Source: a virus. Taken from it: 29,493 bases of DNA. Positions 1-29,493 of the stretch are shown piece by piece. A model generated the notes under the pieces. That model saw only the letters and a list, made by a program, of their open reading frames with translations. It was not told where the DNA came from and ran no database searches. The position numbers were made by a program, and so were the translations under genes. The stretch is from positions 1-29,493 of IMG/VR virus record IMGVR_UViG_3300044516_000825. The stretch is one strand, 5' to 3'. How positions within the stretch are numbered: position 1 is the stretch's first letter; each line of letters begins with the position of its first letter.

Positions 1-2027
1 AGCAGCAGGACTTGCGCACCGCTCAGCAGGTCGATGTCATGTACATGGTCCACCCCAACGGCCATCCGTACAAGCTGTCGCGCACCAGCCTGACCTCGTT
101 CACCTGGACGAAGGTGACGTGGAAGGATGGCAACGCGCCGATGCAGCCGTCCAACATAACGGCCATTACCTGCACCAAGACCGGCGGCGGTAGCCCCTAC
201 ACCTTCACCTTCTCCGCGGTTCCGAAGCCGGGTGGCTTCACGACTGCCGACGACGTAGGGCGCACGCTGCGTTTCCACGACGGCGTGTACGAAATCACCA
301 CGGTATCCTCGACCACGGTTGTCATCGCTACTGAACTGAAGGTACTGGCCGACCCGGCAGGAAGCAGCGCGACCCCGGACTGGGCGCTCGGCCTGTTCTC
401 TGACACGGACGGCCCCCGCGCGGTAATCTTCCACGATGGCCGCCTGTGGTACGGCGGCTCGCGCACGGCCCCGGACGTGATCGTCGGCTCCATGTCGGAC
501 GACTACGACAACTTCTTCCGCGGCCTCGCCTACGGCGTAACGCCCACGATCAACGAGGACGACAAGTCGATCGTGAAGCGTGTGCAGGGCAAGCGCCTCC
601 AGACGATCATGTGGCTGGCCTCGCAGGCGGACTACATGGCGATCGGCTCGGCGGGCGGCGAGTTCCGCATGTTCTCGGCGGACAGCAGCGGGGTGTTGAC
701 GCCCAACACCGCGGTCATCCGCTCGGCCACGTACCGCGGCTCGGCGTACAAGACCCCGGTGCAGATCGACAACCAGATCATGTTCATCCAGTCGAACCTG
801 CGGGAACTGTTCGAACTGCGCTACGAGGTAGTCAAGGACAACTTCTCCTCGCGCAACCTCATGCTGTTGGCCGAGGACGTACCGGATAGCGACATCAACG
901 GGCGCGGTGGCATCCTGCGCATGGCGTACCAGGCCACTCCTGACAGCACTATCTGGATGGTGCATGGCGACGGCTCGCTGATCGGCCTCACCTACGAGCC
1001 TGACCAGAAGGTCATTGGCGTCCACCCGCACTCGATCGCCAACGGGCTCGCGCGGGTCGACGATATCGCGGTATGCCAGAATCCATCCTCGACTGCCCAC
1101 GAACTGTGGTTCCTGGCCACGATCGAGGTCGACGGCACGACGGAGCAGTACGTCTGCTACATGGACCAGCAGTACCGCCCGGCGCTGTCCTATGAGCGCG
1201 CCACGAACGACGAGAGGATCAGGGCGCTCGACGAAGCGTACTTCGTGGACCTGGGCCTCAAGCTCGACAACCCGGTCCTGATCGCCAGCTTCACCAAGGC
1301 GGCGCAGGGTGTGTTCACGGCCACGGCTCACGGCTTCGCGGACGGCGACCGCGTCAAGCTGCGCGCCCCGCAAGGCCCGTCAGAAATGGATCGCCTGTCC
1401 GCCATCGTGTCCGACAAGACCGCCAACACGTTTAAGCTCAAGGACGGCGACGGCAATTATATCAACACGACGGACTGGGACGACCTGGGCGACGTGGTCG
1501 ACCCGTCTACGACCAACTACAACTCCCCGCTCGTGCGCGAGGAAGTGACGACGATCACGGGCCTGGGCCATCTGGAAGGCTTGACCGTATCTGTTCTGGC
1601 GGACGGCATGGTTCATCCTGACGTTGTCGTGACCGGCGGCGAGATCGAGCTACAGCGCCGCGCCTCCATCGTAGCCGTGGGCCTGCCCTACAGCTACCGC
1701 GGCGAGACACAGCGCTTCACTGAAGGAGCCCGGATGGGTTCTGGTCAGGGCCAGCCTACGTCGATCGACAAGGTCTCCGTCGTGCTGCACAACACCGTGG
1801 GCGGGTCGTTCGGCGTGGGCAATGGCCTCGACCGGCACCTGTCTCCGCTCAACCTGCGCGAAGGCAACGGCCCCATGGATCAGTCGCCCCCGCTGTTCAC
1901 CGGCACCAAGGAGATTTCCGTGGAGGGTGGATGGGGTGTTGAGCCTACGGTCTACTTCGAAAACACCCAGCCGCTCCCGATGACCGTGCTGGCCGTGTGC
2001 CCGAGGCTCATGCTCAATGAAGGTTAG
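1..2027 (+). CDS. Tail tubular protein B-like (tail nozzle), 5' end outside the window
   Basis: The frame is open from the first bases of the window, and its first in-window start-like codon (TTG at 12) lies inside a conserved-looking stretch (QQVDVMYMVHPNGHPYKLSR), so the gene is cut and about 670 residues of its C-terminal part remain. That segment is familiar from podovirus proteins annotated as tail tubular protein B or stabilization protein. T7 gp12 is 794 aa and forms the lower tail nozzle. The rest is rich in beta-prone, Gly/Thr/Asp segments, as expected for a tail structural protein, with no enzymatic motif seen. It is followed by genes matching T7 13-14-15-16-17 in order, which supports a gp12-like role. 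The next gene starts inside its 3' end (11-nt overlap). The family call is from memory of the motif plus synteny. Confidence 0.72.
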   Translation, partial: QQDLRTAQQVDVMYMVHPNGHPYKLSRTSLTSFTWTKVTWKDGNAPMQPSNITAITCTKTGGGSPYTFTFSAVPKPGGFTTADDVGRTLRFHDGVYEITTVSSTTVVIATELKVLADPAGSSATPDWALGLFSDTDGPRAVIFHDGRLWYGGSRTAPDVIVGSMSDDYDNFFRGLAYGVTPTINEDDKSIVKRVQGKRLQTIMWLASQADYMAIGSAGGEFRMFSADSSGVLTPNTAVIRSATYRGSAYKTPVQIDNQIMFIQSNLRELFELRYEVVKDNFSSRNLMLLAEDVPDSDINGRGGILRMAYQATPDSTIWMVHGDGSLIGLTYEPDQKVIGVHPHSIANGLARVDDIAVCQNPSSTAHELWFLATIEVDGTTEQYVCYMDQQYRPALSYERATNDERIRALDEAYFVDLGLKLDNPVLIASFTKAAQGVFTATAHGFADGDRVKLRAPQGPSEMDRLSAIVSDKTANTFKLKDGDGNYINTTDWDDLGDVVDPSTTNYNSPLVREEVTTITGLGHLEGLTVSVLADGMVHPDVVVTGGEIELQRRASIVAVGLPYSYRGETQRFTEGARMGSGQGQPTSIDKVSVVLHNTVGGSFGVGNGLDRHLSPLNLREGNGPMDQSPPLFTGTKEISVEGGWGVEPTVYFENTQPLPMTVLAVCPRLMLNEG

Positions 2028-2421
2028 GTTCAGACCGCTGAAGGTGTCGGACTTCTACGAGATCGAGCTTCAGCCCCGCCATGCCGAGGCGCAGCCGGTG
2101 TTCCGCGCCAACCCCCTCGTGCTGCACTCGCTCACCGAAAGCCCGTTCTCTTTCGCAATGGAGGTCGACGGCAAGGCGGTGGCCGCGCTGGGACCGAACC
2201 AGTACCGCGAGATTTGGGCGTATTTGGGCGCGGATTTGCGCCGCCACATGGTGCGCCTCGTGCGCTACACCCGCGCCATGCTAAGCATGTACGGCAAATG
2301 CTGGGCCAGGGTGGACCGCACCAACTGCGACGGGGAGCGCTTCATGTTGCTATTGGGCCTCCGAAAGGTTAAAATGGCCGAGGAAGGCGTAATGGACGTT
2401 TGGGTTTACGATGCTGATTAA
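2017..2421 (+). CDS. T7 gp13-like internal virion protein A (GNAT-like fold)
   Basis: This 134-aa protein matches the 138-aa T7 gp13 in size, position and pattern. It opens with a short strand (MKVRFRPLKVSDFYEIE), has a central segment reading as 'does this value equal my own' in acetyltransferase style (FAMEVDGKAVAALG), a long helix with RLVRYTRAMLSMYG, and a closing block FMLLLGLRKVKM that resembles the last strand-helix of a GNAT fold. T7 gp13 is needed for virion assembly and DNA ejection and probably has no acetyltransferase activity. The start overlaps the tail gene and the end overlaps the next gene by 11 nt, so the three are translationally coupled. Assignment rests on synteny and fold-like pattern, not on a strong motif. 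Confidence 0.6.
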   Translation: MKVRFRPLKVSDFYEIELQPRHAEAQPVFRANPLVLHSLTESPFSFAMEVDGKAVAALGPNQYREIWAYLGADLRRHMVRLVRYTRAMLSMYGKCWARVDRTNCDGERFMLLLGLRKVKMAEEGVMDVWVYDAD

Positions 2422-2869
2422 GTACGGTCCCATGGCCGCCGTCTTTGCTGGCGTTCAAGCTGTCGGCTCCATTGCTGGCGGCTTGATGCAAAGCAACCAA
2501 GCCTACGACGAAGGCGTCTACAACCGCGACTTCTACAACTACCAGGCCGAGCAGGAGAAGATTGGTCTTAACCGCGATCTCGACGCACAAACGCGCGAGC
2601 GCACGGCCACGATCTCCCGCACGCGCGCCATCATGGCCGCGCAGGGCGGCGGCATGGACGGTGACTTCATCGCCTCGCGCGAGGGGCTATTCGAAACCCA
2701 GCGCCTCTCCCTGATCCAAGATAGCGAGGCGCGGCAGTCCGTCCTCCGCACCAAGGCCGGGTTTGCCATGAAGGCGGGCCAGCAGGCGGCGGATGCGGCG
2801 GTCATCAAGGGCTTCACGAACGCCATCCCCGGCATGACTTCTTTGTACGGTGAGGCCAAGAAGGCGTAA
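2411..2869 (+). CDS. T7 gp14-like internal virion protein B
   Basis: This is a 152-aa protein with a hydrophobic Ala/Gly-rich N-terminus (about residues 8-26, VFAGVQAVGSIAGGLMQ), a helical middle rich in Gln/Glu/Arg, and the segment AQGGGMDGDFIASREG seen in many podovirus internal virion proteins. T7 gp14 (196 aa) sits in the internal core and is ejected first to form a channel in the outer membrane. The hydrophobic N-terminal segment fits that membrane role. The ATG at 2411 overlaps the preceding gene; an alternative ATG is at 2432. The stop (TAA) shares its last base with the ATG of the next gene at 2869. Confidence 0.62.
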   Translation: MLIKYGPMAAVFAGVQAVGSIAGGLMQSNQAYDEGVYNRDFYNYQAEQEKIGLNRDLDAQTRERTATISRTRAIMAAQGGGMDGDFIASREGLFETQRLSLIQDSEARQSVLRTKAGFAMKAGQQAADAAVIKGFTNAIPGMTSLYGEAKKA

Positions 2870-5319
2870 TGGCGAACAAGTCGACCCGCCTCCCCGGCAC
2901 CGAGTTCGAAAGCACTGGCAACCGCGCCCGATCGGTAGCGTCGGGTAGCCCCGGCTCACCGGGCCTGAACCGCTCGATCGCCACGGACATTGGCGCGGGC
3001 GCGCTTGTGGCCATGGAGGCGTTGCAGAAGGTCAACGCCGAGCGCGATGCCGTGACGTCGGTGAAGGCTGAGAGCGCGTATGTTCTTGAGCGCGAAAAGA
3101 AAATGGCCGAACTCGACCCGATGGCCACGGACTATACCGAACGGGTCAAGCAGATTTGGGGTGACGGCAAGGACGCCATCGCAGCCGCAGGTCTTACGAC
3201 GCCTGCGGCGCAGGCCGACCTTGAGCGCCGCCTTGCCCGTCATGGGGCCAGCGCCGAGATCATTGGCATCAAGCTGCGCAAAGACGCGGTAAGCCGGGAG
3301 GGTCTGCTCACCGCCAAGGACAGCATGGACGCAGTCGGGGCCAAGATCAGGAATGATCCGGCCAACGCCAACGCCTACCTGTCCGAGTTCCAGGGCGGTA
3401 TGGAGCGCCTGAAGGGGGTCATGGACCCCAACCAGATGCGCGAGTTCGCCCGCACTTCTGCCGACAAGCTCGCGGCGGACCAGGTTATCGGCTACGCGGA
3501 GAAGGGCAACTTCAGCGCTGCGCGCAACGCACTTCAGTCTCAGGCCTCCCATCTTGGCACCGAGAAAGCGATCGCCCTGTCAAAGTATATTGACGACAGG
3601 CAAACCAAGGTACGTATCGACGGCGATCGTGCGCAGGCAGCTTCGGCCAACCTGCTCACCGCCCGCATGTACGACTGGGCGCATGGCCTTGGCCCGCCTG
3701 TCAGTCGTGAGGAAATCGACGCCAAGTTCAAGGGGACGCAGCAGTATGCGTCCATGGTCAGCGTATTTGGTTCGGCCACCGAGAAGCTGAAGAACCAGAA
3801 CGACCGCGAGTTCGACAAGATAATGGCCGATCATGCCGTAGATATTTCGGCACGTATCAGCGACGCGCAGGCGGGCAAGGGGCCGATGCCCTCGCGCGAG
3901 GAGATCGACGCGCTCAAGACGTGGCGGCAGTACGACGACCTGGTGAAGCAACACAACGCCACTGATATCGCCCAGCGCAGGATACGGGTAAAGACGGAAG
4001 AAGCGGTGGAGGCGGTGCGTACCGGAACCGCCAAGGACCAGGAGCAGGTTGACCTTGGCATCAAGGCCCTCATTGGCGACGTGCCGATCGGCAAGATCGC
4101 GATAGACGGCACCCCTGAACAGAGAGCCGTAGCCATTCAGGCCATGGCAAAGATCGGGGCAACCACCGGGATGCTCTACGGCGACTTCAAGAACTTGCTG
4201 GAGAACAGCGACAGCACGACCGACAAGTCCCGCGCCGGGCAAGTGGCCTTCGCCGCCGAGGCTGCGGACGATCTGGAGAACATGGCCCCGCGTGCGCTTG
4301 ACAACGCCAAGCTAAACCCCACGGGCACGCTGGCCATCGTGCGCAGCGAAGCCAAGCGCATGATCGAGCAAGGTATGCCGAAGTCTGAGGCGTACAAGCA
4401 GGCGGCTTCGACATACATGAGCAAGGGGCCGCTCACCCTCGCGGAGGAGAACGACCGCAAGGACGCGCTCAGGAAGAGCCTTGCAAAGATAGACCTTGGC
4501 AGTAAGGTTGAAGCGGCCATGACGTCCTGGGGTGAGCGCAACGTACCGTTCGTGAAGCTCCCCGGCCAGGACGTCGCCTTGCAGGGTGAGTGGAAGCGCG
4601 CGTATGAAACTGCCTTCATGCGCACCGGCAGCGCGGAGCAGGCCGAGGCGCTCGCCAAAACAACCTTGAACCAAATCTATGGCACGACCATGGTGGGCGC
4701 GGTTGGCAAGCCCCCAGACACCAATGTGGACGTGCTCCTCGCCCTCGTGAACCCCGGCATGGACCCCGCGGGCCGTCGCTGGCAGATCGCCCGTCGCCCT
4801 ATCGAGCGCTACTCCCCACCCAGTATGCGCGCCCTGCCGCAGAAAGATCAGGCGCGCATTTACCAGAACCAGATCGAGCCGGGCCTCAAGACCGCGGGTG
4901 TCAACTTGGTCAAGGACCCGAAGTTCCCCCACTTGTCATCCTACCGTTTGGTGGCCGACAACCAGACCGAGCAGGACTTGCGCGAACCGCGTAGGGTAAT
5001 CGACCCTCAAACGAAGCAAGTTAGGCTGGAGAAGGGTTTGCCGACCTATAAGGTGCAGGTTCTCCGCGTGGGCGGGGACGGCGAGTATTACGACGTTCCG
5101 GGCTTCCCGCGATATCGCCCGCCCACTGAGGCCGAAGTGCTACAGGACCCGACGTACATCGAGATCAATAACGCTCGCCTCATGAACGACATGAAGGCTC
5201 GTCAACAGAACCTCACCAACCAAACTGAAATCCGCACTCGCACGGAGCGCACTGGCCAGACCGCGCCGCGCCCGAGCCAGATGCCACAGCCGCTAATCGA
5301 GCCGAGAGGGAAGAAGTAA
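2869..5319 (+). CDS. T7 gp15-like internal virion protein C
   Basis: An 816-aa, mostly helical and highly charged protein lying between the gp14-like and gp16-like genes, where T7 encodes gp15 (747 aa). The family forms the periplasmic part of the ejection conduit together with gp16. I see no signal peptide, membrane segment or catalytic motif. The middle (about residues 250-500) is rich in heptad-like Ala/Leu/Lys/Glu patterns consistent with the long helical bundles of gp15. The C-terminus is a hydrophilic, Gln/Arg/Pro-rich tail. The start codon overlaps the previous stop by one base, and the stop is immediately followed by the next gene's TTG. Sequence similarity to T7 itself is not visible by eye, so the assignment is by position, size and character. 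Confidence 0.6.
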   Translation: MANKSTRLPGTEFESTGNRARSVASGSPGSPGLNRSIATDIGAGALVAMEALQKVNAERDAVTSVKAESAYVLEREKKMAELDPMATDYTERVKQIWGDGKDAIAAAGLTTPAAQADLERRLARHGASAEIIGIKLRKDAVSREGLLTAKDSMDAVGAKIRNDPANANAYLSEFQGGMERLKGVMDPNQMREFARTSADKLAADQVIGYAEKGNFSAARNALQSQASHLGTEKAIALSKYIDDRQTKVRIDGDRAQAASANLLTARMYDWAHGLGPPVSREEIDAKFKGTQQYASMVSVFGSATEKLKNQNDREFDKIMADHAVDISARISDAQAGKGPMPSREEIDALKTWRQYDDLVKQHNATDIAQRRIRVKTEEAVEAVRTGTAKDQEQVDLGIKALIGDVPIGKIAIDGTPEQRAVAIQAMAKIGATTGMLYGDFKNLLENSDSTTDKSRAGQVAFAAEAADDLENMAPRALDNAKLNPTGTLAIVRSEAKRMIEQGMPKSEAYKQAASTYMSKGPLTLAEENDRKDALRKSLAKIDLGSKVEAAMTSWGERNVPFVKLPGQDVALQGEWKRAYETAFMRTGSAEQAEALAKTTLNQIYGTTMVGAVGKPPDTNVDVLLALVNPGMDPAGRRWQIARRPIERYSPPSMRALPQKDQARIYQNQIEPGLKTAGVNLVKDPKFPHLSSYRLVADNQTEQDLREPRRVIDPQTKQVRLEKGLPTYKVQVLRVGGDGEYYDVPGFPRYRPPTEAEVLQDPTYIEINNARLMNDMKARQQNLTNQTEIRTRTERTGQTAPRPSQMPQPLIEPRGKK

Positions 5320-8300
5320 TTGCCGTTCGAAACGGAAGTCCAGCCGCTAGCACCGGAAGTCGTCGCGCGCTTCAACAAGCCGGAAGGGCAGGACGCTTCT
5401 CTCATGTCCCGCCTGGCGCAGCAGATCCGTGCCGCGTTCACATTGGAGAATTCGGTCGGCTCCGCGCTGAACGTTACCGGCCTGCCCGACCAGAACCTCG
5501 CGCAGACGGACCCCTTGGCCGCGGCGCTGTTCGACGCCGAGGAGTTCCTGTCCCCCGAGGAGAAGGCGTACAGCGACCGCTTCACCGGGGCCAACAGCTA
5601 CCGCGATATCGAGGCCATCCGCTTCAGGATCGCAGATGAGAAGGCGGCGCACGAGGCCATGGCCAGCGGTCCCCTGCCCGAGTGGCTGATCGGTACGGTC
5701 GCCGCGGTGGTCGATCCCACCACGGTCCTCCCCATGGCCGGTCCCCTCGTCAAGGGCGGCAGGGCGGCGGTGGCGCTGGGCTCGTTCGGGCGCGTGGGCG
5801 TATCCGCTGCGGCGGGCGCGGGCGTGCAGGAGGCCGTCCTGCAGGGCACACAGGTCAGCCGTACCGCCGAGGAGAGCGCGGCCAGTGTGCTGGGTGCCCT
5901 CATCGTGGGCGGCGCTATCGGCTCCGTGGCAGGCACGCTGGGGCGGCGCAAGCTTGCGCAGTTTACCAAGACCATGCAGGACGAGGTCCGCAAGAAGGTT
6001 GAGAGCGACATTACGCAGGTACTCCGTGCGTCCAGCCTGGGCGACCTGCCTCCCCCGAAGGCGGGCCTGTTCGACACCACCGCGGTAGGACGCTACCTCG
6101 ACGCCAACAACGCGCCGAACTTCACCCTGCCGCGTAACAACGTGGTCAAGGCAGCGGACAACGATATCCTGAACTACGTTGCCGAGACGCAGCCCAAACT
6201 GCTCGACGACGTCACTCGCCTGGCTACGGAAATCCAGAAGGCCGACGAGCGTATCTCCCGCCTTGAGGCCGACCCCACCACGCCCGTCACGCGTATGGTC
6301 ATGCCACGCGACCAGCTTACCATCGACCTGATGGACGCGCTGGCCAAGGAGGGCACGCCTGCAGCCAAGAAGCAACTGGCCGATATCCAGGAAAGCCTCC
6401 AGCCTGCCGTCACCCTCAACCGCCTTAAGCGCGAGAACGAAGACCTGATCGCGGAGTGGGAGGCAGCGGAAACCCGACTGGCCAAAACGATCGAGAAGAC
6501 CAAGAAGGCGATGGCCGAGATCGAGGCCAACCTCACGCCGAAGGACCGCGCCGAGGCCAGTCTGGAGATCGCCCGTCTGCAAGCCGCGTTCGAAAAGGAA
6601 CTGGCCGAGGGGCGCGACCCGCTGAAGCTGTACCCGCAGGGCGATCCTATGGACTGGCTGCGCGGCTTCGCGCGGTTCCCCGCCGAGCCCAAGGCGAAGG
6701 TCGAAGCGCCCAAGGTTGAGCCCCCGAAGGCGGGTGAACCTCCTGCGCCCAAGGACGCCTCGTCTGCGGCGGTTCCTCCAGAGCTTAAAGCCGAGCGGGG
6801 GTACGACTTCACCTCCCGTCTGCGCAGTTCGTTCATGGTCGCGGAGATCACCGCCTATCTGGCCAAGATTGGCCTCGCCATGCCGTCGCTCTACATGTCG
6901 ACGTCCATATTCGAAACCTCGCGCCGCGTCATCAACCGCTTCGCCTATACCGGCCTACTCCTCGACGACCACTTCAAGGGCGCTCGCCACGGCGACGACT
7001 TCGAAACCGAGGTCAAGATACTGGCCGAACCCATGATGGCGCAGATGGTTCACAACGTCAATACGGCGTGGGCGGACTATAAGCAGGCGGTCAAGGCGGG
7101 GGAAGCCCCCGAGCTAACGCGCGGGCAGTTCTACGACGCGATCGGCACGGCCATGACCGAGGGCGACATCGGCCCGCACAAGATCATTACGGACGCCGCC
7201 AAGGCTCAACGTCTGATCGACAAGCACTTCGCGGACCTGGCTGCCGAGTGGGCGGTCGGTGTGTTCAAGAACTCCGAAGCCGTGGCCAAGAAGATGGCGG
7301 GCAAGAGCCATCTTCAGCGCGTCTACCACCACGAGCGCATCAAAGCCAACCCTGTGGGGTGGAGGGAGTTGGTCAAGGACTACTTCCGTCGTCAGTCGGA
7401 CAAGCCGATCGCGGAAGATTTCCTGGATGAAATGGCCGACAGCGTCACCAGCAAAATCCTGGGCCAGCCTGACGGTCGCCTGCCCGGTAAGATAACCGTG
7501 CCGGAGGGTCGCGGGTCCGCCAAGGAGCGCACCTTCGATATTCCCGACAACTGGCGCACGGCGGACGGGCGCTACGGCATGAGCGACTTCGTCGACCGCA
7601 ACGTGGTCAACGTCATGGCGCGCTACATCCGCACCATGGCCGCCGACGTCGCCTACCAGAAGATCATGGGCGGGGACGAAGGCATCGCAGTCATCCTGGA
7701 GCAGTTGAAGCGTGAGCGGGATGACATGTTGACCGCGCTTGCGGAGAAATTCGACGCCAAGATGAGCGAAGGCCAGGCTCCCAAGCCCCGCGAGATCGCC
7801 GCGCTGAAAAAGAAGAACCTCCAGATCGAGGCCATGTACGAGCGTGATCGCAGCACGATCGAGGCGCTGGTGCATCGCATCCGCGGCACCGAGCCTGGCG
7901 GCACGATGGACCCGCGCTACGCGGGCGCTCGCACCGCGGCCAAGGTCATCAAGAACTCCAACATTCCCCTGCTCATGGGTTCGTCCCTGATCTCCCAGCT
8001 TCCAGACCTGGGGCGTTTGGTTATGTCCGAGGGCATCATGCGGACGTTCGGCGGGCTGGCTGGGCACTTCACAGACGGCTTCAAGTCCCTGAAAATGGCC
8101 AAGGCTGAAGGGCAGCGCGCAGGTACGATCAACGACATGCTCATGGGCGGGCGCGCGGGAACCCTGGCGGATATCGGGGACCAATACACCAACCAGTCGA
8201 AGGCCGAAATGATCTCGGGCCTGGTCGCCCACAAGTCGCTGGTGTTGTTCGGCGTGTCGCCGTGGAATACCTTTATCAAGAGCCATGCTTCCTACATGGG

Positions 8301-9138
8301 CGCGGATACCCTCCTGCGCCGGGTCGCGGCCATGGCGGATGGCAAGCCCCTCACCGAGGTACAGGCTGCACAGATGCGGGCATGGGGCATTGGAGACTAC
8401 GAGGTAGAGCTGATCGCCAAGGAGCGTGAGTTGTGGGGCGAGAATACCCGCGGCGCGTTCTTCTCCAACGCCGACCAGTGGAAGAACGTGGAGGCGCGCA
8501 ACGCTTTTGAGCGGGCCTTGCTGCGCTACATCGACGGCAACGTCCTGACGCCAGGTGCGACCGATCGCCCCCTATGGACGCAGGGTCCGGTGGGCTCCCT
8601 CATCACCCAGTTCCTGGGTTATGGTTTCGCCTCCCACACCCGCGTCCTGGTGGCCGGGCTCCAGCAGCGCGACGCCAACGCCCTGTCCTCCATGCTGGCC
8701 ATGGTCGGGCTGGGGATGATGGGTGTGGCCCTGCGCGATATTGTAGCAGACGGCGAGGTCAAGGAGCGCGACACCCGCATGTGGGTCCGGGAGGGCATCG
8801 ACCGCTCCGGTGTTCTTGCACACATGATGAACCTGGACAGCATCCTGGGCAAGGCCACTGGCATCAACGCGCAGCGCCTCCTCACCGGCCAGGAGGCAGA
8901 GCGCTTCCAGGGACGTAGCCTCGTGGGCCAACTCGGCGGCCCTACCGCGGCCACGATTGACAACACCGCCCGCGCCCTGCGGGGCCTGGCGGACGGTACT
9001 GTGACCGGGGCGGACGTCCACTCCGTCCGTAAGGTCATTATCTACAACAACTTCCTTGCGACACGGGGGCTATTTGACCGCGTGGAGGAGGGCATCGTCG
9101 ACCAGTACGGCCTGTCACCTCGACAGAACCCCCGCTAA
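5320..9138 (+). CDS. T7 gp16-like internal virion protein D (large ejection protein)
   Basis: This 1272-aa protein is the longest in the window and matches T7 gp16 (1318 aa) in place and length. gp16-type proteins are ejected into the periplasm and inner membrane and help pull DNA into the cell. Two Ala/Gly/Val-rich hydrophobic stretches occur near residues 125-165 and 185-210 (for example ALIVGGAIGSVAGTLG), followed by long coiled-coil-like regions and a Pro/Lys/Glu-rich linker near residue 450-490. More hydrophobic segments lie in the C-terminal third. I do not see the N-terminal lytic transglycosylase (SLT) motif of T7 gp16. The start is a TTG directly abutting the TAA of the previous gene, with no internal ATG before residue 28. 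Confidence 0.62.
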   Translation: MPFETEVQPLAPEVVARFNKPEGQDASLMSRLAQQIRAAFTLENSVGSALNVTGLPDQNLAQTDPLAAALFDAEEFLSPEEKAYSDRFTGANSYRDIEAIRFRIADEKAAHEAMASGPLPEWLIGTVAAVVDPTTVLPMAGPLVKGGRAAVALGSFGRVGVSAAAGAGVQEAVLQGTQVSRTAEESAASVLGALIVGGAIGSVAGTLGRRKLAQFTKTMQDEVRKKVESDITQVLRASSLGDLPPPKAGLFDTTAVGRYLDANNAPNFTLPRNNVVKAADNDILNYVAETQPKLLDDVTRLATEIQKADERISRLEADPTTPVTRMVMPRDQLTIDLMDALAKEGTPAAKKQLADIQESLQPAVTLNRLKRENEDLIAEWEAAETRLAKTIEKTKKAMAEIEANLTPKDRAEASLEIARLQAAFEKELAEGRDPLKLYPQGDPMDWLRGFARFPAEPKAKVEAPKVEPPKAGEPPAPKDASSAAVPPELKAERGYDFTSRLRSSFMVAEITAYLAKIGLAMPSLYMSTSIFETSRRVINRFAYTGLLLDDHFKGARHGDDFETEVKILAEPMMAQMVHNVNTAWADYKQAVKAGEAPELTRGQFYDAIGTAMTEGDIGPHKIITDAAKAQRLIDKHFADLAAEWAVGVFKNSEAVAKKMAGKSHLQRVYHHERIKANPVGWRELVKDYFRRQSDKPIAEDFLDEMADSVTSKILGQPDGRLPGKITVPEGRGSAKERTFDIPDNWRTADGRYGMSDFVDRNVVNVMARYIRTMAADVAYQKIMGGDEGIAVILEQLKRERDDMLTALAEKFDAKMSEGQAPKPREIAALKKKNLQIEAMYERDRSTIEALVHRIRGTEPGGTMDPRYAGARTAAKVIKNSNIPLLMGSSLISQLPDLGRLVMSEGIMRTFGGLAGHFTDGFKSLKMAKAEGQRAGTINDMLMGGRAGTLADIGDQYTNQSKAEMISGLVAHKSLVLFGVSPWNTFIKSHASYMGADTLLRRVAAMADGKPLTEVQAAQMRAWGIGDYEVELIAKERELWGENTRGAFFSNADQWKNVEARNAFERALLRYIDGNVLTPGATDRPLWTQGPVGSLITQFLGYGFASHTRVLVAGLQQRDANALSSMLAMVGLGMMGVALRDIVADGEVKERDTRMWVREGIDRSGVLAHMMNLDSILGKATGINAQRLLTGQEAERFQGRSLVGQLGGPTAATIDNTARALRGLADGTVTGADVHSVRKVIIYNNFLATRGLFDRVEEGIVDQYGLSPRQNPR

Positions 9139-9149
9139 TAGGATATACT
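9120..9149 (+). promoter_or_regulatory. Sigma70-type promoter in front of the tail-fibre gene
   Basis: TCGACA (9120-9125, five of six to TTGACA) and TATACT (9144-9149, five of six to TATAAT) are separated by 18 bp. The predicted transcription start, about seven bases past the -10, would fall at or next to the ATG of the fibre gene at 9156, so this promoter may give a leaderless mRNA. The AGGA at 9140-9143 could only serve read-through transcripts from upstream. Confidence 0.45.
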
Positions 9150-9155
9150 CCGACC

Positions 9156-10388
9156 ATGAAGGTACGTTATACTGTTCCCTCCGACGCCTCTCGGGTGGGG
9201 TATTCTACCAACGGGTCGACCACGGTATTCTCCGTACCGTTCGTGTTCTTCGACGACACGGACCTTCAGGTCATCCTGGTGAACAACACCACGGCGGTCG
9301 AGACTGTCTTGACCCTGACGACGAACTACACCGTGACGGGCGGGGCGGGGGCCACCGGCTCGCTCACCACCATCTCGACCTACGCTTCCGGCTCGACGCT
9401 CGTGATCCAGCGCGAGGTGCCATACACCCAAGAGATCGACTACCAGGCCAATGACGGCTTCCCCGCGGAGGTCAACGAGGAAGGGCTCGACCGCTCGACC
9501 ATGCAGATACAGCAGGTCCGCCGTCGCGCCCGCCAGACGCCCAAGCTCCCGGCCACGTATGACCCGGAAAGCGGGGATATCACCTTCCCCATGCCGGTGT
9601 CGGGCAAGGTTCTCGTTGGCAATGACGACGAGGACGGCTGGATCAACGTAGACGTATTCGAAGGCGGCACCGACCTTCCGGTCCTGATCTCCACGGCGCA
9701 AGACCTCGACCTCCTGGAGTATAACGCCAGCGGGTCAGTGTGGCGCAACCGGACCTTGGCCCAGGTATTCGGAAACCTGCTTACCACCGCAGGCGATATC
9801 CTGCGGCGCGGCGCTTCCGCTGTAGAACGGGTGGCCATTGGCACGGCGGGGCAGGTCCTCACTGTCGTAAGCGGGCAGCCTGCGTGGGCGGATGGCCCGT
9901 GGAGTACCGGCGACCTCAAGTGGACGTGGAAAGCAACCGCCGACACCGGCTGGGTCCTGCTCGACGACGGCACGATCGGCAACGCATCCAGCGGCGGAAC
10001 CACGCGGGCCAACGCCGATACGTCGGCCTTGTTCACTCTACTCTGGACGAATTTCGCGGACGCGCAAGCAGCGGTATCGACCGGGCGCGGCGCGTCTGCG
10101 GCGGCGGACTTTGCGGCCAACAAGACGATTGCGCTGCCCAAGGCGCTGGGTCGGGTTATCGGCGTGGCTGGGGCCGGAAGCGGGCTGACTTCAAGGACGG
10201 TGGGCGTGACGGTGGGGGCGGAAACCCATACGCACACGGGCACAACCGGAAATGAAAACGGAGGCACCTTCAGCGCCAGCTCTGCTGGCATCAACGTCAG
10301 CAATTCGCCGCACGGCCACGCTTTCACAACCGATGCAGGCTCGTCAATGCCTCCCAGCGCGTTCTGGCGGGTGATGGTAAAGCTCTAA
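9156..10388 (+). CDS. Short tail fibre with T7 gp17-type N-terminal anchor and collar-like tip
   Basis: A 410-aa protein whose first ~125 residues resemble the N-terminal tail-attachment domain of T7 gp17 (phage_T7_tail family): an opening strand YTVPSDAS, a phenylalanine-rich pair FSVPFVFFDD, a LTTNYTVTG block and a long helix around RSTMQIQQVRRRARQ. The C-terminal ~150 residues resemble the fibre tip/collar type: TGWVLLDDGTIG, then LPKALGRVIGVAG, VGAETHTHTG, and a closing MPPSAFWRVMVKL. His-rich HTHTG and HGHAF segments are typical of metal-binding fibre tips. There is no depolymerase-like beta-helix between them, so this looks like a plain receptor-binding fibre. The stop shares a base with the next ATG (TAATG). 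Confidence 0.82.
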   Translation: MKVRYTVPSDASRVGYSTNGSTTVFSVPFVFFDDTDLQVILVNNTTAVETVLTLTTNYTVTGGAGATGSLTTISTYASGSTLVIQREVPYTQEIDYQANDGFPAEVNEEGLDRSTMQIQQVRRRARQTPKLPATYDPESGDITFPMPVSGKVLVGNDDEDGWINVDVFEGGTDLPVLISTAQDLDLLEYNASGSVWRNRTLAQVFGNLLTTAGDILRRGASAVERVAIGTAGQVLTVVSGQPAWADGPWSTGDLKWTWKATADTGWVLLDDGTIGNASSGGTTRANADTSALFTLLWTNFADAQAAVSTGRGASAAADFAANKTIALPKALGRVIGVAGAGSGLTSRTVGVTVGAETHTHTGTTGNENGGTFSASSAGINVSNSPHGHAFTTDAGSSMPPSAFWRVMVKL

Positions 10389-10630
10389 TGCAGGGCCACG
10401 AATTAGACCGAGCGCTGGGGAGAGTAGAGGGAAAAGTAGACGGGCTGGAACACAGCATACACGAGATAAAGAGTATGCTCCAGGAAAGCCACAAGGATAT
10501 TACCAAGCGTGTGTCTTCCCTGGAGCATAGCAGGTCCAAGCTACTGGGCACCGCCTCCGCGATCGGCGCGGCCTTCGGGGTGTTCGGCGGCTGGCTGACC
10601 GCCAACCTCCTGCCCCGTGTCCCGCACTAG
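10388..10630 (+). CDS. Small coiled-coil, single-membrane-helix protein; holin candidate
   Basis: An 80-aa protein. Residues 4-50 form heptad-like charged helix (RALGRVEGKVDGLEHSIHEI...), and residues about 52-73 form one Gly/Ala-rich hydrophobic helix (ATASAIG-like, ending GGWLTANLL) with a short basic end. This layout matches XhlA-type holin-associated proteins and the small phage proteins annotated as holins. In T7 the holin gene 17.5 also follows the fibre gene directly. Translation is coupled to the fibre gene by a one-base stop/start overlap. Its last 90 bp overlap, on the opposite strand, the 3' end of the DUF3310 gene. The topology is seen in the sequence; the holin role is inferred. 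Confidence 0.5.
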   Translation: MQGHELDRALGRVEGKVDGLEHSIHEIKSMLQESHKDITKRVSSLEHSRSKLLGTASAIGAAFGVFGGWLTANLLPRVPH

Positions 10631-10960
10631 CTTCGCTTCTTCCCGCGCGACCAGGCGGTTCAGCATGTCACGCGCCTTGTGCAGGTCTTCCACGCCGTTC
10701 TTGAACGGGAAGCGCACGAGGTATTTCAGAACACTGGCCTGAAGGAAGTCCAGGCCATTGGCCTCGATGAAGTCGATCGGCTGGATCGCGAACCGGGCGT
10801 AGTGCGCCGGGGACGAGATCACGTTGTAGCTCCCAGCCCGTGAAGGCTGCTGCCACACAGGCTTCCTGCCCAGTGGCTCAATTGGGTCGCCCTCCTTGTG
10901 CTTCACCCCACACCACTTGTAGTGCCCGCCCTTCGCTCCACAATCGTTGCATCTACCCAC
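10541..10960 (-). CDS. DUF3310 / T7 gp1.7-like protein with N-terminal zinc-ribbon-like motif
   Basis: A 139-aa protein. The core (about residues 49-100) has the DUF3310 pattern: SSPAHYARF, PIDFIEAN, then GLDFLQASVLKYLVRFPFKNG and EDLHKARDMLNRL. T7 gp1.7, a nucleotide kinase, carries this domain, but most members have no tested activity. Ahead of it is CNDCGAKGGHYKWCGVKH, a CxxC...C..H arrangement that could bind zinc. The start is GTG in the string GTGGGTAG, overlapping the stop of the upstream phosphoesterase gene by eight bases. The C-terminal ~28 residues, Gly/Glu/Arg-rich and outside the conserved domain, lie antisense to the holin candidate's membrane helix. Confidence 0.75.
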   Translation of the reverse strand: MGRCNDCGAKGGHYKWCGVKHKEGDPIEPLGRKPVWQQPSRAGSYNVISSPAHYARFAIQPIDFIEANGLDFLQASVLKYLVRFPFKNGVEDLHKARDMLNRLVAREEAKLVRDTGQEVGGQPAAEHPEGRADRGGGAQ

Positions 10961-12356
10961 GCCACTCTCCTCCGTAAATAGTCGCCATTGCTCTCTTGCC
11001 GTTCGGGTAAGCTACTCCGAACGTGTGGCTCCAGGCCCCCGGTCCCGAGTTGTACCCAAGATCGAGGAGGCTAGAAGTACCAACCATCCAAACGCCATCA
11101 ACGATGCCAGCGCGGTGGCCATGCCCGATAAATGACTTGCGGCCCATTCGGGCGAAACCAAGCATAGAACCACGCCCGCCATTGACGCCAAGATGGCCGT
11201 GCATACCAAGCTCAATCCCACCATTAGCGTCCTTACAAATGACATAACTGTCGTCCTCCCGCAGGAAGTTCACGCCCTTGATGCCGCGCTTCATCATAGC
11301 ATGTTCGAACACGGAAAACCTACGGTCCTTTTCCGCCTCCGCCCGGTAGACCGCGGACTGGAGATCGAGGAACGTGAGCGCGTTGCGCGGGTCGCTACGG
11401 TAGTCCGCGCTGTCCAGCCAACGCAGCAGCGCGCCGTCGTGGTTACTGGCCACAACAATGCTCTCGCACCAGGAGCGGCTACGCTTGGCCAGTGCTACAG
11501 CCACCTCGTCCAGTTCCGCACCGACGCAGTCATCCTCCGGGTCGCCAACGTAGCGCCGGAAGCGCATCCTGCCGTTGCCGATTTCGTGGTGGTTCCGGGA
11601 ATGGAAGTCGAGCAGGTCATGGAATACCTGCCGCTTGGGGCGCAGGGTATCCAGGATACCACCCTTGGCCCACGCCAACTTGGCCACGACCGGGTCGGCC
11701 TTGCGGACGTGGGCGTCGCCCCACACGATCGCCTCGACCCGGTGGCCTGTCGTCACCTTGCCGTCCTTCACCCGCAGGTCCAGATCGTACATGGTGCCGT
11801 TCTCGGTGGCCGTGACCTGGCGGCAGAACCACCCGTGGTCGGACACCTCGACGAGGAGCGCGCCGTAGGCGTGGTGGAACTGCGCCACCTGGCCCGCCTT
11901 CTTCTGGATATAGTTCTTCCGAGTGACGCAGCCCGTCGTGTAGATCAGCTTGGTGCTTTCGTGCTTGCCCGACGCCACACTCTCCAGCGCCACCTTGGGG
12001 TGCGGGATGATGCACGAGTTGCGCCCGGTGTAGCTTTCGAAGCCGCTGATCGGGCGGCGCGCGGTGGGCAGGATTTGCAACTCGCCGCACCACTCCAGAC
12101 CCTTGGCCACGACCATGCGCTCGTCGAGGACATATGGCATGGCATCCCGCGCCCACGATCGCTCCTCGCGGGCAGACTTCATACGTGGCTTGCCGCTCTC
12201 GTTGTGCGCCGCCATGTCGTAGACGAAGCGCGACAGAACGATCTGTGCGTTGTAGTGCTTGGCCAAGGCCAGCAGGTTGTTCCACGTCGGGCGGTGCAGA
12301 GGAGTATCATTCTGCATGCACGAGAACAGGTATCGCTTAACGGCCAAAGAAGTCAC
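10953..12356 (-). CDS. Calcineurin-like metallophosphoesterase, T5 A1-like
   Basis: A 467-aa protein with the ordered metal-binding motifs of the metallophosphoesterase fold: GDAH (residues 213-216), a DLLDFHSRNHH block (247-257), SNHD (304-307), HGH (386-388) and GHGH (411-414). The N-terminus KRYLFSCMQNDTPLHRPTW and the overall layout resemble the phage T5 A1 / 'DNA transfer protein A1' family, which in T5 is needed for second-step DNA transfer and host DNA breakdown. Whether this protein acts on DNA here is inference. I chose the GTG at 12356 because the conserved-looking start KRYLFS lies before the first ATG (12317). It overlaps the upstream small membrane protein gene by 20 bases, and its stop overlaps the DUF3310 GTG. 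Confidence 0.72.
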   Translation of the reverse strand: MTSLAVKRYLFSCMQNDTPLHRPTWNNLLALAKHYNAQIVLSRFVYDMAAHNESGKPRMKSAREERSWARDAMPYVLDERMVVAKGLEWCGELQILPTARRPISGFESYTGRNSCIIPHPKVALESVASGKHESTKLIYTTGCVTRKNYIQKKAGQVAQFHHAYGALLVEVSDHGWFCRQVTATENGTMYDLDLRVKDGKVTTGHRVEAIVWGDAHVRKADPVVAKLAWAKGGILDTLRPKRQVFHDLLDFHSRNHHEIGNGRMRFRRYVGDPEDDCVGAELDEVAVALAKRSRSWCESIVVASNHDGALLRWLDSADYRSDPRNALTFLDLQSAVYRAEAEKDRRFSVFEHAMMKRGIKGVNFLREDDSYVICKDANGGIELGMHGHLGVNGGRGSMLGFARMGRKSFIGHGHRAGIVDGVWMVGTSSLLDLGYNSGPGAWSHTFGVAYPNGKRAMATIYGGEWRG

Positions 12357-12486
12357 CCCATATTCCCTTGATGGTCGAGAGGGCGATCAGCCACATGAAC
12401 CAGACGAGTACCCCCGTCAGGATGATCGACGCGGCGATGACCGGCCAGAACAGGAGGGCCAGCCCTATGATGATCCAGCTATCCAC
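12337..12486 (-). CDS. 49-aa two-helix or long single-helix membrane protein
   Basis: I place the start at the GTG in GTGGATAG, which overlaps the stop of the upstream 63-aa gene by eight bases, the same overlap form as between the phosphoesterase and DUF3310 genes. The product (VDSWIIIGLALLFW... to ...IKGIWGDFFGR) is almost entirely hydrophobic from residue 4 to 38, enough for one long or two short membrane helices, and ends in a short basic/aromatic tail. It could be a holin, antiholin or superinfection protein, but nothing in the sequence decides this. A longer in-frame reading upstream exists to 12657 but has poor, Ser/Arg-rich composition and overlaps the 63-aa gene completely. Confidence 0.55.
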   Translation of the reverse strand: MDSWIIIGLALLFWPVIAASIILTGVLVWFMWLIALSTIKGIWGDFFGR

Positions 12487-12670
12487 GGAAACCTCCGACG
12501 TTCTTGTAGACGATCTTGTAGCCCGAGGCCACCCTGCGCTCGACGAACCGCTCGTTGGATATACGGAAGTTAGTTCGCTCGGCGGCCCTGCGGCGACGCT
12601 CCATGTCGCGAAACACGCCCTCCGCTTCACCCGGATACAGTTCCTTGCTAACCCCATCCAGCTTCGCCAT
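12479..12670 (-). CDS. 63-aa basic hypothetical protein
   Basis: A small charged protein (MAKLDGVSKELYPGEAEGVF...) with a run of arginines near residues 24-30 and a C-terminal YKIVYKNVGGFRG. No family recognised. Its ATG shares a base with the TAA of the resolvase-like gene (TAATG), and its TAG overlaps the next gene's GTG, so it sits tightly inside the replication operon. The arrangement and codon use favour a real gene; a nucleic-acid-binding role would fit the basic middle but is only a guess. Confidence 0.6.
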   Translation of the reverse strand: MAKLDGVSKELYPGEAEGVFRDMERRRRAAERTNFRISNERFVERRVASGYKIVYKNVGGFRG

Positions 12671-12981
12671 TAAAACCCCCTCACCATCTTCAGGAAATCA
12701 CTGGCATCCATGATGACGACCCAATCTTTCTTGCTCTTGCGGTGAAGCACCATTGGGGTGTTGCCCCCGCAGTCCGCCCGCGCCTGGGCCATGGCCGCCT
12801 CAAGGTTCAGCTTCTCCGTGCGCTTGACCTCGATATGAAAGCCCGGCAAGCCGGTGACGTCGGCGCTGTCCTTGCCGCCCTGATACTGCACCCCCCTCTT
12901 GCCTTCGAAGCCATACTCGCGGAGGAGCGCGGCCACTTCGCGCTCACCCACCTTCCCCTTGTCGCGACTTAGTTTTCCCAT
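12670..12981 (-). CDS. Holliday-junction-resolvase-like PD-(D/E)XK nuclease
   Basis: A 103-aa protein. Conserved features of small Hjc/VRR-type nucleases are visible: KGKVGEREVAALLREYGF (catalytic Glu in the first helix), then KRGVQYQGGKDSADVTGL supplying the Asp, and FHIEVKRTE, the E-x-K half of the active site. The following helix AAMAQARADCGG and a closing strand VVIMDASDFLKM complete the fold. It lies directly after DNA polymerase, with ATG and polymerase TAA overlapping by one base, consistent with a role in resolving replication or packaging intermediates. I take the ATG at 12981; a longer frame to 13038 would overlap the polymerase 3' end. Confidence 0.8.
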   Translation of the reverse strand: MGKLSRDKGKVGEREVAALLREYGFEGKRGVQYQGGKDSADVTGLPGFHIEVKRTEKLNLEAAMAQARADCGGNTPMVLHRKSKKDWVVIMDASDFLKMVRGF

Positions 12982-14987
12982 TATTTCCTGTACCTCTTGC
13001 CGCACCAGCCTTCCGCCTTGACGGGCCAATGGGCGCACCAGGCTGGAAGATCGCCTACCATAAATTCTATCAGGCGCTCGACCGGGAGATCAACACCTAA
13101 TTCCTCGTCGACCTCCGTCACGATCTCGTCGTACACAGTCATCAGCACGGGCATTTCAGGGTCGCACCGACGCTGGCCATGCACAAGGATATCGCGGCAC
13201 GTCGCCTGCGTCACGCCCTGCGCCAGCTTCCCGCCCCACGTATCGATGCGCTGCCAGTGGCCAGACTTCTGGCTCATGTAAGTCAGCACCACTTCGGACC
13301 TATCCGTGTGGGGGTTGATCTTCTCCTTGAGCAGAGGATCGTAGTAGACGATGTTGCGCGAGGAGGGCAGGGTGCATACGAGCCACCTCCCCCGCACCTG
13401 GTACTTCACCCCGAACGCCTCACACTGCTTGCCGGGGCGCAGCACGGCCTCGTGCGCTGCGTCCTGTAGGCCATACCACAGGCCCACACCGGCCTCACCG
13501 TCCTTCACTTCCTGATCCCACGGCGGGCGGGCGATGTTGGGATGCTTGCGCCGCCATGCGTTCTTGAAGCCGTTTACTTCATCGTCATCAAACCTGTCGC
13601 TGTCGTCAAAATTGCGCCAAGCCCCAACACCCCCGCCAAAACCAAAAGCAAGCTCCCCCACCTTACCCACGTCCTGACGCGCCTTCGGGTCGTTTGCCTT
13701 CGTGATCGTTCGACCAAGAGCAGCGCTAGCAAACACGCAGTATGGATCGTCTCCTCGTCTGAATACCTCAAGCTTGCTCTCCTCTCCTGCGATGGCCGCG
13801 ATACCCACGCTTTCGATCGACGCCAGGTCGACGGAGCAGAGGTTCTGGCCCTCCCCCGCCATGAACATGGGACGCAGGGCGTCGGCCACGCACTGCATGG
13901 GGTCGCCGTACATCATACGCAGCCAGTCGGGATCGCGGGTGGCGATGGCCTCGATCAGGCTCTCCGGGTCGGCGTCTAGCTTAGGTCGCGGTAGGTTGAG
14001 CGGCTGGACGAGACGCCCCGCATTACGGCCCGTGAAAGCGCCATGATACTGCGAGAGGCCACGAACACGGCCATCCGCACATACAGCAGCAAGTAGTCCA
14101 GCCAGTTTCTTCGTACTGGCCTTCGCAAGCGACGCTCTGATCTCAAGTACACGCCGCTCGACGGAGCCTGCTTCCGCGCGAGGGATCGCCGCTGCGACGG
14201 TGTCTGCCGTGAGGTCATCCAATCCTCCATCCACTTTCCATTGAACGAAGTCCAGTATCTCGGCCACCTGGTTGGCCGTCTCTATCCTGCCGCCCGTGAT
14301 TTCGACAAGCTCCGCGGTCAGTTCCTTCTCGACTTCCTTCACGATCGCGATGGCGTTGTGCACGCTCTCTACGTCGATCGTAATGCCGCGCGAGTTCATC
14401 TTCTCATTCAGCAGGAACACCCCCCGCTCGGGGGCGGGCAGCGCGCCCAACTCCCTGCGAATACGCTGCTCGACACGCACGTCCTGCTTGCAGTAGTCGT
14501 ACAGTTCGGCCAGTAGTTCCGGGTCCTGGATGCGGGTGCGCGGGTCTTTCTTCTTGGGCTTCTGCGGCTTGCACAGGAGGTTGATTAGCTGCTTGCCGCG
14601 CTTGTCCTTGCGCACGTCCAGCCCGAGGGCCGCGGCGCATTGCTCCAGCCCAAGAGGCAGCGCCCTACTGGCCGCACGAGCCATCGTGCAGTCGTACTGG
14701 TGGGCCTCGATCTCGGGCCAGCCCATGCGCTTAACGCAGACGTTCTCCCATATAGCGCGCTCAAAGCCGACGTTGTGGGCGTCGACCACCGCACCCGCTC
14801 TGATAGCCTGAAGAAGTCCCGCGGGGTGTGTAGCGCCGGGACCGGGGTGCCACAGGATCGGCTCCTCGTCATTGAAGGCGTATGCCAAGCACAAGACTTC
14901 AGTGCTGAGATGCTCCGAATACTTGTAGGCCCCCGTCTTCTTGAGGTCGGCCTCGCTGTAGCTCTCAAAATCTATGGTGACGTGCAT
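12981..14987 (-). CDS. Family A (Pol I-type) phage DNA polymerase with 3'-5' exonuclease
   Basis: A 668-aa replicative polymerase. Exonuclease motifs: Asp6/Glu8 in VTIDFES, HNVGFE (71-76) and YDYCKQDV (Tyr163-Asp169). Polymerase motifs: A, VDLASIE (Asp387, Glu392); B (O-helix), Arg437...Lys442 followed by GELAFGFGG; C, VYDE (619-621) with Asp620/Glu621. The residue four after the O-helix lysine is Leu, the position equal to E. coli Phe762 / T7 Tyr526. The usual Tyr four residues later is Phe, and the usual His of motif C is Tyr. The start at 14987 is set by AAGGACC six bases upstream and by the exonuclease motif beginning at once. The RBS and start lie inside the 3' end of the HNH gene. Confidence 0.93.
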   Translation of the reverse strand: MHVTIDFESYSEADLKKTGAYKYSEHLSTEVLCLAYAFNDEEPILWHPGPGATHPAGLLQAIRAGAVVDAHNVGFERAIWENVCVKRMGWPEIEAHQYDCTMARAASRALPLGLEQCAAALGLDVRKDKRGKQLINLLCKPQKPKKKDPRTRIQDPELLAELYDYCKQDVRVEQRIRRELGALPAPERGVFLLNEKMNSRGITIDVESVHNAIAIVKEVEKELTAELVEITGGRIETANQVAEILDFVQWKVDGGLDDLTADTVAAAIPRAEAGSVERRVLEIRASLAKASTKKLAGLLAAVCADGRVRGLSQYHGAFTGRNAGRLVQPLNLPRPKLDADPESLIEAIATRDPDWLRMMYGDPMQCVADALRPMFMAGEGQNLCSVDLASIESVGIAAIAGEESKLEVFRRGDDPYCVFASAALGRTITKANDPKARQDVGKVGELAFGFGGGVGAWRNFDDSDRFDDDEVNGFKNAWRRKHPNIARPPWDQEVKDGEAGVGLWYGLQDAAHEAVLRPGKQCEAFGVKYQVRGRWLVCTLPSSRNIVYYDPLLKEKINPHTDRSEVVLTYMSQKSGHWQRIDTWGGKLAQGVTQATCRDILVHGQRRCDPEMPVLMTVYDEIVTEVDEELGVDLPVERLIEFMVGDLPAWCAHWPVKAEGWCGKRYRK

Positions 14988-15348
14988 AATGGTCCTTATG
15001 ATCCCATGTTCCATGTCGCATAGCGTCACGTATGTTTTCAGTACGGGTTCCATACTCCAGGTTAGTAAGACGCGGGTTCCTTCTATCCCCATCCTTATGG
15101 CGAACCTCTTGCCCCGTTGGGCAGAGCCCAATGAACGCGGCGGCCACCAACGAATGAACCGTCTTAGTGTTGTTCCGACCAATGGCTACAGTGGGATAGC
15201 CGCTACTGGCCACGCCAGGTTTTAGCATCTGGCCTTTATACCTACGCCCGCGGACAACGCGGGGGACGCTACGAACTCGGCCTAGACTACTAACTTGGTA
15301 GCCAGCGTGCCCGACTACCTGCCTCCATTCTTCGATCGTTATATGCAA
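14965..15348 (-). CDS. Free-standing HNH homing endonuclease with NUMOD4 motif
   Basis: A 127-aa protein. Residues 6-29 fit a NUMOD4 DNA-recognition motif (EEWRQVVGHAGYQVSSLGRVRS). The HNH part follows: VHSLVAAAFIG, then GQEVRHKDGDRRNPRLTNLEYGT and TENIRDAMRHG. His and Asn residues of the beta-beta-alpha metal site are present. Start is TTG at 15348 preceded by GAGGAC. The gene sits directly in front of DNA polymerase, a common target of phage homing endonucleases, and overlaps it by 23 nt. Its first residues (MHITIE) resemble those of the polymerase (MHVTID). An intrinsic terminator separates it from the SSB gene upstream. Confidence 0.88.
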   Translation of the reverse strand: MHITIEEWRQVVGHAGYQVSSLGRVRSVPRVVRGRRYKGQMLKPGVASSGYPTVAIGRNNTKTVHSLVAAAFIGLCPTGQEVRHKDGDRRNPRLTNLEYGTRTENIRDAMRHGTWDHKDHYARHHRF

Positions 15349-15361
15349 TGGCCGTCCTCAA

Positions 15362-15393
15362 TTTAAAAAAGTGCCCGGACTTTCACCGGGCTC
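15362..15393 (-). terminator. Intrinsic terminator after the SSB gene
   Basis: On the minus strand, GCCCGG (15391-15386) pairs with CCGGGC (15378-15373) around a seven-base loop, followed within two bases by a run of six T and an AT-rich tail. It lies in the 99-bp gap between the SSB stop and the HNH start. It should end the SSB transcript and reduce read-through into HNH and polymerase. A second small hairpin (CACGG/CCGTG) precedes it. Confidence 0.75.
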
Positions 15394-15447
15394 ACGGTAG
15401 CCTGCCGTGTCAGTGCGGTGTTTACGACCCGCCGTCTGTTCGCACGG

Positions 15448-16101
15448 CTAGAAGTCTTCGTCACCCGACGTCGGGTCCTGGGCAGAGGAGCCACCCAGCA
15501 CACCCTTGAACACGTCGTCGCGGCTCTTGCGGCCGAGGCGCTCGCCCTCGCCAACCTTCACGATGAAGTTGACGTAGGCCGTCAGGTAGCGGTTCGTGTT
15601 CTCGCCGCTCTCGATCTGGCTACCGACCAGGTTGAGTTCGGCATTCACCAGGCATCCCGAGTAGAACTCCCGGTCCGCCGTCTCCGCGGGCACCTCGACC
15701 GCCTTGCCGCCGACCGCCTTCGACAGGTCGGGGGCGAACTTGGACTTGGCCTCCAGCACCCACATGCCCTTCATGTACGCCATGCGATCGGCGGACTTGT
15801 CGGGGTTCTTCTTCATCGCCTTCTCGATCACCTTCTCACCGAGGGTGAACTTCTTGCTCCAGTCCTTGAACTCGACGCTGGAGTTGGTTTCCTTCGCCGC
15901 CTTGACATAGGCCGCCTTGACCGCCTCGACTGTATCCGTGTCCGACTGCGGGATCAGGAAGGTAGCGTTGTAGCTGCCGTTCTTATCGTCCACGACGGAC
16001 TTGCGGGTACGAGCATCGAACTTGGTCTTGGTGAGGATCGGATGGTACAGCACCAGCTTGGCGGGACCGATCACGACGAGGGAGGGAGTAATCTTAGCCA
16101 T
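15448..16101 (-). CDS. DUF2815-type single-stranded-DNA-binding protein
   Basis: A 217-aa protein that fits the phage DUF2815 / gp2.5-like SSB family. It opens with strands LVVIGPAKLVLYHPIL, has a central YNATFLIPQSDTDTVEAVKAAY block, and RMAYMKGMWVLEAKSK typical of these proteins. It ends in an acidic tail SGDEDF with a terminal Phe, the feature that lets T7 gp2.5 and other SSBs contact replication partners. It has its own promoter and terminator, the pattern of a gene needed in large amounts. A GAAAGGCG stretch lies about ten bases before the ATG. Upstream is a 49-aa gene and the DUF2800 nuclease, the usual neighbour in phages of this kind. Confidence 0.85.
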   Translation of the reverse strand: MAKITPSLVVIGPAKLVLYHPILTKTKFDARTRKSVVDDKNGSYNATFLIPQSDTDTVEAVKAAYVKAAKETNSSVEFKDWSKKFTLGEKVIEKAMKKNPDKSADRMAYMKGMWVLEAKSKFAPDLSKAVGGKAVEVPAETADREFYSGCLVNAELNLVGSQIESGENTNRYLTAYVNFIVKVGEGERLGRKSRDDVFKGVLGGSSAQDPTSGDEDF

Positions 16102-16142
16102 TTACAATTCGCCTTTCAAAGTAGTTAACGTTCAACCCAACT

Positions 16143-16172
16143 ATTATGCCACGCTACACTTACAATGGTCAA
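16143..16172 (-). promoter_or_regulatory. Sigma70-type promoter for the SSB gene
   Basis: On the minus strand, TTGACC (16172-16167, five of six) and CATAAT (16148-16143, five of six) are 18 bp apart. The expected start site near 16136 gives a leader of about 35 nt before the SSB ATG at 16101. The -35 box overlaps the stop codon of the 49-aa gene. Confidence 0.65.
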
Positions 16173-16318
16173 GTACCGTGCTTGCGGACTTCTTGCTGCA
16201 GCATTTCGGCCAGGGCGGCACGCAGGTTTCGCGCCGCGTCTTGTGAACAGGGGTATGGGTCCCTTGACAGAAGATACGCGGCTTCATCCACAGCGTGAAT
16301 TAGCTTTTGCATGTCCAT
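16169..16318 (-). CDS. 49-aa hypothetical protein between nuclease and SSB
   Basis: A short frame starting MDMQKLIHAVDEAAYLLSR and ending EMLQQEVRKHGT. It is amphipathic and helical throughout with one cysteine; no family recognised. The ATG overlaps the TGA of the DUF2800 gene by one base (TGATG), which strongly suggests translational coupling and a real gene. A second ATG lies at 16312. The gene ends immediately before the SSB -10/-35 region. Function unknown. Confidence 0.6.
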   Translation of the reverse strand: MDMQKLIHAVDEAAYLLSRDPYPCSQDAARNLRAALAEMLQQEVRKHGT

Positions 16319-17484
16319 CACAACTTCCCTTCAAAAACAGCGTCACGGTTGCGCACCGCTTGGCCCGCCCTGGCGTCGGTATCCGGGGCTACGGTCATGC
16401 CGGTGTCGGGCTTGTAAGCGTACTTCTTCACGAAGTCCTTGCCGCCCTCCAGTTTCTCGATGGCCGGGGGTGTCTTCAGCTTCTTCTCGTACGCCGCTTC
16501 ACCGAACGTGTCGGCCACCGGGGCGTCGTCCTTGAACACACGATCAGCTTTCTTCGCCACCATCTTCCAACCGCTGATCTGCTTGCCCGCACGCAGGCGG
16601 GTGAAAATCTCCTCGTCGAAGACCTTGGCCAAGCCCTTCACGATGTTCGTCTCGGTGGCCGCGAGGCCCAGTTCCCAGTCTTCCATGGCCTTGATGATCT
16701 CCGGTGTGTAGGTCAGGACACGCGCCCGCATTTCCTTGATGGCAGGGCAGGTCAGTCGCTTGGGGCAGAAGGAGGAGTTGCACCAAGGACCAGGCTGTAG
16801 AAATGGAGACGGCTGTTCTGTCCTTCTTGCGGCGGCAAGCCAATCGTCACGCAGCCATGCCTTGAGTGCGCCCACGCTTGTCCACCACGATCTAACAGGC
16901 TCCACCCCGTATACTCGCGGCTGACAGATGTTGATCTCGACGGGGAAGTTGTCATCCCCCCACGCATCTGTTCCATACAATGCTCCCACGGCGTACTGCA
17001 TCAACTGGGTGTTCTTCTCCGCCGATACCATAATACCGGCACCGTGCTTGTAGTCCCACACCTGGGCCTGTGTCTTGCCGATCAGAGTGCAGTCCGTGGT
17101 CCCAAAGAAGTCGGGATGCACTTCGGCCAGGTGGAAGCGCTCCTCCACCAGCACGCGCGAACCCATCTTCTTGCCGCGCAGGCCCAACTCGTCGATCTCC
17201 TTGCGCACCGCGTCGAGATAGACCTGTACCGCGACAGCGTCTTCCTCCTTGAACACCGCCTCCGTAGCGAAGTCCGCTTCCCCAATGTAGACCTTGGCAT
17301 CCTCCCCCGACTTCAGGCAGCGTGCCGCAATGTCGTGCGCCAGCGTGCCATCGTCGGCGTAGGAACTGGACTTCTTGGCCGTGTCGCCCATGGCCTCGAT
17401 CAACTTCACGCTGCCAGGGCAATGGAACCAGCGGTGCGTGCTGGACGCGCCGAGTTTGGAGTGGGCGGGAAGCTCTACTTGCAT
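16318..17484 (-). CDS. DUF2800 family nuclease (Cas4/RecB-like PD-(D/E)XK)
   Basis: A 388-aa protein. The opening HSKLGASSTHRWFHCPGS is characteristic of DUF2800. Nuclease-like residues follow in order: the helix TLAHDIAARCL, GTTD (Asp131), QVWDYKHG (Asp144, Lys146) and the Q-x3-Y motif in QLMQYA. A cysteine group C235/C240/C246 (WCNSSFCPKRLTCPA) resembles the iron-sulphur cluster site of Cas4/AddB-type nucleases. Phage members sit beside SSB and polymerase and are thought to process replication or recombination ends. I prefer the ATG at 17484, close to the conserved opening, over the GTG at 17496; both lie inside the o-spanin gene. Confidence 0.8.
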   Translation of the reverse strand: MQVELPAHSKLGASSTHRWFHCPGSVKLIEAMGDTAKKSSSYADDGTLAHDIAARCLKSGEDAKVYIGEADFATEAVFKEEDAVAVQVYLDAVRKEIDELGLRGKKMGSRVLVEERFHLAEVHPDFFGTTDCTLIGKTQAQVWDYKHGAGIMVSAEKNTQLMQYAVGALYGTDAWGDDNFPVEINICQPRVYGVEPVRSWWTSVGALKAWLRDDWLAAARRTEQPSPFLQPGPWCNSSFCPKRLTCPAIKEMRARVLTYTPEIIKAMEDWELGLAATETNIVKGLAKVFDEEIFTRLRAGKQISGWKMVAKKADRVFKDDAPVADTFGEAAYEKKLKTPPAIEKLEGGKDFVKKYAYKPDTGMTVAPDTDARAGQAVRNRDAVFEGKL

Positions 17485-17654
17485 AGCTTCTTCCACACCG
17501 CGTTGTTCTCCTGGACCTGGCGCACCGTCTCGGGCGTGTCACGTGACGCCGAGTAACTGACCGGAATGTAACTGGTGCAGAAGGTATCGATCGGGACGGG
17601 GGTGCAGCTAGCGAGGACCCCAGCGATCACGGTTAAATTCGTCATCTTCAGCAT
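17475..17654 (-). CDS. o-spanin (Rz1-like outer-membrane lipoprotein)
   Basis: A 59-aa frame. The start MLKMTNLTVIAGVLASC is a lipoprotein signal with lipobox LASC, cleavage before Cys17. The mature part has CTSYIPVSYSASRDT and PETVRQVQENNAVWKKLC, a pattern shared by many phage Rz1-like proteins (paired cysteines, DTPETVRQ, NNAVW). The mature chain is about 43 residues. Its 5' end lies out of frame inside the i-spanin gene (47-nt overlap), the classic spanin arrangement. Its 3' end overlaps the DUF2800 start. Together with the i-spanin it would disrupt the outer membrane in the last step of lysis. Confidence 0.82.
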   Translation of the reverse strand: MLKMTNLTVIAGVLASCTPVPIDTFCTSYIPVSYSASRDTPETVRQVQENNAVWKKLCK

Positions 17655-17856
17655 TGGTAGGCTTCCCTCTCTCCTGTGCGCGGGCCTCTGCGGCGCGGCG
17701 CACGTTGGTCAACACGGCTTCAACCTGCTTGATCTTCTCCTCGTTACGCCCAGCGTCGAACACCCTCCATATTAGTATGCCGACGAACACCAGCGCAATA
17801 CCCGCGCCGATCGCCCACAACTTTATCTTCGGCCACAGGGTCAGGAACCAGGTCAC
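17608..17856 (-). CDS. i-spanin (Rz-like inner-membrane protein)
   Basis: An 82-aa protein with one N-terminal membrane helix (about residues 11-31, KLWAIGAGIALVFVGILIW) followed by a charged coiled-coil-like periplasmic stretch (RNEEKIKQVEAVLTNVRRAAEARAQ). This N-in, C-out layout and the overlapping lipoprotein gene identify it as the i-spanin partner. It is short compared with lambda Rz (153 aa), but short i-spanins are common. The start overlaps the stop of the upstream secreted-protein gene by four bases. Confidence 0.78.
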   Translation of the reverse strand: MTWFLTLWPKIKLWAIGAGIALVFVGILIWRVFDAGRNEEKIKQVEAVLTNVRRAAEARAQERGKPTNAEDDEFNRDRWGPR

Positions 17857-18194
17857 GAGCGCACCTCTCCAGGAACGAAACAGAAGATATGGCCGTGCAT
17901 TTCACACAGGTGGCTGCGCCCGTCCGGGGACTGGATGGGGCGGATGGCCTGTGGCGGGATACGGTATTCTTTCCCTCGTTCGTAGGCGATCCAGTTGCCG
18001 TCCATGTCCTGTGTTGCACGCACCGGGCGGCAGTCACCCGTCACATGGCCGTTCGGGTGTTCAACCCGCTCGGAGCAGCACGAGCCTCCGTCCCATGCTT
18101 TCCAGTCCTTGTACTGATCGTGCGCATGGGCCGGGGCGACCATGAAAACAGACGCCCACAGGATGACCGCGGCGGCGAGGACCCACCACTTCAT
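17853..18194 (-). CDS. Secreted Cys-rich protein with signal peptide
   Basis: 113 aa. The start MKWWVLAAAVILWASVFMVAPAHA is a signal peptide with cleavage after AHA. The mature part begins HDQYKDWKAWDGGSCCSERVEH and ends with HLCEMHGHIFCFVPGEVRS, giving a CC pair plus three or more further cysteines, likely disulphide-bonded in the periplasm. A family with the same WxxxDGGSCC...DCRPV...CxF(V/I)PG layout occurs widely in alphaproteobacterial genomes and phages, function unknown to me. The ATG overlaps the TGA of the 54-aa gene. Location beside the spanins suggests an envelope role during lysis, but this is inference. Confidence 0.72.
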   Translation of the reverse strand: MKWWVLAAAVILWASVFMVAPAHAHDQYKDWKAWDGGSCCSERVEHPNGHVTGDCRPVRATQDMDGNWIAYERGKEYRIPPQAIRPIQSPDGRSHLCEMHGHIFCFVPGEVRS

Positions 18195-18355
18195 TCTTCC
18201 AGCCTCATGCGCTTGGCCAGTTCGTTGCCCAGCGCCGCATGGAACTCCTCCCATTTGGCGTAGGGCATCTTCAGTTCCAGGCCATCCATGCCCGGAACCA
18301 CGAAAGAGAAGTCAGCCCGGCTTGCGTCGGGGATCACCTCGCGCTTGCTAGGCAA
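18191..18355 (-). CDS. 54-aa hypothetical protein in the lysis cluster
   Basis: Reading from the TTG at 18355, the frame gives MPSKREVIPDASRADFSFVV, a middle GMDGLELKMPYAKWEEFHAAL and the end ELAKRMRLEE. The TTG overlaps the stop region of the P5-like gene and its TGA overlaps the ATG of the secreted protein, so the gene fills the gap with coupling at both ends. A later in-frame ATG is at 18289. No family recognised; predicted soluble and helical at its C-terminus. Confidence 0.5.
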   Translation of the reverse strand: MPSKREVIPDASRADFSFVVPGMDGLELKMPYAKWEEFHAALGNELAKRMRLEE

Positions 18356-19112
18356 TGCCGTTCTCGTGCATCATCTTGCGGTCCTTTCGCAGACGCCAGA
18401 AGTAGATGGCCGTGGCTGCGCCAGCGATCAGGATAACCCCGGCCACGATCGCGGCGATCCTCCAATCGCTAATCGCGGAGAAGGCCGTCACCGCCGCCGT
18501 ACCCGTGGCCGCGACGTTGGCCACCTGGCCCTGCGTGTTGATCTTCAGGGTTTCCGACTGCTTCATGTCCTCACGGATGATGTTGCCGTCGTCCTGCCGA
18601 GTGTAGCCTTCCGGCACGCCCAGAGCCATGTTGACGCCCGCCTGCGCCTCCAGGAGCGTGATCGTGGACTTGCCCGCCTCGACCACGTTCATGGCCCGGA
18701 CGATCGAGACGATCTTGCCCTTGAAGTACGGCGAGCTATTGGACGACACCAGCGCGGTGACGTCGAAGTCGGCGGGCAGGCCGGTCTGGCGGCACACAGA
18801 CTGGAGGTAAGCCGCGGTGTGGTTCATGTCCACCCCGCCGACCGCCGAACCGGCCTGCCCAATGATCTCGCCGCCGGGAGGAGGGGGTGCCCAACGGTAG
18901 ATCACATCCTTCAGGGTCTTGACCCCTGAGAACTTGACGTAGGAACGCATGTTGATGACCGCGGCGCGGACGCCGTGTTCGTTGTCCTTGAACACGCAGA
19001 ACTTGCCCGTGACCGGGTTCGTGCTGATCCCGGTCTGGCCCTGCCACTTCTCCCCGCCCGGCAAAGGGCGGAGATTGAGCGGGTTCTTGTTCGTCTCGGC
19101 CAGGGTCGGCAT
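18348..19112 (-). CDS. P5-like protein with C-terminal membrane anchor; endolysin or virion hydrolase candidate
   Basis: 254 aa. The N-terminal half (NKNPLNLRPLPGGEKWQGQ, GKFCVFKDNEHGVRAAVINM, LKDVIYRWAPP, AAYLQSVCRQTG) matches a phage family often annotated 'structural protein P5', which I recall as related to peptidoglycan-active proteins. The catalytic residues are not certain to me. The second half is a Gln/Ala/Thr-rich linker and then one clear membrane helix, residues about 219-241 (WRIAAIVAGVILIAGAATAIYFW), followed by a basic RKDRKMM tail. Position just upstream of the spanins suggests a lytic role. If it is the endolysin, the C-terminal anchor with cytosolic basic tail would make it membrane-tethered. 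No other endolysin candidate is in the window. Confidence 0.55.
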   Translation of the reverse strand: MPTLAETNKNPLNLRPLPGGEKWQGQTGISTNPVTGKFCVFKDNEHGVRAAVINMRSYVKFSGVKTLKDVIYRWAPPPPGGEIIGQAGSAVGGVDMNHTAAYLQSVCRQTGLPADFDVTALVSSNSSPYFKGKIVSIVRAMNVVEAGKSTITLLEAQAGVNMALGVPEGYTRQDDGNIIREDMKQSETLKINTQGQVANVAATGTAAVTAFSAISDWRIAAIVAGVILIAGAATAIYFWRLRKDRKMMHENGIA

Positions 19113-19114
19113 TG

Positions 19115-19699
19115 CTATTCCTTCGGCTTGTTGGCTTCGACGAGGGCGGCGAGGTCGGCCAGGAAGTCCTTGCGCTCCTCGGGCTTGATCTTGGCAACCA
19201 GGGTGGTGCCGTACTTGGTCCCGAACAACTTCTTGACCTTGGAGGCGTCCATACCGGGCTTCTTGGAGGCCGCGGCGCAGGCTTCCTGAAGCTGCTTGTC
19301 GCTGATGGCCTCGATCGGCTTGTCCTTCGGATCACCGAAGTCGTCGTCCTCGACCGGGGCTTCCGGAGCCTCGACCTTCTCCTCCTGCGGCACCGGCTGC
19401 GGGGCGGCCTTCTCGACCGTCTTCTCCGCAACCTGCTCCACCGGGGGGTCCTTGCGCGGGCGGCCCGGACCACGCTTCTGCGGGTCGGAGGCCACGGCAG
19501 TCAGCGCACCGGCTTCCTTGCCCAGCGCGATCATGACCTGCCTGCGCACCATGCTCATGGTGCCCTCGATCGTGGCCTGGGCGTCAGCGCCGTCCTCGAC
19601 CTTGCATTGCGCCGAAATCTCGGCCTTCTCGCTCTCGTAGGGCGCGGTCTGCACCGTCTTGGAAAACAAAGCGGAGATTACAAATGGCACGTCGGTCAT
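19115..19699 (-). CDS. 194-aa protein with AT-hook-like motif
   Basis: The N-terminal ~60 residues (TDVPFVISALFSKTVQTAPYESEKAEISAQ..., VRRQVMIALGK) look like a compact domain. Next comes KRGPGRPRKDPP, an AT-hook-like minor-groove binding motif, then a Glu/Pro/Val-rich linker and a C-terminal helical part (SDKQLQEACAAASKK... EERKDFLADLAALVE). I do not recognise the family. The ATG at 19699 is chosen because AAGGATC lies seven bases upstream; longer starts lack a ribosome site. The context between helicase and lysis genes says little. A DNA-binding accessory protein of replication is plausible. Confidence 0.6.
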   Translation of the reverse strand: MTDVPFVISALFSKTVQTAPYESEKAEISAQCKVEDGADAQATIEGTMSMVRRQVMIALGKEAGALTAVASDPQKRGPGRPRKDPPVEQVAEKTVEKAAPQPVPQEEKVEAPEAPVEDDDFGDPKDKPIEAISDKQLQEACAAASKKPGMDASKVKKLFGTKYGTTLVAKIKPEERKDFLADLAALVEANKPKE

Positions 19700-19765
19700 G
19701 TTGATCCTTGCTGCAAGAAATTCGGGAGCCCGTATATTATCGGGCATTTACGGGTAGGCTGTCAA

Positions 19766-19954
19766 CTACGGCTGGAACTCGCAACGGGCGTCGACCTTAA
19801 CCACCTGGTTAAGTTTCTCCAGCGCCCGATAGCGCTCTGCGGCCAAGGTGCAGTTGGCTTCCTTAGTGAAGCCGCGTTCCATGAATACGTCCGTGCGGTA
19901 CGGGTTCAGCATCGCCCCGTTACCCGTGAGGACAGCTACGACTAGAAACCACAT
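19766..19954 (-). CDS. 62-aa small exported or membrane-associated protein
   Basis: The start MWFLVVAVLTGNGAMLNPYR is hydrophobic enough for a short signal or anchor. The rest (FTKEANCTLAAERYRALEKLNQVVKVDARCEF) contains two cysteines spaced like those of small phage exported proteins of the 'C-A-A...ARC' type. The ATG overlaps the TAA of the helicase gene by one base. The stop is 66 nt before the next start. Function unknown. Confidence 0.55.
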   Translation of the reverse strand: MWFLVVAVLTGNGAMLNPYRTDVFMERGFTKEANCTLAAERYRALEKLNQVVKVDARCEFQP

Positions 19955-21573
19955 TAGACTGGCGCTCCATCCAAAACCTTCTGCACTGTGCGCCCCTTGG
20001 AAATGCTACGCCCCAGGATGCGCTCCGAGATCGAGCCCGGTGCGACCATAAGCTGCGCCAGGACCGAACCTTTCTGCCCCATGCGATGCAGTCGATCGAC
20101 TGCCTGCTCATTGTCGCCGTGCACCCATGACGCCTCGGCCAGTACGCAGTGAGTCGCAACGTCCTGCAAACCGTCCGTGCCTGTGGCGATCGACTGCATC
20201 TGGCCGAGAAACACCTTCAGCCGAGGGTCAAACTTAAACTTCTCGACCGCTTGGTTCTTCCCTCTTGCGGAGGTCCCACCATCCACTCTAAGACAACCAT
20301 GTCGCGCCATACCTTTTTGGAGGACTTCCAGGACAGAGTGGTGATGCGCGAATACGACGAGCTTTTCGACCCCGCCGTCGAGAAGCGTAAGCAGGTGTTC
20401 AAGAACGGCAGACGCCATTGCTTCTCCCATCTGGCGACGCACTGTAGAGATTGCTCCGTCAATTTTGCCTCCTGATCGGCGCAGCATTTCTTCTTCGTCG
20501 AAGTCCAGCATCTTCTCGGCGTGCAGGGCCATCGCAATCTTGCCCGTCAACTCCACCGGGACGATTTCGTACCGTTTGGCCGGAAGGTCCTTCAGCACGT
20601 CCTCCTTCAGCCTGCGCACCATGAAGTTACAGCGCAGGCGGGCGTTCAACTCGGGCAGGCGTGCGGTGTACTCCCACGTCGCCCCACTGTCCATGTCCCG
20701 GCCACCGGGATTGAAGCGGTCCTTGAACGAGTTGAAGTTCATCCAGTCTACTGACGAGGGGTCCAGTGCATTTGCCAGCGTATAGCATTCGCGGGGTCGG
20801 TTGGGCAGAGGAGTTCCAGTGAGGGCAACGATCTGCTCGGCTCGTTCAGAAATGCCGCCAGTTCCAGCATAGCGGCATTTACTCTGCTTGCTAGCACCAA
20901 AAAGCGCGCGTGTTCTCGCGGCGTCAGGGGTCTTGAGATAATGTCCTTCATCGATCACCAACAGGTCCCAGTTGTAGGAGCGTAGCGTGTCCCATAGTCC
21001 GTCACGGGCTACTTCGAAGCTCGTGATGACGTAGTTCGCGGTCGGGTGTACCCCATCTGAAGACTTGAACACCGGATAGACGACGACGCGCGGCAGCGTA
21101 GACCAAATTTTAATCTGGCGTGCCCACTGGGGGCGGACGTTTGCTGGACAAACCACAAGGACCCTTTTGCATCCTCGCAGATTAGCCAGGGCGATGGCTT
21201 GGATCGTCTTACCAAGACCCGGTGCGTCCCCAATAAGGCAGTTAGCTCGGTCTTTTGCATAATGCACGCCTGCAATCTGAAATGGCATAAGTTCGCAGAA
21301 CTCTGGCACCGGGACGCTGAAGCCCGGTGGGGCCTCGTTCAGGTTGGAACGCTCCCACTCGGTACGAAGCGGCTGCAGCGCCGCCTTGGCCTTCTCGTCC
21401 GCGTGGTTCCACAGATGCAGAACCGCGTGAGGCTCGGGTGTAAAGTAGACGTTGTGCCCGCGCGAGCGCGAAGCCGTGGTCGAGAGGGTTAGACCAGCAT
21501 CCTTGGCCAGTGTCTCGACTTCAGCTTCGCGCCCGCCCCACAGGTAGACGTCGTCGTTGAGCGTGAGTTTCAA
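19954..21573 (-). CDS. SNF2-type DEAD-like helicase
   Basis: 539 aa with the SF2/SNF2 motif series: Q-like LMPFQIAGVHYA (95-106), I GDAPGLGKT (115-123), Ia VVCPANVRPQW, II DEGH (208-211, in place of DEAH), III LTGTP (251-255), IV-like VEKLVVFAHHHSVL, V ATGTDGLQ (463-470) and VI QAVDRLHRMGQ (490-500). The N-terminal ~90 residues are a separate small domain. Phage SNF2 proteins are common beside DNA polymerase and primase and probably remodel or unwind DNA during replication or recombination. The start is TTG at 21573, overlapping the TGA of the 59-aa gene (TTGA). Confidence 0.9.
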   Translation of the reverse strand: MKLTLNDDVYLWGGREAEVETLAKDAGLTLSTTASRSRGHNVYFTPEPHAVLHLWNHADEKAKAALQPLRTEWERSNLNEAPPGFSVPVPEFCELMPFQIAGVHYAKDRANCLIGDAPGLGKTIQAIALANLRGCKRVLVVCPANVRPQWARQIKIWSTLPRVVVYPVFKSSDGVHPTANYVITSFEVARDGLWDTLRSYNWDLLVIDEGHYLKTPDAARTRALFGASKQSKCRYAGTGGISERAEQIVALTGTPLPNRPRECYTLANALDPSSVDWMNFNSFKDRFNPGGRDMDSGATWEYTARLPELNARLRCNFMVRRLKEDVLKDLPAKRYEIVPVELTGKIAMALHAEKMLDFDEEEMLRRSGGKIDGAISTVRRQMGEAMASAVLEHLLTLLDGGVEKLVVFAHHHSVLEVLQKGMARHGCLRVDGGTSARGKNQAVEKFKFDPRLKVFLGQMQSIATGTDGLQDVATHCVLAEASWVHGDNEQAVDRLHRMGQKGSVLAQLMVAPGSISERILGRSISKGRTVQKVLDGAPV

Positions 21574-21749
21574 TTGGTCTTTTCTTTTTCGTCGGCGTCT
21601 TCGGAAATTGCGATCGCGAAATGCTGAACGTAGCCGCAGTTCTCGGCAAACGCCTTGACGTCGCGCAGCTTGTCCAGGGCGTCATCGAAGCTCGCGTCAG
21701 GCACCGTGCGGCGCGTGACGACCAGTTCAAGGCGAAATGCTGAAGCCAT
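21570..21749 (-). CDS. 59-aa hypothetical protein upstream of the helicase
   Basis: The frame MASAFRLELVVTRRTVPDAS, then FDDALDKLRDVKAFAENCGY and an acidic end EDADEKEKTN, reads like a small alpha/beta protein. A good ribosome site (AAAGGAC) precedes the ATG by six bases, and the TGA overlaps the helicase TTG, so its main role could include coupling helicase translation. No family recognised. Confidence 0.62.
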   Translation of the reverse strand: MASAFRLELVVTRRTVPDASFDDALDKLRDVKAFAENCGYVQHFAIAISEDADEKEKTN

Positions 21750-21760
21750 TGTAGTCCTTT

Positions 21761-22258
21761 CTAGCGAAACAGGAAATCGAGGATGGCCAGCGTCTCGGCG
21801 CGATGCGGATGCCCCGGGTCGCCCCAGTGTGTGCGGGCCTCCTGCTCATTGAACACACGACAGCCCGCCCACACCGTAGGAACACCATCCAAGGTGCCTA
21901 CAGTAAACACATGTCCGTCCGAACGTACCGCATGGCGTCTGGCCCCCTCGCCAATAATGGCCCCGTCGCCAATAATGGCCTCGTCGCCAATAATGGCCCC
22001 CTCGCCAATCCTGGCCCACTCGCCAATCCTGGCCCACTCGCCAATCCTGGCCCACTCGCCAATCCTGGCCCACTCGCCAATCCTGGCCTCCTCGCCAATC
22101 CTGGCCCCCTCGCCAATCCTGGCCCCCTCGCCAATAATGGCCCACTCGCCAATAATGGCCCACTCGCCAATCCTGGCCTCGTCGCCAATCGTGGCGCGCT
22201 CGCCAACATAGATCGTGACGACAGAGCCGTCCGGGTTCGTGTGCTTACGTTGTTCCAT
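21761..22258 (-). CDS. Hexapeptide-repeat (left-handed beta-helix) protein
   Basis: 165 aa. After an N-terminal MEQRKHTNPDGSVVTIY come 15 perfect-length hexapeptides of the form (I/V)-G-(E/D)-x-A-x, residues ~18-107, with no insertions, predicted to stack as five coils of a left-handed parallel beta-helix. The C-terminal ~58 residues form a separate domain (DGHVFTVGTLDGVPTVWAGC, FNEQEARTHWGD, HRAETLAILDFLF) that I recall on other phage proteins. There are no acyltransferase catalytic insertions, so a structural or binding role is likelier than an enzyme. The ATG at 22258 follows GGAGG by five bases. First gene of the leftward operon, with its own promoter. Confidence 0.8.
   Translation of the reverse strand: MEQRKHTNPDGSVVTIYVGERATIGDEARIGEWAIIGEWAIIGEGARIGEGARIGEEARIGEWARIGEWARIGEWARIGEWARIGEGAIIGDEAIIGDGAIIGEGARRHAVRSDGHVFTVGTLDGVPTVWAGCRVFNEQEARTHWGDPGHPHRAETLAILDFLFR
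21938..22207 (-). repeat. 15 tandem 18-bp units encoding the hexapeptides
   Basis: Units are exactly 18 bp and in phase with codons. Four consecutive copies (22010-22081) are identical at DNA level (plus strand CCTGGCCCACTCGCCAAT). The others differ mainly at the third and sixth residues (W/G/E, R/I). Perfect DNA identity beyond what the protein needs implies recent duplication or gene conversion and possible copy-number change. Confidence 0.9.
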
Positions 22259-22285
22259 GATCCCTCCTTCAAATTCGACGGAAAT

Positions 22286-22315
22286 ATTGTACCGTGATAT
22301 AGACCACTGGCGCAA
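22286..22315 (-). promoter_or_regulatory. Sigma70-type promoter heading the leftward operon
   Basis: On the minus strand, TTGCGC (22315-22310, four of six) and TACAAT (22291-22286, five of six) lie 18 bp apart in the 77-bp gap between divergent genes. The expected start near 22279 gives a leader of about 20 nt containing GGAGG. No equally good box pair was seen for the rightward direction in this gap. Confidence 0.5.
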
Positions 22316-22335
22316 CAGGCAACTTTTCGGGTATC

Positions 22336-22698
22336 ATGGATACGCTAGACCGACGCCGGGTGTTGACCGTCAAGCAGGCTGCGAAGGTGGCCAAGGTGTA
22401 CCCCAACACCGTAAACCGTTGGATACAAAGCGGTTTTCTGAAAGTAGTGCCGAAGTTCGGAAGGGAGAAGGGCGATCGTGTTCTGCTCGGAGAAGTTCTG
22501 GACTGTGCTGCGGCCAAACGACGTGGAGCTTCGACGAGCCGCGGCGGAACACGTACGATGCCTCGCGACCGGCTTTGGTATAAACGCCAGATTGCTGCAA
22601 CCCGTTTCCGTCGTTCTATCGAAACCGCAGAAGAACGAGAGCGTCGCCTTGCCTGGCAGCGCGAATACAACCGCAGACGAACCAAAGGAAACCAATAA
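22336..22698 (+). CDS. Small helix-turn-helix DNA-binding protein (MerR/excisionase-like)
   Basis: 120 aa. Residues 9-55 (LTVKQAAKVAKVYPNTVNRW, IQSGFLKVVPKFG, DRVLLGEVLD) form a winged helix-turn-helix of the MerR/Xis DNA-binding type: a first helix of 'AA' residues, recognition helix YPNTVNRWI, and a wing. The C-terminal half is very basic (RDRLWYKRQIAATRFRRS, ending REYNRRRTKGNQ). It stands at the divergent junction, directly before the primase-helicase gene, so it may be a regulator of both units or a replication-initiation factor that loads at the origin. The stop is three bases before the next ATG. Confidence 0.7.
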   Translation: MDTLDRRRVLTVKQAAKVAKVYPNTVNRWIQSGFLKVVPKFGREKGDRVLLGEVLDCAAAKRRGASTSRGGTRTMPRDRLWYKRQIAATRFRRSIETAEERERRLAWQREYNRRRTKGNQ

Positions 22699-22701
22699 GT
22701 A

Positions 22702-24660
22702 ATGCTCGATCGTGCATTGGCCTGGGCCGCGGCAGGGTGGCCCGTGTTCCCCTGTAGTTCAACCGGCCACCCGGCCATCAAGGAGTGGCAGAAGAAGGCT
22801 ACCACGGACGAGGCCATCATTCGTGCGTGGGATTGGACGGACGCTCGCGTAGCTGCGGTGCCGGGTCTGGCGGGCTGCTTCGTGATCGACGTGGACGTGA
22901 AAAACGGCAAGGACGGCGAAACTTCACTGGCAAAACTGGAGGCAGAACATGACTTCGAAGCGTGGGAATACCCGCAGCAATCTACCCCCACGGGAGGGCG
23001 TCATATCTTTCTATTCGGGCAAGCCCCCTCATCCGTTCAGCGTTTGCTCGGTGAAGGTCTTGATACCAGAGGAGGGACTGGAGAGGGTGGGCTTGGCTTC
23101 GTCTACGCTTACGGGGATGAACCGCCCTGCGCTACAACTGATTGTCTGGTCGCGCCCCCCGGCCTCCTCCAAGCCCTTGCCCAAGGCAAAAGGGAAGTCA
23201 GTGAAGACCGAGAAACGCCGCGCGTCGAGCTGGACCAGCCCGCCAACGTCGAGAGGGCGCTGTCCTTCGTGCGCAACCTGCCGTCCCCGGACGAGGGGCA
23301 GCGCAACATAAACGTTTTCAAGACGGCCTGCACTTTGAAAGACTTGGGGCTTTCCCTTTCAAAGATATTTGAGGTGCTGGAGGATCACCCCAGTGTGACG
23401 GGAAACCCGCCCCTGTGTGAGGAAAACGAGGAGGAGTTCAATGCTACCGTTCGGTCGGCGTACAAGAACGGCCAAAGGCAACCCGGCATCGACGCAATCG
23501 ACGAAGGCACCCGCAACCGCGCCGCTGAAGGTTTCGACCTTGGAGAAGCGCGGGAGCAAGCGCCGCATGGCCGAGGTAAACGAAAGCTTACCTACTGGTC
23601 GGAAAGGCGCAGCCGCCCGAAGCCCCCGTGGCTGGTGAGGGGGGTATTCGCGAAGAACAGCCTGGCGGGCGTGTACGGCCCCGGTGGGGCATACAAGTCG
23701 TTCGTGGCGCTGGACCTCGCCTGCACACTGGCCAGCGGCAAGAAGACGTGGTTGGAGCGCGACGTGCGGGCGGAAGGCCCGGTGGTGTATATCAGCGGAG
23801 AAGGTACGATCGACCCGCGCGTGAGGGCCTGGGAGAAGCACCACAATACAATGGTGTCCGATAACCTGGCGGTATGGGACGGTATCGACCTGGCCGACGC
23901 CGCCCAGCTTGAGAGCCTGCTGGGGGGTGTAGCCGCCGCAAAGGAGGAGAAATGGGGCGGCAAAGGCCCGGTGCTGGTCATCGTTGACACCTTGGCGCGG
24001 GCGACCCCCGGCCAGGAGGAGAACGCAACGAAGGACATGGGCGAAATCGCAGATACATGTAACTCGCTGCGCCTGCATTTTCAGTGCTGTGTCATGCTGG
24101 TGCACCACACCCCGAAGGGCAGCCGGGATTGGAGGGGCGCGATCGCCATGTGGAACGCCCTCGACACTGGCCTTCTGGTCGAGAAGGTGCGCCCACTGTC
24201 CTGCCGCCTGAAACTGGTGCGCCAGAAGGATGGCATGGAGGGCATGGTGTGGCGGGGGCTCATGAAGCAGGTCCCCACGGGGTTCCCAGTCGAGGAGGGA
24301 GACGAGCCTGAGACGAGCCTGGTGCTGGAGGGCGTGGCCGAGGACGCAGCCGAGCCGGAAACGATGACCGCGCCCAAGGACGAGGCGATACGCAAGCGTC
24401 AGATCACCGAGACGATCGCGGTAGAAATGAACCGCGGCCAGATTGCGGAGAAGTATCTGGTGGCGAGTGGGCCGGAAGTGCTGGTGCCGGAGTTGGCAAA
24501 GTGGATGGAGACGGAGGGCGTGCGGGGCGCGGCGGCGTGGCTGCGTTCCGTGTTCAATCGGGGCGCGCTTAACACCGCGCACCCTCTGGCCCCGCGTGCG
24601 ATCGGGACCAAGGCGGTTACAGGCTTCCGGGGAGGTGTTATTCCTCCGGAGGGGGAGTGA
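22702..24660 (+). CDS. Primase-polymerase / RecA-like replicative helicase fusion
   Basis: 652 aa. The N-terminal ~180 residues are a primase-polymerase domain: AAAGWPVFPC, the metal site VIDVDVKNG (Asp63/Asp65), STPTGGRH (94-101) and a Gly-rich YAYGDEPP/VAPPGL end. A middle helical part (180-290) links to a RecA-like ATPase: Walker A GPGGAYKS (326-333), VVYISGEG, Walker B VLVIVDT (424-430), and a motif-3-like MLVHHTPKGSRDWRGA, as in RepA/AAA_25 helicases. It would prime and unwind DNA for the family A polymerase, replacing T7 gp4. AAGGAAACC precedes the ATG. The last 23 bp overlap a convergent gene. Confidence 0.88.
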   Translation: MLDRALAWAAAGWPVFPCSSTGHPAIKEWQKKATTDEAIIRAWDWTDARVAAVPGLAGCFVIDVDVKNGKDGETSLAKLEAEHDFEAWEYPQQSTPTGGRHIFLFGQAPSSVQRLLGEGLDTRGGTGEGGLGFVYAYGDEPPCATTDCLVAPPGLLQALAQGKREVSEDRETPRVELDQPANVERALSFVRNLPSPDEGQRNINVFKTACTLKDLGLSLSKIFEVLEDHPSVTGNPPLCEENEEEFNATVRSAYKNGQRQPGIDAIDEGTRNRAAEGFDLGEAREQAPHGRGKRKLTYWSERRSRPKPPWLVRGVFAKNSLAGVYGPGGAYKSFVALDLACTLASGKKTWLERDVRAEGPVVYISGEGTIDPRVRAWEKHHNTMVSDNLAVWDGIDLADAAQLESLLGGVAAAKEEKWGGKGPVLVIVDTLARATPGQEENATKDMGEIADTCNSLRLHFQCCVMLVHHTPKGSRDWRGAIAMWNALDTGLLVEKVRPLSCRLKLVRQKDGMEGMVWRGLMKQVPTGFPVEEGDEPETSLVLEGVAEDAAEPETMTAPKDEAIRKRQITETIAVEMNRGQIAEKYLVASGPEVLVPELAKWMETEGVRGAAAWLRSVFNRGALNTAHPLAPRAIGTKAVTGFRGGVIPPEGE

Positions 24661-25039
24661 GGTCAGGGCTCCACGCAAACCTTAGAGGGTGTGTCCCCAC
24701 GTAGGCGGGGGCCATCGGGTGAGAAGGGTCCAGCCCTTCCCCATTGCGACCGGTAACCATGCGCAGCCAGCGCGCCAGGCGGGCCTTCTGTTGAGCAGTC
24801 TTGCCGCTCCAGTCCCCACCCTTCACGATCGCGTCGACCGTCATCTGGCAGGCCCCTGGGTAGCGCTTGCGCTGCGCCACGAGGGCGTCGTAGCAGTAGC
24901 CGTACCAATCGAGGCGCTCCGCGGCGGGGGAGGGCGAACGCGACTTGCGCGGGCGCTCCAGGTGACCGAGCTTCTTCACGGCTCGCAGGACATCGTCGCG
25001 GAATTGGCGCAGGCGGATAAGCTCAAGATCGTCGGCCAC
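24638..25039 (-). CDS. Basic helical hypothetical protein, convergent with the primase
   Basis: About 133 aa, starting VADDLELIRLRQFRDDVLRA, with RLDWYGYCYDALVAQRKRY and GGDWSGKTAQQKARLARWLRM. No family recognised. The GTG at 25039 has AAAGGA six bases upstream; an ATG at 25054 is an in-frame alternative without one. A TTGACA/TACACT promoter lies just upstream, so the gene is expressed alone from the control region next to it. The Pro-rich C-terminus runs into the primase 3' end on the other strand. It might be a regulator or a packaging-related protein; nothing decides this. Confidence 0.6.
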   Translation of the reverse strand: MADDLELIRLRQFRDDVLRAVKKLGHLERPRKSRSPSPAAERLDWYGYCYDALVAQRKRYPGACQMTVDAIVKGGDWSGKTAQQKARLARWLRMVTGRNGEGLDPSHPMAPAYVGTHPLRFAWSPDLTPPPEE

Positions 25040-25070
25040 GGGTGGTCCTTTCATGTGGTGCGGATGAGCC

Positions 25071-25099
25071 AGTGTAAAAGCTCATTGCCGCGCTGTCAA
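25071..25099 (-). promoter_or_regulatory. Strong sigma70-type promoter for the 24638-25039 gene
   Basis: On the minus strand a perfect TTGACA (25099-25094) and TACACT (25076-25071, four of six) are 17 bp apart. A TGCGTCA box abuts the upstream edge of the -35 element, suggesting control by whatever binds those boxes. Confidence 0.65.
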
Positions 25100-25250
25100 T
25101 GACGCAAATATTAACTGGTTTATAAGGGTTTGTTTGCGTCGTTATGGGGGTGCGTCAACAACGATTTTTGGAGAATGGTCGGAAAAAAGCTTGATGACGC
25201 ATTGTTGAAGACGCAGTAAATGTATTAGTTTTCAACGGGTTAGCAGCGTC
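25100..25250. promoter_or_regulatory. Cluster of six GACGCA/TGCGTC boxes in a non-coding region
   Basis: GACGCA occurs at 25101-25106, 25195-25200 or so, and 25210-25215; its complement TGCGTC at 25135-25140 and 25151-25156; and a five-base GCGTC at 25246-25250. The spacing is irregular and both orientations occur. The boxes sit between a leftward promoter and the rightward gene at 25454 in an AT-richer stretch, so they are candidate operators or initiator-protein sites of a replication origin. The 25040-25453 gap has no credible gene. Confidence 0.5.
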
Positions 25251-25271
25251 TATGGTATATGCGTTATCATC

Positions 25272-25319
25272 CCTTATCTATCTCTCTCTCCCCTGTAAGG
25301 GGGAGAGTAGGAGATAAGG
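25272..25319. promoter_or_regulatory. Strong two-part hairpin in the non-coding region
   Basis: CTCTCCCC (25286-25293) pairs with GGGGAGAG (25300-25307) around a six-base loop, and CCTTATCT (25272-25279) pairs with AGATAAGG (25312-25319) outside it, leaving a short asymmetric internal loop. There is no T-run on either side, so it is not a standard terminator. A second, looser GC stem (25410-25432) follows before the next gene. An RNA leader structure, protein-binding site or origin element are possible. Confidence 0.55.
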
Positions 25320-25453
25320 TAGATGATGAAGATGTTTGAAAATAACCTGCGGTCGGTTTGCGGGGGTTCGCGCTCAAGAACGCCACCCGTGGCCTAACGA
25401 TGGTTTGTGCCCCGTAGATTGCAGATGCGGGGCGGGTGGTGTAGGGTGGTTCG

Positions 25454-25897
25454 ATGACAGATATCACCAGCAAGCCCGATCTGGAGACGTTGAGGGATGA
25501 TCTCAGGATGGGGAGGCACCGCAAGGCGTTCTCCAGCCTCAGGGCCATGCGCAGGCTCCTGGAGCGTACCACGGTGGAGTGCTACGAGGGTCTAAGGCCC
25601 ATGAAGGACATGGCGGCGGTTGCGGTCGCCGTGAAGGCCATGGCCGAGATATTCGTTGCCGAGAAGACCCTGGTAGCTGCGGGCCTCGACATGGAGGAGA
25701 GCAGCCAGCATCCCCTGGGGCATGACGGTGGGATGCCCGAGCTAGCGCCCCGGAACTATCGATCGGTCACGAAGTCGTACAAGAAGGGCACAGGAGCCCG
25801 CGGGACGCCGGTCAGCGAGTTTAAGGTCGTGGAGGAAGGCGAGAGCGTCGGAACGCCCCTGGACCAGATTACGGACCAGATGGAAGAACAGTTCTGA
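25454..25897 (+). CDS. 147-aa hypothetical protein
   Basis: The N-terminal half is helical (LETLRDDLRMGRHRKAFSSL, AVAVAVKAMAEIFVAEKTLV) and the C-terminal half is Gly/Pro/Ser-rich and acidic, ending DQITDQMEEQF. I recognise no family. A small terminase subunit was considered because of size and its position after replication genes, but I see no helix-turn-helix. GGGTGG lies seven bases before the ATG. Rightward, alone, between two control regions. Confidence 0.6.
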   Translation: MTDITSKPDLETLRDDLRMGRHRKAFSSLRAMRRLLERTTVECYEGLRPMKDMAAVAVAVKAMAEIFVAEKTLVAAGLDMEESSQHPLGHDGGMPELAPRNYRSVTKSYKKGTGARGTPVSEFKVVEEGESVGTPLDQITDQMEEQF

Positions 25898-26285
25898 CTT
25901 TTCCTGCGGGGAAATTCGAAATCCTGCCAGCCTGATTTCAGGCGCGCGATCGAAAAAGCACTTGGCGATATAGGATTAAAAAGTGGCCTGGCGTGCCACA
26001 AATATGTATTGGTATTTGTGTCAACAGAGTAGTGTTATAACATACCAAATGAGTGGGGGCTCACGTTATCGGCGCTAATGTGAGCGCGCGCTCATTTCTA
26101 GGGCAAGCCCGGTCGATTGGCCCCCTAGCCGCGTCCAGCTATCGCCCGGCATTATTTTTCAGGATGGCGCGTTTTTCCGTTTGCATGTGTATCCTGGCTA
26201 TGGGATGAATGTGGACCGGCCAGGCAATAGCCCCCGGTTTGCTGACGGGTTAGCCGTCTATTGTAGCACGTTTGAGGAGATTACT
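25898..26285. promoter_or_regulatory. Left control region of the small-gene cassette
   Basis: This 388-bp gap has no credible gene. It holds a palindromic word TGTTATAACATACC (26033-26046), a perfect 14-bp palindrome TGAGCGCGCGCTCA (26081-26094), CCCCCTAGCCG (26121-26131) and GTCCAGCTATCGC (26133-26145). The first and third words recur in the right control region and the last recurs at 28778. A weak minus-strand stem-plus-T run (GTGGC/GCCAC followed by TTTTT, about 25978-25998) could stop leftward transcripts. No convincing sigma70 boxes were seen. Confidence 0.55.
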
Positions 26286-27398
26286 ATGCAGGAAAGCACT
26301 TTTGTTTATGCGGCCTTGGCCGCTTGGCGCGGACACAAAGAAGCGCCCAAAGAGGCAAGGCACGGTGTTCTGTCATACACCGCAGAGTGCATTTTCGATC
26401 ATCGCAGGCATGAGCCAGTGGCTTGGCCTATTGGCAAAGGGAAGCGCCGCGCCATTGTGATTGGCCAGCTGCGCGGCAGGCGTTATGGCCCTTGGGGCAG
26501 GCCAAGCGATTGCGTCGCGACCATGGTCCAGCGCGCTATCAATCCGGCCGTTGACAGCGTGGCGATTGTCCTGCCTTGGGACGTGGTGCCTGAGGCTAAA
26601 GCCCCGGACTGGCAAGCGGTTGCCGTTTCTTGCGCTTCACACAATCACTATGCAGAGGCAGTCGCCATTGCGCGCGCCATTGGCATGGCGGTTAGCAAGA
26701 TTCCCCGGCCGGTATATTCCGCGCCGGATATCTATCGTGGGTATCGAAGGGGCAACGAAACGCAAACGGCATTGGACGCGCTAGACCCCGTCAAGGTCAA
26801 GGCGAAGCGCGTGAGGGAACGTAAAGAACGGAAATACAATGAAGCGGTACGGGCTTTTGACCGGCTTGTCGCACACGCGGTGAACCGGGATAGCGATTAT
26901 ATCCTCGCGACTGCGGCTTGCTTGCGGTCCGGGCCTAGCGTTCAGTCCATTGCCGCTGCGTTGGGATTGCCGCTCGATACCTATATTAAGTTTGCCTATT
27001 CCGATGGCAAAGGTACGCAGCGGACAAGCCACCAATACACGCAGGATGAATTGAGCGGGGTGGTTCCGACTGCGTATGTAGAGCCGCGTATATGCCAGTC
27101 CGGATACCATTTTACCAATATTGAGAATTGGTACCAATGGGCAAAGGGTGACTGCTACCTAGTGAAGCCGGAAACACCTATCACAGGGCAACAAGCCGAC
27201 AAATTCGTATCCGGTTCCATTCGTTTTGTGCGCAAGCTGGGAAGCGCGCAAGATATCCAGCGCGAAGCCGCGCAAGCTGGTAAATCGTGGGACGCGCGGT
27301 ACGGGAATGACCCATATGACGCGCGTGCCAATATCGAAGCGGAATATCGTTCGTTCATGATCGCGCCCAAGCGCTCCGATTTTGGTTTGGAGGATTGA
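26286..27398 (+). CDS. 370-aa orphan protein, first gene of the small-gene cassette
   Basis: The start at 26286 is set by GAGGAG seven bases upstream; an ATG at 26181 in the same frame has none. The N-terminal ~170 residues alternate strands and helices (AIVIGQLRGRRYGPWGRP, SVAIVLPWDVV, YAEAVAIARAIGMAVSK). A basic helical linker follows (KVKAKRVRERKERKYNEAV), and then a C-terminal part with RICQSGYHFTNIENWYQWAKGDCYLV. One cysteine-glycine-tyrosine-histidine cluster could be a small binding site, but I cannot name a family or activity. Codons use more A/T at third positions than the phage core genes. Confidence 0.65.
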   Translation: MQESTFVYAALAAWRGHKEAPKEARHGVLSYTAECIFDHRRHEPVAWPIGKGKRRAIVIGQLRGRRYGPWGRPSDCVATMVQRAINPAVDSVAIVLPWDVVPEAKAPDWQAVAVSCASHNHYAEAVAIARAIGMAVSKIPRPVYSAPDIYRGYRRGNETQTALDALDPVKVKAKRVRERKERKYNEAVRAFDRLVAHAVNRDSDYILATAACLRSGPSVQSIAAALGLPLDTYIKFAYSDGKGTQRTSHQYTQDELSGVVPTAYVEPRICQSGYHFTNIENWYQWAKGDCYLVKPETPITGQQADKFVSGSIRFVRKLGSAQDIQREAAQAGKSWDARYGNDPYDARANIEAEYRSFMIAPKRSDFGLED

Positions 27399-27400
27399 GC

Positions 27401-27571
27401 ATGGCGCGCTTTAACGATGACAACGATGCGGCCCCCCTGGCGCGTTTCCTCGCGCGCTACTCGCCACAAGGCGCATTGCCTGTAGACGTGGCAATCGCAA
27501 TGCAGGATGCAAACCAGCGGAGGCCGGGCATCCTGGCACCGCGCGCCGATATCGAAGAAAGGGAGGAATAG
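27401..27571 (+). CDS. 56-aa hypothetical protein
   Basis: The frame MARFNDDNDAAPLARFLARY, then SPQGALPVDVAIAMQDANQR and an acidic end DIEEREE. It starts two bases after the preceding stop and ends three bases before the next ATG; its last codons (GGGAGGAATAG) double as the next gene's ribosome site. GGAGG lies before its own ATG. Small, soluble, no family recognised. Confidence 0.6.
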   Translation: MARFNDDNDAAPLARFLARYSPQGALPVDVAIAMQDANQRRPGILAPRADIEEREE

Positions 27572-27574
27572 GCT

Positions 27575-27865
27575 ATGTCCCACAAGTATGATGTGGAATA
27601 TACGGATACATTCGGGGGCGAGCCTAACTATTGTTGGGTCCGCCGCGCTACTGTCGCCATGCCTGAATTGACCCACTACGGGTACGATGGCGGGACCAAC
27701 TATGCTAAGGCTAACAAGGTCGCCAATCGCGAGCTAATGCGCAGGGCAAAGGCTGCGGTTGGTCTGACTGGTGTGAGGGGCAAGCGATACGATCATGGCG
27801 ACACGCTGGAATTTCGGCCGTATCGTTGCGCCACCGTCATGTTCGTCAACTATCAGAAGGGATAG
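27575..27865 (+). CDS. 96-aa conserved phage hypothetical protein
   Basis: The opening KYDVEYTDTFGGEPNYCWVRR, the centre KANKVANRELMRRAKAAVGLTG and the end LEFRPYRCATVMFVNY form a pattern I have met in small genes of alphaproteobacterial phages and plasmids: a strand-helix-strand protein with two or three cysteines. No function is known to me. GGGAGG ten bases upstream of the ATG is a strong ribosome site. It is followed four bases later by the next gene. Confidence 0.7.
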   Translation: MSHKYDVEYTDTFGGEPNYCWVRRATVAMPELTHYGYDGGTNYAKANKVANRELMRRAKAAVGLTGVRGKRYDHGDTLEFRPYRCATVMFVNYQKG

Positions 27866-27868
27866 GTC

Positions 27869-28117
27869 ATGAGCAAGGAGTACAATGGCCACCCCTCAAA
27901 AGGGCATTGGAACGTCGCTCTATGGATTGGCAACGACGAACCTATTTATCGTTTCGCCATGGATTGCATAGCCGGTGCCAAGGCGAAAAATGCCGCGCGA
28001 TGGGTCGCCATAGCTGCCCATCGTTTCCTGGCCGTCTATGGTGAGGAAAAGACGCCGGATGGCTTCAAATACACTACGGCTCGCGTGCGCGCCGCACTGC
28101 GGGATTTGGGAGAATGA
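27869..28117 (+). CDS. 82-aa conserved phage hypothetical protein
   Basis: The start EYNGHPSKGHWNVALWIGND resembles the 'YNG-(W/H)...W-NV-LW' opening of a family common in phages and bacteria (I recall DUF7249, not certain). It is followed by YRFAMDCIAGAKAKNAARWV and KTPDGFKYTTARVRAALRDL. Small helical, aromatic-rich protein of unknown role. The stop overlaps the next ATG (ATGA). Confidence 0.68.
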   Translation: MSKEYNGHPSKGHWNVALWIGNDEPIYRFAMDCIAGAKAKNAARWVAIAAHRFLAVYGEEKTPDGFKYTTARVRAALRDLGE

Positions 28118-28392
28118 CGATGGGCTACAGTATATCAGACTTCAGGCGCGACATGCGCCAAGGGCCGTGGGCGTGGCCGGGGGGATATCCCGTTTACTTT
28201 GTCATGAGTGATGGTGAAGCGCTGTCATTCAAGGCCGCACGCGAGAATAGGCGTCTGATACTTGAAGCGATACGCGACCATGACTTTACAGGATGGCGTG
28301 TTATTGGCGCGGATATCCAATGGGAAGATACCAGCCTGTATTGCGCCGATAGCGGGGGGCGTATCCTGTCAGCTTATGGTGAGGATGAATGA
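28114..28392 (+). CDS. 92-aa protein resembling a small zinc-ribbon family that has lost its cysteines
   Basis: The pattern FRRDMRQGPWAWPGGYPVYF, then VMSDGEALSFKAARENRR, GWRVIGADIQWEDTSLYC and RILSAYGED matches small proteins of phages and alphaproteobacteria in which the second and fourth segments carry CxxC pairs. Here the first pair reads SFKA and the second CADS, so only one cysteine is left and zinc binding is unlikely. The comparison is from memory. ATG overlaps the previous stop; its TGA overlaps the next ATG. Confidence 0.65.
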   Translation: MTMGYSISDFRRDMRQGPWAWPGGYPVYFVMSDGEALSFKAARENRRLILEAIRDHDFTGWRVIGADIQWEDTSLYCADSGGRILSAYGEDE

Positions 28393-28481
28393 AGCCGCGC
28401 CATGTGATCGAAGGCCGCGAAACACTCGCGACCTTGGGAGCAATAGCCCTGGCCATCATGCTGCTAGGCTGGATTATGTGA
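28389..28481 (+). CDS. 30-aa single-membrane-helix microprotein
   Basis: MKPRHVIEGRETLATLGAIA followed by LAIMLLGWIM: a basic N-terminal arm and one hydrophobic helix (about residues 12-30) ending at the stop. The ATG overlaps the TGA of the previous gene and GTGAGGA precedes it at the right distance, which argues for translation despite the size. Inner-membrane, N-in topology is predicted by the basic arm. Role unknown. Confidence 0.5.
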   Translation: MKPRHVIEGRETLATLGAIALAIMLLGWIM

Positions 28482-28496
28482 GAGGGGGATAGGGTT

Positions 28497-28700
28497 ATGG
28501 TAATTATGAACGGGTTAGAGGTATATGAAGATTGTGGCCGCAGGGCTGCGAAAGCTCGCAACGATGGCGATGAAGCGCGCGCCAAATTTGAAGACCAGCA
28601 CTACAGGAAGATGCGAGCGCTAGAACCTGCGGGATATAGGCGACAAGCGGACCAAGCGTATAACTCAGGGTATATAGCAGCCCGTAATGCCAGGCGATAG
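28497..28700 (+). CDS. 67-aa charged helical hypothetical protein
   Basis: MVIMNGLEVYEDCGRRAAKA, then an Ala/Arg/Glu-rich helix (EARAKFEDQHYRKMRALEP) and QADQAYNSGYIAARNARR. GGGGG eight bases before the ATG at 28497 supports this start; an ATG at 28506 is the alternative. No family recognised. A strong terminator follows, ending this transcription unit. Confidence 0.58.
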   Translation: MVIMNGLEVYEDCGRRAAKARNDGDEARAKFEDQHYRKMRALEPAGYRRQADQAYNSGYIAARNARR

Positions 28701-28718
28701 GCTGGATCATGTGAAGGG

Positions 28719-28748
28719 AAGCCCGGTTTATTCCGGGCTTTTCTTTTT
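28719..28748 (+). terminator. Intrinsic terminator inside the small-gene cassette
   Basis: AAGCCCGG (28719-28726) pairs with CCGGGCTT (28733-28740) across a six-base loop and is followed by TTCTTTTT. It closes the unit that began with the 370-aa gene. Confidence 0.88.
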
Positions 28749-28769
28749 GCTTGCCATGTGGATAAGTCG

Positions 28770-28790
28770 GCGATAGTGTCCAGCTATCGC
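28770..28790. repeat. Inverted repeat GCGATAG/CTATCGC between terminator and next gene
   Basis: Perfect seven-base arms (28770-28776 and 28784-28790) flank TGTCCAG. The right arm with part of the loop, GTCCAGCTATCGC (28778-28790), is an exact copy of 26133-26145 in the left control region. It lies 17 bp before the 47-aa gene, a likely operator position. Confidence 0.55.
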
Positions 28791-28806
28791 AACGGGAGCA
28801 ATTGAA

Positions 28807-28950
28807 ATGACGCATGAGCCGGTTTTTAACTTCTATACCCGTCGAGTAGGGGGATTGCGCTTTGTGTGGCTTGGGCGCTTTGTCTTTTCGTTTTGCGTCC
28901 GCCGTGAAATGCGCGACCCGCGCCCCTGTCCCTGGCAGGGTGAGCAATAG
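28807..28950 (+). CDS. 47-aa conserved small protein ('FYTRRVGGLRF' family)
   Basis: The sequence NFYTRRVGGLRFVWLGRFVF, then SFCVRREMRDPRP, resembles a small family that I recall from alpha- and betaproteobacterial prophages and plasmids, with the conserved (F/Y)-(Y/H)-TRRVGGL and F-x-F-C elements. GGGAG lies eight bases before the ATG. It is basic and beta-rich and may bind nucleic acid or membrane, but no role is known to me. Confidence 0.65.
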   Translation: MTHEPVFNFYTRRVGGLRFVWLGRFVFSFCVRREMRDPRPCPWQGEQ

Positions 28951-28985
28951 TTAAGCGCTTGATTGACCAAGGAAAGGATATGCAA

Positions 28986-29147
28986 ATGCTATCGACTGAC
29001 ACAAAGCCCCTTGAGCGGTATGATCCCTCGCCGGACACAAGCCCGTTCGCAGAATTGTTAACGTGTATCGCCGTCACGGTGGGATACATGATGGGCGCTA
29101 AAGACTACTGGCCGCACGGTGACACGCCATTTCCCCGAGCCCACTAG
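28986..29147 (+). CDS. 53-aa hypothetical protein
   Basis: Starting at the ATG eight bases after GGAAAGG, the frame reads MLSTDTKPLERYDPSPDTS, then a mildly hydrophobic helix FAELLTCIAVTVGYMMGAK and DYWPHGDTPFPRAH. Upstream ATGs at 28959 and 28980 are less well placed for the ribosome site. Could be a weakly membrane-associated protein. Followed by a strong terminator. Confidence 0.5.
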   Translation: MLSTDTKPLERYDPSPDTSPFAELLTCIAVTVGYMMGAKDYWPHGDTPFPRAH

Positions 29148-29170
29148 CCTAATCCCCCTCGATCGAGCCT

Positions 29171-29197
29171 AAGCCCGCCTTGCGCGGGCTTTTTCTT
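29171..29197 (+). terminator. Intrinsic terminator at the end of the small-gene cassette
   Basis: AAGCCCGC (29171-29178) pairs with GCGGGCTT (29184-29191) around a five-base loop, then TTTCTTT. It lies 23 bp after the last small gene. Confidence 0.88.
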
Positions 29198-29199
29198 TG

Positions 29200-29470
29200 C
29201 CTGCGGTCCAGGCCAGCTGGCCTAAGTCATTGATCCCATTGGCCCTTATAACGCCGCATGGGCAAGAACATCGCGTAATAGGCATTACGGCATATCTAAC
29301 CCCCTAGCCGGTTGGCGATAGGTAGTGAGCGCTCACTCGCCCCTGGGTTGGAATGTTATAACATACCCCCCGAAATCTGGCGATCGCGACCCCCCTACCC
29401 CCGCCGCCAGGATGGGTCCCCGGCCCCTGCCCCATCACGGTTGGAAATATTGGGTTATTTTTTAAAATTT
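29200..29470. promoter_or_regulatory. Right control region of the small-gene cassette
   Basis: No gene is seen here. It contains CCCCCTAGCCG (29300-29310), a perfect 14-bp palindrome AGTGAGCGCTCACT (29324-29337) and TGTTATAACATACC (29354-29367). The first and last words are exact copies of those in the left region, in reversed order. Downstream, TTGGAA (29441-29446) and TAAAAT (29463-29468), 16 bp apart, form a modest promoter before a possible gene start at 29481. Confidence 0.55.
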
Positions 29471-29480
29471 AGGATGAACT

Positions 29481-29493
29481 ATGGACAGAACGA
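29481..29493 (+). CDS. Possible start of a further gene, cut by the window end
   Basis: ATG at 29481 (reading Met-Asp-Arg-Thr) follows AGGA by six bases and a promoter-like pair. Only four codons are in the window, so nothing can be said of the product. Confidence 0.3.

Follow-up and report, generated by a model that had tools for sequence, protein, structure and literature searches.

A conserved phage C-terminal domain borne on repeat-encoded solenoid rods with changing unit number and variable exposed residues

The window studied here is the whole 29,493-nucleotide stretch of the virus record IMGVR_UViG_3300044516_000825. It carries a complete gene for a small repeat protein, which lies next to genes of DNA replication. 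The gene, its parts and its neighbours are listed below in window coordinates; L012 is a related viral contig (IMGVR_UViG_3300001605_000091).

19954-21573, minus strand: SNF2-type helicase gene, downstream (Pfam PF00176, E=1.7e-28)
21761-22258, minus strand: complete gene of 165 amino acids, with its ATG at 22258 and its stop at 21761-21763
21764-21937, minus strand: conserved C-terminal domain (C-domain), residues 108-165 (58 residues), predicted beta-beta-beta-beta-alpha-alpha
21938-22207, minus strand: array of 15 hexapeptides (18-bp units), consensus I-G-E-W/G-A-R/I, residues 18-107 (Tandem Repeats Finder, Pfam PF00132)
22010-22081, minus strand: units 8-11 of the array, four DNA-identical copies of ATTGGCGAGTGGGCCAGG (IGEWAR)
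22208-22258, minus strand: short N-terminal segment, residues 1-17 (MEQRKHTNPDGSVVTIY), largely alike in L012
22263-22269, minus strand: Shine-Dalgarno sequence AAGGAGG, kept in L012 too
22286-22315, minus strand: weak promoter-like pair TTGCGC-18-TACAAT, below the scan threshold and kept in L012
22336-22698, plus strand: divergent gene upstream, weakly assigned to the HTH class (PF12728, E=4.4e-5, 24.1 bits, below the cut-off of 27)
22702-24660, plus strand: primase-polymerase/AAA protein (PF09250 and PF13481)

The array has the build that had been read from the DNA: exactly 15 in-register hexapeptides, free of insertions, with four adjacent units identical at the nucleotide level. Tandem Repeats Finder gives it a period of 18, 14.9 copies, 90% matches and a score of 361, far above chance, and the Pfam Hexapep model (PF00132) matches it with E=7.4e-21 and 73.4 bits, above the gathering cut-off of 27. 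Positions 1, 2 and 5 of the unit are almost fixed down to the codon (ATT in 14/15 units, GGC in 15/15 and GCC in 15/15), the fifteenth residue at position 1 being a valine. Variation had been placed mainly at two positions per hexapeptide, an undercount, since three codons vary: position 3 (GAG 12, GAC 3), position 4 (TGG 6, GGG 5, GAG 3, CGC 1) and position 6 (AGG 8, ATT 5, ACG 1, AGA 1). The window and a second contig (L002, from IMG 3300042399) agree over 12.5 kb in all but 3 bases, and both encode an identical protein. The 18-bp array is stop-free in several frames on both strands (21761-22315), which explains the spurious long open reading frames opposite or overlapping the gene, such as 21803-22297 on the plus strand.

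The gene does stand at the head of a leftward replication block, as had been proposed: the SNF2 helicase is followed by DUF2800, an Enc34-type ssDNA-binding protein and DNA polymerase A (Pfam). The promoter of its own that the original prediction gave it was not recovered, the sigma-70 scan returning none on the strand of the gene and the pair listed above falling short of the threshold. Among relatives of the protein, that of a Mannheimia phage has a recombinase and an exonuclease nearby, that of a Ruminococcus phage Gam and a Rad52-type annealing protein, that of Mycobacterium phage Boilgate a primase/polymerase/helicase, and that of phage Motura a DNA ligase. In environmental contigs the neighbours include SNF2-type helicases, exonuclease VIII, Sak4, Erf or primase, and some neighbourhoods are uninformative. 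From these surroundings we infer that the gene is expressed early in infection.

The extra domain at the C-terminus, which the original prediction had proposed to seek in other phages, turned out to be present in about 40 phage loci. A tblastn search with the C-domain of the window alone reached the Caulobacter phages GB2A, RW, RLK and KcrB, in which it sits behind an array of pentapeptides. Viral contigs were then scanned with an alignment of the domain, which gave 36 loci, and a few were added later. It is recognised by the motif R-S-D-G..F ... A-G-C-R.F ... H ... E and has no name in Pfam, PHROGs or NCBIfam, although these resources recognise the repeats. Its rods are of three repeat types: IG-hexapeptides (the window, L012 and L013), G[ND]A-hexapeptides (V-S/Y-G-N/D-A-R/W/Q) and pentapeptides. 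Assignment of a rod to the pentapeptide family PF00805 took at least eight pentapeptides A(D/N)LXX, a number present in relatives sharing the C-domain; the window protein itself has no Pfam match to PF00805. As a control for circularity, profiles of the C-domain were rebuilt leaving out the window and its closest relatives and run against the window gene. They recovered it with E=2.9e-18 (all remaining rows), E=3e-14 (pentapeptide-borne domains alone) and E=5.2e-18 (G[ND]A-borne domains alone), the next-best unrelated open reading frame scoring 0.46 or worse in each case.

The limits of the family are set by a few further comparisons. Phages of Bacillus, Mannheimia, Ruminococcus, Bacteroides, Mycobacterium and other hosts encode G[ND]A-type or more degenerate hexapeptide proteins whose distant-looking end domain aligns with the C-domain (hhalign probability 84%, E=7e-6) and is also found among its Foldseek BFVD neighbours. 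Contig L003 carries an IG-hexapeptide array much like that of the window (6001-6399), and profiles built without L003 missed its C-terminus; we therefore count only its array as related, and the rod may occur with another end domain. Among bacterial genomes, the C-domain was found in 3/296 of the order of G003 (a Sphingorhabdus MAG) and in 2/398 of its phylum, with G003 counted in both. With so few copies, a bacterial chromosomal family was rejected, and this is essentially a phage gene. In L012, around position 4075-4090, the motif reads AGRR instead of the AGCR of nearly all others, with the frame intact; either this copy can do without the near-invariant cysteine or it is changing. A strict catalytic role for that cysteine is unlikely, given the arginine at its position in L012. 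Two loci, L077 and L078, have two pentapeptide arrays in one protein, between which lies a repeated segment that starts with MNKHIIHLAAVAWANGGTL; it looks as though the N-terminal part had been duplicated together with the array as one block. We found no paper on this C-domain or on such repeat turnover in the open-licence literature, and the word "phage" is absent from a review of pentapeptide repeat proteins (PMC8145042).

This distribution bears on one reading of the gene, a left-handed beta-helix acyltransferase akin to LpxA or LpxD, to which Hexapep and LpxA/LpxD profile matches across the array might point. The enzyme models match the repeat only and all lie far below their curated cut-offs, the array (residues 18-107) contains neither a histidine nor a loop, an acceptor domain is absent, and the C-domain also sits on pentapeptide rods. 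An acyltransferase is thus extremely improbable, in line with the earlier remark that its features are missing.

The original prediction held that such an array could gain or lose units, and comparison across relatives bears this out: the family has no fixed unit number, and its arrays hold from about 5 to 47 units. The window has 15 units and L012 has 12, in syntenic regions with 79-90% identity around the gene. Likewise, L037 has 34 pentapeptides and L039 has 23, with upstream flanks 92% identical. Among the Caulobacter phages, GB2A has 22 pentapeptides against 47 in RW, RLK and KcrB, and the flanks of GB2A and RW, the phage with which it was compared, show 0 differences over the 130 bases before and the 900 bases after the array. 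The shorter array of GB2A could be an assembly collapse. The genomes OR260089 and MK929790 of Caulobacter phages, with identical flanks, differ in length by 372 bases, close to the 375-base difference in the array of this gene.

Units are also homogenised within each array. Core codons are characteristic of each array, namely ATT-GGC-GCC in the window, ATC-GGC-GCC in L012 and ATC-GGC-GCG in the IG array of L003. The core isoleucines of L012 are all ATC and those of the window ATT in 14/15 units, the mark that homogenisation after the two split would leave. Assemblies bear traces of the repeats as well. The only seven Ns in 40 kb of L012 sit in the array, on variable codons, and represent either unit variants left unresolved in the reads or a collapsed repeat, and in 8/36 viral loci the contig ends inside the gene, on the array side. 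The deposited record of EBPR siphovirus 2 (L008, JF412297) starts inside a family member, gp1, just ahead of the C-domain, with the repeats absent from the remainder; it may have been cut at the array. A role as target of a diversity-generating retroelement was rejected, with RVT_1 in 0/14 phage records and the positive controls detected, several of these records being possible fragments. The gene was also rejected as a defence gene, having no PADLOC match.

What the rod might bind was approached through its charge and the order of its units. The array and linker of the window protein have a net charge of -7 over 93 amino acids. This moderately negative value, together with the replication-module context and the existence of pentapeptide DNA mimics (PMC8145042), could suggest an inhibitor of a host enzyme that imitates DNA in the manner of MfpA/Qnr or Ocr, as had been put forward. 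A mimic of a fixed molecule should keep its charge. Instead, array charge across the family spans values of about -9 to +8.5 per 100 residues, and the change of sign among relatives is evidence against conserved DNA mimicry, which we rejected as a general mechanism and regard as very unlikely. The original prediction also envisaged a variable binding face built from three units per helical turn. There is no excess of unit identity at lag 3 in hexapeptide arrays or at lag 4 in pentapeptide arrays, so that no coherent binding face is coded in the order of units. That unit variety is maintained solely to avoid stacking of like charges was likewise rejected, since stacked-charge products equal those of shuffled arrays (z of -0.8 and -0.3).

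The variation among units is concentrated at exposed positions. Between units, pN exceeds pS in 40/41 arrays, and pS is zero in many. We counted the minimal number of extra alleles per codon column, using interior units only, in 37 arrays. With core and exposed positions assigned from known repeat motifs rather than solved structures of these proteins, there were 176 exposed amino-acid, 15 synonymous and 3 core alleles. The per-site ratio of exposed amino-acid to synonymous alleles was 4.4 in IG (p=0.019), 6.9 in pentapeptide (p=7e-13) and 7.6 in G[ND]A arrays (p=3e-7), where the p-values are indicative because arrays were treated as independent and some have common ancestry. The C-domain behaves otherwise. 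Its pN/pS was 0.03-0.30 in 8 pairs, with pS of 0.24-0.74, and by these ratios it is under purifying selection; such pS values imply that these genes do accept synonymous changes. Codon bias might still constrain synonymous sites to some degree, though the C-domains of the same genes change synonymously freely. As a control we took five pentapeptide arrays encoded in chromosomes of the order to which one host genome belongs. They had a mean pS of 0.71 and a ratio of 0.69, although they are few, old and saturated.

These results weigh on the main alternative, that of a passive spacer in which the solenoid is merely a rigid rod or solubility handle for the C-domain and its length and surface drift by slippage. 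Three unrelated repeat types bearing one C-domain, the wide range of unit number, the unconserved charge and the random order of units are all what such a spacer might show. If exposed positions were neutral, the exposed to synonymous ratio per site should be close to 1; the three repeat types give 4.4 to 7.6, against 0.69 in the chromosomal arrays. We thus consider a passive spacer unlikely, while giving it real weight. Overall, the changes in unit number, the changes at exposed positions and the constraint on the C-domain indicate that the array is repeatedly remade, with its surface apparently diversified and the C-domain kept.

Structural models add some leads. The model of the C-domain, with four strands and two helices, is confident (pLDDT 87), and neither Foldseek (no match below E 0.79) nor sequence profiles found a solved structure that matches it. 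With VIA-align it resembles human PURA (Z 6.8, rmsd 2.4 over 63 residues), where a Z under 8 may reflect a common arrangement, and further PUR and MoSub1 entries stand lower down the list. A PUR-like fold, and with it nucleic-acid binding, might be considered as a weak lead from these models. For the full-length protein, AF2 produced a beta-helix, the outcome on which the original prediction had staked its reading of the array. Its fit to right-handed bactofilins is close, at 2.1-2.7 A over 90-95 residues, whereas the left-handed PglD, CcmM and VTC1 superpose on it only at 11-12 A even though Z reaches 10-12, the pattern expected of a mirror image. The model would thus be right-handed, while by its sequence profile the array belongs with left-handed helices. 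On perfect repeats AlphaFold 2 can return confident yet unrealistic solenoids (PMC11795689), and for this reason the protein itself may have either hand.

The superposition raises the possibility of a bactofilin-like scaffold, in which solenoids stacked end to end would form filaments or patches that organise phage replication, with the C-domain as a cap or tether. The replication-module context would suit it, and two G[ND]A-type relatives (L016 and L043) match the Pfam Bactofilin model above its cut-off. Nevertheless, the window protein itself has no match to Bactofilin (PF04519) at E up to 10, the pentapeptide members have a different fold, and the structural likeness comes from an AF2 model of near-perfect repeats, a class of input on which such models are unreliable. 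Moreover, constant polymer contacts would not be expected to go with a changing surface. A scaffold of this kind seems to us quite improbable.

Our preferred explanation, which we hold tentatively and at somewhat less than even confidence, is a constant C-domain combined with a variable solenoid rod, the rod meeting a host or rival factor and the C-domain docking to a constant partner. The architecture, the common C-domain, the changing unit number and the excess at exposed positions can be read from the sequences; that this excess arises because selection favours change in an interaction surface, that this surface meets a host or rival factor and that the C-domain is the docking part are what we infer from them. 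In this scheme, a phage gene in a replication or recombination region would encode a small alpha/beta C-domain on a rigid beta-solenoid rod, whose 15- or 18-bp units may be duplicated, deleted and overwritten through unequal recombination or slippage. Selection would favour new exposed surfaces, and hence the rod would most likely contact something that evolves against it during early infection, for example a factor of host defence or replication, or the protein of a co-infecting phage. The rods evolve as if engaged in an arms race. Since unit order carries no helical-turn signal, a rod surface read as a whole, or a mere tolerance of variety, would also fit. The proposal of a host-interaction protein is thus plausible, backed by the family-wide excess of exposed amino-acid alleles, whereas its DNA-mimic form fails on the varying charge. 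A more general formulation, possible and rather more doubtful, is that in a widespread phage system one constant C-domain uses interchangeable solenoid rods of different fold classes, the rod being a recognition module renewed by recombination, without a retroelement, whose length and exposed residues are continually diversified against a host or competitor. It would be the phage counterpart of recognition proteins with constant and variable parts.

Phage genes that carry no label beyond pentapeptide repeat, hexapeptide transferase or polymer-forming prove to have in common a domain without a name and an unusual way of evolving. If the diversification of the surface is functional, these proteins mark a fast-moving interface between phages and hosts and point to new bacterial targets. 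If it is not, they are a clean case in nature in which to follow how solenoid repeats arise, become uniform and are swapped. In both cases the family gives a way into common phage proteins whose function is unknown, and closely related phages such as RW (47 units) and GB2A (22) form natural pairs for direct comparison.

Several known systems resemble the window protein in part. It has the hexapeptide periodicity and core residues of the left-handed beta-helix enzymes LpxA, LpxD and GlmU (PF00132), and differs from them in lacking the catalytic histidine and loop, in its unusually homogeneous DNA repeats and in its C-terminal domain. With the DNA mimics MfpA and Qnr it has in common a repeat solenoid, a small size and a rod with a C-terminal attachment; unlike them, its family has an unconserved charge, a fast-changing unit number and a C-domain of no evident relation to theirs. 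The phage polymer-forming or YdcK-type G[ND]A proteins (PF18836; phrog_5070, phrog_7964 and phrog_20532, all of unknown function) have the C-domain in their environmental examples, but another hexapeptide sequence, an additional N-terminal domain and bactofilin-like profile matches. Finally, the proteins of the Caulobacter phages GB2A, RW, RLK and KcrB, annotated as pentapeptide repeat family proteins, have a C-domain of the window type, near-identical DNA repeats and a changing unit number, on a rod made of pentapeptides (PF00805) where that of the window is made of hexapeptides.
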